From contig NZ_CP023540.1 of the NCBI RefSeq assembly GCF_003692615.1, positions 1,240,001 to 1,304,000 of the forward strand: 64,000 bases of DNA. Reading direction: 5' to 3'. Every line of letters begins with the position of its first letter. The first letter of the stretch is position 1. The DNA is from Chryseobacterium sp. 6424. GTDB taxonomy: Bacteria > Bacteroidota > Bacteroidia > Flavobacteriales > Weeksellaceae. This document shows, one piece after another, positions 1-64,000 of this stretch. The notes under the pieces are model-generated. The model had not been told where the DNA came from, ran no database searches, and saw only the letters and a list, made by a program, of their open reading frames with translations. The position numbers and the translations under genes are program-made.

Positions 1-1
1 C

Positions 2-952
2 AAGTCGGTGCAGCAGGATTTCGATCACTGGCTTAGTAAGCAGGAAAAGATCTGGCGCGAACTCGCGGAAGGCAGTCATCCCAAAGAAATCATTGACACC
101 GCCAGCGCGGAACTGCTGGAAACTTTTAAAGACAATACCCTCATCGATACCTACGACCTGTACCAGCATCTGATGCAGTACTGGAACGAGGTGATGCAGG
201 ACGATGTATATTCCCTAGCGATGGACGGCTGGAAAGCGGGTAACGAATACCAGCGCCTCGTCATCAAGGCGAAGCCCGACAAAAACGGCAAAACCAAAGC
301 CGATAAGGAAGTCGCTGGACTGGCCGGACTGGAAGGCCGCATGATCAGTCCGCAGCTTTTGATTTCCATTTATTTCCAGGAGGAGCAGGCAGAAATTACC
401 GCGCTGGAACAGGAAGCGGAAAACGCCAAAGCCCGGATGACCGAAATTGAGGAAGAGCAGAATGCCGAAGACGGTCTGTTTGCCGACTTGGAGAAAGTAA
501 ACGCGGCGGAAGTGGGCAAACTGCTGAAAGTTATGAAAGGCGATAAAAAGTCCGGCAAAGCCACCGCGCTGGCCATGGTGGCTGAAGACGCACCCGAATA
601 TGGCACCGATGCCACCGAATTGCTGGAGGACTATCTGGAACAGGACAAAGTGGCGAAAGATGCCGCAAAAAAGATAAAGGAACAGCTTGCCGCGCTTGAA
701 AAAGCCGTGGAAGCAAAATATCCGACCTTAAGCGAAGCGGATATTAAAGAACTTGTCATTACGCACAAATGGCAGGCGCATCTGCAGCAGGCCTTGCAGC
801 AGGAGCAGGCACGCATCAGCCAGAATCTGACGCAGCGCATTAAGGAGCTGGCCGAGCGCTATGCCACGCCGCTGAGCACACTGGAAGCTGAGGTACAGGA
901 AGGCGCTGCGAAAGTGAACGCACATCTTCAAAAAATGGGTTGGGTATGGTAA
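2..952 (+). CDS. hsdM: Type I restriction-modification methyltransferase subunit HsdM, C-terminal part
   Basis: The reading frame is open from the first base of the window (codons K-S-V-Q-Q before the GTG at 8), so this is the last ~316 residues of a longer gene. HsdM carries the N6-adenine methyltransferase activity and, with HsdS, forms the modification enzyme. The catalytic NPPY-type motifs lie upstream and are not visible. What is seen is the C-terminal region: a GLEGRM-I-PQL stretch near residue 110, then a long, strongly charged helical part rich in E, K, A and Q (about residues 125-310), consistent with the coiled-coil arm that contacts HsdS in large M subunits. The stop overlaps the start of hsdS, which supports translational coupling. 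The assignment rests mainly on this tail plus the following hsdS and hsdR. Confidence 0.88.
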   Translation, partial: KSVQQDFDHWLSKQEKIWRELAEGSHPKEIIDTASAELLETFKDNTLIDTYDLYQHLMQYWNEVMQDDVYSLAMDGWKAGNEYQRLVIKAKPDKNGKTKADKEVAGLAGLEGRMISPQLLISIYFQEEQAEITALEQEAENAKARMTEIEEEQNAEDGLFADLEKVNAAEVGKLLKVMKGDKKSGKATALAMVAEDAPEYGTDATELLEDYLEQDKVAKDAAKKIKEQLAALEKAVEAKYPTLSEADIKELVITHKWQAHLQQALQQEQARISQNLTQRIKELAERYATPLSTLEAEVQEGAAKVNAHLQKMGWVW

Positions 953-2166
953 AGGGCATGAAGCAGACAGAGATTGGGATGATTCCGGAGGATTGGGAGA
1001 TTGCTAAACTAAAAGATATAGCGGATTTTCAAAATGGATTAGCCCATGAAAACATCGAGAGTGAATTTGGTGAATTCATAGCTGTCAATTCAAAGTTTAT
1101 TTCACAAGATGGTAAGGTGTTTCGAAAAGTGACAAAGCAACTTTTGCCGTTGTTTAATAACGATTTATGCATTGTCATGAGCGATATACCTAACGGAAAA
1201 GCTCTTGCAAAATGTTTTCTTGTCGAAGAGGACGGCAGATATACTTTAAATCAAAGGATTGGAAGGATTTCTCCAATAAAAGATTGTAGCAAGTATTTGT
1301 TTTATACTTTAAATAGGAATAAATATTTTCTTGGTTTTGATAGTGGAAGTGGACAGACAAATTTACGAAAGGATGAAGTTTTAGCGTGTCCGGTTCTCCT
1401 TCCGCCCCTTCCGGAGCAGGAGGCCATTGCCGCGGCGTTAAGCGATGCCGATGCGTGGATAGAAAGTCTGGAGCAGCTTATCGCCAAAAAACGCCTCATC
1501 AAGCAGGGCGCCATGCAGGAACTGCTGACGCCGAAAGATGATTGGGAAGTGAAGATAATTAGAGAAATTGTTGCTACTCCTGTAACTGATGGTCCACACG
1601 AAACACCATTTTTTTTGGATAAAGGAATACCTTTTTTATCTGTAAATAACATCGTTGACAATAAAATTGATTGGAGTGATTTGAGGTATATAAGTGAAGT
1701 AGATGATATAAGGTTTTCTAAGAAATGTAAACCTAGAAGAGGTGATATATTACTAGGAAAGGCTGCCTCTGTTGGTAAAATTGCAATTGTTGAAAGTGAC
1801 TATAATTTTAATATTTGGTCTCCATTAGCCTTAATAAGAATTGATGAAATTTCAAATAAATATTGTTTTTATTATTTACAAACAACAGACGTCTTAAATC
1901 AAATTAAATTCTTTACCAATACATCATCCCAAGGAAACATTGGAATGGGTGATATTGAAAAAATTGAGATAAAATATCCAAAATCCCTTTCCGAGCAAAC
2001 GCGCATTGCCACCATTTTATCGGATGTGGATGCCGAACTGGAAGCCTTGGAGCAGCAACTCCACAAAGTCCGCCAGATTAAACAGGGCATGATGCAGGAG
2101 TTGCTGACGGGGAGAATACGTCTGAACTATGATTCGTGTGAGGACTATGATGGTTACAGTTTCTGA
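946..2166 (+). CDS. hsdS: Type I restriction-modification specificity subunit HsdS
   Basis: HsdS recognises the bipartite DNA target of the type I enzyme. The ~406-residue protein has the classic duplicated layout: target-recognition domain 1 (about residues 8-150), a conserved helical spacer with LPEQEAIAAALSDAD and KQGAMQELLT, target-recognition domain 2 (about 205-345), and a second conserved spacer with EQTRIATILSDVDAE and KQGMMQELLTG. Both recognition domains are visibly AT-rich (1000-1380 and 1560-1990), while the spacers are GC-richer, as expected if recognition domains are exchanged by recombination. ATG 946 is chosen over TTG 940; ATG 958 is also possible. It overlaps the hsdM stop by 7 bases. 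After the usual ending GRIRL the protein continues for about 13 residues that are encoded by the repeat starting at 2121. Confidence 0.93.
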   Translation: MVKGMKQTEIGMIPEDWEIAKLKDIADFQNGLAHENIESEFGEFIAVNSKFISQDGKVFRKVTKQLLPLFNNDLCIVMSDIPNGKALAKCFLVEEDGRYTLNQRIGRISPIKDCSKYLFYTLNRNKYFLGFDSGSGQTNLRKDEVLACPVLLPPLPEQEAIAAALSDADAWIESLEQLIAKKRLIKQGAMQELLTPKDDWEVKIIREIVATPVTDGPHETPFFLDKGIPFLSVNNIVDNKIDWSDLRYISEVDDIRFSKKCKPRRGDILLGKAASVGKIAIVESDYNFNIWSPLALIRIDEISNKYCFYYLQTTDVLNQIKFFTNTSSQGNIGMGDIEKIEIKYPKSLSEQTRIATILSDVDAELEALEQQLHKVRQIKQGMMQELLTGRIRLNYDSCEDYDGYSF

Positions 2167-2367
2167 ACTATGATTCGTCTGAGAACTATGATGGGCTATG
2201 ATGGTTTCTGAACTATGATGTGAATGAATACTTTGATGGACTATGATGGGGTGATGTTATTTATCATAGTATTCATAGTCATCATTTCATCATAGTTCAA
2301 AGACAAGATTCATCCTAGTTCAAAGACAGGAATCATCACAGTTCAAAGACACAAATAAAAAGAAAAA
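2121..2367 (+). repeat. Repeat-rich spacer, copy A (upstream of GxxExxY gene)
   Basis: This spacer contains (i) three tandem starts of a ~41-46 base unit beginning TCTGAACTATGAT at 2121, 2162 and 2207; (ii) an imperfect inverted repeat, in which left-side GAACTATGATG and GGACTATGATGG elements face right-side ATCATAGT, CATAGTCATCAT and CATCATAGTTC elements around a centre near 2255; and (iii) three tandem 23-base units with the core AGTTCAAAGACA at about 2294, 2317 and 2340. A closely similar spacer, copy B, lies before hsdR. The left end overlaps the last codons and stop of hsdS. RNA from it could fold into a long stem-loop. Confidence 0.85.
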
Positions 2368-2378
2368 ATACAAATGTC

Positions 2379-2765
2379 ATGATTAACGAGCAGTACAAAC
2401 ATTCGGAGCTTACGGGCAAGATCATCGGTTGTGCGATAGAGGTTCATAAGCATTTGGGCAATGGATTTCAGGAAGTTGTCTATCAGCGTGCGCTGGCGAT
2501 CGAGATGCGGATGCAGGGGCTGGAGTTTGAGCGTGAAAAGGAAATGGCCTTACGCTATAAAGGACATTCCATTGGCACCCGCCGTGTGGATTTCTTTGTG
2601 GAGGGACTGATTATGGTGGAATTGAAAGCGATCATTCAGCTGGAAGATGTGCACCTGGCTCAGGCCATCAATTATCTGGAAGCCTACGGCATGGAAGTCG
2701 GCCTGCTGATTAATTTCGGAAGTAGAAGGCTGGATTTTAAGAGGGTGATGAAGCCGGGGTCTTGA
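2379..2765 (+). CDS. GxxExxY family protein (PD-(D/E)XK nuclease-like)
   Basis: The 128-residue protein has the signature that names the family, G-F-Q-E-V-V-Y (about residues 30-36), after an N-terminal helix with IIGCAIEVHKHLG. A later RRVDFFVEG...MVELKA segment (about residues 69-85) has the D...E-L-K spacing of PD-(D/E)XK nuclease folds. The biochemical role of the family is unknown to me. The gene sits between hsdS and hsdR, where no gene is normally found, and is bracketed by two copies of the same repeat-rich spacer; its TGA stop falls inside the first bases of copy B. I infer an inserted cassette rather than a functional part of the restriction system, but a nuclease-related role in the system cannot be excluded. 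Confidence 0.85.
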   Translation: MINEQYKHSELTGKIIGCAIEVHKHLGNGFQEVVYQRALAIEMRMQGLEFEREKEMALRYKGHSIGTRRVDFFVEGLIMVELKAIIQLEDVHLAQAINYLEAYGMEVGLLINFGSRRLDFKRVMKPGS

Positions 2766-2911
2766 ACTATGATTATTCTGAAGGCTATGATGGACTATGA
2801 TGGTGTGTTTTTCAATGATATTGAAATTTATCATAGTTTTCATAGTCATCATTTTATCACAGTTCAAAGACAAGTATCATCACAGTTCAAAGACACAGAC
2901 AAAAAGAAAAT
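2762..2911 (+). repeat. Repeat-rich spacer, copy B (upstream of hsdR)
   Basis: This is a second, shorter copy of the 2121-2367 spacer. It has one left-side CTTGAACTATGAT element, GGCTATGATGGACTATGATGG, the facing ATCATAGT, CATAGTCATCAT and ATCACAGTTCAAAG elements, and two (instead of three) 23-base units with AGTTCAAAGACA at about 2861 and 2884. It ends with the same AAAAAGAAAA run that ends copy A just before the next start codon. The stem can pair CTTGAACTATGAT with ATCACAGTTCAAAG. Confidence 0.85.
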
Positions 2912-2927
2912 ATATAATTTTACAAGC

Positions 2928-5900
2928 ATGATCAATCCTATCGAACGCATCACCCAAAACCGCATTATTAAACTTTTCACGGAAGAGTTGGGTTATACCT
3001 TTTACGGCAACTGGGAAAAGCGCGGGCACAACTCCAATGTGGAGGGCGAAATCCTGAAGCGCAATCTGCTGAAGAGAGGCTATTCTGAAACGCTGACGGA
3101 TAAGGCGGTGAAGGAAGTCTATGACATGGCGACCACCAATGCCGGCAACATCTATACCCGCAATAAAGCCATGTATTCGCTGCTGCGTTATGGGGTGAAG
3201 GCCAGGCCGGAACTGGGGGAGCAGTTTGATACGATATTTCCGATCGACTGGCAAAACTGGGAGCAGAATGAATTCGGTATCGCGGAAGAGGTGACACTCA
3301 CCAAAGGAGAGCATACCCGCCGGCCGGATTTGGTTTTGTACATCAACGGCATCGCAGTTGGTGTTCTGGAACTTAAACGCGGCACGACCGATGTGGCGGA
3401 AAGTGTGAACCAGTCCATCTCCAACCAGAAACTGCTGTTCAATGAGTGGTTCTATACCACGGTGCAGCTTATTATGGCCGGCAACAACACCCAGGGCCTG
3501 CGTTACGGCACCATTGAGACGCAGGCAAAATATTATCTGGCCTGGAAAGAAGATGAAGACGATAACGAAGGCTACAAACTGGATAAATACCTGAAAAAAC
3601 TCTGCGACAAAGAAAGACTTACCGACCTGATCTACAACGGGGTGGTCTTTGACGTAGGCATCAAGAAACTGCCGAGGCCACATCAGTATTTTGGATTGAA
3701 GGCGGCGCAGGACTTTGTAAAGAGAAAAGAAGGCGGAATTATCTGGCATACCCAGGGCTCCGGGAAATCACTCATGATGGTGATGCTCGGCAAATGGATT
3801 CTGGAGAATGTACCGAACTCGCGCATCGTGATCCTGACCGACCGTACCGAACTGGACGACCAGATTGAACGCGTCTTCAAGGACGTTGGCGAGACCGATG
3901 TAGCAAAGACCAAATCTGGCAGAGAATTGTTGCAGTTCCTGACCTCCTCACGGCCAAGGTTGGTCTGTTCCCTCATCCATAAATTCGGCAACCGAAATGA
4001 GACCGATTTCGATGCGTTTATCAAAGAATTGGAAGATAACCCGGTGCAGACTCAGGGCGAAATCTTTGTTTTCATAGATGAATGCCACCGTACCCAGAGC
4101 GGCAAACTGAATCAGGTGATGAAAGCGGTATTGCACAATGCGGTATTTATCGGTTTTACCGGGACTCCGCTGTTGAAGCAGGACAGAAAGACCACGATGG
4201 AAGTCTTTGGCCGGTACATCCATACCTATAAATTCAACGAAGCGGTGGAAGACGGAGTAGTGAAAGACCTCATGTATGAAGGTCGTTCCATCGAGCAAAA
4301 CCTGACTTCCCAAACCAAAGTGGATCAGTGGTTCGAAGCGAAAACGGCAGGACTAAATGATTTCCAGAAAAACGAACTGAAGAAGAAATGGGGCACCATG
4401 CAGAATGTCCTCAGTTCCAAAAGTCGTATGGAAAAAATCGTAGCGGATATCCTCATGGACTTCACCACGAAACACCGGCTGAAATCACAGATGGGGAATG
4501 CCATTCTCGTGGCATCGAGCATTTATGAGGCCTGCAAATACTACAATCTCTTCCTGAATACCGAACTGAAAAACCGCTGCGCCATCATCACTTCCTATAA
4601 TCCGAATGCCAGCGATGTTTCGCTCGAAGATACGGGTGCCGACAATGAAACTGATCGGGAGTATATTTATAATACCTACACCCAGCTACTGAAGGAAGTG
4701 AGCCCCAGCGGCAACAAATCCAAGACGGAAGCTTATGAGACAGAGAGCAAAGAGCAGTTCAGAAAAGAACCTGCCCGCATGAAGCTGCTGATTGTGGTTT
4801 CCAAACTGCTGACTGGATTTGATGCGCCGCCGTGCTCCTATATCTACATCGACAAGAAGATGCAGGACCATACGCTGTTTCAGGCCATCTGCCGCGTTAA
4901 CAGGCTGGATACTGAGGACAAAGATTATGGGTATATTGTAGATTATATGGAACTTTTCGGCAATGTGACCGATGCGATCAATGTCTATACATCTGAACTC
5001 GACTCCGAAGGTTTTACCAAAGAAGATGTAGAAATACAGCTCAAAGACCGACTTAAAATCGCCACTGACCGTCTGATGACGGCATTGGAAACAGTGGAGA
5101 GCATCTGCGAAAATGTTGCACCGCCTAAAAGTGATCTGGAATATATCCATTATTTCTGCGGAAACACCGAGAATCCAGAAGACCTGAAGGCCAATGAATA
5201 TAAACGGATGGCGCTGTACAAGGCCATTGTGGAATACATCCGCGCTTACGCCGGACTGAAGGCTGATTTTGCCAATACTTCATTCAGCGATGCGGAGATC
5301 AAACGATTCCATCGAAAGATGGAGGATTACCTGAGTCTGCGGGAAATCATCCGGAAAGCCAGTGGTGAGACCATTGATCTTAAGGCGTATGAAGCCGATA
5401 TGCGGTTTCTGATTGATACGTACATCAGGGCGGAAGAATCAGAGAACATCTCACCGTTTGAAGATAATTCCCTGCTGGATTCGATAGAGACCAATATGGA
5501 TAAAGCCATTGACACCTTACCGCCGGGGATAAAAGGAAGCCGCGAAGCCGTCGCAGAAACCATTGAAAATAATGTGCGGAGTAAGATTGTTGAAGAGCAC
5601 CTTCTGGATCCAAAATATTTTGACCAGATGTCTGTGCTGCTTCAGGAACTCATTGAGCGCAGGAAAGCCGAAACCATCTCTTATCAGGAATATCTGAAGC
5701 AAATGGCAGAATTGATCCGTCAGGTCAATCAGGGTAAGCGTGACGATATTCCGAGTTCCATCAATACCAAAGGAAAAGTAGCTTTATATCACACGCTTGA
5801 AAACGAAGAACTGGCGTTGGTCTGCGACCGTGCGGTCCAGTACGCCAAACAAGAAGGCTTTCGCGAAAACCTTGCCAAGCAAAAACTGGTAAAGAAAGCT

Positions 5901-5978
5901 ATTTTTGAGGTCGTGAAAGATGTCAACAAAGTGGAGGAAATCTACAAAATCATTGATGCCCACAAAGAGGATTACTGA
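2928..5978 (+). CDS. hsdR: Type I restriction endonuclease subunit HsdR
   Basis: HsdR is the ATP-driven translocase and nuclease of the type I enzyme. The 1016-residue product shows an N-terminal PD-(D/E)XK nuclease (RRPDLVLY near residue 131, VLELKRG near 147), a helicase core with Walker A TQGSGKS (near 275), IDECHRTQ (near 383, DEAD/DECH motif II), FIGFTGTPLL (motif III), and AICRVNRLDTE late in the second RecA domain, followed by a helical C-terminus. An ATG at 2769 lies in the same frame, but its first 53 codons only translate repeat copy B; MINPIERITQN from ATG 2928 is the typical HsdR beginning. The stop overlaps the next gene's start by one base (TGATG), so the two are probably co-translated. 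Confidence 0.95.
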   Translation: MINPIERITQNRIIKLFTEELGYTFYGNWEKRGHNSNVEGEILKRNLLKRGYSETLTDKAVKEVYDMATTNAGNIYTRNKAMYSLLRYGVKARPELGEQFDTIFPIDWQNWEQNEFGIAEEVTLTKGEHTRRPDLVLYINGIAVGVLELKRGTTDVAESVNQSISNQKLLFNEWFYTTVQLIMAGNNTQGLRYGTIETQAKYYLAWKEDEDDNEGYKLDKYLKKLCDKERLTDLIYNGVVFDVGIKKLPRPHQYFGLKAAQDFVKRKEGGIIWHTQGSGKSLMMVMLGKWILENVPNSRIVILTDRTELDDQIERVFKDVGETDVAKTKSGRELLQFLTSSRPRLVCSLIHKFGNRNETDFDAFIKELEDNPVQTQGEIFVFIDECHRTQSGKLNQVMKAVLHNAVFIGFTGTPLLKQDRKTTMEVFGRYIHTYKFNEAVEDGVVKDLMYEGRSIEQNLTSQTKVDQWFEAKTAGLNDFQKNELKKKWGTMQNVLSSKSRMEKIVADILMDFTTKHRLKSQMGNAILVASSIYEACKYYNLFLNTELKNRCAIITSYNPNASDVSLEDTGADNETDREYIYNTYTQLLKEVSPSGNKSKTEAYETESKEQFRKEPARMKLLIVVSKLLTGFDAPPCSYIYIDKKMQDHTLFQAICRVNRLDTEDKDYGYIVDYMELFGNVTDAINVYTSELDSEGFTKEDVEIQLKDRLKIATDRLMTALETVESICENVAPPKSDLEYIHYFCGNTENPEDLKANEYKRMALYKAIVEYIRAYAGLKADFANTSFSDAEIKRFHRKMEDYLSLREIIRKASGETIDLKAYEADMRFLIDTYIRAEESENISPFEDNSLLDSIETNMDKAIDTLPPGIKGSREAVAETIENNVRSKIVEEHLLDPKYFDQMSVLLQELIERRKAETISYQEYLKQMAELIRQVNQGKRDDIPSSINTKGKVALYHTLENEELALVCDRAVQYAKQEGFRENLAKQKLVKKAIFEVVKDVNKVEEIYKIIDAHKEDY

Positions 5979-6673
5979 TGAAGACCGAAGTGCTGCAGAT
6001 TGGTTCCGTAGAAATTGAGGTCAGGTTTAAGCCAATTAAGAACCTTCACCTCAGTGTGCATCCGCCGTACGGGCATGTGACTATTTCGTCTCCGGAGATG
6101 TATGATCTGGAGAAGGTGAAGATCTATGCAGCCACCAAACTCGGCTGGATCAAAAAAGAACAGAAAAAGTTCCTGACGCAGGAACGCGAAGAACCACGTG
6201 ACTTCATCACACAGGAAAGCCATTATTTTCTTGGTACCCGATACCTTCTAAAACTTATACCCGCCACAAGAAATAAAGTAGAACTTAAAGGGAAGAAACT
6301 GCTTCTATATACGATTGATCCTACTAATCCCAAACTGAACAGAAAAATATTATACACATTCTACCGTCGCGAACTTCGGAAGAAAATTTTAGAATATGTC
6401 ACGATTTACAGCCAGGAAATGGAGCTCGATGTTCCTGAGTTTAAAATCCGCACTATGAAAACCAAGTGGGGCAGCTGCGCCACCGATTCCGGAAGACTTT
6501 GGTTCAATATCGAACTTGCCAAGAAGCCTCTGGATTGTATTGAATACATCGTAGTGCACGAGATGGTGCATCTGATAGAACGAAATCACAATAAGCGTTT
6601 TGTGCTTCTAATGGACCAGTTTTTCCCGAACTGGCAGGTACAGAAGAAAGTATTGAATGAGTTGCCTTTGTGA
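5978..6673 (+). CDS. YgjP-like zinc metallopeptidase domain protein (DUF45)
   Basis: The 231-residue protein of the YgjP/DUF45 family has the zinc-binding signature HEMVH near residues 193-197 followed by a third ligand region (RNHNKRF), and the family hallmark TKWGSCA near residue 165 upstream of it. YgjP-type proteins are zinc metalloproteins of uncertain physiological role. The gene overlaps the end of hsdR by one base and is the last gene of the restriction operon. Such genes commonly accompany type I systems, so a role in turnover or processing of restriction subunits is possible, but this is inference from position only. Confidence 0.88.
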   Translation: MKTEVLQIGSVEIEVRFKPIKNLHLSVHPPYGHVTISSPEMYDLEKVKIYAATKLGWIKKEQKKFLTQEREEPRDFITQESHYFLGTRYLLKLIPATRNKVELKGKKLLLYTIDPTNPKLNRKILYTFYRRELRKKILEYVTIYSQEMELDVPEFKIRTMKTKWGSCATDSGRLWFNIELAKKPLDCIEYIVVHEMVHLIERNHNKRFVLLMDQFFPNWQVQKKVLNELPL

Positions 6674-6752
6674 CTTGTAGATAATTAAAAATGTTGAATA
6701 AATGAGTGTCCCATTTTGACGGCTATTGATAGTTTTACTGAAAGATTTCGAT

Positions 6753-6851
6753 ATGCGTAAAGAAACGCTCCGAAGACTGCGTGAATTAAACCTGAAACTA
6801 GCTGCGGAAATGTTCAATGCAGATTTATTTGTCCCTACCTCGCTGGCTTAA
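6753..6851 (+). other. Possible short ORF or gene remnant, 32 codons
   Basis: An ATG at 6753 opens 32 codons (MRKETLRRLRELNLKLAAEM..., stop about 6849-6851) that read like an amphipathic helical protein end. It overlaps the 3' end of the glycosylase gene on the other strand. It could be the degraded tail of a gene once present after the restriction operon. I do not recognise it, and chance cannot be excluded. Confidence 0.2.
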
Positions 6852-7359
6852 GCATGAACCGCCACGGCATATTTTTCCAGATTTCACCTGCATAATCTAC
6901 TCCCACGCGCGGACCTGTGGTCACCACGCCGTCTAAATCCGAGTTTTCAACCCACAAGCGGTCAGATGTTGCCAGGTCTTCGCCGTAAAAACTGCGGTCC
7001 AGTTCAAGGAGGGTTCCTATCCGGCCGGGTCCGGTGACCTGCTCGATGCCGCGGATCAGTACAGCTTCCGGTACGCCTGCCACGCCCGTGACGAAATTCA
7101 GCAGCCAGTATTTGCCGTAGATCAGATATACATAAATGCTGCCGCCCTCGCCGAACATCAATTCTGTGCGTGCAGTTTTGCCTTTGCTCGCGTGGCTCGC
7201 CAGATCATCGGCTCCGAAATAGGCTTCGGTTTCCGTGATTTTCGACCGTATTTCACGTCCGTCTTCGAAGCGGCGTACCAGCGTTTTGCCGAGAAGGTCC
7301 TGCGCGAGATAAACTGAATTGTTATTTCTAAAATAATTTTGTGGTAAACGCTGCGTCAT
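6835..7359 (-). CDS. mpg: Alkyladenine (3-methyladenine) DNA glycosylase
   Basis: The 174-residue monofunctional glycosylase of the AAG/Mpg fold removes alkylated and deaminated purines in base-excision repair. Recognisable parts are the N-terminal F-R-N-N...AQDLLGKTLVRR, the catalytic ITETEAYFGADDLASHAS segment (about residues 40-57, with the general-base glutamate in ETEAY), the GSIYVYLIYGKYWLLNFVTG strand region, the VLIRGIEQVTGPGRIG segment, and TTGPRVGVDYAGE near the end. Length is normal for short bacterial members. It is transcribed alone, convergent with the restriction operon. Confidence 0.92.
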   Translation of the reverse strand: MTQRLPQNYFRNNNSVYLAQDLLGKTLVRRFEDGREIRSKITETEAYFGADDLASHASKGKTARTELMFGEGGSIYVYLIYGKYWLLNFVTGVAGVPEAVLIRGIEQVTGPGRIGTLLELDRSFYGEDLATSDRLWVENSDLDGVVTTGPRVGVDYAGEIWKNMPWRFMLKPAR

Positions 7360-7986
7360 ATTTGGTTTTAATTCTGATTATTACGGAAGGCCTTTCTTTA
7401 ATTTTTTTTCTCAATAACCCTCAAAATCCGTACCCATACCATGAAGCCCTACAGCTGCACGGCGGCCTGAGTAGTTCGGAGCAATCTGATGCAACACTAA
7501 GCCAGGAGCAAACAGTCGCAACTATTCTATGTGCCCTCTGCACACGTAGTCTCCATTAAAAATCCCTTTGTGGTTAAAAGCGACATCAGCCACCGAAGAA
7601 AACTGTATGACTCGAGGAAAGTCTGATTGATGTAATTTTGAAAATTACTGAGGGTATATAGAATGAAGGTTAACCGTATGCATTGAATTCTTCTTTTCCG
7701 TTGTGAGATTTCGTTAATTAATGTACCTGTTCATGGGAGAGTAATATAATTAGATTACTTAGGCATCAAAATATACAGCCGTAGTTAAATCAGTATTTAT
7801 CATTCCTCTCTCAATTACCGCTGGGTGGCTTTCCATTAATCTAACCGGTCTGTGGTTTCTGCCACGCTTTCTAAGCGCAGGCGAAGCTAAAGCCAGAAGC
7901 AAAAAAATCCGTTCAGTCAACCTGAACGGATTTTGTATATGATAGCACTTAAGTGTCCCAACTAAAGGCCAGCAGCTCTCAGTAAC
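7360..7986. other. 627-base stretch without a recognisable gene
   Basis: No convincing coding region was found here on either strand. A 72-codon open frame at 7341-7559 (+) overlaps the glycosylase start, has no family resemblance and ends in low-complexity residues, so I do not call it. The only clear element is the terminator at 7904-7934. The region may hold decayed sequence, or the glycosylase promoter near 7360-7420. Confidence 0.5.
7904..7934 (-). terminator. Rho-independent terminator after typA
   Basis: A perfect 13-base stem (AAAATCCGTTCAG, five-base loop, CTGAACGGATTTT) is followed on the minus strand by a T run. It lies 52 bases past the typA stop. Confidence 0.9.
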
Positions 7987-9792
7987 TTATCCTTTAGCCA
8001 CTCTTTCAATACGTTTTCTCTCTTCCTCTGAAAGGACTTTCTTACGCATTCTGATGAAGTTTGGCGTTACTTCAATTGCTTCATCGGCTTGGATGTATTC
8101 CATGCATTCTTCGAGCGAGAACAGGATCTTCGGCGCTACACCGGTATCTTTATCCTTACCTGCCGCACGCATGTTGTTGAGCTGCTTGGCTTCCACGATG
8201 TTCACCACCAGGTCGCCAGGCTTGTTCTGTTCGCCCACAATCATCCCTGCGTACACTTCTTCACCCGGATCCACGAAGAACTTGCCGCGGTCTTGAAGTT
8301 TGTTGATAGAATATTCGGTGGCAGGTCCCTGCGTCTTGCTGATGAGTACACCATTGTTACGTCCCGGGATAGCACCTTTGAACGGTTTGTATTCTGTAAA
8401 ACGGTGCGCCATGATGGCTTCACCGGCAGTAGCGGTAAGCATTTGGGAACGCAGTCCGATCAGACCTCTGGAAGGGATCTCAAATTCCATGTGTTGCATC
8501 TCTCCTTTGGTTTCCATGATGTGAAGGTCGCCTTTTCTTTGTGTAGCCAGGTCAATCACACGTGAGGCGAACTCTTCCGGCACGTCAACTACAAGCGATT
8601 CGTAAGGCTCGCAGCTTTCACCGTCGATTTCTCTTAGGATCACCTGCGGCTGGCCGATCGTCATTTCATACCCTTCACGGCGCATCGTTTCAATCAACAC
8701 CGAAAGGTGCAGGATGCCACGACCGAATACAAGGAAGGTGTTGGCATCTCCGGTCTGTTCTACACGCAGTGCAAGGTTTTTCTCTAATTCTTTTTCAAGC
8801 CTTTCCTTAAGGTGGTTGCTGGTCACATATTTACCATCTTTCCCGAAGAATGGCGAATTGTTGATAGAGAACGTCATGTTCAGCGTAGGCTCATCAATGG
8901 AGGTTCTTGGCAATGGTTCAGGATTTTCCATATCCACGAATGAATCACCGATCTGGAAGGCATCGAAACCTACCACGGCACAGATGTCGCCCGCTTGCAC
9001 TTCAGATACTTTCTTCTTACCAAGGCCTTCAAATACATACAGTTCTTTCACTTTACCTTTGGTGATCTTGTCGCCATCCTGCGCCAGACCGATCCACTGG
9101 CTCTCTTTAAGGCTACCACGGATCACCTTTCCGATCGCGATACGGCCAAGGAAAGAGGAATAGTCAAGCGAAACGATTTGCATCTGCAGGTTGCCTTCTT
9201 CCACTTTAGGTTCCGGTACATATTTCAGGATACCGTCAAGCAATGGTAGAATGCTGTCTGTAGGCTCCAGAGAGGTGTTGAACCAGCCCTGTTTGGAGGA
9301 ACCGTAGAAGGTAGGGAAGTCCAGCTGCTCTTCAGTCGCGTCCAAGTTGAAGAACAGGTCGAAAACCTGATCATGCACCTCGTCGGGACGGCAGTTTGGT
9401 TTATCTACTTTGTTGATGACTACCATCGGCTTCAGGCCAAGCTCAAGGGCTTTCTGAAGTACGAAGCGGGTTTGTGGCATCGGCCCTTCGAAGGCGTCAA
9501 CCAGCAGTACCACGCCATCAGCCATTTTAAGTACACGCTCTACCTCACCACCGAAATCGGCGTGACCGGGCGTATCAATAACGTTGATCTTCGTATCTTT
9601 ATAAGTAACGGAAATGTTCTTTGAAAGAATGGTGATACCACGTTCACGTTCAAGGTCGTTGTTATCCATAATCAGTTCACCTGATTCCTGGTTTTCGCGG
9701 AAGATATTGGTCGCGTGGATGATTTTGTCAACCAGTGTGGTCTTGCCGTGGTCAACGTGCGCAATGATTGCGATATTTCTAATGTTTTGCAT
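7987..9792 (-). CDS. typA: Translational GTPase TypA/BipA
   Basis: The 601-residue ribosome-associated GTPase belongs to the EF-G-like superfamily and is involved in ribosome assembly and stress adaptation. Visible motifs are G1 AHVDHGKTT (residues 10-18), G2 with RERGITI (switch region), G3 [14 protein letters not shown], and G4 NKVDKP, followed by the EF-Tu domain 2, EF-G-like domains and the TypA-specific C-terminus with [19 protein letters not shown] 9792 ([14 protein letters not shown]) gives the family's normal length; an upstream ATG at 9813 in frame would add seven unusual residues. A TACTTTTG box at 9811-9818 on the minus strand matches the Bacteroidota -7 element and would leave a short leader, which also argues for the later start. 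Confidence 0.97.
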
Positions 9793-9906
9793 AATCGTTT
9801 TTTGACGGTGCAAAAGTAAACTTTTTTGCGGAATAAATGCGTTAATGCTAACGCTTTATCAGAAATAAATACATAAAATTGAGGAAAGTATAAATGGCAA
9901 ACAAAA

Positions 9907-9922
9907 AGCGGCATTCGCCGCT
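9907..9922 (-). terminator. Terminator after the YdcH-like gene
   Basis: AGCGGC, loop ATTC, GCCGCT is a perfect six-base GC-rich stem with an A run on one side (T run on the minus strand). It sits 30 bases past the stop of the 9952 gene and upstream of typA. Confidence 0.8.
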
Positions 9923-9951
9923 CCAAAAAAAGTATTAATCAATAAAAAAAG

Positions 9952-10188
9952 TTAATTATGCCGTAGGTAACTGTAAAGGTCGTCCTTCAGGTGTACGCGT
10001 TTTTTGCGCAGGTCCGTAAGGTGTTCGTCGGTGGTATGATTTACTTCGCCTTCTTCGTAGTGCTGAATGAGTGCGTTTACCTCTTCATAATTCACGTACA
10101 TCTTCTTAAAGTTATTGTCATTCAGCTTCAAAGCATTGATTTTGCTTTCGAACTCCGGAAATTCTTGGGTGAGGTGGTGGTTTTCCAT
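9952..10188 (-). CDS. YdcH/DUF465 family small coiled-coil protein
   Basis: The 78-residue protein has the YdcH-like pattern: an N-terminal EFPEFESKINALKLNDNNF segment, then a long helix with YEEVNALIQHYEEGE, and a C-terminal LRKKRVHLKDDLY stretch, predicted to form an antiparallel helical pair. The function of this family is not established. It has its own terminator and stands between typA and the BlaR1-like gene. Confidence 0.8.
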   Translation of the reverse strand: MENHHLTQEFPEFESKINALKLNDNNFKKMYVNYEEVNALIQHYEEGEVNHTTDEHLTDLRKKRVHLKDDLYSYLRHN

Positions 10189-10284
10189 GACTTTTAAATT
10201 TTTAAGATTTTTAATACATTAAAGTTACGTAAAATAAATATCTGGAAGGTTATGAGAATTATCACTTAATATTGAAAGAATAAA

Positions 10285-10305
10285 AGCCGAAGATATTCTC
10301 CGGCT
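10285..10305 (-). terminator. Probable terminator after the M56 peptidase gene
   Basis: AGCCGaAGA and TCTcCGGCT form a nine-base stem with one mismatch and loop ATA. A short T run (TTTTA) follows on the minus strand. It lies 25 bases past the stop. Confidence 0.6.
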
Positions 10306-10329
10306 CTTGGGCAATCGCTATTGTAATGG

Positions 10330-12009
10330 TTATTTTTTGCTTGTAATGTGGATTTCGCCTCTGCCATCTTTTTTATAGACGTGCATCGATTCAATGTTTT
10401 TAGGCTCTATTTTGTCCATCTCTGCCTTCGATATCGTTTTTCCGTCCAGATAGTAAATCACATCCTCTTCGGCTTTACCGCGCAGCAGGTTGGCTTCCGT
10501 CGCCCGGCGGGCAGCTTCCTTAGCTTCCTGTGCTGCGTTTTTGAGTTTCGACTGAAATTCCGGCGCGTTCACCTTCTGTTCCATTTCCTTCGCACGGAGT
10601 TCAGTTTCCCTGATCTTTAATTGAAAAGCGGGCGAGTTGATTTGGTCTGCTGCGTCTTTGGCTCTTTTCTCAGCCTCACGGAGGCGGTTCCTGAATTCGG
10701 CGGAATTTACCATAATGTCTGTTCTGTGGGCTTTTTCCTGTGCTTCTTTAATTTTACGTTTAAATTCTTCAGACTGATAGTATGGACTGGAGATTCCGAC
10801 AATATTTTCAGCGTTAAAAACTTGTGCACTATAAACTTTGAATGCATTTTTAAATTCCTCATTTTGATAGACCCGGTTCATTTCTTCACCCAGCCGATTC
10901 ATTTTCTTCTCAAACCTTTTGAATGCCGTACTTTCTACCTTATTTTTAGACTTCAGTCTGGCAAGTACAGCATTTGTTTTCTGTATTTGCTGGCTGATTT
11001 TACGGGCTTCTTTACTTTTTGCCTTCAAAACTTTATGCTCTGCCCGTAGATTCGGCACCACAGGAAATTCTGGTACTGGTGGAGGAGCGATAATGGTGTC
11101 ATTCACAACTTGTGCATATCCTTCGAGCTGTTGATTGGTGAGATTGATTTGTTTATTCTCCGCATTTACCATATACATAAAGGTAAGTACGAAAACAAGT
11201 GGCAAAGCCGCGATCCTGCGCACATAGCTGAACTTGGTTTTAGGTTTCTGTAACATTTTTAATCGTTTTTTGAGGTTAGAACTCAGCAGCGGACTCGTGG
11301 CGGGAAGCGGTTTTCCGGAAAACGCGCTGCCCAGCAGCATCCGCGCAAATGCTGCCGTGTCCGAATGCTGAATGGTTTTATGGTCCGCGAGGTATTCGTG
11401 GATTAATGAGATTTCTTTTCGAATCAGGTAAAAGAAAGGGTTGAACCAGAAAAGGGCAGTGATGACTTCAGCCAAAACCCGGTCAAAGGAGTGTTTCTGC
11501 TCCATATGCACGATCTCGTGCTTCAGGATTTGCCGACCAAGGTCCGACTGTATAAGGATAGAATCTTTCCAGAATAGATTCCGGAAAAATGAAAACGGCG
11601 CTTCTTCCAAGTCGGTCTGGTAAAAGCTGATGCTTTCAAAAGTCTTCTTTGGATATTGTTTCTTAAGCTCAGCGATCCGCCAGATACTATATGCAAATCT
11701 TAGCAGAAAGAACACAGAAACCAGTCCAGCACTGTAAATAAAAAATTCAGAATTAAAGAAATCATGACTTAAATCGGTGTTTGAATTAGTCTTGCTTAAA
11801 GCGTTTAATAACAGATAAATACCGCTGTTTACTTCAATGGTAAAATAAGATACTTTCATCAGCGGCAACAGCACACTCAGTACCAGAATCCCGAGCAGAT
11901 AGAACCGGTTGTAGTGGTGGAAAGTCCTGTCCTTTAAGAACAATTGATAGTACAAAAACATTACACCTGAGGCGAGAATTACTTTTCCGAAATAGAGCAG
12001 CGCTTCCAT
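10330..12009 (-). CDS. BlaR1/MecR1-like M56 family membrane metallopeptidase with helical repeats
   Basis: The 559-residue antirepressor/peptidase partners the BlaI-like repressor encoded directly upstream. N-terminal membrane helices (about residues 1-25, 36-56, 88-110) precede the zinc site HEIVH (about 164-168) with a later E-Y-L-A-D; another helix follows near 265-285. The C-terminal part is unusual: four back-to-back 23-residue repeats (about residues 412-503, pattern x-S-x-E-F-x-x-K-L-x-E-A-x-x-x-A-K), each starting near N-S/A-x-E-F. A small terminal domain (YYLDGKTISKAEMDKI...) resembles the plug-like tail seen in other Bacteroidota M56 proteins. Family knowledge says the peptidase inactivates its repressor on sensing an envelope signal; the ligand here is unknown. 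The start overlaps the repressor stop by one base. Confidence 0.88.
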   Translation of the reverse strand: MEALLYFGKVILASGVMFLYYQLFLKDRTFHHYNRFYLLGILVLSVLLPLMKVSYFTIEVNSGIYLLLNALSKTNSNTDLSHDFFNSEFFIYSAGLVSVFFLLRFAYSIWRIAELKKQYPKKTFESISFYQTDLEEAPFSFFRNLFWKDSILIQSDLGRQILKHEIVHMEQKHSFDRVLAEVITALFWFNPFFYLIRKEISLIHEYLADHKTIQHSDTAAFARMLLGSAFSGKPLPATSPLLSSNLKKRLKMLQKPKTKFSYVRRIAALPLVFVLTFMYMVNAENKQINLTNQQLEGYAQVVNDTIIAPPPVPEFPVVPNLRAEHKVLKAKSKEARKISQQIQKTNAVLARLKSKNKVESTAFKRFEKKMNRLGEEMNRVYQNEEFKNAFKVYSAQVFNAENIVGISSPYYQSEEFKRKIKEAQEKAHRTDIMVNSAEFRNRLREAEKRAKDAADQINSPAFQLKIRETELRAKEMEQKVNAPEFQSKLKNAAQEAKEAARRATEANLLRGKAEEDVIYYLDGKTISKAEMDKIEPKNIESMHVYKKDGRGEIHITSKK

Positions 12010-12374
12010 TATTTTTTGTTTTTGAGTTCTTCAAGCAGCATCTCGAGATCTTCGACGCTGAGTTCTTCTTTTTCAACCAGGAATGAAACCGCGTTGCGGT
12101 AAGAGCCTTCGAAATAGTTTTTCACCAGGCTTTTCATTGATTTTCCGCTGTACTGCTCACGCGCTACCAACGGAAAATATTCGTGCTGGCGGCCAAAAAC
12201 CTTATAATCGACGAAATTCTTTTCCTTTAAAACTTTGAGGATTGTCGAGATCGTGTTGGTGTGCGGTTTCGGCTCGGGAAACTTTTCAAGCAAATCTTTA
12301 AGGAAAGCCTTCTCAAGATCCCACAGATACTGCATCACCTGTTCTTCTGCTTTCGTAAGCTGTTGTATTTTCAT
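12009..12374 (-). CDS. BlaI/MecI/CopY family transcriptional repressor
   Basis: The 121-residue winged-helix repressor begins MKIQQLTKAEEQVMQYLW, the typical N-terminus of the family. The recognition-helix region PHTNTISTILKVLKEKNFV spans about residues 38-57, and the C-terminal part carries the dimerisation helices. It is translationally coupled to the downstream M56 peptidase gene (one-base overlap), as in blaI-blaR1 pairs. ATG 12374 is chosen over the in-frame GTG at 12380 because the latter would lie inside the palindromic operator. The dyads at 12375-12404 directly before the start imply autorepression. No beta-lactamase gene is nearby, so the regulated function is probably envelope stress rather than a named resistance. 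Confidence 0.93.
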   Translation of the reverse strand: MKIQQLTKAEEQVMQYLWDLEKAFLKDLLEKFPEPKPHTNTISTILKVLKEKNFVDYKVFGRQHEYFPLVAREQYSGKSMKSLVKNYFEGSYRNAVSFLVEKEELSVEDLEMLLEELKNKK

Positions 12375-12404
12375 TATCACTAAATGTTTAGTGATACAAA
12401 TGTA
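12375..12404. promoter_or_regulatory. Palindromic operator of the BlaI-like repressor
   Basis: A perfect dyad with 10-base arms, TATCACTAAA and TTTAGTGATA, separated by TG (12375-12396), abuts the repressor start codon. A second dyad, TACA-AA-TGTA (12395-12404), overlaps it; TACA/TGTA half-sites are characteristic of BlaI/MecI operators. Confidence 0.82.
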
Positions 12405-12611
12405 GGATTTAATTTCATACTTACAACTATTTTTATAGGTATAAAGTTGAATTTAAGATAACATCCTGTTAATTAATATTAAAAAAATAAATTAAATATC
12501 TTATCAATGCCTTAAAGTTCGCTTATCATTTTTGCTTAAAATCATTATCTTTGCACACTTTTAAAAACATAACTGCAAGCCGCCCAAAGCGAATTGCCAA
12601 ATGCAAAATAT

Positions 12612-13703
12612 ATGAAATGTGGAATCGTAGGTTTGCCGAACGTAGGTAAATCAACCTTATTTAACTGCCTCAGCAACGCCAAAGCACAGTCGGCCAACTA
12701 TCCTTTCTGTACCATTGAGCCCAATTTGGGTACAGTTTCAGTTCCGGATCAGCGTCTCTTCGAACTCGAAAAACTCGTGAATCCTGAAAGAGTTTTGCCC
12801 GCTGTGGTGGAAATTGTTGATATCGCCGGTTTAGTTAAAGGCGCGAGCAAAGGCGAAGGTCTGGGTAACCAGTTTCTTGCAAATATCCGCGAGTGTGAAG
12901 CGATCATCCATGTTTTAAGATGTTTTGAAAATGGCAATATCGTACACGTGGAAGGTTCCGTTGATCCGCTGCGCGATAAAGAAATCATCGATATCGAACT
13001 TCAACTTAAAGACATCGAAACCATTGCAAAAGCTGTTGAAAAAGCAAAAAAATTCATTAAATCGGGCAAGAAAGAAGATGTGCTGACTTACGAAACGCTT
13101 CAGAATCTGCTTAAATTCGTGGAAGACGGGCGAAATGTGCGCGAGTTTCCAATGGATGATTTCAGCACAGAAATCATTGCCGATATTCAGCTTTTGACAA
13201 ACAAGCCCGTGCTTTACGTTTGTAATGTGGATGAAAACTCAATAAAAAACGGCAACGAGTGGATCGCTAAGATCGAGGAGATGGCGAAAAAAGAGAACGC
13301 CGAAGTGGTGGTACTTGCCGCGCAAATCGAAGCGGACATCAACGAGCTTGAAACTTTCGAGGAAAGACAGATGTTCCTTGAAGAACTCGGTCTTGAAGAG
13401 CCGGGTGTCAACCGACTCATCAGAAAAGCTTATGACTTGCTGAAACTTCAAACCTATTTCACGGCTGGCGTGAAAGAAGTTCGTGCGTGGACCATCGGGC
13501 AGGGCTGGACAGCGCCACAGGCTGCCGGCGTCATCCACACCGATTTCGAGAAAGGCTTTATCCGTGCCGAAGTAATCGGTTACGAAGATTTCGTGAATTA
13601 CGGTTCCGAAGCCAAAGTAAAAGAAGCCGGAAAGATGCGCGTAGAAGGTAAAGAGTATATCGTGAAGGACGGCGATGTGATGCACTTCAGGTTTAATGTG
13701 TAA
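12612..13703 (+). CDS. ychF: Redox-regulated ATPase YchF (Obg-related)
   Basis: The 363-residue protein is a conserved P-loop protein that prefers ATP and binds ribosomes. The start [15 protein letters not shown] carries the G1 motif (residues 7-15). [20 protein letters not shown] is the G3/switch II region, YVCNVDEN occupies the G4 position (altered from NKxD, as expected in YchF), and the C-terminal TGS-like domain ends [17 protein letters not shown]...[18 protein letters not shown]. An in-frame TTG at 12594 would add six residues unlike the family. A TATCTTTG -7 box at 12546-12553 precedes the gene, and it ends with its own terminator. Confidence 0.97.
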
Positions 13704-13725
13704 AATTATTCAATATCTGTCAAAT

Positions 13726-13757
13726 AAAATCCGCTTTACTGAAAGGCGGATTTTTTT
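13726..13757 (+). terminator. Terminator after ychF
   Basis: AAAATCCGC and GCGGATTTT form the stem, extended by TTT/AAA around a short ACTG loop and followed by a T run. Confidence 0.88.
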
Positions 13758-13842
13758 ATTAATCTTTTGTTAAATTAACATACCTCAATGGAATGGGCAT
13801 TTATTTGGTGTAATTTTTAATTTAATCGAAAAACAAAGTATT

Positions 13843-14633
13843 ATGTCAAATTTAGATGGTAAAGTAATTATCGTTACGGGCGCGCAATGGGACTGGGACT
13901 GGCGGCAAGCAAGGTCTTAGCGTCGAAAGGTGCGCATATCGCACTCGTAGATTATAATGAGGAAGCTCTCAGTAAAGCGAAGGCTGAACTTGAGACGGAA
14001 TATCCCAACTCACAATTTCTTGCGGTAACCGCCGATGTCTCGAATGAAGATGCGGTGAAAAACTATGTGCAGAAAACGGTGGAAAAGTTCGGTAAGATTG
14101 ACGGACTCTACAACAATGCCGGCATCGAAGGTAAGTAGGCCCCAATGGTTGAGTACGATTTGGATATATTTAAAAAAGTCATCGATATTAACCTGCTCGG
14201 TGTTTATTTCGGTATGAAATACGTCATCCCTGAAATGCAGAAGAACGGTGGCGGTAAGATTGTGAACATAGCCTCGGTAGGCGGGATTCGTGGGGTGCTA
14301 AACCAAACGCCTTACGTTGCGACCAAGCACGCCGTAGCCGGTATGACCAAAAATGCCGCGGTGGAGTACGGCCGCGACAATATCTTAACGAACGCCATCG
14401 CACCCGGCGCTATCCTTACACCGATGGTCGAGGAAGCCTTCCGGCAGGTAAATCAGGATGATCCACAGGCGGCACTGGATGAATATGCTGCACGGAACCC
14501 AACCCGCAAACTCGGCAAAGCAGAAGATATCGGAAATTTGGTAGCCTTCCTCCTCAGCGACGAAAACGGCTATATTTCTGGTCAGGTGATCGCGATAGAT
14601 GGTGGCGAATCAAATATGTATGGTAATCCCTAA
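13843..14633 (+). pseudogene. Short-chain dehydrogenase/reductase, broken by a frameshift and a nonsense codon
   Basis: From ATG 13843 the product begins MSNLDGKVIIVTGA and should continue with the glycine-rich NAD(P) loop, but the frame is lost at about 13883-13888: the GMGLAASKVLASKG-like part continues in another frame from 13887, consistent with a one-base deletion. A TAG at 14136-14138 then interrupts ...YNNAGIEGK*APMVEYD; CAG would restore the reading. The rest is intact, with NIASVGG, the catalytic YVATK (Y-x-x-x-K) and a C-terminal SGQVIAIDGGES. Joined length is ~262 residues, normal for the family. Two independent lesions favour a true pseudogene over a single sequencing error. The end overlaps the next gene (TAATG). 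Confidence 0.85.
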
Positions 14634-14656
14634 TGCAAACTTCAAAACAAAATAGT

Positions 14657-15202
14657 ATGGCAAAGAAAATAGCAGTGCTGGTAGGATCGCTACGCAAAGA
14701 ATCCTACAACAGAAGAATCGCCAACGAAATGATTCGGCTGGCGGACGGTAAACTAGATATGGAGATCGTTGAGATCGGTCACCTGCCGCTTTACAATGAA
14801 GACTTGGACCACAATCCACCACAGGAATGGATAGATTTCCGGGACGAGATAAAATCCGCAGACGGTATTCTCGTTGTATCACCGGAGTATAACCGAACGA
14901 TTCCGGGTGCCCTGAAAAACGCGATTGACGTTGGCTCACGTCCATACGGCAGTTCGGCCTGGCCAGGGAAACCCGGTGCCGTGGTGACATCCTCTGTCAG
15001 TGCTTTAGGTGGTTTGGCCGCCAATCATCATATCCGCCAGGCGTTTGTGTTTGTGGATGTGCCCCTGATGCAGCAGCCCGAAGCCTACATTGGCAACGCT
15101 TCGCAACTTTTTAAACATGATGGTAATACACTTGTGGAAGATACACAGACGTTCCTGCAAAGTTTTGTAGATGCATTCCAGCAATGGGTTGAAAAATTTT
15201 AG
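14657..15202 (+). CDS. NADPH-dependent FMN reductase family protein
   Basis: The 181-residue flavodoxin-fold oxidoreductase begins MAKKIAVLVGSLRKESYNRR, where GSLRKES is the FMN phosphate loop. Later conserved parts are GHLPLYNEDL, the LVVSPEYNRTIPGALKN segment (PEYN, typical of chromate/quinone/azo reductases of this family), and SSVSALGG near residue 117. An in-frame ATG at 14633 would overlap the SDR pseudogene stop (TAATG) and add eight residues; ATG 14657 matches family starts better. It was probably co-transcribed with the broken dehydrogenase. The substrate is unknown; quinone or flavin reduction is likely. Confidence 0.9.
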   Translation: MAKKIAVLVGSLRKESYNRRIANEMIRLADGKLDMEIVEIGHLPLYNEDLDHNPPQEWIDFRDEIKSADGILVVSPEYNRTIPGALKNAIDVGSRPYGSSAWPGKPGAVVTSSVSALGGLAANHHIRQAFVFVDVPLMQQPEAYIGNASQLFKHDGNTLVEDTQTFLQSFVDAFQQWVEKF

Positions 15203-15223
15203 TCTAAAAGAAATATTATATAG

Positions 15224-15250
15224 ACCTCATTCCGAAGAGAATGGGGTTTT
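15224..15250 (+). terminator. Terminator after the FMN reductase gene
   Basis: ACCTCATTC and GAATGGGGT (one G-T pair) enclose CGAAGA and are followed by a T run. Confidence 0.82.
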
Positions 15251-15333
15251 TTGTTTTCATGTAGGCAAATGATGTTTCTTAGCCAAATTATTCCTATATT
15301 TAAGCTAATTTCAAACTTATAAAGACAATAAAG

Positions 15334-17985
15334 ATGTGGTTTACAAAATCTGTTGATGACACCTTGAAAGAACTTCAGGTAAATCCTTCCACCGGTCTGA
15401 CCGATGAGGAAGTACAGAAGCGCAAATCCCTTTATGGTAAAAACCGGCTTGCGGCTAAGAAGAGAAAATCAGTGTTTCAGATCTTTATCTCCCAGTTGAA
15501 TGACTGGCTCATATACGTTTTGTTCGCTGCTGTGATCATCACTTTTTTGATGGGCGAATACATAGATTCGGTCATCATCATTACGGTTATTCTCATTAAT
15601 GCAGGCATCGGTGTCTATCAGGAAGTAAAGGCGGGTAAAGCGATTGAGGCACTGATGAAGATGTCTTCACCAAAAGCACTGGTGCGGAGGAATGGCCACA
15701 CTACTGAAACCGACAGTACCGAGCTTGTGCCCGGTGATATTGTGATCCTTGAAGCTGGTAGGATAGTGCCGGCGGACCTTCGGCTGCTCGAAGCCGCAAA
15801 TCTACAGACAGAGGAATCAGCGCTCACCGGAGAGTCCGTGCCAGGCGAAAAAGAAGCAGATGCGGTATATCACGATGGTGCCACCCCCTTGGGAGACCGT
15901 AGAAATATGGCTTTCATGTCCTCGGTAGTTACCTACGGCCGTGGTATAGGTGCCGTAGTCGCCACAGGCATGCAAACCGAGGTCGGAAGAATCGCCCATC
16001 TTATCAATCATGAAGAAACATCAAAAACGCCGCTCGAACAGAAGCTGAACGCTCTTGGTAAAACACTCGGCAAAATGGCTGTGGGCGTATGTGCGTTCAT
16101 ATTCGTACTATCATGGTTTCAGGGTAGGGATCTGGCAGAAATGTTCCTTACGGCGGTTTCATTAGCGGTCGCTTCAATACCTGAAGGGCTCGCGGCCATT
16201 GTCGCTGTAGTACTGTCTGTGGGTGTTACGGCCATGTCGAAAAAGAATGCCATCATCCGTCAACTCCCTGCGGTAGAAACGCTGGGTTCAGTTAATGTCA
16301 TCTGTTCTGATAAAACCGGTACGCTAACGATGAATAAAATGACGGTCACACAGATCTATACCACAGATGGATTATTAAATGTCGAAGATCATACGGACGG
16401 AAAAGTCTCACCCGAAGCAGAGCTTTTAGCCAAAGGCATGATCCTTTGTTCAGATGCAACGCTGCACCAAGGCGAGGCTACCGGTGATCCCACAGAAGTC
16501 GCCCTGTTGGCTTTAGGAGACAATATTGGCATTAACCGTACCGAACTTGCAAACGATACACGCAGGTTGAATGAAAAAGCCTTCGACAGTGACCGCAAGA
16601 TGATGTCGGTACTCATAGAAGATAAAGAGGGGCATTACAGCGTATATACCAAAGGCGCACTTGGCAGCCTGAAAAAAATTGTCACGCATATATACGATGA
16701 AGGCCGAAACCGCCCGATTACACAAAACGATCTGGATCAGATCACCCGTACGGCGCGCGAAATGTCAGGCCAGGCGTTACGTACGCTTGCATTGGCATAC
16801 AAACCGGCTACCAAGGATCTAAAACCCGAAGAAATGGAAGAGGATTTGGTTTTTGTAGGCCTCACCGGGATGATGGACCCTGCTAGGGATGAAGTGAAAC
16901 CATCGGTGCAGCAGGCTAAGGAAGCCGGCATTAAAACAGTGATGATTACCGGTGACCACCGAGATACTGCCTTGGCTATTGCACAGGAACTTGGGATTGC
17001 GCAACACAGCGGCGAAACCATCACTGGGCCGGAACTCGACCAGTTAAGCGATGAAGGGCTGAAAAACAAAGTGAATGATTACACCGTCTATGCCCGCGTG
17101 TCCCCTGAACATAAAGTGAAAATTGTTCGGGCGCTGAAAGCCGGTGGGCATGTAGTTTCGATGACCGGTGATGGCGTGAACGACGCACCCTCCCTGAATG
17201 CAGCAGATATTGGTGTCGCTATGGGGATTACCGGCACCGACGTGGCCAAGGGAGCAGCCGATATGATCCTTACCGATGATAATTTTTCAACCATCGTAAA
17301 GGCGATTGAGCAGGGACGCAATATTTACAGTAATATCCGAAAGTCTGTGATATTTTTGTTAACGTGCAATCTGGGTGAGGTGATTGTGATGTTTTTGGCA
17401 CTGCTGTTAGGTTGGGCTTCACCGTTGATTGCTACACAATTGCTTTGGATTAACTTGATTACCGATTCGCTGCCGGCCATCGCGTTGGGTATGGACCCCG
17501 GCGATCCTGATGTGATGAAAGAAAAACCACGCGCTGCGGACGAAAGTTTTTTTTCGCATGGTGCAGGTCTCCATGCGGTCCTCGGTGGAATGTTTATCGG
17601 GCTGATTACGCTTTTTGCATATTGGTATGGCTATGCCGAACTTGGATACAGCCCGTTTGATGAAAACATTCCGGAGGAAGTAGTGAAAAACGCGCAAACA
17701 CTCGCATTTATGGTGTTGGTATGTGCGCAGTTATTTTATTCATTGGGGCTTCGTAACATGAAAAAGCCACTGTATAAGATGAGGATTTTCGGGAACAGAT
17801 ACCTCATCGGCGCTATCTTGCTTGGCGTAACCCTTCAGTTACTGGTGTTGTGGGTGCCTGTACTCCGTGATGCCTTTAAACTCCACATGCTCGATCAAAA
17901 AGGCTGGATAATGGCCATTGTCCTTGGCATTTTACCCCTCGCAGCACTTGAATTATACAAAATAATTTTTGTGCGTGGGAGGTAA
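15334..17985 (+). CDS. P-type (P2A, SERCA-like) calcium-transporting ATPase
   Basis: The 883-residue protein is a P-type ATPase. Order of parts: N-terminal cation-ATPase domain, TM1-2 (about residues 55-95), actuator domain with LTGES (165-168), TM3-4 with IPEGL, phosphorylation site ICSDKTGTLT (Asp326), nucleotide domain, hinge TGDGVNDAPSLN (about 611-622), and six C-terminal helices. The ion-site residues of SERCA are present: IPEGL in M4 (Glu309 equivalent), NLGE in M5 (Asn768 and Glu771), and INLITD in M6 (Asn796, Thr799 and Asp800). This supports Ca2+ export, although Mn2+ or Na+ cannot be excluded without experiment. It is a single-gene unit. Confidence 0.94.
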   Translation: MWFTKSVDDTLKELQVNPSTGLTDEEVQKRKSLYGKNRLAAKKRKSVFQIFISQLNDWLIYVLFAAVIITFLMGEYIDSVIIITVILINAGIGVYQEVKAGKAIEALMKMSSPKALVRRNGHTTETDSTELVPGDIVILEAGRIVPADLRLLEAANLQTEESALTGESVPGEKEADAVYHDGATPLGDRRNMAFMSSVVTYGRGIGAVVATGMQTEVGRIAHLINHEETSKTPLEQKLNALGKTLGKMAVGVCAFIFVLSWFQGRDLAEMFLTAVSLAVASIPEGLAAIVAVVLSVGVTAMSKKNAIIRQLPAVETLGSVNVICSDKTGTLTMNKMTVTQIYTTDGLLNVEDHTDGKVSPEAELLAKGMILCSDATLHQGEATGDPTEVALLALGDNIGINRTELANDTRRLNEKAFDSDRKMMSVLIEDKEGHYSVYTKGALGSLKKIVTHIYDEGRNRPITQNDLDQITRTAREMSGQALRTLALAYKPATKDLKPEEMEEDLVFVGLTGMMDPARDEVKPSVQQAKEAGIKTVMITGDHRDTALAIAQELGIAQHSGETITGPELDQLSDEGLKNKVNDYTVYARVSPEHKVKIVRALKAGGHVVSMTGDGVNDAPSLNAADIGVAMGITGTDVAKGAADMILTDDNFSTIVKAIEQGRNIYSNIRKSVIFLLTCNLGEVIVMFLALLLGWASPLIATQLLWINLITDSLPAIALGMDPGDPDVMKEKPRAADESFFSHGAGLHAVLGGMFIGLITLFAYWYGYAELGYSPFDENIPEEVVKNAQTLAFMVLVCAQLFYSLGLRNMKKPLYKMRIFGNRYLIGAILLGVTLQLLVLWVPVLRDAFKLHMLDQKGWIMAIVLGILPLAALELYKIIFVRGR

Positions 17986-18181
17986 AAAGTTGGGATGAAT
18001 ATTACAAACAGAACTGGGACATGTTTTTTAAATAATTTAGATCCATCATATTTCCGCTGGTCAATGTATCAGGATACTTACTACCTAAAGGGTAGATAAA
18101 GAGTAGATTAAGAGTATATAGTGGGTACCTAATGGGTACACTTAAATGTGTATTTTTGCTAAAACCTTTTAACCGGCTGTC

Positions 18182-19240
18182 ATGCAGAAACTCTTTGAAA
18201 AAATCAATATACAGAAAGCACTGCTTTTTCTATCGCTGATCACCATTCTCATCATTTTGGTGGAACTGAAATATTTCCTCTCAGGGTTTTTAGCCGCAGT
18301 TACGCTGTATGTGCTCACGCGCAAGTTTTACCACCGACTTACGGAAGTGAAGAAATGGAAGAAAAACCTTGCGATCTCACTCATTATCTTTTTGATCATT
18401 ATCACATTTGCCGTACCGCTGTGGATCATTCTAGAAATCCTGATCCCGAAGATTAACGAGTTTGTCAGCGACCGACAGGCTATTGTAGAAAAATACACCG
18501 CCGTACGCACCTTCCTCGAAAACAACAAATACCTTAAAAGTTTTGATTTCCACTTAACCAATGAACAGATCCTGCAAATCGTTAACCGCGTCATTTCTTA
18601 CATTCCTTCAACGCTAAACTGGCTTGGACAAACATTTGCCAACATTTTTGTGGCTTTGTTTATCCTATATTTCATGTTGCGGCAATCACGCCCGATGGAG
18701 CAGAAATTCAAGGAACTGCTGCCATTATCGCGCGACAGTAAAAAATATTTCATTCATGAAAATGCTGCTCTAATTCGCTCCAATGCCTACGGCATCCCGG
18801 TGCTCGGTTTCAGCCAGGGCGTTATAGCGATCATCGGATATTATATCTTCGGGGTGGATAATGCCATTTTCTGGGGTTTGCTTACCGGCGCGGCCTCTAT
18901 TGTCCCTGTCGTAGGTACCATGCTTATCTATCTGCCGATTAGCGTGTATCAGATCGCCAGTGGTGATGTGAGCGGCGGCCTGATGCTGGGGGCCTACTGT
19001 CTCGTGCTTGTGGGTGGGATTGATAATGTCCTCAGATTTACACTTCTAAAGAAAACAGCCGACATTCACCCTTTGATTACCGTGTTCGGGGTCTTGTTAG
19101 GGTTACAGATTTTCGGCGTGATGGGTTTGGTTTTCGGGCCGGTTTTACTCTCTCTGCCTGGAATTCTTTATAGAATGTTTGAAATGGAAAGAAGTTTTAA
19201 AAATCTCGAAGAACACAGGAATGAAACCGCGGAAAATTAA
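18182..19240 (+). CDS. AI-2E family transporter (PerM-like permease)
   Basis: The 352-residue polytopic membrane protein has two N-terminal helices (about residues 12-45), a third near 63-88, a soluble helical segment (about 90-140), and four or five further helices from 150 onward. The family pattern includes the ...PVVGTMLIYLPISVYQ stretch and a final LGLQIFGVMGLVFGPVLLSLPG. Family members have been linked to autoinducer-2 export or Na+/H+ exchange; the substrate here is unknown. The preceding 196 bases hold short direct repeats (GGGTA and AGAGTA motifs) and a TATTTTTG -7 box at 18151-18158. Confidence 0.9.
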   Translation: MQKLFEKINIQKALLFLSLITILIILVELKYFLSGFLAAVTLYVLTRKFYHRLTEVKKWKKNLAISLIIFLIIITFAVPLWIILEILIPKINEFVSDRQAIVEKYTAVRTFLENNKYLKSFDFHLTNEQILQIVNRVISYIPSTLNWLGQTFANIFVALFILYFMLRQSRPMEQKFKELLPLSRDSKKYFIHENAALIRSNAYGIPVLGFSQGVIAIIGYYIFGVDNAIFWGLLTGAASIVPVVGTMLIYLPISVYQIASGDVSGGLMLGAYCLVLVGGIDNVLRFTLLKKTADIHPLITVFGVLLGLQIFGVMGLVFGPVLLSLPGILYRMFEMERSFKNLEEHRNETAEN

Positions 19241-19335
19241 ACCTAACCTTTAAAGTTTTTTGGGAAAACGTCTGGAAAACGCTGTAACGTAATCACGTTT
19301 ACTTTTACTAATCTGTAGAATTTAACATTAAAAAA

Positions 19336-20118
19336 ATGAACAACCACGAAATCGACTACAAAATTCACGGCGAAGAAATGCAGTGCGTAGAAATAGAACT
19401 TGATCCTAATGAAAGTGTAATCTCCGAACCCGGCAGTTTCATGATGATGACCGATGGAATACAGATGCAGACCATGTTCGGTGATGGCAACGAAAAAGGG
19501 TTCATGGGCAAAATCTTCTCGGCCGGAAAAAGGATGCTTACAGGCGAAAATCTCTTCATGACTGTATTTACAAACGTTTCTTCCGGAAAAAGACAGGTGT
19601 CGTTTGCAGCGCCGTATTCGGGTAAAATCATCGCACTCGATCTGTCTGAACTCGGCGGAAAAGTGATTTGTCAGAAAGACTCATTTTTGTGTGCGGCCAA
19701 AGGTGTTTCAGTGGGAGTTGAGTTGCAGCGCAAGCTCGGGACCGGACTTTTCGGTGGTGAAGGTTTCATCATGCAGAAACTCGAAGGCGACGGCATGACC
19801 TTCGTGCACAGCGGCGGACACGTAATCGAAAAAACCTTACAACCCGGCGAAATCCTGAAGATCGACACCGGTTGTATCGTAGCATTTACCAAGGAGGTAG
19901 ATTATGATATCCAGTTCGTAGGCGGCATCAAAAATACCATTTTCGGAGGTGAAGGCTTGTTCTTTGCACAGCTTCGCGGCCCGGGGAAAGTTTGGATTCA
20001 AACGCTGCCAATTTCCAGGCTCGCCGGACGAATCCTACAGTTCGGCAACAGCAAAAAAGGCGAGGAAGGCAGTATGCTGGGTGGTCTCGGCCGTATGTTG
20101 GATGGTGATGGTTTCTAA
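19336..20118 (+). CDS. TIGR00266/AIM24 family protein
   Basis: The 260-residue soluble beta-rich protein resembles the AIM24/TIGR00266 family: N-terminal VEIELDPNESVISEPGSFMMM, repeated GGEG/GLF-type turns (TGLFGGEGFIMQKLEGDG, IFGGEGLFFAQLRGPGKVW) and a closing QTLPISRLAGRI. The biochemical role is not established; the family adopts a tryptophan-RNA-binding-attenuator-like fold. Monocistronic, with a clear terminator. Confidence 0.9.
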   Translation: MNNHEIDYKIHGEEMQCVEIELDPNESVISEPGSFMMMTDGIQMQTMFGDGNEKGFMGKIFSAGKRMLTGENLFMTVFTNVSSGKRQVSFAAPYSGKIIALDLSELGGKVICQKDSFLCAAKGVSVGVELQRKLGTGLFGGEGFIMQKLEGDGMTFVHSGGHVIEKTLQPGEILKIDTGCIVAFTKEVDYDIQFVGGIKNTIFGGEGLFFAQLRGPGKVWIQTLPISRLAGRILQFGNSKKGEEGSMLGGLGRMLDGDGF

Positions 20119-20140
20119 TCAACTGTTGGTTATACAATAC

Positions 20141-20175
20141 AAAGTTCGTTTCGCAACCTGTGAAACGGACTTTTT
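20141..20175 (+). terminator. Terminator after the AIM24-like gene
   Basis: AAAGTTCGTTTC and GAAACGGACTTT (one G-T pair) enclose a nine-base loop and are followed by a T run. Confidence 0.88.
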
Positions 20176-20321
20176 TAATTTCAGCTGCTTGCAGCCATAC
20201 CGCTGAAAACAAATATGATGAATAAAAACCGAACCTAAAATCTTCCTAAAAAATTTTAACTGTACCGTTAGATTCACTATTTTTGTGAATTGCTGCTTTT
20301 TTAAAGGCTCGCAGCTTAAAT

Positions 20322-22205
20322 ATGATCGAAAATAACAGTGTAAACTATTCCGAAGACAACATCCGTACCCTCGACTGGCAGGAGCATATCCGCATCAGGC
20401 CGGGCATGTACATCGGTAAACTGGGCGATGGCTCCTCTGCCGACGACGGCATCTATATTTTGCTTAAAGAAATCATTGACAACTCGATTGACGAGTTTGT
20501 GATGAAAGCCGGCAAGCGTATCGAAATAAAAATTGACGAAGGTAAAGCCACAATCCGCGATTATGGCCGTGGAATCCCACTTGGGAAAGTAGTGGATGCC
20601 GTTTCAAAAATGAACACCGGCGGAAAATATGATTCTAAAGCTTTTAAGAAATCTGTCGGTCTGAACGGAGTCGGAACCAAAGCGGTGAACGCTCTTTCAG
20701 AATTTTTCCGCGTAAAATCTGTACGTGAAGGAAAAGTAAAAATAGCGGAATTTTCAAAAGGGCTCATCACCAATGATTTCCCCGAAGCTGAAAGCAGCGA
20801 CCGGAACGGAACGGAAATTACCTTCGTGCCCGATGCTACCATCTTCACACATTTCAGGTTCCGCAAAGAGTACATCGAGAAGATGCTCAAAAATTACTGC
20901 TACCTGAATCCGGGACTTAAAATCATCTTCAATGGAGAAACATACTTTTCCGAAAATGGCTTGAAAGATTTATTACAGGAGGAAATTGAAGGCGAGATTC
21001 TGTATCCGGTCGTTCATCTGAAGGACGAAGACATCGAAGTGGCTATCACACATTCCGACAAATCACAATCGGAGACCTATTTTTCCTTTGTCAACGGTCA
21101 GAATACCACGCAGGGCGGAACGCATTTGAATGCTTTCCGTGAAGCGTACGTGAAAACCATCCGCGAATATTTCAATAAAAATTTTGAAGCTGCCGACATC
21201 CGTAAGTCGATCATTGCTGCTGTGGCAGTAAAAGTTATCGAGCCGGTTTTCGAATCGCAGACCAAAACAAAATTGGGTTCAAACGAAATGGAACCGGGCA
21301 AGGAAACGGTGCGGACTTTCGTGACAAATTTCCTCAAGAATAAGCTCGACAACTTCCTGCACCAAAATCAGGAAATTGCCGAAGCCATCCACCGCAAGAT
21401 TATCATTTCCGAACGCGAAAGAAAGGAACTTTCCGGCATACAGAAACTGGCGCGTGAAAGAGCCAAAAAAGTTTCGCTTCACAATAAAAAACTGCGCGAT
21501 TGCCGCCACCATTACAACGACCAGAAAGCCGCGCGTAAAGCCGAAACGATGATCTTCATTACCGAAGGTGATTCGGCTTCGGGTTCTATCACAAAATCGC
21601 GGGACGTGGAAACGCAGGCCGTTTTTTCATTGAAAGGTAAACCGCTGAACTGTTACGGATTAACGAAAAGGGTGGTATATGAAAACGAAGAATTCAACTT
21701 ATTGCAGGCGGCTTTAAACATTGAAGATTCACTGGAAGATCTGCGTTACAACCATGTCATCATCGCCACCGATGCCGATGTGGACGGGATGCACATTCGC
21801 TTACTGATGATCACATTCTTCCTGCAGTTTTTCCCGGATCTCATTAAAAACGGGCATCTTTACATTTTGCAGACGCCGCTCTTCAGGGTTCGGAACAAAA
21901 AAGAAACCCGTTACTGCTATTCTGAACAGGAAAGAATCAAGGCATTGAACGAACTTGGGAAAAACCCTGAAATCACCCGCTTCAAAGGTTTGGGAGAGAT
22001 TTCGCCGGATGAGTTTAAGCATTTTATCGGTAAAGACATTCGATTAGAGCCGGTAGTGATTGGTAAAGACCAAACCATCGACCAGATTCTGGAATTTTAT
22101 ATGGGTAAGAACACCCCTGACCGCCAAAATTTCATCCTCGAAAATCTGGTAGTGGAAGATCCTGATATTGATAAGAAAGAAGTGCTGGCTGACGCCGAAA
22201 TGTAA
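20322..22205 (+). CDS. parE: DNA topoisomerase IV subunit B (ParE/GyrB-type)
   Basis: The 627-residue type IIA topoisomerase ATPase subunit starts with [10 protein letters not shown], followed by the Bergerat ATP fold: EIIDNSIDE (motif N1), DYGRGIP (N2), [14 protein letters not shown] (N3) and QNTTQGGTH. The TOPRIM domain has ITEGDSASG and [14 protein letters not shown], whose acidic residues bind Mg2+. The C-terminal [13 protein letters not shown] region is typical. Separate gyrase genes are expected elsewhere; assignment to topoisomerase IV rather than gyrase follows from the parE-x-parC linkage, which is the usual Bacteroidota topo IV arrangement. A TATTTTTG -7 box lies at 20278-20285. Confidence 0.93.
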
Positions 22206-22208
22206 CCT

Positions 22209-22691
22209 ATGAAATTCAGCAATTCGCACAAGGCACCACTATATAATTCCATCATCATCGTTCCCATGCTGATATTGCTGATGGGTAGTGGCGCATTTTT
22301 ACTTGGTGTTAATACATATGGGTTGTTGGGCACGTCACTTTTCATGGGTATGATCATCGTCCCAGTCGTACTTCTGTTGATTGTTAGTCTGCGGGGCAGG
22401 CAGATATTCGAGTATGACAGTGAGGGCGAAACACTGAATCTTTCGAATAAAGGCAGTCTGTTTCGGGGCAAATTTATTAATGATGAATTTCCGAAATACA
22501 AGCTGCAACATTATGAAATCGTAGATTTACTGGTTTTAAGAAGACTGTATATCACCATATCGAGCAAAAGAAACCGCCCGATAATTTTAAAATATGAAAT
22601 TTCTTACCTCACACCAACACAGCTGCGCGAATTATGTAGCTGTTTGGATGAGGTGATTAAGAACAATCAGGAAAACAGGCAAGAGCCATAG
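22209..22691 (+). CDS. Small membrane protein encoded between parE and parC
   Basis: The 160-residue product begins three bases after the parE stop and ends five bases before parC, so it is part of the topo IV transcription unit. Two hydrophobic helices (about residues 13-35 and 38-60) are followed by a soluble domain with FEYDSEGETLNLSNKG and a long hydrophobic/basic stretch (YITISSKRNRPIILKYE), which together suggest a PH-like fold on the cytoplasmic side. I do not recognise a named family. A link to topoisomerase function is not implied by the sequence. Confidence 0.8.
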   Translation: MKFSNSHKAPLYNSIIIVPMLILLMGSGAFLLGVNTYGLLGTSLFMGMIIVPVVLLLIVSLRGRQIFEYDSEGETLNLSNKGSLFRGKFINDEFPKYKLQHYEIVDLLVLRRLYITISSKRNRPIILKYEISYLTPTQLRELCSCLDEVIKNNQENRQEP

Positions 22692-22696
22692 AGTTG

Positions 22697-25300
22697 ATGG
22701 AAGAACAGGAAAATCATGGACAGGAAACCCTGAAGAAAGTTTCGGGACTATATAAAGACTGGTTTTTAGATTATGCATCTTATGTAATTCTGGATCGTGC
22801 GATCCCGTCTATTTACGACGGTTTCAAACCAGTGCAGCGACGTATTTTACATTCAATGCGCGAATTGGAGGATGGCCGCTACAACAAGGTCGCTAATTTG
22901 GTAGGTAACACCATGAAGTACCATCCCCATGGTGATGCATCCATCACCGACGCGATGGTACAGATTGGCCAGAAAGAACTGCTGATCGACACACAGGGGA
23001 ACTGGGGTAACATCTACACCGGCGATTCTGCTGCGGCCGCACGTTACATTGAAGCACGGCTGACGCCATTTGCGCTCGAAGTCGTGTTTAATCCCAAAAC
23101 CACCGAATGGGCCAAATCCTATGACGGCAGGAATAATGAACCTATCGATCTGCCGGTGAAGTTCCCGCTGCTGCTGGCTTCAGGGGTCGAAGGAATTGGG
23201 GTGGGGCTTTCTACGAAGATCATGCCGCATAATTTCAATGAGCTCATCAGCGCGTCTATTGCGCATCTTAAAGGCAAAAGTTTTGAGCTGTATCCCGATT
23301 TTCTTACCGGTGGTTTGTTAGATGTCTCCAACTATAACGATGGGGAACGAGGCGGCAAACTTCGCGCACGTGCCAGAATCATCCAGAAGGACAAAAATAC
23401 ACTTTGTATCACAGAGTTGCCTTTCGGTAAAAATACCGGGGATCTTATTGACTCCGTGATTAAAGCCAACGAAAAAGGCAAAATAAAGATCAAAAAAATC
23501 GAGGATAACACATCGGATCAGGTAGAAATCAACATTCATCTGAACAATGATGTATCGCCCGACAAAACGATTGATGCCCTATACGCTTTCACCGATTGTG
23601 AAATCCCCATTTCACCCAACGCCTGCGTGATCGTAGGGGATAAACCCGAGTTTTTATCGGTTTCCGAAATCTTAAGACGAAACACCACGCACACCGTATC
23701 GTTACTGAAAAAAGAACTGGAAATCGAACTGAACGAGCTTCAGGAAAAATGGCACTTCGCCAGCCTCGAAAAGATTTTCATAGAAAACGAAATCTATCAG
23801 GAAATTAAGGGTAAATCTTCAAAAGAGGAAGTTTACAGCGCGGTTGGTAGTGGTCTAGAACCTTTTACAGCAAATCTACTACGCGCCGTCACTACAGATG
23901 ATATCGTGAAGCTCACCGAATTGCCGTTTATGCGGATTTCGCGCTACGATCAGGATAAAGCGGTGGAGAACCTGCTGGCTCTTGAGGGTAAGATAGAACA
24001 GGTGAAACATCATTTAGCCAACCTGATTGCCTATGCGATAGATTACTTCACCGGTATCCAGAAGAAATATGGCAAAGGCCGCGAACGGCGTACCGAGCTC
24101 CGCATCTTCGATACCATTGATGCTACCAAAGTAGCGGTGGCCAATGAAAAATTCTATGCCAATTTCGAGGAAGGCTTCATCGGGACTTCATTAAAAAAAG
24201 ACCAGTACCTGTTTGACTGCTCGGATATTGATGACATCATCACCTTCCAGAAAGACGGTACCATGAAAGTGGTGAAAGTAGAGCCGAAAACATTTATCGG
24301 TAAAAATATTGTGCACGTGGCCGTATGGAAGAAGAACGACAAACGCACGGTGTACAATATGATCTACCGCGAAGGCAAAGAAGGTCCGTATTATATGAAA
24401 CGTTTCTCGGTTACAGGCGTTACCAGAAATACCGACTACAAACTGGCTTCAGATAAAAAAGGGTCGGAAATGCTATATTTCTCCGCCAACCCCAATGGCG
24501 AGGCCGAAGTCGTGACTGTCCTTTTAAAGCCCAACGCCAGAATCCGAAAGAATAAGATGGAAATCGACTTCTCAGAAATCGGTATCAAAGGCCGCGATTC
24601 CAAAGGGAATTTGGTAACCAAATATGCGGTGAAGAGGGTGGACCTGAAGGAAGAAGGCCATTCTACACTTGCCCCGCGCAAAATCTGGTTTGATGAGACC
24701 GTTCGGCGCTTGAACGCGGATGCACGTGGCCGACTGCTGGGCACTTTTAAAGGAGATGATAAAATACTTACCGTAACAGCCAGTGGGGAAGCTAAACTCG
24801 TAAGTTTTGATCTGATGAACCGTTTTGATGATCAATATCTGATCCTTGAAAAGTGGAATCCCGAACAGCCATTGACCACCATTTATTATGATGGCGAAAA
24901 GCAGATTTACTTTATCAAACGTTTCCTGCTTGAAAACACGACCAACGTACAGGCATTCATGCCATCAGATCATCCAAAATCATTTATTGAACAGGTTGTT
25001 TATGCCAACGGCGCCACCGCCGAACTGGTATTTGCCAAAGAAAAAGACAAGCAGCGCGAGCCGGAAACTATTAATATGGATGAATTTATATCCGTTAAAG
25101 GCATTAGAGCGATTGGCAACCAACTTACCAAGCACAAAGTGAAATCCATTAACATAACGATCCCTGAACCTAAGGAAGAAATGAATCCCGGTTTTGATGT
25201 AGTGGAAAGTACTGAAGGACACATCAGTTTTATTGATGAAGATGTGAAAGAAGAGGATTTCCCAGATGAAGGAACGATTGGCAGTCTCTTCGATGAATGA
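22697..25300 (+). CDS. parC: DNA topoisomerase IV subunit A (ParC/GyrA-type)
   Basis: The 867-residue breakage-reunion subunit contains SYVILDRAIPSIYDGFKPVQRRILHSM, the winged-helix region YHPHGDASITDAMV, and the catalytic tyrosine in DSAAAARYIEARLT. A long coiled-coil gate and a beta-pinwheel C-terminal domain (about residues 500-820) follow; the C-terminus ends in an acidic tail. No canonical GyrA box is apparent, consistent with topo IV rather than gyrase. ATG 22697 is preferred over TTG 22694. The gene closes the parE-hypothetical-parC operon with a strong terminator. Confidence 0.93.
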   Translation: MEEQENHGQETLKKVSGLYKDWFLDYASYVILDRAIPSIYDGFKPVQRRILHSMRELEDGRYNKVANLVGNTMKYHPHGDASITDAMVQIGQKELLIDTQGNWGNIYTGDSAAAARYIEARLTPFALEVVFNPKTTEWAKSYDGRNNEPIDLPVKFPLLLASGVEGIGVGLSTKIMPHNFNELISASIAHLKGKSFELYPDFLTGGLLDVSNYNDGERGGKLRARARIIQKDKNTLCITELPFGKNTGDLIDSVIKANEKGKIKIKKIEDNTSDQVEINIHLNNDVSPDKTIDALYAFTDCEIPISPNACVIVGDKPEFLSVSEILRRNTTHTVSLLKKELEIELNELQEKWHFASLEKIFIENEIYQEIKGKSSKEEVYSAVGSGLEPFTANLLRAVTTDDIVKLTELPFMRISRYDQDKAVENLLALEGKIEQVKHHLANLIAYAIDYFTGIQKKYGKGRERRTELRIFDTIDATKVAVANEKFYANFEEGFIGTSLKKDQYLFDCSDIDDIITFQKDGTMKVVKVEPKTFIGKNIVHVAVWKKNDKRTVYNMIYREGKEGPYYMKRFSVTGVTRNTDYKLASDKKGSEMLYFSANPNGEAEVVTVLLKPNARIRKNKMEIDFSEIGIKGRDSKGNLVTKYAVKRVDLKEEGHSTLAPRKIWFDETVRRLNADARGRLLGTFKGDDKILTVTASGEAKLVSFDLMNRFDDQYLILEKWNPEQPLTTIYYDGEKQIYFIKRFLLENTTNVQAFMPSDHPKSFIEQVVYANGATAELVFAKEKDKQREPETINMDEFISVKGIRAIGNQLTKHKVKSINITIPEPKEEMNPGFDVVESTEGHISFIDEDVKEEDFPDEGTIGSLFDE

Positions 25301-25310
25301 TTTTAAAAAT

Positions 25311-25336
25311 AAAAGTCGCCCGACCAGGCGACTTTT
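25311..25336. terminator. Bidirectional terminator between parC and the PDZ gene
   Basis: AAAAGTCGCC and GGCGACTTTT form a perfect 10-base stem with loop CGACCA. A and T runs on both sides allow use by both converging genes. Confidence 0.88.
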
Positions 25337-25341
25337 CTGTA

Positions 25342-25617
25342 TCAGAATTTTACGTTAACAGTGAGTTCTTCCCCATCCCGCAGGACTGTAATCGGCAGTT
25401 CATCACCCGGATTCACCTTTGACAGGCAGTTCATGTACGAATAGATCTCAGTCACTTCGCAGCTGCCAATGCGCGTCAGCACATCACCAGCCCTGATGCC
25501 GGCAAGCGCTGCCGGGCGGTTTTCGGATACGCCGTCGATGAGCATCCCATCTTTGGTATCTGCATAATTTGGCATAATGCCGAGTGTTACTTTAAACTGT
25601 GGTAATTCGTTGTTCAT
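25342..25617 (-). CDS. Stand-alone PDZ domain protein
   Basis: The 91-residue protein is little more than one PDZ domain: FKVTLGIMPNYAD, then GMLIDGVSENRPAALAGIRAGDVLTRIGSCEVTEIYSYMNCLSKVNPGDELPITVLRDGEELTVNV, where GVSENRPAALAG and AGDVLTRIG are the hallmark loop and strand. It has no signal peptide and no protease domain. It closely resembles the C-terminal PDZ domain of Bacteroidota M28 peptidases, so it may be a leftover of such a gene, or a free-standing adaptor. Its own start and terminator suggest it is expressed. Confidence 0.8.
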   Translation of the reverse strand: MNNELPQFKVTLGIMPNYADTKDGMLIDGVSENRPAALAGIRAGDVLTRIGSCEVTEIYSYMNCLSKVNPGDELPITVLRDGEELTVNVKF

Positions 25618-25714
25618 TGTTCTTTTTGTTTAACTTTTAATATTTGAATAGCCATTTGTTAGCCGCCCAACCTGTAACTAAGTTCGTGCCTTTTCAAGCG
25701 TATGTAAACAAAAA

Positions 25715-25734
25715 AGCCACAGAAAGCTGCGGCT
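25715..25734 (-). terminator. Terminator after the TamL-like gene
   Basis: AGCCaCAG and CTGcGGCT form an eight-base stem (one mismatch) with loop AAAG. A run of A on the + strand gives the T run for minus-strand transcripts. Confidence 0.68.
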
Positions 25735-25739
25735 ATAGA

Positions 25740-28301
25740 TTAAAATGGATATCCAAAGGCGAAATTCAGCACAGGCTTCCAGGTCTCACCGAGTACAAAA
25801 CGCTCACCCAAAGGTCGGTTCGGGTCATAGACTTTATAAGCGGCATCCAACCGAAGTGTGATATACGCGACATTGATACGAAGTCCGACACCGGTGCCCA
25901 CACCCATTTGCGAAATAAATTTACGGAACTTAAACTCATCCCCGAAGCCACTGTCTTTCAGACTCCAGATATTACCTGCATCAACAAATGCGGCACCCTC
26001 GAACATTTCGGTAAGCGGCATGCGGTATTCAATATTTGTGGTCAGTTTCACATTATCCATTGCGTAAGACCTAATTTTTTCATCAAGCTGCGAATCCGCC
26101 GGACCCAAACCACCGAACACCCGCCACGCACGGATGTCATTTGAGCCACCATTAAAATAAGACCTCACAAAAGGCATCGTGGAAGAATTTCCGTATGGGA
26201 TACCAATGCCGATAAACTGTCGTAAGGCCAACGTATGCCTATCATTAAAGAAAGTAAAATACTTCCGCACATCCACATCGAATTTTACAAACTGTGAATA
26301 AGGAATGTCAAATATCGTATTTGAAGCTTCAGATACCAGCGCATCATCATTTGTCCTGTTTTTGAACGCGCTGAAAACGTTGCCGGCCAGTTCAACTTTG
26401 GCATTCAGGTAAAAAGGGTTCGGGCGGTCTTTCTTACCGATTTCATTATAAATTAAATTATAAATAAGAGAAGAAATCAGCACGTCCTGTGTTTGCCGGT
26501 CTTTGTTCAGGAGCGATTGCCGGAACGTGTTGTATTGCGAGAGCGGTTCGCCAGTAAGTGAGTTCTGGTAATTACTGTCGTTGAGAATGATTGAAGAAAA
26601 CTCATCAGAACTGATGGCTCCGTTTTCAAAATCATTGAAAAGACCCGGCGAATAATGCTGGAAAACGATGTTGCGTACCACTGCATCAGCCGGGAAGAAA
26701 TCATAGTAACGGTCCTTATTCCGCGTTAAACTGAGCTGGATATTAAAAAGTGACAGCCGGTGAGAAATGATGTCGTTCACATTCGCGAAATAATTAAGGC
26801 TGGTATTGAAGCCGATTCTCCCTAAACCGATGTTGTTCTGCACTGAAGTCCCGAGGATGACAGAACTGGTAGGAGAGTATCTTTTCGGAATCAGCTTCCA
26901 CGACTTGAATGGTAACATCAACCGCGGGAAACTAAGGTTTCCCTGGGCGGAAATTTCGTATGCGATCGCTCTTTTATCCGTGTTTTTAGTATCCACCACC
27001 GATCCGAAAATACCTGAAATACTGGTGGTAAGGTTTTCAGCGCCGCCAAAAATGTTTCTGCTCGTCAAATCCACCGATGGTGATACCCCAAAGTTCAGTA
27101 TCTGAGAGTAGTTCAGGTCTGTGGCGATCCGCAGGTCGTATTTCGGCAGTGGGGCCAGGTAATAACTTACATCCAGAATGCTGTCGTTGCCTTTGCGCAA
27201 GATCTCATCGTACCGCAACACGCTGAAGTTGTTCATCGAGGCGATGTTCCTTTTGGTAAGGTCCAGATTGCGCTGTTGGTACACTTCGCCTTTTCTTAAA
27301 ATAATTGGTCGCCACAGCGACATGGTTTTATACTGGTCATCAAGTTTATAGAAATTGATGCCGAGCAGAGAATCCTTTACCGTATCTACCGAATCCGAGA
27401 GTTTCTCGAGATAATGCACTTTTATATCGCCAATAGTGGTAAGGCGATAGGGCGTATCTGCTGAATCGCGGTGGATATCCATTGTCAGCGGTACCTGCTT
27501 CCGGCTTTGTAACGTGTCTGCGGTGAAGTAAATCTGCTCATTGTTGTTGTTGAATTTATAATACCCACGCTCTTTCATCAGATCACCGATGCGCTTCACT
27601 TCTTGCTCCAGAGTGCTTTGGTCTAGTGTTTGCCGACTTTTTATCAAACTTTTTGATAGGTCCTCTTCATAAATCTGCCTGATGTTCTTATCCGGGATAT
27701 TGTAATAATAATCGCTGATAACCGTAGGGTCGCGGTGGGTGATGAGATAATTGGCCTGGGCTTTTTTCGCAGCAGAATCCAAATCATGCGTGTATTTCAC
27801 ATCAGCATCCCAGTAACCACGATATACGTAGAATTTGCGTATCGAATTGGCGCTGGTCTCCGTCTTTCCCTGATCCAGGATTACCGGTGGTTGACCGATG
27901 TTGTGCATAAATCTTTCATAAAAAAGACTTTTGCCCACATACTCCGGATGGTTATATTTAATGAAAAGCGAATCGCGTAACTTCTGGTCCCTCATCTCTG
28001 AAGGATAAGTCATGTATTCATTAAGTATCGAGTCGTATTTTGGGTTCGTGGCATTATACATCCAAAGTCCTATCGGAAGCACGAAAAGTTGCTTCTTATT
28101 GGGCTTCTGGCTTACATAGCTGCCCACTTCGCTGTCGAAAAGTTTACCATCTTCATACCTGAAGTTATTTTTGGTAAGCAAATATTCCCCCTCTGGCACC
28201 TTTCTGGTCGTACTGCACGCGTAAAGCGCAAAAACAGCCATTGCAGATGAGGAAAATATATAATACTTTTGAAAATATTTTGATAAATGCTTACGGCTCA
28301 T
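25740..28301 (-). CDS. tamL: TamL-like lipidated Omp85/BamA family outer-membrane protein
   Basis: The 853-residue protein has a lipoprotein signal (hydrophobic stretch at about residues 15-28, lipobox LYAC, Cys29 predicted lipidated), then POTRA-type domains (about 45-400), and a C-terminal 16-strand Omp85 barrel with the motif FVRSYFNGGSNDIRAWRVFGGLGP and a terminal ...GERFVLGETWKPVLNFAFGYPF ending in an aromatic residue. In Bacteroidota the lipidated TamA-like protein is called TamL and acts with TamB in envelope assembly; no tamB is seen here, so the name is tentative. The start codon overlaps the divergent TrmH start region by 15 bases. Confidence 0.85.
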   Translation of the reverse strand: MSRKHLSKYFQKYYIFSSSAMAVFALYACSTTRKVPEGEYLLTKNNFRYEDGKLFDSEVGSYVSQKPNKKQLFVLPIGLWMYNATNPKYDSILNEYMTYPSEMRDQKLRDSLFIKYNHPEYVGKSLFYERFMHNIGQPPVILDQGKTETSANSIRKFYVYRGYWDADVKYTHDLDSAAKKAQANYLITHRDPTVISDYYYNIPDKNIRQIYEEDLSKSLIKSRQTLDQSTLEQEVKRIGDLMKERGYYKFNNNNEQIYFTADTLQSRKQVPLTMDIHRDSADTPYRLTTIGDIKVHYLEKLSDSVDTVKDSLLGINFYKLDDQYKTMSLWRPIILRKGEVYQQRNLDLTKRNIASMNNFSVLRYDEILRKGNDSILDVSYYLAPLPKYDLRIATDLNYSQILNFGVSPSVDLTSRNIFGGAENLTTSISGIFGSVVDTKNTDKRAIAYEISAQGNLSFPRLMLPFKSWKLIPKRYSPTSSVILGTSVQNNIGLGRIGFNTSLNYFANVNDIISHRLSLFNIQLSLTRNKDRYYDFFPADAVVRNIVFQHYSPGLFNDFENGAISSDEFSSIILNDSNYQNSLTGEPLSQYNTFRQSLLNKDRQTQDVLISSLIYNLIYNEIGKKDRPNPFYLNAKVELAGNVFSAFKNRTNDDALVSEASNTIFDIPYSQFVKFDVDVRKYFTFFNDRHTLALRQFIGIGIPYGNSSTMPFVRSYFNGGSNDIRAWRVFGGLGPADSQLDEKIRSYAMDNVKLTTNIEYRMPLTEMFEGAAFVDAGNIWSLKDSGFGDEFKFRKFISQMGVGTGVGLRINVAYITLRLDAAYKVYDPNRPLGERFVLGETWKPVLNFAFGYPF

Positions 28302-29018
28302 AAAATAAAAATATTACAGTCTCTTGACAGGAAGAAGTTCAGACAAAAATACAATTTGTTTTTGGTTGAAGGGAATAAAACCATTAAAGAAATCCCACAC
28401 TCTCCTTACCAAATTATGGAACTTTATTCCGTAAATCCACAGGAAATAAATCATATTTTTAAAGATACTACCCAGGTTTCTGCCACTGAACTTAAGAAAA
28501 TCAGTTTCCTGCAACACCCGAAAGATTCGGTGGCTGTATGTAAACTTCCGGAGGAGGCAGCGCCAACTGAAGTACCGATAGAAATAATTTTAGATGGCAT
28601 ACAGGATCCCGGAAATCTGGGGACCATCATCCGTTTGGCCGACTGGTTCGGCATCGAACAGATCAGGTGCAGCATTGATACTGCAGATGTGTACAACCCG
28701 AAAGTCATTCAGGCAAGCATGGGCTCATTTTTACGGGTAAAAGTAGTGTATGAAGATATAGCCGATTATTTAGGTAATACCAACAACCCCGTTCTCGGCA
28801 CCGATATGGAAGGAGAAAATATTTATACCTATAATTTCCCGGAACGTTTCAGCTTGGTCTTAGGCAACGAAGGCAATGGCATACGGCCGGAAATTGAATC
28901 GCTTTTGACACAGAAGATTACGATCCCACGTTTTGGACGTTCGCAGGCCACCGAAAGTCTGAATGTGAGCATGGCTACCGGAATCGTATTGGGTGAAATA
29001 TTTTCCGCAAAGGCATAA
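28287..29018 (+). CDS. TrmH/SpoU family RNA 2'-O-methyltransferase
   Basis: The 243-residue SPOUT methyltransferase starts with an RNA-binding N-terminal domain (SLDRKKFRQKYNLFLVEGNK). The trefoil-knot SAM site follows: LDGIQDPGNLGTIIRLADWFG (motif 1), LVLGNEGNGIRPEI (motif 2) and IPRFGRSQATESLNVSMATGI (motif 3). The exact rRNA or tRNA target cannot be told. The start ATG 28287 matches family beginnings, although it lies inside the coding sequence of the divergent TamL-like gene. Confidence 0.93.
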   Translation: MLTAHKIKILQSLDRKKFRQKYNLFLVEGNKTIKEIPHSPYQIMELYSVNPQEINHIFKDTTQVSATELKKISFLQHPKDSVAVCKLPEEAAPTEVPIEIILDGIQDPGNLGTIIRLADWFGIEQIRCSIDTADVYNPKVIQASMGSFLRVKVVYEDIADYLGNTNNPVLGTDMEGENIYTYNFPERFSLVLGNEGNGIRPEIESLLTQKITIPRFGRSQATESLNVSMATGIVLGEIFSAKA

Positions 29019-29022
29019 AAAA

Positions 29023-29040
29023 AACCGCTGAGAAGCGGTT
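29023..29040 (-). terminator. Terminator after the 29046 gene, overlapping the trmH end
   Basis: AACCGCT, loop GAGA, AGCGGTT. The eight-A run on the + strand (29017-29024) supplies the T run for minus-strand transcripts and overlaps the TrmH stop codon at 29016-29018. Confidence 0.82.
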
Positions 29041-29045
29041 AAATT

Positions 29046-29543
29046 TTATATCAGATGCTGCATACTCGAGGTGGTTTTGTTCCTTTGGTAATTTTCCAGC
29101 CGTTCGCGAACCATTTTCAATACAACGGGTGCCACATAAATCAGCGCGAGGCCAATGGCTTTTTTCTTCCAACTGGTATTGTTAAGGTTCTCTCTGGCAT
29201 ATTTCCCTACCAAATTCACAGCACCAAGTTTAAGTGCATTTTCTGCGATGCTTACTGCTTCCGGGCTGCTGGTGATGCTGTGCACATTCTTTCTGGTCAA
29301 TACAGATTCGCGGAAATTATTTGCGAATTCTTTCACAATACCACTTGAATCGAAGGCGAGGCGCGTTCCGCCGCCAGGTTTCGGTTCTTCGGTAAGGAAT
29401 TTATCTGTAAAACCATTGGTGAAAGCACTTAGGCTTTGTTTGGTGTTATCAAAAGTCAGCAAGTCTTCCATATCGGAAACTTCCTTTTTTAAAAGTGCCT
29501 TTTTACGGCGCAATTCTTCAAGATTGTTATATTTTGCTTCCAT
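29046..29543 (-). CDS. Conserved small helical protein of the YtxH-holin operon
   Basis: The 165-residue product has an N-terminal charged coiled coil (MEAKYNNLEELRRKKALLKKEVSDME), a middle part with GGTRLAF, and a C-terminal hydrophobic stretch (about residues 130-150, AIGLALIYVAPVVLKMV). ATG 29543 is chosen because the longer in-frame start at 29609 would overlap the upstream gene. Homologs usually accompany YtxH and holin-like genes in flavobacteria. Function not recognised; probably membrane-associated. Confidence 0.75.
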   Translation of the reverse strand: MEAKYNNLEELRRKKALLKKEVSDMEDLLTFDNTKQSLSAFTNGFTDKFLTEEPKPGGGTRLAFDSSGIVKEFANNFRESVLTRKNVHSITSSPEAVSIAENALKLGAVNLVGKYARENLNNTSWKKKAIGLALIYVAPVVLKMVRERLENYQRNKTTSSMQHLI

Positions 29544-29547
29544 AATG

Positions 29548-29856
29548 TTAACCGCTAATAGATTTGATGATTTTATTGGCCACTTTATCTTTAATGGCTT
29601 TGCGTGCAAGGAATATAACCAGCATCAACAGTAGATAGAAGCCCGCAAGGATCAGGAATCCAAGGCCATAATTATCTACCCAAGTGCCAATAAGAAATCC
29701 CAGGCCGATGTTCAGTAGAATGATGAAGAAGAGGGCGGCCACTGCTATAAGCACAAGGTAGGTAGTGGTACCTGCCACGACAGAAGATTTTTCTGTAGCC
29801 TCCATTTTCAGCAGGTCCAGCCTTTTCCCGGCATAATCTTTTACAAGGTTCAGCAT
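29548..29856 (-). CDS. Phage-holin-family-like membrane protein
   Basis: The 102-residue protein has two hydrophobic helices (about residues 28-50 and 58-80: YLVLIAVAALFFIILLNIG and LGFLILAGFYLLLMLVIFLA) after an amphipathic start (MLNLVKDYAGKRLDLLKMEATEK). This matches the 'phage holin family'/YqjE-type proteins; there are no other phage genes, so it is a chromosomal envelope protein, not a lysis holin. ATG 29856 was chosen because codons before it are unlike the family. Spacing to the next gene is only four bases. Confidence 0.8.
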   Translation of the reverse strand: MLNLVKDYAGKRLDLLKMEATEKSSVVAGTTTYLVLIAVAALFFIILLNIGLGFLIGTWVDNYGLGFLILAGFYLLLMLVIFLARKAIKDKVANKIIKSISG

Positions 29857-29937
29857 AGTATTTTGTTTTGGTTTACAAAAAAGGAACTTCAAAAAAATTA
29901 AAGTTCCTTTTAATTTAAAATCTTAAGAACCTGGTAA

Positions 29938-30321
29938 TTAAGATTTCATTCCGTCCAACTCGTTTTCAACATCCTTTACAACTTCTGTAGTCGTAGCGAT
30001 GGCTTGGTCTTTATATTTATCGTATCCTTCTTTTACAGAGCTCACCACTTTGTCAGCGGTTTCGCGCACCTGTGTGGAAATATTGCCATATTGGTCTTTT
30101 ACCTTCACGGAAACATCCTGAAACTGCTCTTTAGCCTTTTCGCTCATTTTCCCATATTGGTCCAGCGCCTGGTCTTTCAGATCGTTGGCTTTAGCTTTTA
30201 CTTTCCTTCTGGTTTCAGCGCCTTCCTCCGGTGCATATAGCATTCCTAATACCAATCCTGCTGCGGCACCTGCAAGTAAACCTGCTAAAACTCCTGCTGA
30301 GTTATTTCCTTTTTTAGACAT
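29938..30321 (-). CDS. YtxH domain-containing protein
   Basis: The 127-residue protein has an N-terminal glycine/alanine-rich membrane helix (GVLAGLLAGAAAGLVLGMLYAPEEG, the YtxH signature LxAPxxG) followed by a long Lys/Glu/Asp-rich helix with repeated KDQ/YG patterns resembling LEA-type stress proteins. It is the first gene of the three-gene operon with the holin-like and helical proteins. Role is probably general stress or envelope related; inferred. Confidence 0.85.
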   Translation of the reverse strand: MSKKGNNSAGVLAGLLAGAAAGLVLGMLYAPEEGAETRRKVKAKANDLKDQALDQYGKMSEKAKEQFQDVSVKVKDQYGNISTQVRETADKVVSSVKEGYDKYKDQAIATTTEVVKDVENELDGMKS

Positions 30322-30416
30322 TGTGATGTTTTTAATAGTTAATATTAATGTTTGAATAAGATATGTAGGAAGTTACAATTTATATACCAATTAGATTAAA
30401 GTGTTCTTAAAATTTG

Positions 30417-31091
30417 TTAAATCTCTTTGATATACGATAACAGCAGCTCGATGGTTTCCTTTTTCGTAAGTTGAGAGTTATCGATTAAAATGGCGTCTTC
30501 GGCTTGTTTCAGCGGTGCAACTTCACGTTCGCTGTCGGTTTTGTCACGGGAAATCAGGTTTTCGCGGACTTCCTCTTCCGGCATTTCAATTCCCAGGTTT
30601 TTTAATTCTAGGAATCTTCTTTTGGTACGTTCTTCAATGCTTGCGGTAAGGAAAAATTTGTAATCGGCGTCTGGCAATACTACGGTGCCAATATCGCGCC
30701 CATCAAGGATAACGCCGCCATCATTGGCGATTGCACGCTGTGTTTGCAGCAAAAAATCGCGTACTTGGGGCTGACTGGCAATTAAACTTACATTTTCAGA
30801 TACTTCTTTGGTTCGGATTTCATTCGTGATGTCTTTACCATCCAGAAATAAAATCAGCTCCTCATTGATCTTCCTGAAACCAAGTTTAAGTTGCGGTAGC
30901 TGTTCGAATAAAGCCGGTAAGTTGATGTTGCCATCGGGCAAACGGCAAGAGGTAAGTGCAAAATAGGTAATCCCTCTGTAAAGCGCACCAGTATCCATAT
31001 GGACGAGACCTAGTTTTTGTGCAATGATCTTTGAAATGGAGCTTTTTCCGGTGGATGAATAACCGTCTACGGCGATTACAGGTTTTCTCAT
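30417..31091 (-). CDS. cmk: Cytidylate kinase
   Basis: The 224-residue kinase phosphorylates CMP and dCMP to the diphosphates. The P-loop GYSSTGKSSISK is near residue 10, followed by DTGALYRGITY, the CMP-specific insert, and VILDGRDIGTVVLPDADYKFFLTAS and RRFLELK in the lid region. The normal length of about 225 residues supports ATG 31091. It sits between porQ and the YtxH operon, the usual porQ-cmk arrangement of Bacteroidota. Confidence 0.96.
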   Translation of the reverse strand: MRKPVIAVDGYSSTGKSSISKIIAQKLGLVHMDTGALYRGITYFALTSCRLPDGNINLPALFEQLPQLKLGFRKINEELILFLDGKDITNEIRTKEVSENVSLIASQPQVRDFLLQTQRAIANDGGVILDGRDIGTVVLPDADYKFFLTASIEERTKRRFLELKNLGIEMPEEEVRENLISRDKTDSEREVAPLKQAEDAILIDNSQLTKKETIELLLSYIKEI

Positions 31092-31153
31092 AAGGCAAAT
31101 TTCATCATTTTTTTTCAGATGCCGAAATCTGCAGCGGCGGAATTTCTAAATTA

Positions 31154-32152
31154 TCAACGGCGGTTGCCACCTACCTGAATTAGGTCGAGCGTAAGGCCAA
31201 ACATATTCATATTAGCAGCGTTGTGGTACCGCACATGCGCATAATCAAACCTAAAGGCGGAAATCTTTATCCCAAAACCGGCCGAAAGCCCAGTAAAACT
31301 CCGCTGATCGAGCACGGCGAGTTCATTACCGCGTTTTACATTATATCCGAAACGGATATTGAAAGCCTGTTGGGGGAATAATTCTGCACCTACCGAAAGA
31401 TGGTCCAGAAGTTTCCTCTGCCAGCTGATTTCCTGACCGTTGTTGTTATAATCCTGGGAAATATTGAACTGCTGAAGATCGTGCGCCGTGATGGTAAACG
31501 CCAATGGAAACTCATCAAGTATCTTCGTATAACCCAAATCTACCCGAAACGCCACATCTTCACGAAGACCATTGTAAGTCTTAAACAGATAACCAAAATT
31601 CCTGAAAACCAACGCCAATGTTTCATTACTCAATTCATTATGATAAGTAATTCCTGCCGAACCAATGACTGCCATTGACGTGTAGGTATCAATTTTTGAA
31701 GTGACAAAACTGGCACTTCCGGCCACCGTCCAATCCTCATCGAACTGATAAGCATAGGAAAGGCCTATGGCAGCATCCATCGCCCCGAAATTGCCGTTGA
31801 TCTCAGCGCTTTCATCGGTTCGTGGCATGTTCCCATAATCCATGTAACGGATGTTCAGTCCAATCAAGTGTGCTTCATTGAGATCGCGTACATAACTTAA
31901 TGTTCCGTATTTCGAGTCTGCCAGATAGGAGGAATAATTCAAGGAAATCATTTCATCCTGCTCAATATTCATCAAACCGGGATTAACAGCCGCGAAACCC
32001 ACATCATAATCCCGCACAGATACCGCATCACCTCCCATGGCTGCCTGGCGGGCAGAAACGGGCAAGTTCAAGAATGGGTAAATCTTAGTCCCTTCCTGAG
32101 CGCAAACGCAAACAGTATATAGAAGCACCGAAAGTGTGGCAATCTTTTTCAA
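31154..32152 (-). CDS. porQ: Type IX secretion system protein PorQ
   Basis: The 332-residue outer-membrane protein has a signal peptide (MKKIATLSVLLYTVCVCAQ) and a beta-barrel with the family pattern FLNLPVSARQAAMGGDAVSV at the N-terminus. PorQ is a component of the type IX secretion system in Bacteroidota and is typically encoded beside cmk, as here. Few single residues are diagnostic, so the call depends on this N-terminal motif and the neighbourhood. The gene is divergent from pyrH. Confidence 0.87.
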   Translation of the reverse strand: MKKIATLSVLLYTVCVCAQEGTKIYPFLNLPVSARQAAMGGDAVSVRDYDVGFAAVNPGLMNIEQDEMISLNYSSYLADSKYGTLSYVRDLNEAHLIGLNIRYMDYGNMPRTDESAEINGNFGAMDAAIGLSYAYQFDEDWTVAGSASFVTSKIDTYTSMAVIGSAGITYHNELSNETLALVFRNFGYLFKTYNGLREDVAFRVDLGYTKILDEFPLAFTITAHDLQQFNISQDYNNNGQEISWQRKLLDHLSVGAELFPQQAFNIRFGYNVKRGNELAVLDQRSFTGLSAGFGIKISAFRFDYAHVRYHNAANMNMFGLTLDLIQVGGNRR

Positions 32153-32285
32153 TGGGGTAATTATGGGTGCAAATGTAATTTTTTTAAGAATTTTCCGGAA
32201 ATTTTCGCTGTAAATATAAATCTATTAACGGAATTATCTGCGTTTACTTATATTTGCAAAGCAAAAAATGCGATTAATACAAACC

Positions 32286-32993
32286 ATGAAATACCAAAGA
32301 ATTCTACTTAAACTCAGCGGCGAAGCACTGATGGGTAACCGACAGTACGGGATTGATAACGACAGGCTGAAGGAATATGCTGCCGAAATCAAAAAAGTGG
32401 TAGACCTGGGCTGCCAGGTAGCCATCGTCATCGGTGGTGGCAATATCTTTCGGGGATTGGCTGGTGCTGCCTCCGGTATGGACAGGGTTCAGGGTGATTA
32501 CATGGGGATGCTCGCTACCGTAATCAACGGTATGGCCTTGCAGGGCGCGCTTGAAGATGCAGGTATCCATACCAGATTGCAGTCTGCGATAGAAATGGAC
32601 AAAGTGGCTGAACCTTTCATCAAAAGAAAAGCGACCCGCCATCTGGAAAAAGGCAGAGTGGTCATCTTTGGCGCAGGCACCGGTAATCCGTACTTCACGA
32701 CCGATACCGCAGCTACACTACGCGCGATTGAAATTGATGCTGATGTGATCCTGAAAGGCACCCGGGTGGATGGTATCTACGACTCTGATCCTGAAAAGAA
32801 CGAAGCGGCGGTGAAGTTCAATTCCCTAACTTTTGACGAAGTGTACGCAAAAGACCTGAAAGTGATGGATATGACGGCTTTTACTCTCAGCCATGAAAAC
32901 AAACTCCCAATCATCGTCTTTGATATGAATAAAGAGGGAAATCTGGTGAAGATTGTGAAAGGTGAGAATGTAGGAACACTTGTAACGATATAA
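32286..32993 (+). CDS. pyrH: UMP kinase
   Basis: The 235-residue amino-acid-kinase-fold enzyme makes UDP from UMP and is a regulatory point of pyrimidine supply. It has [17 protein letters not shown], the [10 protein letters not shown] phosphate-binding loop, the [16 protein letters not shown] segment and the C-terminal [15 protein letters not shown] 32286 is chosen over 32268. It is followed 71 bases later by frr, a common pairing. A TATATTTG -7 box lies at 32249-32256. Confidence 0.97.
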
Positions 32994-33064
32994 AAATAAT
33001 TAAAGGCCAGTTCGCGGTTTAAAAATCAGGTGAAGCTGGCTGTATCAACCGAAACAACAATATT

Positions 33065-33619
33065 ATGGAACAATTAGAATTAATTGTGGATATGGTGAAG
33101 CAGGAAATGGATGCGGCCATAAAACACCTTGATCATGCTTTTCAGAAAATCCGCGCCGGGCGCGCGTCCACCACGATGGTACAGGACGTAGTGGTAGAAT
33201 ATTATGGCGCGCCTACACCGCTAAACCAGGTGGCGAACGTGATGGTGCCGGATGCGATGACGATCTCTATCCAACCTTGGGACCGTACAGCGATTGGGGC
33301 TATTGAAAAAGCCATCATCAATTCTAATCTTGGTTTTGCACCGATGAATAACGGTGAAAACATCATCCTCAATGTACCGCCACTTACCGAAGAGCGAAGA
33401 CGCGATTTGGCCAAAACTGCCAAAGCCGAAAGTGAAGCTAGCAAAGTTACCGTAAGAAATGCCCGCCAAGACGGCATGAAAGAACTCAAAAAGCTTGATG
33501 GTGTTTCCGAAGATTTGATTAAAGGAGCGGAAGCCGACATCCAAGCGCTTACTGATAAATATGTAAAGCTTTGTGATGACCATCTGAAGGCCAAAGAAGC
33601 CGATATTATGAGAATATAG
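33065..33619 (+). CDS. frr: Ribosome recycling factor
   Basis: The 184-residue three-helix-bundle protein frees ribosomes after termination together with EF-G. Diagnostic parts: KIRAGRAST, VVEYYGAPTPLNQVANV, ISIQPWD near residue 73, PPLTEERRRDLAKTAK, and VRNARQDGMKELKKL, with the C-terminal helix ending ...KEADIMRI. Length is as in other bacteria. Second gene of the pyrH unit, with a terminator after it. Confidence 0.97.
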   Translation: MEQLELIVDMVKQEMDAAIKHLDHAFQKIRAGRASTTMVQDVVVEYYGAPTPLNQVANVMVPDAMTISIQPWDRTAIGAIEKAIINSNLGFAPMNNGENIILNVPPLTEERRRDLAKTAKAESEASKVTVRNARQDGMKELKKLDGVSEDLIKGAEADIQALTDKYVKLCDDHLKAKEADIMRI

Positions 33620-33622
33620 TTG

Positions 33623-33650
33623 AAAGTCCTGAATCTTCAGGACTTTTATT
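33623..33650 (+). terminator. Terminator after frr
   Basis: AAAGTCCTGAA and TTCAGGACTTT form an 11-base stem with a tight loop and a T-rich tail. It may also serve the converging gene at 33646. Confidence 0.85.
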
Positions 33651-34293
33651 TTTCCGCAAAACTGAATATCGCGCCCAATTTTATATTAGAGTAGCCATTG
33701 CTCTTGATTTTCGCGGCGTTGATCATCGCTTTTGCCAGTGTGGCGGTTGGTAACGGTTTCTGCGATTCTAAAATTCCGAGTTTATTAGCAAATTTAATGA
33801 TTTTTCCACCCAGGACTTCACCGGTGCGGTCGCTGTCTTTCCTGTCGAGCATACCGGGCTGAAAGATGGTTATTTTACCGAAATGCAGGGTTTTCACTCT
33901 TTCCTCAAGTTCACCTTTCATCCGCGAGTAAAATAATTTCGATTTTGCATTGGCGCCGTAAGCCGACACGAGGATGTAATCTTCCACCTTATTATCGCTG
34001 GCTGCTTTGGCAAAGTAATACTGATAGTCAAAATCAACCTTCCATTGGGCATCGTTACTTCCTGCAGCTTTTAGTGTGGTTCCAAGGCATGAAAACGCTA
34101 CATCACCGTTTACAAGCTGCTTCCACTCATCGGGTTTATCAAAATTGATAACGTGTGCAGACAGTTTTGGGTGACTGAAATCCAGAGGTTTTCTAACAAA
34201 AACAGCTACTTCCGAATAATCGGGATCAGCAAGAAGTTGCTGAACCAAATCTTTTCCTGTTGCGCCTGTGGCACCTATAATTAATGCTTTCAT
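33646..34293 (-). CDS. NAD(P)H-binding oxidoreductase (HTATIP2/YwnB-like)
   Basis: The 215-residue Rossmann-fold protein starts MKALIIGATGATGKDLVQQLL, which carries the nucleotide loop G-A-T-G-A-T-G. A later VEDYILVSAYGANAKSKLFYSRMKGELE holds the Y...K pair near residues 125-130, and TIFQPGMLDRK is the substrate-side motif. Resembles HTATIP2-like atypical short-chain dehydrogenases; the substrate is unknown. Upstream in-frame ATGs at 34299 and 34362 are less likely because their codons are not family-like. Confidence 0.85.
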   Translation of the reverse strand: MKALIIGATGATGKDLVQQLLADPDYSEVAVFVRKPLDFSHPKLSAHVINFDKPDEWKQLVNGDVAFSCLGTTLKAAGSNDAQWKVDFDYQYYFAKAASDNKVEDYILVSAYGANAKSKLFYSRMKGELEERVKTLHFGKITIFQPGMLDRKDSDRTGEVLGGKIIKFANKLGILESQKPLPTATLAKAMINAAKIKSNGYSNIKLGAIFSFAEK

Positions 34294-34370
34294 GTACATG
34301 TATTTTATGAGAACAATCGTCTTGTTATTCTTTAAATTGATTATATTTGAAGATAAATTCACCCATCGAA

Positions 34371-34724
34371 ATGGATGCCAACCAGATTATAGACTATTGC
34401 CTTGCGAAAAAAGGAGTTGATGAATCTTTCCCGTTTGATAAGGAAACCCTGGTGATGAAAGTGGGCGGGAAAATGTTTTTGCTGATGTCCCTGGATAAGC
34501 AGCCGGTAAGTATTTCCGTAAAAACCGATCCCGAATGGAGTGCAGAACTTCGCGGGCAATATCCGCAGATTACTGGCGCCTACCATTTGAACAAAACGTA
34601 TTGGAACTCTGTACGATGCGAAGGTTTGAAACAAGAGTTACTCACAAAACTTATCGATCATTCTTACGGACTCGTATTTAGCTTGCTCACGAAAAAAGTG
34701 AAAGAAGAAATATTGAAATCTTAG
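34371..34724 (+). CDS. MmcQ/YjbR family DNA-binding-like protein
   Basis: The 117-residue protein of the YjbR/CyaY-like fold starts MDANQIIDYCLAKKGVDESFPFDKETLVMKVGGKMFLLMS, with later SISVKTDPEWSAELRGQYP and PAYHLNKTYWN-like family pattern (here ITGAYHLNKTYWNSV). Roles of this family are poorly defined. ATG 34371 is chosen over 34347 (MKINSPIEMDANQ). It ends by overlapping the ribF stop by four bases on the opposite strand. Confidence 0.88.
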   Translation: MDANQIIDYCLAKKGVDESFPFDKETLVMKVGGKMFLLMSLDKQPVSISVKTDPEWSAELRGQYPQITGAYHLNKTYWNSVRCEGLKQELLTKLIDHSYGLVFSLLTKKVKEEILKS

Positions 34725-35665
34725 AATTTAAAGTTTTCTGTAAGCCTTTTGTCCTCATCAAGTCTTTCAATCAGTTTCTCCAAAGACTCGAACTTGATTT
34801 CATCATGCAGAAAATCGCGGAAATTTACAGAGATTTGTTTTCCGTAAATATCATCGTTGAAATTGAGGATGTAAACTTCTACTGAAAGCGAACTGCCGCC
34901 GACGGTGGGGTTGGTCCCAATGCTCAGCATTCCTTTATATTGTAAGCCATCAATGAAGACTTCAACAACATAGGCACCTTTTTTTGGTAAAAGTTTCATC
35001 GGATTCACGGCGATGTTCGCAGTGGGATAACCGATGGTCCGCCCAATCTTTTTACCGCCAATCACTTCACCCGAAACCGAGTAAACGTAACCCAGCATTT
35101 CGTTTGCAGCCTTCACGTTACCTTCTACCAACGCATTCCGGATCTGCGTGGAGCTGATGGGTTGGGTATGATAATCTACCGCCTGTACCTGCTCAACTTC
35201 AAAACCATACTCAGAAGACATTTTTTGTAAAAGATTAAAATCGCCGCTGCGGTTTTTGCCGAAAGTATGGTCGTGACCGATAATCAAATGCTTGACGTTC
35301 AGTTTATCTACCAAGACCTGTCGGATAAATTCTTCACCGGAAAGATTGCGGAACACTTCATCAAATTCTTTCAGAAAAAGATGCTGTACACCGTTTTTAT
35401 TGAGAAGATAGGTTTTTTCCTCAATCGTATTCAGCAATTTTAAATCATCACATGGGTTGAAAACCGTCCTCGGATGTGGCCAAAAGGTGAGTATAGCTGA
35501 CTCCAGACCTTTATCATGAGCAATTTCATTAAGATTTCCGATGATGGTTTGATGCCCACGGTGAACCCCATCAAACATGCCTATAGAAAGGGCTAACGGC
35601 GTGTCGGAAGAATAATCGTGAAGATTGTTGATGGTTTTCAAAAGTAGCAGTTTTTGATGCTGCAA
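34721..35665 (-). CDS. ribF: Bifunctional riboflavin kinase/FAD synthetase
   Basis: The 314-residue enzyme makes FMN and FAD from riboflavin. The N-terminal FAD-synthetase half has SIGMFDGVHRGHQ (nucleotidyltransferase motif near residue 28) and ISSTQIRNALVEGNV (about 170-185). The C-terminal riboflavin kinase half has the GKKIGRTIGYPTANI motif, GAYVVEV, MLSIGTNPTVGG and NFNDDIYG. ATG 35665 gives nine residues more than the family core; TTG 35641 (giving MKTINNLHDY) matches typical starts better, so either is possible. Its stop overlaps that of the converging MmcQ-like gene. Confidence 0.95.
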   Translation of the reverse strand: MQHQKLLLLKTINNLHDYSSDTPLALSIGMFDGVHRGHQTIIGNLNEIAHDKGLESAILTFWPHPRTVFNPCDDLKLLNTIEEKTYLLNKNGVQHLFLKEFDEVFRNLSGEEFIRQVLVDKLNVKHLIIGHDHTFGKNRSGDFNLLQKMSSEYGFEVEQVQAVDYHTQPISSTQIRNALVEGNVKAANEMLGYVYSVSGEVIGGKKIGRTIGYPTANIAVNPMKLLPKKGAYVVEVFIDGLQYKGMLSIGTNPTVGGSSLSVEVYILNFNDDIYGKQISVNFRDFLHDEIKFESLEKLIERLDEDKRLTENFKF

Positions 35666-35688
35666 ATATGATAAAAATCTTCAATTAA

Positions 35689-37254
<1,566 letters not shown>

Positions 37255-37327
37255 GAAATTTTAAATGCTAAATTTTAGATTTTAGATTAGTTTAAAATTT
37301 AAAATCTATAATCTATAATTTTAAGAA
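37255..37327. repeat. AT-rich hairpin between atpD and atpC
   Basis: Almost purely A/T sequence with an imperfect inverted repeat: TTTTAGATTTTAGATTAG on the left faces AATCTATAATCTATAATTTT on the right around TTTAAAATTT. It could form a long stem in the mRNA between the two genes, perhaps setting the beta:epsilon ratio or mRNA stability. Confidence 0.6.
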
Positions 37328-37609
37328 ATGAATATTAAAATTTTAACCCCTGAATTTGTAGCTTTCGAAGGCGAAGTAAGTTCTGTACTGCTTCCGGGCA
37401 AGAACGGAGATTTCCACATCAAGAAAGATCACGCGGCTATCGTAGCATCGCTCACAGGCGGTAAAGTAAGGGTTTATACCAACACGATACCCGAGAACTA
37501 CGAGAAGCATTTCACCAAAGAAAACACATCTGACAGTGTGTATTCAATTGAAGTGAAAAGCGGCGTGGTAGAATTCAGCAATAACAAAGGGATTATTCTC
37601 GCAGAATAA
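37328..37609 (+). CDS. atpC: F0F1 ATP synthase subunit epsilon (short form)
   Basis: The 93-residue protein contains only the N-terminal beta-sandwich domain of epsilon: MNIKILTPEFVAFEGEVSSVLLPGKNGDFHIKKDHAAIVASL, closing with VEFSNNKGIILAE. The C-terminal helical pair that inhibits ATP hydrolysis in the longer bacterial epsilon is absent. Short epsilon subunits are usual in Bacteroidota. Encoded with atpD, followed by a strong terminator. Confidence 0.95.
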   Translation: MNIKILTPEFVAFEGEVSSVLLPGKNGDFHIKKDHAAIVASLTGGKVRVYTNTIPENYEKHFTKENTSDSVYSIEVKSGVVEFSNNKGIILAE

Positions 37610-37628
37610 TTTCAGTTCAGATAAAATG

Positions 37629-37656
37629 AAATCCCGGAATCTAATTTCGGGATTTT
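37629..37656 (+). terminator. Terminator after atpC
   Basis: AAATCCCGgAA and TTTCGGGATTT form the stem, with a short loop and a run of T. Confidence 0.88.
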
Positions 37657-37697
37657 TTTATGTCTTATTTTAAAATGATTAAATTTTTCAGCCGTAT

Positions 37698-39884
37698 CTA
37701 AAGGCTCAGCACAACACCATTTTCCTTAAGCTGCTGAACAGGTTTCGAAAACCAGAACATTTCGAAATCCTCGAAATGAAGTTCGAAATCATTTTTCAGT
37801 TGCTGAAGCGTGATCTGAGTGCCTTTTTCGATCGAATAATGCTTCATCGTGTCGATAAGCCACGCGGCCACCTGACGATCGAGTTCGATTTTAAGCAAAT
37901 TCGTGTTCAGATGGAAAGTCAAAGCCGTCATTTCGCGCGACAACCCTTTTCTTGACTTGATAAAATCTTCTTTGATAGGCTCTGGGTGCAGGAATATGAC
38001 CTTTGAATTTGCTTTAAATTTAAATGTTTCTTCTTCAATTAACGAATTGTGGATAAAATCCTGATCTATAGTCGTACGCGGAATCTTAAAATCAAACCAA
38101 TCCTGCAGCGGAATTTCAAAATTGATTCCGTGCATATAGTTGAACAAAGATTTTTTCAGTCCGAAACTGAACTTGCTGTGATCAATCCCCGTACTGTCGA
38201 TGAAATCGACGTCATTATTGGCAAACATAATCTCGCGTTTCACCGGCATCACCCCGAATTCTTCCGGCTTTATCCCGATCGGTGAGTGTGCAGTCATCGC
38301 GAACTGGTGCCAGAAGCCGCTTTGCAGCACGCCCATTTCGAAAAGTTGCCTTACCATTTCAAGGGAATCCACGGTTTCTTGAACTGTTTGGGTCGGGAAG
38401 CCGTACATCAAGTAGGCATGAACCATGATTCCCGCTTCGGTAAAATTTCGGGTTACCTGAGCCACCTGCGCCACCGAAACGCCTTTATCGATGAGCTTCA
38501 GAAGTCGGTCACTGGCCACTTCAAGTCCGCCGGAAACCGCCACACACCCGGAAAGTTTAAGCAGGAAACACAAATCCCGACTAAAACTCTTTTCAAACCG
38601 GATATTGGTCCACCACGTCACCACCAGTTTCCTGCGGATGATTTCGAGTGCTACTTCGCGCATCAGCGCCGGCGGTGCGGCTTCATCCACAAAATGAAAT
38701 CCGGACTCGCCTGTTGAAGCCATCAGTTCCTCCATTCTGTTGACCAGAATTTTTGCAGCGACAGGCTCGTAAATTCGAATATAATCAAGCGAAATATCGC
38801 AGAATGTACATTTGCCCCAATAGCAGCCGTGCGCCATCGTGAGTTTGTTCCACCTGCCGTCACTCCAAAGGCTGTGCATCGGGTTTGCAATTTCGATTAC
38901 CGAAATATATCTGTCGAGCAAAAGACCGCTGTAATCCGGCGTGCCAACTTCCGCCTGGCGATAATCGGGCAGGGTGGAATCATTCAAATACACCACTTTG
39001 GAATCTTCTAAGAGGAAAGTACGTTTATACGATCTTGGACCTTCATTTTTAAGATTTTTGATCAGCAGTTCAAGCGGAAGTTCACCGTCATCCAAAGTAA
39101 TAAAATCGAAGAACTCAAAAACACGTTTATCCTTTACTTCGCGCAGTTCAGTGTTCGGAAAACCGCCACCCATAGCGGTTTTGATGTGCGGATATTTTTC
39201 TTTGATGTGTTTCGCGCAACGGAATGCAGCGTACAAATTACCCGGAAACGGCACCGAGAAACAGACCAATCCTGGATTTTCGCAGTTAAGATGACCATCC
39301 ACAATATTTAATGTCAAACGGTCAATGTAGGTCTTTGGACCGATAATTTTCTGATATAATTCGTCGAACGAATTTGCGCTTTGGCTGATACGTTCGGCAT
39401 AGCGGCTGAATCCGAAATCCGGGTCGATATTCTCAACGATATAATCTGAAAGGTCTTCAAGATAGAGCGTGGCGAGATGCTTGGCTTTGTCCTGCAAACC
39501 CATATTCCCGAAAGCATAATCAAGCTCGTCGAGCTGAGCAAAACGGGAAGCTTCGGGCAGAAAATTCATCGTGCAGATTTGCCTTGCCAACGTCGCATTT
39601 TTATTCTGAAGGAAAAGAATGACCTGATCGATAGTTCGGATATACTCGTTCCGGAGCGAAAAAATCCTTTGCGAGTTCACGGAAGCTTTTTGCAGATCGG
39701 TCGGTTGCGAGAAGACATTGGAGATTCCTTTTTTCGAGAACAATTCCAGTATCACTTCAATCCCCAAATCCATCTGATAGCTTTCAATATTCTTAGTTTT
39801 AAGAAAACCTTTGATATAAGCTGTGGCGGGATACGGCGTATTAAGCTGCGTAAACGGGGGAGTGATAAGGAGGATATTGCTCAA
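37698..39884 (-). CDS. B12-binding domain radical SAM protein
   Basis: The 728-residue protein begins with LLITPPFTQLNTPYPATAYIKGFL, the usual start of B12-binding radical SAM enzymes. The SAM/[4Fe-4S] site near residue 355 reads HGCYWGKCTFCD, a C-x4-C-x2-C spacing instead of the canonical C-x3-C-x2-C; the minus-strand codons are clear (TGC...TGT...TGC). Later AVSGGLEVASDRLLKLIDKG is typical of the TIM-barrel SAM-binding strand, and AYLMYGFPTQTVQETVDS follows. The reaction is unknown; related proteins modify sterols, hopanoids, tetrapyrroles or peptides. It is the last gene before the converging atpC. Confidence 0.88.
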   Translation of the reverse strand: MSNILLITPPFTQLNTPYPATAYIKGFLKTKNIESYQMDLGIEVILELFSKKGISNVFSQPTDLQKASVNSQRIFSLRNEYIRTIDQVILFLQNKNATLARQICTMNFLPEASRFAQLDELDYAFGNMGLQDKAKHLATLYLEDLSDYIVENIDPDFGFSRYAERISQSANSFDELYQKIIGPKTYIDRLTLNIVDGHLNCENPGLVCFSVPFPGNLYAAFRCAKHIKEKYPHIKTAMGGGFPNTELREVKDKRVFEFFDFITLDDGELPLELLIKNLKNEGPRSYKRTFLLEDSKVVYLNDSTLPDYRQAEVGTPDYSGLLLDRYISVIEIANPMHSLWSDGRWNKLTMAHGCYWGKCTFCDISLDYIRIYEPVAAKILVNRMEELMASTGESGFHFVDEAAPPALMREVALEIIRRKLVVTWWTNIRFEKSFSRDLCFLLKLSGCVAVSGGLEVASDRLLKLIDKGVSVAQVAQVTRNFTEAGIMVHAYLMYGFPTQTVQETVDSLEMVRQLFEMGVLQSGFWHQFAMTAHSPIGIKPEEFGVMPVKREIMFANNDVDFIDSTGIDHSKFSFGLKKSLFNYMHGINFEIPLQDWFDFKIPRTTIDQDFIHNSLIEEETFKFKANSKVIFLHPEPIKEDFIKSRKGLSREMTALTFHLNTNLLKIELDRQVAAWLIDTMKHYSIEKGTQITLQQLKNDFELHFEDFEMFWFSKPVQQLKENGVVLSL

Positions 39885-39959
39885 AAGTAATTTTTTGCAA
39901 ATTTATCTTAAATCTTTCAGATAAACAGGGTGCTTCAATTTTTAAAAATAATCCTGATA

Positions 39960-40826
39960 TTACTTGGTTATTGACAGGATGAACGCCGCCGCAATGCCCA
40001 ATAAGATGCCGAGTTGCTGTTTTTTGGTGAGATATTCTTTGTGATATAATTTTGAAATGGTAAGCCCGATCACCGGTTCAATAAGTCCGATGATCGCGAA
40101 CATAACAATACTGATATTGGCCAGCGCAAAATTTAAACAAAGTGTGCCCAAAGTGCCTAGAAGGATGAGCAAAAGTACCTCCTTTTTAGTCCTTGAACTG
40201 ATGGCGGAGATTTCTATTCTTTTTGGTTTAATTTGAATACAGAGCGACACTCATTACACAAACTGTAAACTCAAGTATGACGCAGAAAAGTATCGGACCT
40301 AATTTATTGATAAAAGGCACATACAAATAAGCGGCAGACCAAAAAATCTTGCATAAAATAGAGTAGATCAAACCTTTTGAGATGATGGTGGAGCGTTTCT
40401 GGCCGGCGCTGTCAACCAATGAAATACCTATCAAAACGACTATGCACATCATAATTTTCAATGGCGAGATGTCTTCATCGTACACAAAGTACGCTACCCC
40501 ATCCCTATTACCAAACCGATTTTGCCAAAGCCAATGGTTTTGGCCACAGGCGCGTGCTTCATGGATTTAAGGAAGAAAAACAAGCCAAAATAATTCACCG
40601 CACAGATACCCATCGTCTGTAGAATATCTACATAGGTAAACTTTGGGTGATTAAAAACACCGAAAAATATCAGCCCAAAATACAGCCCGGAAAAAATAAG
40701 AAAACAGCAGAAACTCCTGATGATGATGAGCGGTAAGGTACCAATTTCGTTCCGCGGGTTTTTCCATAGCACATTGGTGGTACCATACGCGATGTGGCCC
40801 AGAATAGTAAGTAAAATCCCCAGCAT
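39960..40826 (-). pseudogene. EamA (DMT) family permease, interrupted by two frameshifts
   Basis: Three consecutive minus-strand frames read as one ~289-residue DMT permease. Residues from 40826 to 40494 (MLGILLTILGHIAYGTTN...KIGLVIGMG) end at a stop in a GGGG run near 40493-40497; adding one G would continue into VAYFVYDEDISPLK. The middle part (40485-40228) ends near 40240 at ALYSN, where removing one base would join QIKPKRIEISAIS...GLIEPVIGLTISKLYHKEYL. So there is a one-base loss and a one-base gain that cancel. Ten membrane helices would be expected if repaired. Either a pseudogene or two errors; the start overlaps the previous gene's stop by one base. Confidence 0.8.
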
Positions 40827-42007
40827 TAGATTTTCTTCATATAAGTAAACTTAGTACGCGCTATAAGGATGTCGAACCGCCGTTGCAAGTCCTTCCTACG
40901 TGGGTATAAGATGCGGGCGAAGTAAACATACTTCAATTCGAAGTAAATTTTGCTGTTGAACGAAAATGTTCTCATGTTATTAAGGTCACTGGGTAAGGTC
41001 TTAAATATCGTGAGTGCCTTTTCGATATTGCCGAGATGATATTGCGTAACAGCCCAATTAAGTTTGTAAAGAAAAATATGGGCACGGAAATGCGGTGCGT
41101 CTTCAGCGAAATGTTTCAAGCATTTTTCTGAGGCAAATTCACCGAAACACAAATCGGCGTTTTCATAATCCTGCAGAATGTTGAGAATGTTCGTAACATA
41201 AGTACCGAAGATAATTTTATCTGTAAGGGTAACCTCTGGCAGATGCCGTAGTGCGATCTGCCGTTGTAGTTCGGCATTTGGCCTTTTGCTTTGCGCATCC
41301 GTACCGGTGATGTGGGTGTAGATTATTTTTGCGATAGCATAGCGTGCTTCAGGAAACGCATGAAAGTTTTCACTTTCTTCACGCATTTGTTTTACGGCTT
41401 TTTCTATTTTTGACATTAATTTTTTCGCTTCCTCTAAGCGAAGGTTTTCAGACATGAACTTCCCGAACATTATAAAGCTGTAAGCAAATACTTTCAGATG
41501 TGCTTTTGGCGAGTTATGGGCCATTTGCAGCAGTGCCGCCTGATAATTTGTATGTGCGATATTTTCGTAGGAAGGGTGCCAGGCAAGCACATATTCCAGT
41601 GCTTCATTGTTTTGTGCGAAGCGTTTGACGAACTCTTTCAGGTTCTGTGGATCAGAGATGATTTTCTCCGCGAAATAATAATTGGCAAGCTGAAAACGCG
41701 TTTCGTTATGAGAGGTACCGTGACCTTTCACACTGCCGTAATAAATATCCAACAGATCAAAATCCAAGGAATATTTTTCCCTACCTACAGTTTCGCAGAA
41801 ATGTCCGTAATTTTTATATCCAAGTCTTTGGGCAATAAGGCTGAGGGTAGAGGACCGTAATTGCGTGTCATCATTCAGTTTACCTAAAAATCTGCGTAGT
41901 GAGTTTTTAGAGATTTCTATGTTCTTTGCCAGTTCTTCAAGCCCTTTTGTAGTGGATACTGTGCTGAAATAAATTTCTTCGAATTCCTTACGTAATTTTC
42001 TTACCAT
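40826..42007 (-). CDS. HTH-domain protein with helical repeat C-terminus, function unknown
   Basis: The 393-residue cytoplasmic protein has an N-terminal helix-turn-helix-like part (about residues 18-75: KGLEELAKNIEISKNSLRRFLGKL...LSLIAQRLGYKNYGHF). The remaining ~300 residues are helical, with TPR-like patterns (LEEAKKLMSKIEKAV, YHLGNIEKALTIFKTL). No signal peptide or membrane helix. The layout suggests a flavobacterial regulator with a helical sensor or partner-binding region; the target is unknown. Directly upstream of, and overlapping, the EamA permease gene, so probably co-transcribed. Confidence 0.75.
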   Translation of the reverse strand: MVRKLRKEFEEIYFSTVSTTKGLEELAKNIEISKNSLRRFLGKLNDDTQLRSSTLSLIAQRLGYKNYGHFCETVGREKYSLDFDLLDIYYGSVKGHGTSHNETRFQLANYYFAEKIISDPQNLKEFVKRFAQNNEALEYVLAWHPSYENIAHTNYQAALLQMAHNSPKAHLKVFAYSFIMFGKFMSENLRLEEAKKLMSKIEKAVKQMREESENFHAFPEARYAIAKIIYTHITGTDAQSKRPNAELQRQIALRHLPEVTLTDKIIFGTYVTNILNILQDYENADLCFGEFASEKCLKHFAEDAPHFRAHIFLYKLNWAVTQYHLGNIEKALTIFKTLPSDLNNMRTFSFNSKIYFELKYVYFARILYPRRKDLQRRFDILIARTKFTYMKKI

Positions 42008-42026
42008 TTATGATTTAATAATTTAA

Positions 42027-42059
42027 TAAAGATAGTCCTTTTTTCACGAAATGGGCAAA
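42027..42059 (-). promoter_or_regulatory. Possible promoter of the HTH-protein gene
   Basis: On the minus strand, TTTG (42056-42059), a 21-base spacer and TATCTTTA (42027-42034) resemble the Bacteroidota promoter, with one mismatch in the -7 box. It lies 20 bases before the start codon. Confidence 0.45.
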
Positions 42060-42136
42060 TTTGGGCAAAAAACCAAACATGATTAAAGTGTAATTTTGTA
42101 CTATAAATAAGCAACAAAACACATCAACATATCAAG

Positions 42137-42173
42137 AAAAATCCGCATTCATTTTATTCGAATGCGGATTTTT
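42137..42173 (-). terminator. Terminator after rnk
   Basis: A perfect 14-base stem, AAAAATCCGCATTC and GAATGCGGATTTTT, has a nine-base loop and is symmetric, with T runs on both strands. It lies 48 bases past the rnk stop and upstream of the next minus-strand gene. Confidence 0.9.
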
Positions 42174-42220
42174 TATTCAGTATGGTCATTAGCGATTCCT
42201 TATAAAAACCCATTAATTTT

Positions 42221-42631
42221 TTAAAGGTCGAAATCACCAGCAGCTTCAGGCTGATAGATGATTTCATCAATGATGATTTTTGTCATTCCGGAAGGGACTA
42301 TCCAATCAATTTCATCGTTTACACGATAGCCAATCAGCGCCGCGGCTACAGGTGAAAAGATGGAGATTCTCTTTTCTTTGATATTTGCTTCATGCGGATA
42401 AACGATTTTAAATTCCGTAACGGTTTTGTTATTTTCGAAATGGATTTTTACCACAGAATTCATAGTCACCACGTCTGCGGGGATTTCTGAAGGTTCCACA
42501 ATTTTAGCTGAGTGTAGTTCGTTCAGCAGTCGCTCGGCATCTTCTTTCTTGATGGTATTGTTCTTTTTGGCATCTAGGATAGATTTATGTATCCGCAGCG
42601 AATCTTGTTTACTGATGATGATCTGTTTCAT
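42221..42631 (-). CDS. rnk: Regulator of nucleoside diphosphate kinase (Rnk), GreA/B C-terminal-like
   Basis: The 136-residue protein matches Rnk over its whole length: an N-terminal helical segment, then IPADVVTMNSVVKIHF, VYPHEANIKEKRISIFSPVAAALIGYRVND and the closing YQPEAAGDF. Rnk has the RNA-polymerase-binding domain of Gre factors but lacks the long coiled-coil that acts in the secondary channel, so it does not stimulate cleavage. In Pseudomonas and E. coli it affects nucleotide pools and transcription. Single gene with its own terminator. Confidence 0.93.
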   Translation of the reverse strand: MKQIIISKQDSLRIHKSILDAKKNNTIKKEDAERLLNELHSAKIVEPSEIPADVVTMNSVVKIHFENNKTVTEFKIVYPHEANIKEKRISIFSPVAAALIGYRVNDEIDWIVPSGMTKIIIDEIIYQPEAAGDFDL

Positions 42632-42666
42632 ATTTATGTTATTTATTGGTGTTTAGGAATAAAAAA

Positions 42667-42691
42667 AACCACCTGAATTTTTCAGGCGGTT
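42667..42691 (-). terminator. Terminator after the 42717 PLP enzyme gene
   Basis: AACCaCCTGAA and TTCAGGcGGTT form an 11-base stem (one mismatch) with loop TTT; an A run on the + strand gives the minus-strand T run. Confidence 0.82.
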
Positions 42692-42716
42692 ATATTTTAC
42701 TATAAGTGAAAAATTC

Positions 42717-43991
42717 TTAGGTTGCTTTAAAGGATAAACCTTCTTGTTCTACAAGTTTCTGTTCCTGTTGTTTATAAAAGCCGGATGTCAGTTTATCGTG
42801 GATCGCATCAAAGGCATCCAGCGTTTCATTAATTTCAGCATCCGTATGAGATGCGGTAGGGATTAGTCTTAGCAAAATCATCCCTTTCGGGATTACCGGA
42901 TAGATCACTACAGAAGTAAAGATGCCATAATTCTCTCGGAGGTCTTTTACAAGCAAAGTAGCCTCTACGGTAGATCCCTGCATCATTACAGGCGTCACAC
43001 AGGTATTGGTGTTACCCAGGTTGAAACCTCTTTCCTTAAGTCCGTTCTGTAATTTGTGCACGTTTTCCCAAAGTTTGGCCTTGATTTCCGGACGAGAGCG
43101 CAAAAGTTCGAGTCTTTTCAAACCACCGATGACCATTGGCATCGTCAGGGATTTTGCGAAAACCTGCGAGCGCAGATTGTATTTTAAAATTCTGATGATG
43201 TCTTTGTCTGCCGCGATGAATGCTCCAAAACCAGCCATAGATTTGGCAAAAGTAGAGAAGTACACATCAATCTGGTCCTGGCAACCCTGTTCTTCGCCAG
43301 CACCGGCACCGGTTTCACCTAAAGTACCGAAACCGTGCGCGTCATCTACCAGCAAACGGAAGTTGAATTTGGATTTCAGGTCGCATATTTCTTTGAGTTT
43401 CCCCTGCATGCCACGCATCCCGAAAACCCCTTCGGTAATCACCAGTATGCCGCCACCGTTTTCTTCAGCTACCTTGGTGGCTCTTGCCAGGTTTTTTTCA
43501 AGGCTGGCAATATCATTATGTTTAAAGGTAAAGCTTTTGCCCATATGCAGACGTACACCATCTACAATGCACGCATGAGAATCTGCGTCGTACACAATCA
43601 CATCGTGGCGTGTCACCAATGCATCGATGGTTGATACCATACCCTGATACCCGAAATTCAGTAAGTAAGCAGATTCTTTTTGAACGAACTGGGAGAGTTC
43701 ATTTTCAAGCTGTTGGTGCTGAGCGGTTTCGCCAGACATGGCTCGGGCGCCCATTGGGTAAAACATTCCGTATTCGGCAGCAGCTTTCGCATCAGCTTCT
43801 AAAACTTCCGGGTGGTTGCAAAGTCCCAAATAATCATTGGCACTCCAAAAAACCACTTCGCGCCCCTGGAACTTCATTCTCGGGCCGATAGGTCCCTCCA
43901 ACTTCGGGAATACGAAATATCCTTCTGCGTAATCGGCAAATTGCCCCAGCGGTCCTGGATTTTGTCTTAACCGTTCAAAAATATCTGTCAT
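42717..43991 (-). CDS. Alpha-oxoamine synthase-like PLP enzyme (KBL/AONS/SPT family)
   Basis: The 424-residue fold-type I PLP enzyme has FWSANDYLGLCNHPEV near residue 50, GARAMSGETAQHQQLE, the DADSHACIVDGVRL segment, the VDDAHGFGTLGETG aspartate motif and the PLP lysine in STFAKSMAGFGAF (about residue 245). Family members join an amino acid to an acyl-CoA or acyl-ACP (KBL, 8-amino-7-oxononanoate synthase, serine palmitoyltransferase). Serine palmitoyltransferase activity, the first step of sphingolipid synthesis in Bacteroidota, is a candidate but the sequence does not settle it. Length is longer than KBL (~397). Encoded separately from the next gene. Confidence 0.85.
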   Translation of the reverse strand: MTDIFERLRQNPGPLGQFADYAEGYFVFPKLEGPIGPRMKFQGREVVFWSANDYLGLCNHPEVLEADAKAAAEYGMFYPMGARAMSGETAQHQQLENELSQFVQKESAYLLNFGYQGMVSTIDALVTRHDVIVYDADSHACIVDGVRLHMGKSFTFKHNDIASLEKNLARATKVAEENGGGILVITEGVFGMRGMQGKLKEICDLKSKFNFRLLVDDAHGFGTLGETGAGAGEEQGCQDQIDVYFSTFAKSMAGFGAFIAADKDIIRILKYNLRSQVFAKSLTMPMVIGGLKRLELLRSRPEIKAKLWENVHKLQNGLKERGFNLGNTNTCVTPVMMQGSTVEATLLVKDLRENYGIFTSVVIYPVIPKGMILLRLIPTASHTDAEINETLDAFDAIHDKLTSGFYKQQEQKLVEQEGLSFKAT

Positions 43992-44054
43992 TATTTGTTA
44001 GAATTATTTAAAAATTATAAGAGTAGCAAAGTTAACAAAATTTGGCATTAAAAA

Positions 44055-44077
44055 ACCTTTTGGATGTTGCAAAAGGT
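44055..44077 (-). terminator. Terminator after the 44106 gene
   Basis: ACCTTTTG and CAAAAGGT form an eight-base stem with loop GATGTTG; a T run follows on the minus strand. Confidence 0.72.
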
Positions 44078-44105
44078 CTTTATATGGGTAATTATCAGGA
44101 TATGT

Positions 44106-45143
44106 TTATTTGATTTCCTCGGTTTTGAAAACTGCGTCGTAATTATGTACATCATTATTTGTGAAGCCCTGCTCTGACATCCAGTCATCACTGTACACTT
44201 TGGTGATATAGCGCGACCCGTGATCGGGGAAAATCGTTACCACCACATCGCTTGGTGAGAAAGCGTTCTCTTCCGCATACTGCAACAATCCCTGTACGGC
44301 TGCGCCAGTTGTATATCCGCCCATAATGGCTTCTTTAAGGGCAATCTCGCGTGTACGGTACGCGGCCATCTCATCATTTACACGAACGAATTGGTCTACT
44401 TTATCGAAAAGCAGTGCGGATGGAATCAGGTTTTTGCCCATTCCTTCAATTTGGTAGGGATGGATGTCGGTTTTATTGATCTCGCCGGTTTCATGAAAAC
44501 CTTTGAGGATAGAACCGTCCGCATCTACCCCGATTATTTTGATGTTCGGATTTTTTTCTTTCAGAAACTTCGCGGAGCCGGAAAGCGTACCGCCTGTACC
44601 GGTACAGGCGACAAGGTGTGTGATTTTACCTTGTGTCTGCTCCCAAATTTCGGGTCCCGTCGTTTGGTAGTGCGCATCAATATTCAGTTCGTTGAAGTAC
44701 TGGTTGATGTAGATGGAATTTGGGGTTTCTGAAGCGATTCTTTTGGCGACTTCATAATAAGATCGCGGATCGTCTGCGGGTACGTTTGCGGGGCAAATAT
44801 ATACGGTGGCACCCAGTGCTTTCAGGTAAGCAATTTTTTCTTTCTTTGTTTTGTCGCTTACGGCAAGGATGCATTTGTAACCTTTGATGATGCAGACCAT
44901 GGCAATAGAGAAACCGGTGTTCCCGGAAGTTGTTTCTACTACGGTAGCGCCGGGGTATAGCAAGCCCTTCTTCTCAGCGGCGTTTATGATATGTATGGCA
45001 ATTCTGTCTTTGGTAGAGTGACCTGGGTTGTAAGACTCCAGCTTGGCATATACGGTTGCAGGGATATCTTGGGTTACAGTGTGGAGTTTAACCAGCGGTG
45101 TATTGCCAATTAATCCCAGAATGTTCTCGTAAACATTAGTCAT
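44106..45143 (-). CDS. Cystathionine beta-synthase/cysteine synthase-like PLP enzyme
   Basis: The 345-residue fold-type II PLP enzyme has LIGNTPLVKLHTV, the PLP lysine in NPGHSTKDRIAI (the family norm is S-V-K-D-R; Thr replaces Val), TTSGNTGFSIAMVC, ACTGTGGTLSGSAKFL and GYTTGAAVQGLL. The ending ITKVYSDDWMSEQGF is closer to cystathionine beta-synthase than to O-acetylserine sulfhydrylase, but the C-terminal CBS domains of the eukaryotic enzyme are missing. Likely role is transsulfuration or cysteine formation. No partner gene is adjacent. Confidence 0.88.
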   Translation of the reverse strand: MTNVYENILGLIGNTPLVKLHTVTQDIPATVYAKLESYNPGHSTKDRIAIHIINAAEKKGLLYPGATVVETTSGNTGFSIAMVCIIKGYKCILAVSDKTKKEKIAYLKALGATVYICPANVPADDPRSYYEVAKRIASETPNSIYINQYFNELNIDAHYQTTGPEIWEQTQGKITHLVACTGTGGTLSGSAKFLKEKNPNIKIIGVDADGSILKGFHETGEINKTDIHPYQIEGMGKNLIPSALLFDKVDQFVRVNDEMAAYRTREIALKEAIMGGYTTGAAVQGLLQYAEENAFSPSDVVVTIFPDHGSRYITKVYSDDWMSEQGFTNNDVHNYDAVFKTEEIK

Positions 45144-45355
45144 TTTTTGTCATTTTTTTTCTCTAAAAACCGTGGGCAAAAATACTAAAAAATAAATAAC
45201 AGCACAATTTATAGCGTTTTTTCTAAATGAGGCACATTGTAATGTATGCAGGCTTTGGATAATTATTCAGGCAACAGTTCGTATCGCTGGAAAGGGATTA
45301 AATTAAGTTAAATTATACAGATAACAGCGGAAAAATCTTATTTTCGCAGGATTGA

Positions 45356-48300
45356 ATGTTTTTTATGAAAAATTGGTCTTTTAAACAGTGGAATACCGTA
45401 TTGGGATGGGTAATTTTCGGTATCGCTTTCCTCACTTATTTAACTACTATGGAGCACAGCTTCAGTTTTTGGGACACCGGCGAGTATATTGCCTCGGCTG
45501 CCAAACTAGAGGTTACCCACGCGCCTGGCGCGGCTCTGTTCCAGCTTGTTGGCGCTGTGGCCGCGATGCTTGCGTTTGGGAACGGTGAAAATTATTCCAT
45601 TGTCATCAATGCCATGTCTGCGCTTTTCAGTGCTTTTACCATCTTGTTTTTATTCTGGATCATTACTCACCTTGTACGCAGACTCCTGAATAAAGATTTC
45701 GAGCATATTTCCCGACACGAAAAAATCTCTATTCTTTTTGCCGGTGCCATCGGTGCACTTTGCTTTACATTTTCAGATACATTTTGGTTCTCGGCGGTAG
45801 AAGGCGAAGTATATTCAATGGCGACCATGTTTATCGCGTTGCTTCTGTGGCTGATTACCAAATGGGAAAACGAGTATCACGCTGACGATAATGAGCGGTG
45901 GATCATCCTCATATTTTTTGTAACCGGGCTTTCCATTGGGGTACACATGATGTGCATGCTGGCCATCCCGGCGGTATGTTTTATCTACTACACCCGCAAT
46001 TACGAGTTTTCCTGGAAAAGTTTTATTTGGGCAAATGCCATCACGTTATTAATTTTAGGCATTGTCTTCAAGGGCATTTTCCCATTGATTATGACGCTTT
46101 TCGGTAAGATGGAGATTTTCGCGGTAAACGGTATCGGCTTGCCTTTCCATTCCGGGACCATTATTGCGTTTATCATCCTCATCGCACTTTGTTATTTCGG
46201 TTTGAAATATGCTCGTCGTGCCGGTAAAAGTGTTTACCAGACCATCATTTTGTCTGCTATTTATATGATTATTGGTTTTTCTTGCTGGATGGTGATCCCC
46301 ATCCGTGCAAACGCCAACCCACCCATGAACCTGAACAATCCCGATAACGCGATTGGCATGCTTGATTATTACAATCGTGAACAATATGGCGATTGGCCTA
46401 CCTTTTACGGGCAAAATTATACCGCTTATCTGGATGCAAACGGTATTCAGAAAAACGAAGACGGAAGCTATAAAAACAAGAAAACCGGTGATGTTTACGA
46501 AAAAGATGAGCAAACAGGTACCTACCGAAAGGTGGGCGAACGTTTTAATTACGTGTACAGCGACGCACATGTAGGATTTATGCCGCGGATGTTCAGTGAG
46601 GACCGCGAAGTGATGTCGAATTACATCTCGATGTACGGTGCGCCCGATTTTTCATTTAATTATGATAATGAAAACGTAGCTGACAGCCCTGAAGCAAAGC
46701 AGATTTTTGAGGATCTGCGTGCAAAATTTGAAGCAGGCACCATTAAGGCAGAAGATTATCTACAGGTGAAACCTTATAACTTAATCAACGTTCAGAAACC
46801 TACTTTCGCGCAGAATCTTGATTATTTCTTTACCTTCCAGAACGGTTATTATTTCGTGCGTTACCTGATGTGGAACTTTGTGGGCCGCCAAAACGACCTC
46901 GAAGGTCATATGGAAAATAACCGCGGAAACTGGATTTCCGGGATTCCGTTTATTGATAACGCGCTTTGGGGCGACCAAAGCAAGATGCCGGCAAAATTTA
47001 AGAATGAAAGCACCGTAGCCTTTTTCTTCTTACCTTTAATCTTAGGGCTTATAGGATTTTTCTTCCAACTCAACCGTGATTTCGGCCGTTTCTATGCCAT
47101 ACTTTCGCTGTTTATCTTAACCAGTGTGGGCATTATTTTCTATACGGGTGTAAAACCTTTTGAAGTACGTGAGCGTGATTATGCGATGGTAGGCTCTTTC
47201 TTTGCGTTTTCTGTATGGATAGGCCTTGGGGCAGCCTCAATCTTATGGTGGCTTCAGGGGAAAGTAAAGTCCAATGCGGGCAATGTAGTGGGCGGTGTAG
47301 TGCTTCTTGGCATACCTTTGTTAATGGGTTTCCAGAATTATAATCCACATGACCGAAGCGGGCGGACCGCTGCCTATGATTATGCCTATTCTACACTAAA
47401 GTCACTGCCGAAGAATGATATTCTGTTTGTGTATGGTGATAATGATACGTACCCCATTTGGGGAATGCAAGAAACCTCTGGCCTTCGGGATGATGTTAAG
47501 GTAGTGAACTTCACACTGCTGTCCACCCCGTGGAATATAGATCAGGTGAAGCGAAGAACTTACAACGCGATGCCTATACCATCCGTATTGAACCATGAGG
47601 ATTACCGGGACGGTACCAACGACCAGATTTTCCTGATGAGTACTGAAGATTGGCAGAATGTATTTGCAAACCTACAGGACCAAGGGGCGCCGCCAAGTGC
47701 TTTTGCCGGTTTCAGGAAATATCTTAACCAAGACAGCATGACGATGAAAGAAGCCATCAACTTCATCAAAACAAAATCTGATGATAAAGATGAAATCTTA
47801 AAGATGCTCTTCGGTGAGGAAAAGTATGAGAAGTTCAACTTCCTACCGGTATCTAAATTTATTTTACCTGTGAATAAAGCAAACGCTGTGAGATCTGGTA
47901 CCATCAATGCTAAAGATCTGCCTCAAACAGTGGATCAAATCACGATTGATTATAAAAATACCATGATGTTCAAAAACAACCTGATCCTCATGGATTTGCT
48001 GGCACACAACGACTGGTCGCGACCGATTAACTTCAGCTCAGGCGGAATTTACTCTCCTGAAAACATCTTCTACCTCGGCGATTATTTACAGTATGATGGG
48101 TTCAGCTACCGCCTTGTCCCTATTAAAACTGAAGAACGCGAAGATGGCGAAATGGGTCGCGTAGATGCGAATTCGCTATATAATATCGTGAAAAATTACC
48201 GGTGGGGCAACTTTAAGGACCTTAGTGTACATTTTGACGAAACCTGCACCCAGAATATAGTAAGTTACCGAAGCTCGGTAAGCCGCGCTGCGGAAGCCCT

Positions 48301-48850
48301 GGCGCTCGGTGGGCAAAATGGTAAAGCCATCGAAATGCTGGATCTTGCTTCCAGAGAGATCCCAGTGGCGAAATATAATGACCCACGTTCATTAAGTTCA
48401 ATTGTATATGGTTATATTGTCGCGGGGCAGGAACAAAAAGGTCTGCAATTGGCAGAAACCCTGAAGAAAGGTATTTTCGAGGAATATGAATATTACAGCA
48501 ACCTGTCAGCAGAGGAACAGAGATTCGTGGGCCGACAGATGCGTACAAAACCCATGGAATATTCCCTGGTTGTCGGCGCAGTGACAGATGCCTACAACCG
48601 TATCGGGCAGAACCAAAAGGGTTATAATTATTTGGTGAAATCCATAGAGCCGGTGGATAAGATATTTAATACCTTCATCCAGCAATTGACTGTGATGGGC
48701 AAAGAAAAAGCATACAAAGAATCGGAAAAAGTACAGAAGATCACCCCATTCTACACCTATCTATTTGATGTAATGCAGCCTTACGACTCCACTTACAGTA
48801 AAGAGAAAGAAAACCAAATTACCAATGCCATCATTAAAGCCACACAGTAA
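45356..48850 (+). CDS. DUF2723 family membrane protein (glycosyltransferase family 117)
   Basis: The 1164-residue protein begins with a cytoplasmic start and ~10 membrane helices in the first ~350 residues. The conserved N-terminal motif FWDTGEYIASAAKLEVTHAPGAALFQL (about residues 40-66) is the family hallmark. A second group of helices lies near residues 560-655, a large soluble part with YGDNDTYPIWGMQE follows, and the C-terminus is helical with a TPR-like pattern (KAIEMLDLASREIP). DUF2723 proteins are classed as glycosyltransferase family 117 and resemble protein O-mannosyltransferases in their N-terminal topology; the sugar and acceptor are unknown. ATG 45365 is an alternative start. Monocistronic, with its own terminator. 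Confidence 0.88.
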   Translation: MFFMKNWSFKQWNTVLGWVIFGIAFLTYLTTMEHSFSFWDTGEYIASAAKLEVTHAPGAALFQLVGAVAAMLAFGNGENYSIVINAMSALFSAFTILFLFWIITHLVRRLLNKDFEHISRHEKISILFAGAIGALCFTFSDTFWFSAVEGEVYSMATMFIALLLWLITKWENEYHADDNERWIILIFFVTGLSIGVHMMCMLAIPAVCFIYYTRNYEFSWKSFIWANAITLLILGIVFKGIFPLIMTLFGKMEIFAVNGIGLPFHSGTIIAFIILIALCYFGLKYARRAGKSVYQTIILSAIYMIIGFSCWMVIPIRANANPPMNLNNPDNAIGMLDYYNREQYGDWPTFYGQNYTAYLDANGIQKNEDGSYKNKKTGDVYEKDEQTGTYRKVGERFNYVYSDAHVGFMPRMFSEDREVMSNYISMYGAPDFSFNYDNENVADSPEAKQIFEDLRAKFEAGTIKAEDYLQVKPYNLINVQKPTFAQNLDYFFTFQNGYYFVRYLMWNFVGRQNDLEGHMENNRGNWISGIPFIDNALWGDQSKMPAKFKNESTVAFFFLPLILGLIGFFFQLNRDFGRFYAILSLFILTSVGIIFYTGVKPFEVRERDYAMVGSFFAFSVWIGLGAASILWWLQGKVKSNAGNVVGGVVLLGIPLLMGFQNYNPHDRSGRTAAYDYAYSTLKSLPKNDILFVYGDNDTYPIWGMQETSGLRDDVKVVNFTLLSTPWNIDQVKRRTYNAMPIPSVLNHEDYRDGTNDQIFLMSTEDWQNVFANLQDQGAPPSAFAGFRKYLNQDSMTMKEAINFIKTKSDDKDEILKMLFGEEKYEKFNFLPVSKFILPVNKANAVRSGTINAKDLPQTVDQITIDYKNTMMFKNNLILMDLLAHNDWSRPINFSSGGIYSPENIFYLGDYLQYDGFSYRLVPIKTEEREDGEMGRVDANSLYNIVKNYRWGNFKDLSVHFDETCTQNIVSYRSSVSRAAEALALGGQNGKAIEMLDLASREIPVAKYNDPRSLSSIVYGYIVAGQEQKGLQLAETLKKGIFEEYEYYSNLSAEEQRFVGRQMRTKPMEYSLVVGAVTDAYNRIGQNQKGYNYLVKSIEPVDKIFNTFIQQLTVMGKEKAYKESEKVQKITPFYTYLFDVMQPYDSTYSKEKENQITNAIIKATQ

Positions 48851-48864
48851 GATCTGATGCTAAA

Positions 48865-48905
48865 AAAAAGCGCTGCCAGGAATGATGTTCCTCACGGCGC
48901 TTTTT
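48865..48905 (+). terminator. Terminator after the GT117 gene
   Basis: AAAAAGCGC and GCGCTTTTT form the outer stem; an inner GGAA/TTCC helix extends it. Confidence 0.82.
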
Positions 48906-48971
48906 CATTATCAGCGTCACTGCCTAAGCCGAAAAACCTTATTTTTGTAGGATATAATAAAATTTAATTAA

Positions 48972-49781
48972 ATGATTCAACATTTAGAAAATATTCGTCA
49001 CAAAGATTCCGAAAATTTCTTTCTGATTGCCGGCCCATGTATCATTGAAGGGGAAGATATGGCATTGAGAATCGCTGAAAAAGTGATAGAAATAACAGAT
49101 AAGTATAAAATCCCATACATCTTCAAAGGAAGTTTTAAAAAAGCCAACCGCAGCCGTGTAGATTCTTTCACCACCATCGGCGAAGAGAAATCCCTGCAGA
49201 TCCTTAAAAAAGTGGGGGAAACTTTTAACATCCCAACTACCACAGACATTCATGAAAATGAACATGCAGCCTTGGCCGCAAATTATGTAGATGTACTTCA
49301 AATCCCAGCCTTTTTGGTACGCCAAACCGATCTGTTGGTGGCTGCCGCTAAGACCGGTAAATGTGTGACTTTAAAAAAAGGTCAGTTTCTTTCACCTGAA
49401 GCCATGAAATTCGCGGTAGAGAAAATCACCGATTCCGGAAATGAAAAGACCGCGATCATCGAACGGGGTAATTCATTTGGTTATACCGATCTGGTGGTAG
49501 ATTTCCGTGGGATACCTACCATGCAGCAATATGCAACAGTTATACTGGATGTTACGCACTCTTTACAGCAACCCAACCAAAATTCAGGTGTAACAGGCGG
49601 CCGCCCGGAACTGATAGAGACCATCGCCAAAGCCGGTATCGCAGTAGGTGCAGACGGACTTTTTATTGAAACGCATCCCGATCCTTCATGTGCGCTTTCC
49701 GATGGAGCCAATATGCTGAAACTCGACAAGCTGGAAGGGCTCCTGCACAAACTTACCCGCATCCGCGAGGCGATTCTTTAA
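48972..49781 (+). CDS. kdsA: 3-deoxy-8-phosphooctulonate (KDO-8P) synthase
   Basis: The 269-residue TIM-barrel enzyme condenses phosphoenolpyruvate with arabinose-5-phosphate for lipopolysaccharide. Parts seen: FFLIAGPCIIEGEDMALRIAEK, PYIFKGSFKKANRS, TDIHENEHA, DVLQIPAFLVRQTDLLVAAA, IERGNSFGYTDLVVDFRGIP, and DVTHSLQQPN followed by the GVTGGRPEL segment. The RGNSFGY segment has Asn where metal-dependent DAHP/KDO8P synthases have Cys, which fits the metal-independent KdsA type. A TATTTTTG -7 box at 48940-48947 precedes the ATG. Confidence 0.96.
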   Translation: MIQHLENIRHKDSENFFLIAGPCIIEGEDMALRIAEKVIEITDKYKIPYIFKGSFKKANRSRVDSFTTIGEEKSLQILKKVGETFNIPTTTDIHENEHAALAANYVDVLQIPAFLVRQTDLLVAAAKTGKCVTLKKGQFLSPEAMKFAVEKITDSGNEKTAIIERGNSFGYTDLVVDFRGIPTMQQYATVILDVTHSLQQPNQNSGVTGGRPELIETIAKAGIAVGADGLFIETHPDPSCALSDGANMLKLDKLEGLLHKLTRIREAIL

Positions 49782-49813
49782 ATTTTCTATCTTTAAAGCC
49801 TAAATATACCGCA

Positions 49814-52243
49814 TTGAAAAAAGCCTTTCTACTCGCTGCGCTGCTGCCTGGTTTGGCCATGTCGCAAATCAACCTTAAAGTTCTTGATGAAGACGGCGCA
49901 CCCGTTCCCCAGGCGCAGGTTTCTTACAACAATCAGTATTTCCGCACAGATGACAGTGGTTTTGTAGAAATACCCATTGCTAATACCGATCAGTTACTTT
50001 TAGTAGAGAAAGAGCAGTACCAGAGATTTTCAAAAAACATCAGGAATACCCCGAAAGTGCAGCATATCCATGTGCTTTTTGTGAGTAAAACGCGCGAAAC
50101 ACAAATTCAGGAAGTGGTATTCCAAAAGAAAGGTAAACCTAAAGTAACCGACCTTACTTCGGTAGAAATCTCCGCTAAAGAAGCGCAGCAGGTCGCATCA
50201 ATGTCCGGTGGAGTAGAAGGTTTGCTGAAAACCTTACCATCAGTAAACTCAAATACTGAACTTTCGTCACAATATATGGTGCGTGGCGGAAATTATGATG
50301 AAAACCTCATCTACATTAATGATATTGAGATATACCGTCCGTTTCTCATCCGAAATTCGCTGCAGGAAGGGATGAGCATCATCAATCCGGATATGGTGCA
50401 GGCCATTAATTTCTCTGCCGGCGGGTTTGAGGCGAGATATGGCGATAAAATGTCATCAGCACTTAATATTTATTATCGGCAACCTACTAAATTTGAAATT
50501 TCCGGTGAGGCAAGTTTAATAGGCGCACGACTTACTACCGGTTTGGCATCAAAAAATAAAAAGTTAACTGCGCTATTTTCGGGTAGATACCGAAATACCA
50601 ACCTGGTCCTTAATACATTAAATGAGGATACCGATTTTAATCCGCAGTATGCTGATTTTCAATCTTATATCAATTATAAGTTAAATAGTAAATGGGATTT
50701 TTCATTCATCGGTTATTTCAGTAAAAATGACTACGAGATGATCCCCAAAGTAAAGGAAGTAGATTTCGGTAGTTTACAGAACCCTTTACGACTAAGCGTT
50801 TTTTATAACGGGCAGGAAGATGATTCTTATAAAAACATGATGGGAACAGCTTCCGTAACATATAAGCCTAATAAAAAATGGATATTTACACTCGATAACT
50901 TTGCTTACCAAAACCGCGAGCGCGAATATTATTCGATCGCTTCCGCGTATATGTTGCAGACTTTCGATCCCATTACCGGTGCGCCGATGGCTTCTTATGA
51001 TGCAGGTGGCCAAATAGATCACGCACGCAACGATTTGTTGGTGAAAACGTATGGCTCCCAATTGAAAACACGTTATTCGCCCGATGTAAATACGGATTTT
51101 GAAGTCGGACTGAAATTCGAAAAAGAAAACCTAAAGGATCTCACCAACGAGTGGCAACTCATCGATTCTTTAGGTTACAGTACACCGCGCGACTTCACCA
51201 GTCCGGGTGAGTTAGATGCTTCTGACCTTAGGCTGCGCTACCAGATGGCGGGGCAAAATCATATTCAGCCCACACGGTTTTCGGGCTATGCGCAATACGC
51301 CCGCAAGTTTTATTGGGGCAGGAACCGGGTTTTCGTAAATGCTGGCGTAAGAGCCTCGCATTGGGATTTCAATAATGAGACCATCATTTCGCCACGCGCT
51401 CAGTTTGCGATAAAGCCAGATTGGGAGGCAGATATGTTGTTTAAAATTTCGAGCGGAATTTACTATCAGTCACCATTTTATAAAGAGATTAAGGATTTGG
51501 ACGGTCTTTTTAACAAAGAAATTAAATCGCAGCGATCAACACAGGTAATCCTGTCTCACGATTATGAATTCCGGATGGTAGAGCGCCCGTTCAAACTTAC
51601 CACGGAAGCATATTATAAAAAGATGGACGATCTGATTCCTTATTATCTTGATAATGTAAGGATTCGGTATTCAGGGAAAAATAATGCCGAGGGTTATGCG
51701 TATGGAATCGATGCAAGGCTTTTCGGGGAGTTTGTGCCCGGTGTGGACTCCTGGATTTCGGCCAGTTATGCGCGGGTGTATGAAAATATTGAAGGGAAAG
51801 GCTATATACCGCGCCCTACAGATCCACGATTCCGTTTCTCAATGTTTTACCAAGATTATATGCCGAAGTTCCCGTCTATGCGTGTAAACCTGACGTTAAC
51901 TTATGCCAATGGCTTGCCTTCCGGCACACCAATTTCGCTAGACGCAAATGGAAAACCTGATTATGAGGCACCTTACCGCTACCAAAATACGTTGCCTTCA
52001 TACAAAAGGGTGGATATCGGCCTGTCTAAGGTTTTCATCGATCAGAAAGACAACCGGGTAGATAACGGTTTCTGGAGCAACTTCCGTGAGCTTGCGTTGG
52101 GCGTGCAGATTTTCAATGCCTTCAACATCCAGAATACGGTCGCCAATCAGTGGGTAAATGATGTCTCGTCTGGATACAATTATGCGGTTCCGGTGCGTTT
52201 AACTGGTAGATTCTTCAATGTTAAAGTTGATTTTAAGCTATAA
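49814..52243 (+). CDS. TonB-dependent outer-membrane receptor
   Basis: The 809-residue receptor has a signal peptide (MKKAFLLAALLPGLAMSQ), a short carboxypeptidase-like beta domain (about residues 22-95), a TonB box-like/plug region (EVVFQKKGK...SGGVEGLLKTLPSVNSNTELSSQYMVRGGNYDENLIYINDIEIYRP), and a 22-strand barrel ending VPVRLTGRFFNVKVDFKL. The signal peptide only appears from TTG 49814; the in-frame start at 49688 lies within kdsA and encodes no signal. No SusD partner gene follows, so a small ligand rather than a polysaccharide is likely. The gene probably shares the kdsA promoter. Confidence 0.9.
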   Translation: MKKAFLLAALLPGLAMSQINLKVLDEDGAPVPQAQVSYNNQYFRTDDSGFVEIPIANTDQLLLVEKEQYQRFSKNIRNTPKVQHIHVLFVSKTRETQIQEVVFQKKGKPKVTDLTSVEISAKEAQQVASMSGGVEGLLKTLPSVNSNTELSSQYMVRGGNYDENLIYINDIEIYRPFLIRNSLQEGMSIINPDMVQAINFSAGGFEARYGDKMSSALNIYYRQPTKFEISGEASLIGARLTTGLASKNKKLTALFSGRYRNTNLVLNTLNEDTDFNPQYADFQSYINYKLNSKWDFSFIGYFSKNDYEMIPKVKEVDFGSLQNPLRLSVFYNGQEDDSYKNMMGTASVTYKPNKKWIFTLDNFAYQNREREYYSIASAYMLQTFDPITGAPMASYDAGGQIDHARNDLLVKTYGSQLKTRYSPDVNTDFEVGLKFEKENLKDLTNEWQLIDSLGYSTPRDFTSPGELDASDLRLRYQMAGQNHIQPTRFSGYAQYARKFYWGRNRVFVNAGVRASHWDFNNETIISPRAQFAIKPDWEADMLFKISSGIYYQSPFYKEIKDLDGLFNKEIKSQRSTQVILSHDYEFRMVERPFKLTTEAYYKKMDDLIPYYLDNVRIRYSGKNNAEGYAYGIDARLFGEFVPGVDSWISASYARVYENIEGKGYIPRPTDPRFRFSMFYQDYMPKFPSMRVNLTLTYANGLPSGTPISLDANGKPDYEAPYRYQNTLPSYKRVDIGLSKVFIDQKDNRVDNGFWSNFRELALGVQIFNAFNIQNTVANQWVNDVSSGYNYAVPVRLTGRFFNVKVDFKL

Positions 52244-52244
52244 A

Positions 52245-52277
52245 ATATCATCCCGGGAATTGGCTCTGGGATGGTAT
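52245..52277. terminator. Bidirectional terminator between the TonB receptor and GNAT-nitrilase genes
   Basis: ATATCATCCC and GGGATGGTAT (one wobble pair) face each other across a 13-base loop; A/T runs lie on both sides, so it fits both converging genes. Confidence 0.68.
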
Positions 52278-53794
52278 TATTCTTTTTCTTTTTTCAGGTC
52301 AACAGTTTCATAAAGGTCACGGCGCCGGTCGTTCATAGTCCGTACAGCTCCATAGTGATGAAGTTCTTTAAGTAAATTTAGGTCTACATCGACAATCAGT
52401 GTAGTTTCTGTATTTGGTGTAGCCTCACCTTTTACCGCGTTGCTCGGAAAGGCAAAGTCTGACGGCGTGAAAACTGCGGCCTGCCCATACTGAATATCCA
52501 TATTATTTACACCGGGTAAATTACCCACACAACCAGCGATGGCCACATAACATTCGTTTTCTATTGCCCGAGCCGCTGCGCAATGCCGCACACGCATATA
52601 GGCATTCTGTGTATCGGTAAGGTAAGGGACGAAGAGGATCTTCATGCCTTGGTCTGCCAAAATCCTGGGCAGTTCCGGGAATTCAACATCATAGCAGATC
52701 ACCAGACCTACTTTTCCGCAATCGGTATCAATTACCTTAATTTCACTGCCACCTTTCATTCCATAGAATTTTCGTTCATTGGGGGTGATGTGTATTTTGC
52801 GGTGTTCATCAATCTTGCCATCTCGGTGAAGCAGATAACTGATGTTATAAAGTTCACCGTTTTCTACATACGGCATACTGCCAGCGATAATGTTAATGTT
52901 ATAACCAATGGCGAATTCTGAGATTTTATTCTTGATCTCTTCAGTAAGTTCTGCCAGTTTAAACATACTTTCGCGTTCTGAAAGATGATTGAAAGGCGCA
53001 AGCAAAGGCGTATTGAAAAACTCCGGGAACATAACGAAATCTGATTTATAATCTGCCATCACGTTCACAAAAAACTCTACCTGTTCATAAAACGCATCAA
53101 TGGTTTTGAAGTGCCGCATCTGCCACTGTACCAATCCCAAACGAATTACAGAATCCTGCATACTGTTTGGCTTCTTGCTGTAATAAATATTGTTCCATTG
53201 CAAAAGCACAGCATTTTCTTCCGAATGCGAGTCTTCCGGCAGGTAATTTTTAAGGATTCTTACCGGCAGAAAGTTGTTCGCAAGCTGAAAACTAAGTACC
53301 GGATCATAAATTTCTTTATTACGGACCTTCTGGATGTAGGCACGCGGGGAAAGTTCGGCGCTGTACAAATGATAGTTCGGAATCCTGCCGCCTACCATGA
53401 TCGATTTTAGGTTAAGGGTTTCGCAAAGTTCTTTTCTTACATCGTACAATCTGCGTGCGAGCCGTAGCTTTCGGTATTCGGGATCTACAAAAACTTCGAT
53501 GCCATATAATACGTTTCCGGTTTCGGAGTGGGTGTTGAAGGTGTAGTTTCCGGTGATTTCTTTATAGGTATGATCATCACCAAAAAGTTCATACTGCACT
53601 ATCAACGAAAGAGCCACCGCGGCGATCTTATCATCAACGGTGATGCAGATTTGCCCTTCAGGAAAAATGCGGATGAGTTTTTCGATGCTTCTTTTAGACC
53701 AGATATTCTCCGACATGGTCGGGTAGGCCTTCTTCATGGTTTCTTTTAACTCTTCGTAATCTTTTACGGAAAGTTTTCTGATATCTATCTGCAT
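52277..53794 (-). CDS. Bifunctional GNAT acetyltransferase-carbon-nitrogen hydrolase fusion
   Basis: The 505-residue protein has an N-terminal GNAT domain (about residues 1-215; YGIEVFVDPEYRKLRLARRLYDVRKELCE is the acetyl-CoA loop region) joined to a nitrilase-superfamily hydrolase (about 220-500). The Glu-Lys-Cys triad is seen in FPEFFN, HRKIHITP and VICYDVEFPELPR. The fusion architecture itself is known in Bacteroidota; the amide substrate is not. A role in detoxification or repair of N-acyl or omega-amide compounds is possible. Followed 12 bases upstream by anmK on the same strand, but each is probably separately translated. Confidence 0.9.
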   Translation of the reverse strand: MQIDIRKLSVKDYEELKETMKKAYPTMSENIWSKRSIEKLIRIFPEGQICITVDDKIAAVALSLIVQYELFGDDHTYKEITGNYTFNTHSETGNVLYGIEVFVDPEYRKLRLARRLYDVRKELCETLNLKSIMVGGRIPNYHLYSAELSPRAYIQKVRNKEIYDPVLSFQLANNFLPVRILKNYLPEDSHSEENAVLLQWNNIYYSKKPNSMQDSVIRLGLVQWQMRHFKTIDAFYEQVEFFVNVMADYKSDFVMFPEFFNTPLLAPFNHLSERESMFKLAELTEEIKNKISEFAIGYNINIIAGSMPYVENGELYNISYLLHRDGKIDEHRKIHITPNERKFYGMKGGSEIKVIDTDCGKVGLVICYDVEFPELPRILADQGMKILFVPYLTDTQNAYMRVRHCAAARAIENECYVAIAGCVGNLPGVNNMDIQYGQAAVFTPSDFAFPSNAVKGEATPNTETTLIVDVDLNLLKELHHYGAVRTMNDRRRDLYETVDLKKEKE

Positions 53795-53806
53795 AATTTT
53801 TCTTAT

Positions 53807-54853
53807 TTAAACTAAAGTTCCGGCACTGTGATTGGCGGGGCTTCCGGTGGCTGAACACAGGATATTTATTTCGCCCTTCATTTTCAAAACGCCCATAAAT
53901 GCAAATATAAGTGCTTCCTTGAATTCTATCAAACCGGTTTCAGGTATGATGATTTCCGCATCACTTAAGGCTTTAATACGTTTTATCAAATATTTGTTAT
54001 AAGCGCCGCCACCTGTAACCAATACCGTTTTTAAGCGATGATTTTTGATGACATTACTGATCTGAACCGCCGTGTGTTCCGTAAAGGTAGCGATAATATT
54101 TTCAGTGGTCTCATTTTTAAGTAAAGCATTCATGTGATCCTCAACCCACTCGGAACCCAAAGATTTTGGTGGAGACAATTGATAATAAGCCAGTTGGTTA
54201 AGCGCTGAAAGTATGGTGATGTTTATGATACCATTTTCTGCGATCTGCCCGTCTTCATCATAATTTTTGCCCAATTGACGGGCAAATTTATTTAGGACGA
54301 AATTTACCGGGCAAATATCGAACGCGCGCCGCTTATTATTTTCGCTGAATGAAATATTGGCGAAACCACCGATATTAAGACAAGCGCCGTAGCCGGAAAA
54401 CAGCAATTGATCGCCGATTGGTACCAGCGGAGCGCCATTGCCGCCCATTAAAACATCCTGACTGCGAAAATCATAAACGGTAGGGATGCCGGTACTGATT
54501 TTTATAGCGCGTCCGTCACCAATTTGTAAGGTGAATTTGCGCTCGGGTTGGTGAAAAACGGTGTGTCCGTGCGAAGCGATAAGGTCTAATCCCTGCACCG
54601 AATACTTTTTAATGAATCTATCTGCCTGTTCCCCCAGATAGAACCCGTATTCTGCATTTAATGCCAGAAGGCCTGTGGACGAGATTTCTGTAGCGTTACG
54701 AAGTTTGCGTTCCCACTCGGGTGGGTAAGCGACGGTCTCTGCGTGAAGAATCTGATATCGCCAGCGCGAATCTTCTTTATTGAATGTGGCAAGGCAAATA
54801 TCAAGACCATCCAAACTGGTGCCCGACATCAGCCCGATAGCGGTAAAGTTCAT
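53807..54853 (-). CDS. anmK: Anhydro-N-acetylmuramic acid kinase
   Basis: The 348-residue ASKHA-fold kinase phosphorylates and opens anhydro-MurNAc in peptidoglycan recycling. Motifs: AIGLMSGTSLDGLDI at the start, SHGHTVFHQP, LQIGDGRAI, GGNGAPLVPIGD (phosphate 1 site), CLNIGGFANIS, FDICPVNFVLN, and a late VTGGGAYNKYLI adenosine motif. Length is slightly shorter than the E. coli enzyme (~369). It lies upstream of the GNAT-nitrilase gene and downstream of lptC. Confidence 0.96.
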   Translation of the reverse strand: MNFTAIGLMSGTSLDGLDICLATFNKEDSRWRYQILHAETVAYPPEWERKLRNATEISSTGLLALNAEYGFYLGEQADRFIKKYSVQGLDLIASHGHTVFHQPERKFTLQIGDGRAIKISTGIPTVYDFRSQDVLMGGNGAPLVPIGDQLLFSGYGACLNIGGFANISFSENNKRRAFDICPVNFVLNKFARQLGKNYDEDGQIAENGIINITILSALNQLAYYQLSPPKSLGSEWVEDHMNALLKNETTENIIATFTEHTAVQISNVIKNHRLKTVLVTGGGAYNKYLIKRIKALSDAEIIIPETGLIEFKEALIFAFMGVLKMKGEINILCSATGSPANHSAGTLV

Positions 54854-54880
54854 ACTAAAGGTTTCCCCGAATGTACGAAA

Positions 54881-55471
54881 TTATCTTCCCTGCTCCGGAA
54901 TTTTTTGTGTACTGATGTTACCCGAACTGTTGAAGAATGTATATTCTGAAAAGTCATCTTTCGCGCGCATACCGTTTGCGCCAATTAAGGTAGAGCCGTC
55001 CTTGTCGGTAACATATACCGTATCTGTGGTGTAGATGGTACGTTTTGCCTGATCCCAGAAAACAGATTGCATGGCAAACATCTGGTTTTCATTGGTGATG
55101 ATGCGCACATTTCCTCTGGCTTCGTAAAACTTCTTTTTCTCATTGAATTTTGCAAATTTAGCGTCGATTTTCCCGGGAGTTTTAGGTTTTTTCTTGTCGT
55201 AGAAAAGAATGTTGATGCCTTTTCTGGCTACGATGTAAGGAGAGTCGATATACTCGTATTTTTCGATGAGTGGCGCGGTAGCCCGCAGTTTTATCATCCC
55301 AGAGTCGCGCTGGATGATCTTTGCGTTGTTGATGACCTGCGAAGGGAAGTTGGTATCATCATTTCGGTTGATTTTCGTGAGGTCTTCGTCACAGGATGTC
55401 AAAACAAAAAATATAGCACAACACAAAATGCCTGCTATATTTTTATTTAGTATGTTAAGAGTAGAACTCAT
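54881..55471 (-). CDS. lptC: LPS export protein LptC (lipoprotein form)
   Basis: The 196-residue protein has a hydrophobic N-terminus with lipobox LTSC (Cys28 predicted lipidated) and a beta-jellyroll LptC/OstA domain: ATAPLIEKYEYIDSPYIV, KFAKFNEKKKFYEARGNVRIITNENQMFAMQSVFWDQ and TTDTVYVTDKDGSTLIGANGMRA. LptC bridges the inner-membrane LptBFG transporter and the periplasmic LptA bridge. In Bacteroidota LptC is often lipidated, as here. It starts two bases after the upstream outer-membrane protein gene ends. Confidence 0.88.
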   Translation of the reverse strand: MSSTLNILNKNIAGILCCAIFFVLTSCDEDLTKINRNDDTNFPSQVINNAKIIQRDSGMIKLRATAPLIEKYEYIDSPYIVARKGINILFYDKKKPKTPGKIDAKFAKFNEKKKFYEARGNVRIITNENQMFAMQSVFWDQAKRTIYTTDTVYVTDKDGSTLIGANGMRAKDDFSEYTFFNSSGNISTQKIPEQGR

Positions 55472-55473
55472 CT

Positions 55474-56748
55474 TTAATCATAAAGTCTTTTCTGGAACCA
55501 TTTGTCGGCAAAATTAAGACCAATCCTGAAGTTGATGAAATTTTGGCGAATCATGTTATTTTCCAGGGTACCGCGCTGGCCAATCTCAAGGCCCACATCA
55601 ATACCGCTCATACGGCTTGCGCTTCTGTTTTCGAATGGTAGGGTAACACCGCCGGTAATCGCAAACTGATTAATGTTGGTACCGTTGAAGGAAAGGTTTC
55701 CTTTTTCGTAATATGCGCCATAGCGATAAGTCACTCTAGAAAAATAGCTGCGGAAGTTGTTGTAATTCGGCAAAATCCAGCCACCCGCTGAGATTTTATA
55801 AGAATTTTCATTGGTGAAAGGCTGCCCCAGGAATTGGATGGTCTCTCCTTTCTTATAATCGAATTGGGTTCCTACAAACCATTTCGCGTCGCGCCCATAA
55901 CCTGCACCAAAAGAGAATTCCATCGGAATCAGGTTTTTATCGGAACTGAAATCCTCATCAATAACGCTGATGTTGTTTTTGGTTTCTCCGTTGCCGTAGA
56001 AATAGGTGCTGTTGGTATAATTGGTATCCATTTCACCCGTATTCCCGAAAGTGTAAGTAGCACCTAACGTGAACTTGCGGTCGGTAGCAAAAGTTTTCTG
56101 GTAGGTAGATCCTAAAGTAAAATTGAAAGTTCTTATACGGTTTTTGGTTTCGTAGCCATTGATGAGTTCAGCATTGCTGTAAGCAATCTCATTGATGTCA
56201 TACAAGTCACCGAAATAGAAATTGGTTTTTACCCCCAATGCAAACTCCGGTACAATCTGGTAAGATAAGGCCGCTTGCACCGTATTCACCGTACCTTCCC
56301 CCCGGAAGACGTTAATTCTAGTAACATTATCTGCCAAAGCATCCTGTACTGCTACTGAATATTTTTTTGAACTGTAAGGCTGGTAACCAAGCCCGAATTT
56401 TACCTTCGGAGAAAGCGGAAATGCAATAGAGATATTTGAAAGATAGGTGGAGTGTTTAGTTACATTTCTACCATCAAAATCCGACTTGAAAAAGTTGTTT
56501 TCGTTGCTCGCTTCTACTTTTATAGAGGTAAGTTCCAGGTTTTTATTGGCTGCAGGATTGCTGAAATTAAAGTTGTTGTTAAAATCCCAGATGTATGCTG
56601 TAGAAACGCCTCCCATCGCATTGATGTCTGTGGTATTGTCATACTTTACATCGCCAATCCCAAAGGCTGCGTAAGGAGAATTACCAATGGTTTGCCCTTG
56701 CATAAAAAACGCTGCGGCAAGCAATGGTAATACGAAAATTCTTTTCAT
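55474..56748 (-). CDS. Outer-membrane beta-barrel protein (FadL/OmpP1-like)
   Basis: The 424-residue protein has a clear signal peptide (MKRIFVLPLLAAAFFMQGQ) and an N-terminal SPYAAFGIGDV...NAMGGVSTAY motif typical of FadL-like long-chain hydrophobic transporters, followed by amphipathic beta strands. The C-terminus ends NFADKWFQKRLYD. The role could be hydrophobic solute uptake or a structural outer-membrane part. Encoded directly before lptC, forming a two-gene unit. Confidence 0.85.
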   Translation of the reverse strand: MKRIFVLPLLAAAFFMQGQTIGNSPYAAFGIGDVKYDNTTDINAMGGVSTAYIWDFNNNFNFSNPAANKNLELTSIKVEASNENNFFKSDFDGRNVTKHSTYLSNISIAFPLSPKVKFGLGYQPYSSKKYSVAVQDALADNVTRINVFRGEGTVNTVQAALSYQIVPEFALGVKTNFYFGDLYDINEIAYSNAELINGYETKNRIRTFNFTLGSTYQKTFATDRKFTLGATYTFGNTGEMDTNYTNSTYFYGNGETKNNISVIDEDFSSDKNLIPMEFSFGAGYGRDAKWFVGTQFDYKKGETIQFLGQPFTNENSYKISAGGWILPNYNNFRSYFSRVTYRYGAYYEKGNLSFNGTNINQFAITGGVTLPFENRSASRMSGIDVGLEIGQRGTLENNMIRQNFINFRIGLNFADKWFQKRLYD

Positions 56749-56936
56749 TCTCTATTTTTAAAAATAATGCGCAAATATCTTAAATATTACTGAATTGAAG
56801 AAATTTACTTTGGTTAAAGTTTGTTAAGGGCTTTCAGTGAATGTATTGTAAGAAAATTCGGCTAAAACAGGTGTCTCAGCGTCATTTAAAATGTATCGGC
56901 AGTTAGTACATCTTCGCTATTTAAACGTAAATTATA

Positions 56937-56944
56937 TATCTTTG
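56937..56944 (+). promoter_or_regulatory. -7 element directly before the holB start
   Basis: TATCTTTG (TAnnTTTG) ends only five bases before the holB ATG at 56949, so transcription would begin at or next to the start codon. The -33 position carries only a weak match (TTCG). Confidence 0.5.
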
Positions 56945-56948
56945 AAAA

Positions 56949-58070
56949 ATGAATTGGGACCAGATTGTAGGACAGGAAAATCTAAAGCAACTTCTTCAGG
57001 AAAGTATCTCCAGCCGGCGCATCAGCCATGCACAACTGTTTACCGGACCGGCCGGATACGGTACATTGCCACTGGCGTTGGCATACGCAAAGGAAATCTT
57101 CATCAGAGAGAACCCCCTGTCCTCGTCTAAGGTAGAACACCTTAATCACCTCGACCTACACTTCAGTTTCCCAGTTTTTAAAGAAAAAAATATAGGTCTC
57201 ACCGCGCCTTTTCTGGAGGATTTCCGAACGATGACCCTTGAAAATCCCTACGCTGACAGCGAAAACTGGAGCAGGACATTAGAATCTGAAAATAAACAGC
57301 TTACTATATATGCAGATGAAATTGATGAACTCAATAAAAAATTTGCACTCAAAAGTTTTGAAGGTGGCAGTAAGGTTTTGATCGTGTGGCAGGCAGATAA
57401 AATGAATATTTCTGCGGCGAACAAATTTCTGAAATTTCTTGAGGAGCCGCCAAAAGACACCATCATTGTCTTGGTGGCAGAAAACACGACGGATATTTTA
57501 CCTACCATACTATCCAGAACACAACTTGTGGAAGTCCCCAGGATTACGGATGAGGCACTGCGCGAATTCATCAGAAAAAATCATGAGACACAGGCCGATC
57601 AATTGGAAGAAATTGTATTTCAGTCCCAAGGAAACTGGAATGCCGCGTTGAAACTGATGCAGCCTAATGCAGCAGTCACCGAGTTCGAACAATTGTTTAT
57701 TGCGTGGGTTCGGGAAGCTTTTCAGGTAAAGAAAAAACCACAATTCCTTAAAAACATCGTGCTTTGGGGAAGGAATATTGCCGGCTGGAACCGTGAAAAA
57801 CAAAAAAACTTCCTGGCTTACTGCTCGGAAATGTTCCGCCTGGCGATGTTGCAGAATTATGGCAATCAAGAATTAGTGTATAAAAAAATTAATTCTTCTG
57901 GTTTCAAGTGGGAAAGCTTCTCGAAATATATCCACGGGGCCAATATCGAATCTATACTTACCGAAATTACGGAAGCGGATTATCACCTCGAAAGAAATGC
58001 GAATCCCAAAATTGTATGGACAGATCTTGGGATAAAACTTTCGCGATACCTGCATAAATCACCTCATTAA
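56949..58070 (+). CDS. holB: DNA polymerase III subunit delta'-like
   Basis: The 373-residue AAA+ clamp-loader subunit starts MNWDQIVGQENLKQLLQESI, the classic DnaX/HolB beginning (IVGQE). GPAGYGTLPLA is in the P-loop position but lacks the lysine, as expected for the non-hydrolysing delta' subunit. LIVWQADKMNISAANKFLKFLEEPP (sensor region), RTQLVEVPRI and the C-terminal helical collar follow. Function: loading of the sliding clamp during replication. Convergent with the curli operon. Confidence 0.92.
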   Translation: MNWDQIVGQENLKQLLQESISSRRISHAQLFTGPAGYGTLPLALAYAKEIFIRENPLSSSKVEHLNHLDLHFSFPVFKEKNIGLTAPFLEDFRTMTLENPYADSENWSRTLESENKQLTIYADEIDELNKKFALKSFEGGSKVLIVWQADKMNISAANKFLKFLEEPPKDTIIVLVAENTTDILPTILSRTQLVEVPRITDEALREFIRKNHETQADQLEEIVFQSQGNWNAALKLMQPNAAVTEFEQLFIAWVREAFQVKKKPQFLKNIVLWGRNIAGWNREKQKNFLAYCSEMFRLAMLQNYGNQELVYKKINSSGFKWESFSKYIHGANIESILTEITEADYHLERNANPKIVWTDLGIKLSRYLHKSPH

Positions 58071-58108
58071 TGAAAAAAGCAACGCCAAGGCGCTGCTATA
58101 AAACAAAA

Positions 58109-58130
58109 GTTGAGGAATAAATTCCTCAAC
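58109..58130 (-). terminator. Terminator of the curli operon
   Basis: GTTGAGGAA and TTCCTCAAC form a perfect nine-base stem with loop TAAA; A-rich sequence on the + side gives a minus-strand T run. It lies 15 bases past the last gene. A second small stem, AGCAaCGCC/GGCGcTGCT (58078-58097), may end the converging holB transcript. Confidence 0.78.
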
Positions 58131-58144
58131 TCCCCTTGAAAACA

Positions 58145-59638
58145 TCACTCCCAATCCGGCATCTCTGCGTCGGGGAATAAAGCTGTTCGTTTATTATCTT
58201 GTAGGGTGATTTTGGCGATATTTCTGGTCGAAATCCCATCATTGGAGGTGTTGGTGAAAATTACCTCAGCATTATTTGGTGAGAATCTCGGATCCAGATC
58301 ATTGGTTCCGGCAGGCTTTTGGCTGGCAGATGATATATTTGTGCTGGTATTTGCCTGCATATTATAGATGAATATATTCGTATTCAGTTGTCGGTAGTTA
58401 TTATCCTGATAGCCTGAAATGTCGCGGGTATAAAGCAGTAAGTTGCCATCTACAGACCAGTTAAGCCCACCAGCCGCGCCGGCGACATTCTCCAGTGCTG
58501 TAGCAATGGTATTTCCAGCCATATCAATCACATATATTTTCACATTATAACCATTGGGATCATTTGTTTTAAGCGCAATCTTACTTCCATCATAGCTCCA
58601 GTCGCATTCCGAAATAAAACTTCCGTCTGGTGTGGTATATATGAGTTCGAGGCCGCTGCCATCTTTATTGATCCGGTAAAGTTTATTAAAACTCGGGTAG
58701 ATCAGTTCTTTGCCGTTCATACTCCATGAAAAATCAATTTCCGCGTTATTGAAGCCTGATACCGATAACGTGGTGACTTGGGTAACATCTGAGCCATCTG
58801 GTCTTGAGGTAAAAATCTGTGTGCTGCCAGCCACCGTACGCAGGAAAGCTATGAGCCCGGCGTTCTGGTTCATACGTGGTCTCCAGCTGTTGGCAGTAAG
58901 TGGCGTGAACTGAAAATTGGTATTATTTTCATTACTTGAAACAATATAGTAATTGCCATTTGTTTTTTTCACGTAATGGAAACGGTTATTAGGTACATCA
59001 GATGTTTTAAAACGGAATACCGGGCTGTTAACCGTAGGATTGATGCCATCCGACACGCTTACCTGCCAGTAATACGTAACACCGAACTTTAAATTCTGTA
59101 AGAAATAGTGCTTCTCAGTAAGGTCGTTAATTTCAATGACATTCTGGTCGAAATCGTTTTTAACGACTAATTTATATTTCAAGATATCTGTAGAATCGGC
59201 ATCGGTAGCAGTCCATACGAGGTCCACAGACAGTGGCTGATTTACCGAATTATCTGTGGGCGTTAGCAATACCGGTGCGGTTGGGGGAGTGTTCAAGGCA
59301 TCATCATCACTCATTTCAAATACTATAGAAACTGTTTGGTTTTTGTTTTTGATGCTTACGCCTTGCATGTTCACTAAATATCCTGTCAGTTCAGCTTTTA
59401 CGGAATAATCACCCAAAGGCATGTTTTCAATTAAAAAAGTACCGTCATCTTTTGTAAAAACAGTTTCAGTGGAAGGGGTTGTAATGATCTTCACGTTTTT
59501 TAAAGGTTGGTTGGTGCCTTTTTTTATCACGACACCTTTAAGGCTGCCAGTTTGTACCTGATCGACCAGGTCTTCGCTGCACCCAATTAATAGGAAGGTG
59601 CACAGCGTAAGTATAAATATATAGGTTAGATTTTTCAT
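58145..59638 (-). CDS. Lipoprotein with carboxypeptidase-like, Fn3-like and PD40/TolB-like domains, last gene of the curli operon
   Basis: The 497-residue lipoprotein has lipobox LLIGCSE (Cys20). Domain order: a CarboxypepD_reg-like domain (about residues 30-100: GSLKGVVIKKGTNQPLKNVKI and TKDDGTFLIENMPLGDYSVKAELTGY), a fibronectin-III-like segment (about 115-215, ending FGVTYYWQVSVSDG), then repeated PD40/TolB-like propeller blades (SGFNNAEIDFSWSMNGKELIYPSF, ISECDWSYDGSKIALK, GGLNWSVDGNLLLYTRD, NDLDPRFSPNNAEVIFTNT). It starts three bases after csgG, so it is part of the curli unit. No canonical curli gene matches it; a fibre-anchoring or envelope-tethering role is inferred. Confidence 0.83.
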   Translation of the reverse strand: MKNLTYIFILTLCTFLLIGCSEDLVDQVQTGSLKGVVIKKGTNQPLKNVKIITTPSTETVFTKDDGTFLIENMPLGDYSVKAELTGYLVNMQGVSIKNKNQTVSIVFEMSDDDALNTPPTAPVLLTPTDNSVNQPLSVDLVWTATDADSTDILKYKLVVKNDFDQNVIEINDLTEKHYFLQNLKFGVTYYWQVSVSDGINPTVNSPVFRFKTSDVPNNRFHYVKKTNGNYYIVSSNENNTNFQFTPLTANSWRPRMNQNAGLIAFLRTVAGSTQIFTSRPDGSDVTQVTTLSVSGFNNAEIDFSWSMNGKELIYPSFNKLYRINKDGSGLELIYTTPDGSFISECDWSYDGSKIALKTNDPNGYNVKIYVIDMAGNTIATALENVAGAAGGLNWSVDGNLLLYTRDISGYQDNNYRQLNTNIFIYNMQANTSTNISSASQKPAGTNDLDPRFSPNNAEVIFTNTSNDGISTRNIAKITLQDNKRTALFPDAEMPDWE

Positions 59639-59641
59639 GGT

Positions 59642-61015
59642 TTAGTTTTTTGATTTTCTGTTTCCGAAATAATAATTCAGTCCAAGCCCAATTCTTACAC
59701 CTTGGTCATTGCGGCTGCCATTTACAAAGCCATCCCAATCATCGGAGAAGCCAAAGTCGTATTGGGCAGAGAGCCTTACGGCAATTTGGCTGTTCAGCAG
59801 ATACTCTAATCCGCCGCCCGCTTGGGATTTATATTTCGTTTCGTTATCTAAAAAAAGGGTACCAGCACCGGCATATACAAATGGTGAAAATTTATAGTTT
59901 GGCAACATCAGATATTCCAGATTTATTTCAGACATCAGTACGGTTTCTTTCAGAATACCTGTGTTCTGAAAGGTTACGGTGCTAAAATTGAGTTCTGTAT
60001 TAAAATGGTCATTTATAAAAAACTTGAAACCACCTTTAAAACCAACGTTCATTTTAGGATTTATATAATCACCCTTGATTTGAAAGGCTTCTGCGTTAGC
60101 GAAAAGTGCCATAGTCCCGCGGTGGTTCTGAGGGAATTTGTTGCCTATTGACCGTGAGTCGTTAATTGATGATTCGGTATTATATTCAGAAATAATGTTT
60201 GCGAAATCAGCAGGATTCTTTTGCTTATTTGCCCATAGGTTATCCCTTACGCCTTCCACGATCATACTGTGTACGGCTTTTTCAATGGCTTCCGTCACAG
60301 CCAGATGTACTGGTTCGTTCTGTGTGATGCCAATTTCAGATTCAAGCAGCCTTTCGGTATCAATAAACCTGAAAAAATTACCGTTGATACTTGTTGAAAG
60401 TATGGTTTTGGAGGTATAAACCGTTTTAAGGATTTCCCCGGTGGAGGTTGAAACCGCCCTTAGGTAAACAGTGATGCGATCCTGACGGTATTGTGCACCA
60501 GCGCCCAGACCGAAATATCTTGCACCGATGCCACCCGTCATCACATTGGTGTCATACGATACTACGCCACCTTCCAGGATAATGCCAGCAAAAAGTAATG
60601 GGGGCAATAGGGAAGCGTCGTTAGCGTCGTTTCCGGCATATTCCTTCCGAGTGCTGCGTATGATTTGTCTTTCATTTAAAAGATTTCCAATGTTTTCTCT
60701 TTCTATGGGGGTAAACCATTTGCTGTCTTCAAGTGCTTTGAGCAAGATAGTAGTGGTACCTTGCGGAATGGCTGTACTCCAACTGGCTCCGTTTTCAGCG
60801 GCCTTATATTGGCCAGTCTGGTCACGGAACTTATACACACCTACCACAATTTTTTCTTTCGGGGGTGGCAGGTTCTTAATTTGTGGTGTGTAAGGCGTTG
60901 TTTCGCCTAAAGTGGATTGTTCACTGTTAGTCGGCAGGTTGAAGAGGGTACAGCTGGACAACAGTAAGATCAACGGACTTAAAAGTACGTTTTTGGTTAG
61001 CTTGTTTGTTTTCAT
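59642..61015 (-). CDS. csgG: Curli secretion channel CsgG with added C-terminal barrel-like domain
   Basis: The 457-residue lipoprotein has lipobox LSSC (Cys22). The CsgG core (about residues 45-265) aligns well with the E. coli pore protein: KIVVGVYKFRDQTGQYK, WSTAIPQGTTTILLKALEDSKWFTPIER, LLNERQIIR, GGIGARYFGLGA and STGEILKTVYTSKTIL. Around the pore constriction the E. coli Tyr51...Asn55-Phe56 region is replaced by ENGASW. About 165 extra C-terminal residues (290-457) look like beta-strands of a small outer-membrane barrel (FVYAGAGTLFLDNETKYKS and RIGLGLNYYFGN). E. coli CsgG is 277 residues, so this part is additional. Secretes CsgA and CsgB with CsgE and CsgF. Confidence 0.93.
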   Translation of the reverse strand: MKTNKLTKNVLLSPLILLLSSCTLFNLPTNSEQSTLGETTPYTPQIKNLPPPKEKIVVGVYKFRDQTGQYKAAENGASWSTAIPQGTTTILLKALEDSKWFTPIERENIGNLLNERQIIRSTRKEYAGNDANDASLLPPLLFAGIILEGGVVSYDTNVMTGGIGARYFGLGAGAQYRQDRITVYLRAVSTSTGEILKTVYTSKTILSTSINGNFFRFIDTERLLESEIGITQNEPVHLAVTEAIEKAVHSMIVEGVRDNLWANKQKNPADFANIISEYNTESSINDSRSIGNKFPQNHRGTMALFANAEAFQIKGDYINPKMNVGFKGGFKFFINDHFNTELNFSTVTFQNTGILKETVLMSEINLEYLMLPNYKFSPFVYAGAGTLFLDNETKYKSQAGGGLEYLLNSQIAVRLSAQYDFGFSDDWDGFVNGSRNDQGVRIGLGLNYYFGNRKSKN

Positions 61016-61044
61016 AGGGGGTTGTTTTCAAGGGTTGAAATATG

Positions 61045-61452
61045 TTAGCCGCCGCCGGGAATAATGATTTCCGACTGCTCACCGGTGCTGGTATTAAGTA
61101 TACTGATGAGTAAACCCTGGCTTGTCTGTGACACCTCTAGATAAATGGAGCCAAACACATATGTGCCGGGCTGCAGTTCGCCGTCACCGAACTGATCGCC
61201 AAAGAGTTTTCGAGATAACTCATTTAAGATCTGCCGATTAAGATTATCTGTAAAGCTATCCAGAGAATTTCCTGTCTTTATAGTTGAGCTGCGATTGTTA
61301 TTATCAAACTGATTCTGAGCGCTGGCAGAACTCAAAAGCCACTGATAGTTAAAAGTATCGCCACCAAAAGCCGGATTGAGGGGTTTATAAACCATTTGCT
61401 GTGCCGCCGAGAACAGCGGGACAATAATTAAAAGTAGAATATATTTTTTCAT
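61045..61452 (-). CDS. csgF: Curli assembly protein CsgF
   Basis: The 135-residue secreted protein has a signal peptide (MKKYILLLIIVPLFSAAQ). The mature N-terminus MVYKPLNPAFGGDTFNYQWLLSSASAQNQ matches the CsgF region (NPxFGG, then L-L-x-S-A-x-A-Q-N) that inserts into the CsgG pore. A neck with SLDSFTDNLNRQILNELS and a C-terminal beta domain with ISILNTSTGEQSEI follow. It couples secretion to nucleation at the cell surface. It is 29 bases from csgG. Confidence 0.94.
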   Translation of the reverse strand: MKKYILLLIIVPLFSAAQQMVYKPLNPAFGGDTFNYQWLLSSASAQNQFDNNNRSSTIKTGNSLDSFTDNLNRQILNELSRKLFGDQFGDGELQPGTYVFGSIYLEVSQTSQGLLISILNTSTGEQSEIIIPGGG

Positions 61453-61456
61453 GTGC

Positions 61457-62173
61457 TTAATATTTGAATTCCGTATTCCTTACATTTTTTCGGGAGTTGT
61501 AATCTACCAGTATAGCCAATGCTCTTGAGGCTTCGGCCTCTAGTAATTCTTCATCAGGTTTTGTGAAGAAACTGTGGATCAGTTGGTCATCCTGTGAAAT
61601 TGTTATCCTACTGTTTCTACCGAAGGATGGGATTTCGGAAATGGTGATTGTTGCTTCGAATTTCTTGGGGATCTGATTGTATTTTTTAAAAAAAGATTCA
61701 TAAAAGAGTTGTCCCATCCTTGTTTTAGTGTCATCAATCGTGAGTCCCGATAGTTCTAACTTATTCTCAGGGATGTAACTGACGTCGGTTCCGAACTGTG
61801 CGGCATTAATTTCTAAACTGTCTTTGGCCAATACGCGATCACTCTGTTCTTCTTTGATGAACAAATATACTTTCAGACCATCATTTTTAGCCATTCTAAT
61901 TGTGGTTTCAGCCAGGGTTTTGGTTTCCTCCGGATTCAGTGTGAATTTGCCGCTTTGTTTATTTGTGGAATTGCCTGATGTTCCTTTTTTTACTGATACC
62001 ATGATGTAATTAAGCGCATAGTAAGTGCTGGATGTACTGATGGCCGTAGCTTTTATTTTAAGCAAGCCTTCAGTGTGTTCGGTAATAATTTTTCCTGCAA
62101 TGCCATCTGTATTTTGTGCGGAGTGTTGGTTGGCAAGAAAAATTGCGACCAGAGTTGTGATGAGAGTTTTCAT
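61457..62173 (-). CDS. csgE: Curli assembly protein CsgE with an N-terminal CsgH-like domain
   Basis: The 238-residue protein has a signal peptide (about residues 1-20). The C-terminal half (about 138-226) aligns with E. coli CsgE: ELSGLTIDDTKTRMGQLFYESFF against [22 protein letters not shown], and ATITISEIPSFGRNSRITISQDDQLIHSFF. E. coli CsgE is ~129 residues, so the N-terminal half (about 36-123) is extra. That part, with MVSVKKGTSGNSTNKQSGKFTLNPEETKTLAETTI, resembles CsgH, the curli inhibitor of alphaproteobacteria (S-x-Q-S-G-x-F-x-L pattern). CsgE caps the CsgG pore and selects substrates. ATG 62173 is chosen over TTG 62179. The gene starts 11 bases after csgB ends. Confidence 0.9.
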   Translation of the reverse strand: MKTLITTLVAIFLANQHSAQNTDGIAGKIITEHTEGLLKIKATAISTSSTYYALNYIMVSVKKGTSGNSTNKQSGKFTLNPEETKTLAETTIRMAKNDGLKVYLFIKEEQSDRVLAKDSLEINAAQFGTDVSYIPENKLELSGLTIDDTKTRMGQLFYESFFKKYNQIPKKFEATITISEIPSFGRNSRITISQDDQLIHSFFTKPDEELLEAEASRALAILVDYNSRKNVRNTEFKY

Positions 62174-62184
62174 TTTCAAGGGGA

Positions 62185-62571
62185 TTATTGATTTCTCATA
62201 TACAGTGTCATGTCATTGGCATTGATATTAATTGTCATTCCATTTGATATACTGTTTGCACCGGATACTTCAACTTGATTCCCAGACCCTTTAATGTTTA
62301 TTTCCATATTGGTTGGGGACTGAGTGTAATTTTCATAATAGGTGACGTTATTATTACCATATTGCAGTATTGCCATATAGTCAGCATTGTAATCTTTTAC
62401 CTCTATAATATTGTTGTCACCAATTTGGGCTGTTAATATCTGGGATTGTACACCGGTAGTGGATGCAGATTTTGTCATTTCGTAATATTCCAGCACATTA
62501 TTGCTGTTAATTTGTGCAGTTATAGAGATGGAAGTCAACATGCCTACCATTAAAAAAAGAAGGGTTTTCAT
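62185..62571 (-). CDS. csgB: Minor curlin/nucleator CsgB-like protein
   Basis: The 128-residue secreted protein has a signal peptide (MKTLLFLMVGMLTSISITA) followed by degenerate curlin repeats: TAQIGDNNIIEVKDYNADYMAI, LQYGNNNVTYYENYTQ and INIKGSGNQVEVSG. The Q-x-G-x-x-N units that define curlins are present but few and imperfect, as in CsgB-type nucleators. ATG 62571 gives a normal signal peptide; the upstream start at 62592 does not. It follows csgA after a hairpin and precedes csgE, as expected for a curli unit. A role as second fibre subunit rather than nucleator is possible. Confidence 0.85.
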   Translation of the reverse strand: MKTLLFLMVGMLTSISITAQINSNNVLEYYEMTKSASTTGVQSQILTAQIGDNNIIEVKDYNADYMAILQYGNNNVTYYENYTQSPTNMEINIKGSGNQVEVSGANSISNGMTININANDMTLYMRNQ

Positions 62572-62591
62572 GTTATCTATATTTAAAAACA

Positions 62592-62615
62592 CAGGAGAAA
62601 CCGAAATTTCTCCTG
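62592..62615 (-). terminator. Attenuator-like hairpin between csgA and csgB
   Basis: A perfect nine-base stem, CAGGAGAAA and TTTCTCCTG, has a six-base loop and is followed on the minus strand by TGTGTTTTTAAA, a weak T run. It lies in the 69-base gap after csgA and could let most transcripts stop there. Confidence 0.7.
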
Positions 62616-62640
62616 CATATTTACATTAATGATGTAGTGA

Positions 62641-63459
62641 TTAGTTAGACTGGGTTACAGTCATGGTGTTGTTGCTGCCAACTTGTGTCCCATAATGGAA
62701 ATGATCTTCACCATTTTGTGTAATATCAGCCATGTTGTTGGAACCTACTTGCCAATCGTCAGCTGTATTCCAATCGCCAGTTTGATATTGGTAAATAGTG
62801 TTACCATTACCATTTTGGTAACCAAGTGCTGTGTTGTCATCTCCTGACTGATGAGCGTCAGCATAATTTCCGTCACCAATTTGTAGATAGTCAGCAGTGT
62901 TCCCATCGCCTAACTGCAATTGGTGTATGTAATTATCATCACCGTTTTGTGTAGCAATAGCCATGTTGTTGTCACCTACCTGATCTTGATAAACAAGGTT
63001 GTAATCACCCATTTGCTCAGAAGAAGCTTGGTTTCCATCTCCTTCTTGACCTTGGTTGGCATAGTTAACATCACCACTTTGCATTGCATAGGTGTCGTTA
63101 TTATCACCAACTTGTAGTTGTATCACATCGTTTATAATACCATCCTGATCAGTTTGTGCGGTGTTTCCATCACCATATTGGTCGGTAACATTAGTGTTCC
63201 AGATACCTACTTGGTCAACATCAATACTGTTGTTGTTACCTATGCTCTGAGCATCGTTCTCATGCCACCACTCATTTTGGTCAACAGTCGCAACGTTATT
63301 ATTGCCTTCTTGCAAAAGTCGGTTTAAGTTTTGGTAACCTGTTTGGTTGATGGTAGCTGTGTTTCCATTTCCATCTTGGGTAGAAACATCTCTGTTAGCC
63401 TGTGAGTAAGCGGAGCTTACTGCGAATAGTGCAAATGCACTAACAAGTAATTTTTTCAT
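62641..63459 (-). CDS. csgA: Major curlin CsgA with 22 eleven-residue half-repeats
   Basis: The 272-residue secreted amyloid subunit has a signal peptide (MKKLLVSAFALFAVSSAYSQ). From residue 28 to 269 the chain consists of 22 half-repeats of exactly 11 residues, consensus Q-x-G-[DN]-x-N-x-x-x-x-x, forming 11 full 22-residue curlin repeats; glycine occurs every 11 residues (30, 41, 52, 74, 85 ... 261) except at 63, where Glu stands. E. coli CsgA has five repeats. Past Arg47 the mature protein has no Lys or Arg and many Asp residues, so it should be strongly acidic. Each repeat is expected to add one beta-strand-loop-strand layer. First gene of the curli operon with its own promoter. Confidence 0.94.
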   Translation of the reverse strand: MKKLLVSAFALFAVSSAYSQANRDVSTQDGNGNTATINQTGYQNLNRLLQEGNNNVATVDQNEWWHENDAQSIGNNNSIDVDQVGIWNTNVTDQYGDGNTAQTDQDGIINDVIQLQVGDNNDTYAMQSGDVNYANQGQEGDGNQASSEQMGDYNLVYQDQVGDNNMAIATQNGDDNYIHQLQLGDGNTADYLQIGDGNYADAHQSGDDNTALGYQNGNGNTIYQYQTGDWNTADDWQVGSNNMADITQNGEDHFHYGTQVGSNNTMTVTQSN

Positions 63460-63487
63460 GGTTAAAAATTTTAATTAGTTTGTACCC

Positions 63488-63517
63488 CAAATGTAGAATG
63501 ATTTCGGGAGTCTCAAT
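63488..63517 (-). promoter_or_regulatory. Promoter of the curli operon
   Basis: On the minus strand, ATTG at 63514-63517, an 18-base spacer and TACATTTG at 63488-63495 match the Bacteroidota consensus, with the same spacing and -33 variant as the atpD promoter. About 28 bases separate it from the csgA ATG. Confidence 0.65.
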
Positions 63518-63630
63518 TCCCATCAAATTGCCATTTTTATTAAATCAACAAAAACCATTACGTTATAGGTGTAATCACCCAGGGTATATGGTATTAGTTT
63601 TGCATGATGAAAATAAACCTGGAAACTATT

Positions 63631-63660
63631 TTTGTTTTTTAGTTTTTTTTGATACCTTTG
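63631..63660 (+). promoter_or_regulatory. Promoter of the TetR-family gene
   Basis: TTTG at 63631-63634, an 18-base spacer and TACCTTTG at 63653-63660 match the Bacteroidota consensus exactly; the ATG follows 12 bases later. Confidence 0.75.
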
Positions 63661-63672
63661 CCTCCTTAAATT

Positions 63673-64000
63673 ATGGAAGACAAACAATTTTTTTTGACAA
63701 AGGCATCGGAACTGTTTATCGAGAATGGCCCGAAAGCCGTGACCATGGATGATATTGCGGCAGCGTTTGGTATTTCTAAAAAAAAACTTTACCAGATGTT
63801 CCGTAATAAAGAAGAATTACTAGAGGAGATTCTCCGCTATAATCTTGACCTTGTGATTTCAAAACTGAATTACCTTGATGAGAATATTGAAAGTGCAATA
63901 GAAAGGATGTTTTGCCGAGACGAAGAAATCGAAAAAATGTCACATTCCAATAAAACATTGATGATCCGGCAATTGCTGAAATATTACCCTGCCATTTTTA
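63673..64000 (+). CDS. TetR/AcrR family transcriptional regulator, N-terminal part
   Basis: An open frame from ATG 63673 runs past the window end (109 full codons seen). It begins MEDKQFFLTKASELFIENG and contains the TetR helix-turn-helix TMDDIAAAFGISKKKLYQMFRNKEELLEEI (about residues 23-52). Ligand domain starts after residue 55 and is mostly outside the window. It is divergent from csgA with 213 bases between the two starts, so it could regulate the curli operon, but many TetR genes regulate distant targets. No palindromic operator stands out in the gap. Confidence 0.9.
   Translation, partial: MEDKQFFLTKASELFIENGPKAVTMDDIAAAFGISKKKLYQMFRNKEELLEEILRYNLDLVISKLNYLDENIESAIERMFCRDEEIEKMSHSNKTLMIRQLLKYYPAIF

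Follow-up and report, generated by a model that had tools for sequence, protein, structure and literature searches.

The hsdS-GxxExxY-hsdR locus was analysed within a window of 64,000 nucleotides, the whole stretch of Chryseobacterium sp. 6424 DNA under study. The three genes are co-directional, and the start codons of GxxExxY and hsdR are each preceded by a spacer of repeated units (Table 1). A YgjP-like metallopeptidase gene lies directly 3' of hsdR (window 5978-6673).

Table 1. Features of the hsdS-hsdR junction in the window (window coordinates).
Feature	Position	Strand	Basis
hsdS, type I specificity subunit	958..2166	+	PF01420
Spacer A, left units with TGAACTATGATT ends	2121-2153, 2162-2194, 2207-2239	+	direct-repeat family D2
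Spacer A, right half: ATCATAGTTC arm and 3 AGTTCAAAGACA units at 23-nt spacing	2259..2351	+	
A-rich leader 5' of the GxxExxY start codon	2352..2378	+	spacer A/B alignment
GxxExxY, 128-aa PD-(D/E)XK nuclease	2379..2765	+	TIGR04256, PF13366
Spacer B, left unit; its TGA closes GxxExxY	2761..2793	+	direct-repeat family D2
Spacer B, right half with 2 AGTTCAAAGACA units	2826..2895	+	90% identity to 2259-2328
A-rich leader 5' of the hsdR start codon	2896..2927	+	spacer A/B alignment
hsdR, type I restriction subunit	2928..5978	+	TIGR00348, 507 bits; PADLOC REase_I

Spacer A (2121-2351) and spacer B (2761-2895) are related imperfect palindromes that flank an intact GxxExxY gene. Spacer A contains three left and three right units, and spacer B contains one left and two right units. 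The 90% identity of the right halves holds over 70 nt, and in the alignment the likeness of the two spacers extends through the A-rich leader, which confirmed the common leader proposed from the sequence alone. The unit AGTTCAAAGACA occurred five times in the window (2294, 2317, 2340, 2861, and 2884) when one mismatch was allowed, and all five copies were exact; 100 shuffles of the window gave a mean of 0.57 and a largest count of 3. These copies bear out the duplicated spacer of 23-base units, three before GxxExxY and two before hsdR, described in the sequence-only reading. The TGA of the TGAACTATGATT end motif provides the stop codons of hsdS (2166) and GxxExxY (2765), and spacer A encodes, in its first left units, the last 13 residues and the stop codon of hsdS.

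The GxxExxY protein exceeded the curated cut-offs of both TIGR04256 (141 bits; cut-off 35) and PF13366 (136 bits; cut-off 22). The active-site residues of the PD-(D/E)XK fold, E32, D71, E81, K83, Q95, and Y99, were all present and were invariant across 32 aligned relatives. The structure model had a pLDDT of 94.1, and no relative in the PDB was found by sequence. PHROGs gave a single weak match to an unknown family (E 0.0006). Rfam returned nothing near a gathering score, and the best hits were weak microRNA models.

The window's genome (2.59 Mb) was searched for further copies. A search for spacer copies around other genes had been proposed; neither a second GxxExxY gene nor a further spacer copy was found in this genome. 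The five exact AGTTCAAAGACA copies of the window were the only ones, and the 22 matches with one mismatch were regarded as background because the reversed control gave 32. Seven genes of the four-helix-bundle family (TIGR02436) are present in the same genome, including one at the rfbB-rfbA junction; loci L298-L301 lie at G000:C1 488600-491037, 499665-499988, 1445389-1445709, and 1496898-1497218.

Relatives were also checked for empty hsdS-hsdR junctions, and one was found, in the distant orthologue L178, which comes from the same taxonomic order. Its hsdR is 52% identical, the preceding gene is hsdS (PF01420), and the junction is empty, with the hsdS stop codon overlapping the hsdR ATG. The two HsdS proteins are 28% identical overall, and their alignment runs up to LLTG(R/K)xRL. 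Homology stops at residue 389, equivalent to nt 2124, and the first repeat unit begins at 2121. Across the 1,600 nt read, the spacer words were absent from six closer hsdR orthologues (76-84% identical); these are not clean empty sites because a different gene precedes hsdR, such as DUF1016/YhcG in L177.

The strongest evidence for gain and loss of such inserts is the state of the rfbB-rfbA junction in the window's genus, compared by sequence in 36 of 36 genomes. The junction was empty in 15, carried GxxExxY in 8 and a four-helix-bundle gene in 10 (among them the window's own genome), and had other contents in 3. The empty junctions, in 15 species, had a 1-nt gap in 14 and an overlap in G001. 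In occupied junctions, a repeat-wrapped ORF stood between the rfbB stop codon and the rfbA start codon, and a Pfam check confirmed the cargo in 18/18 cases (8 PF13366 and 10 PF05635). The three other contents were an unrelated ORF in two genomes and a 95-nt stretch in one; the unrelated ORF, of about 158-168 codons, occurred in G025 (L324) and G016 (L335). Some copies were damaged: GxxExxY was internally shortened in G002, and the helix-bundle frames were partial in G020 and G021. Compared with the empty junction of G035, a 512-nt insert replaced 6 nt in G020, with flanks of 98.3% and 95.7% identity. The sister genomes G017 and G026 carried different cargo. No target-site duplication was evident at rfbB-rfbA, but the edges there fall in a 1-nt gap.

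Similar occupation was observed at other junctions. Downstream of lpxH, an intact GxxExxY gene was present in 4/30 loci (30 of 36 genomes), and in 5/30 loci the next ORF started within a span from 17 nt upstream to 4 nt downstream of the stop codon. One methylase junction in two other families contained GxxExxY in L261 and a helix-bundle gene in L263; the downstream genes were 74% identical, and the right end motif encodes their opening residues, MNHSSD. Two of the 30 helix-bundle loci had no ORF at the centre and were excluded. According to the phage table of PMC5524665, guanylate kinase and a nucleotide adenylyltransferase flank a four-helix-bundle gene in both Flavobacterium columnare strains; from that table, this gene looks like another junction cassette.

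The states of rfbB-rfbA could also be produced by homologous recombination of the host. The cassettes themselves would then be immobile, and flanking genes exchanged between species, such as rfbB and rfbA, would carry the insert along. On the rfbA tree (30 of 36 genomes), junction states needed 14 changes compared with 14.1 after shuffling, and such a lack of clustering is expected under frequent exchange. The cassettes of G024 and G034 were 99.5% identical, compared with 92% for rfbA and 94.7% for rfbB, a pattern compatible with conversion and with movement alike. However, an initial insertion is needed anyway, related cassettes stand at different gene junctions, and host phylum changes 14 times among the 74 named loci, many of which come from metagenome bins, so that some may be misplaced contigs. 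Host recombination alone is a serious possibility, yet we rate it somewhat below an even prospect.

The architecture of the arms was investigated next to the folding of the spacers. Spacer A gave a predicted RNA fold of -78.9 kcal/mol (z -4.0; 0/200 shuffles as good), and spacer B gave -39.4 kcal/mol (z -2.85; 2/200 shuffles as good). In 40 ORF-free palindromes of the GATT type, neighbouring words were 9 bp apart in 128/178 cases, 8 bp in 40, and 10 bp in 10, the count somewhat favouring 9 since this spacing was tried first. Nuclease cassettes at rfbB-rfbA had a word period of 9, and helix-bundle cassettes had a period of 8 at rfbB-rfbA and 7 elsewhere; the wider set of GxxExxY flanks gave small period peaks only. 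In 44 linker pairs of GATT-type ORF-free palindromes, the match between arms was 0.388, compared with 0.391 (sd 0.029) for shuffled partners. Since the linkers paired no better than chance, an RNA stem is probably not the conserved object. The ratios of G.T to A.C mismatches in four sets (40/41, 49/66, 13/8, and 21/26) likewise left a conserved stem unsupported, though the window's own spacers leaned slightly towards G.T (3 G.T vs 1 A.C each). What the arms conserve, judged by these comparisons, is a series of phased words, 8-10 bp apart and arranged as inverted repeats, and probably not an RNA stem. The initial idea of an intervening element folding into long stems was borne out in part: both spacers fold better than their shuffles, but the long stem did not stand as the conserved object.

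These results also bear on an RNA-level explanation, by which the palindromes would act as hairpins in the mRNA, controlling how the operon is expressed or processed, and would have been copied by local duplication. The folding of both spacers, their position directly before start codons, and the slight G.T lean in the window are in line with it. It is nevertheless unlikely in view of the linker and mismatch counts, and copies were also found outside operons.

Nuclease relatives were collected by protein similarity alone, and 80 of 156 confirmed relatives were used; 7/141 loci were excluded, having no recognisable GxxExxY ORF. In many relatives, GAACTATGA occurred shortly upstream of the ORF and TCATAGTTC directly downstream. 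The named loci with a phylum numbered 74, with 60 from Bacteroidota and the rest from Spirochaetota, Nitrospirota, Chlorobiota, Balneolota, Ignavibacteriota, Pseudomonadota, and candidate phyla. With an inverted-repeat score of 14 as the threshold for bracketing, repeats of at least 14 surrounded the GxxExxY ORF in 42/78 named, 21/29 related, and 20/26 phylum-sample loci, compared with 10/439 control ORFs taken from the same loci at a distance of 450 nt or more. The score was below 14 in 36/78 named loci. In L249, from another family, the order hsdS-palindrome-GxxExxY-palindrome was the same as in the window.

The arm words of related loci differed and included CACAGAG, GCAAAGA, and ATTCG, among others. 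Arm classes were assigned by a fixed rule, with words picked after many of these loci had been inspected. On a tree of 135 proteins, 45 belonged to the GAACTATGAT class, 25 to the GAACCATGAT class, and 44 to a CACAGAG-like class, and 21 were unlabelled. Arm class required 7 changes on this tree, compared with a shuffled mean of 51.5 (0/200 shuffles as low), although the tree has few columns and near copies inflate the clustering. The split between GATT types and the rest was a single change with 99% support. In these sequences, arm and end type follows nuclease clade.

ORF-free copies lay in intergenic positions, alone or as tandem arrays, and some were in genomes in which no GxxExxY gene was detected. 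Copies of 64, 82-83, and 92 bp were present within one genome, which fits the variation in unit number that had been suggested. Across 296 genomes, co-occurrence of the palindrome pattern and GxxExxY was weak (45 with both, 27 with the pattern only; p 0.03). Thus 27/72 pattern-bearing genomes had the pattern without the gene; 10 of these had at least 2 matches, and single matches per genome are near control level. These 27 genomes are compatible with GxxExxY being a passenger and a different enzyme, for example a REP-associated (HUH) transposase, mobilising the palindromes in trans. An ORF upstream of hsdR in L173 (768-1415) and L176 (758-1414) has a PNHIHG motif and presumably resembles a REP-associated tyrosine transposase; it is accompanied by the palindrome AGACGGGGCATGCCCCGTCT, and its position points the same way. 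Against this explanation, which we find improbable, arm type follows nuclease clade, the L173 ORF gave no match in Pfam, and its palindrome is unlike those of the window's cassette.

Both neighbours were co-directional with GxxExxY in 57/68 named loci. The stop codon of the upstream gene lay inside the left end motif in 24/60 GATT-type loci, compared with 9/303 control ORFs. By Pfam, type I specificity domains occurred in 14/65 upstream and 14/67 downstream neighbours and N6 methylases in 13/65 upstream neighbours; these counts omit 6/71 upstream (5 antisense and L128) and 8/75 downstream neighbours (antisense). Restriction genes are common neighbours, not the rule. Cas4 domains occurred in 3/65 upstream neighbours and Cas1 in 4/67 downstream neighbours, which places the cassette among CRISPR genes as well. 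That GxxExxY is an ordinary working part of restriction operons is very unlikely despite these frequent specificity and methylase neighbours, as many neighbours, including rfbB-rfbA and lpxH, are unrelated to restriction and PADLOC gave no match for GxxExxY.

The results suggest that genes wrapped in repeats are gained and lost at gene junctions and form a type of mobile element that has drawn little notice. Region 2121-2927 is probably a site occupied by a mobile intervening cassette, similar in action to an rRNA intervening sequence but located between protein-coding genes and able to carry a nuclease. The mobile or duplicated cassette first proposed for this locus gains support from the empty L178 junction, the like ends in other phyla, the rfbB-rfbA states, and the presence of the intervening-sequence protein at rfbB-rfbA. 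The lack of a second copy in the window's genome and of a clean empty site among the six closer orthologues speaks against it, as do the 36/78 named loci below the repeat threshold and the weak co-occurrence of pattern and gene, and no target-site duplication was seen. Insertion at junctions appears well supported by the comparison of repeat-bracketed ORFs, arm types matched to clades, empty and occupied junctions, different cargo in sisters, and ORF-free copies.

A cassette would consist of one small ORF and arms of short words every 8-10 bp in inverted orientation. It would settle in the gap separating a gene's stop codon from the following start codon. Its left end would supply stop codons closing the upstream gene, and its right end and leader would stand immediately before the next start codon. 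Related cassettes carry, in place of the nuclease, the four-helix-bundle protein known from 23S rRNA intervening sequences. ORF-free palindromes may be relics or non-autonomous copies, and arm units may multiply or drop out. We infer autonomous movement and a part of the nuclease in it: the nuclease would bind and cut its own word arrays, and repair of the cut would copy or swap the cassette. Host recombination could also swap cassettes.

A broader claim, for which the case is nearly balanced and which we put forward tentatively, is a class of mobile junction cassettes whose sole gene would be a GxxExxY PD-(D/E)XK nuclease or an Avd-like four-helix-bundle protein. The protein would read its own arms, in which words recur at a fixed spacing of about 9 bp (nuclease) or 7-8 bp (helix bundle), the cassette would insert between neighbouring stop and start codons, and rRNA intervening sequences would be one corner of the class. 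If true, one mobile-element architecture would unite two abundant uncharacterised families of small proteins, GxxExxY and the S23 four-helix bundle, as its genes, and the nature and mobility of rRNA intervening sequences would become directly testable. The rfbB-rfbA junction offers a ready natural experiment, with close relatives empty, nuclease-bearing, or helix-bundle-bearing. For annotation, the ends of hsdS, rfbB, and GxxExxY are read from element arms.

In the open-access literature on GxxExxY, PF13366, intervening sequences, helix-bundle proteins, palindromes, and REP, no description of a junction cassette was found by these searches, and matches to GAACTATGATT were unrelated by their titles. 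The TAACTGA heptamer repeats treated in part of PMC4679880 lie upstream of start codons, in Bacteroidetes too, with suspected horizontal spread. They share with the cassettes short phased words right before start codons; however, they are mostly direct repeats, and that part of PMC4679880 makes no link to GxxExxY or helix-bundle genes. Among MITEs and their parent insertion sequences, too, forms with and without an ORF share the same ends, but the cassette lacks any known type of transposase and no target duplication was seen. Homing endonucleases cut the empty allele at the insertion site; for the cassettes, empty alleles exist at rfbB-rfbA and hsdS-hsdR. REP/RAYT systems consist of extragenic palindromes around a single-copy gene, with the repeat type matching the enzyme type. 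GxxExxY cassettes likewise have palindromes around a single gene and matched arm and enzyme types. In contrast, their gene encodes a PD-(D/E)XK protein with PF13366 as the sole Pfam match and not an HUH (Y1) transposase, and their arms are phased words, whereas REPs are short GC-rich hairpins.

The 23S rRNA intervening sequences, in the part of PMC4990558 that describes them, have a small ORF between inverted repeats, variable-number short repeats before the ORF, and sporadic spread, and their means of movement is not known. Like these sequences (PF05635, TIGR02436), the window's element has terminal inverted repeats around a small ORF, and helix-bundle cassettes use the rfbB-rfbA site as GxxExxY cassettes do. 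Excision from the transcript by RNase III is a further hallmark of intervening sequences. The window's element is not a member of this group because it lies outside rRNA, between the protein genes hsdS and hsdR, and carries another gene, a GxxExxY nuclease in place of the S23 four-helix-bundle family. Of the elements described so far, the rRNA intervening sequence comes closest, and the window's element seems to work like one.
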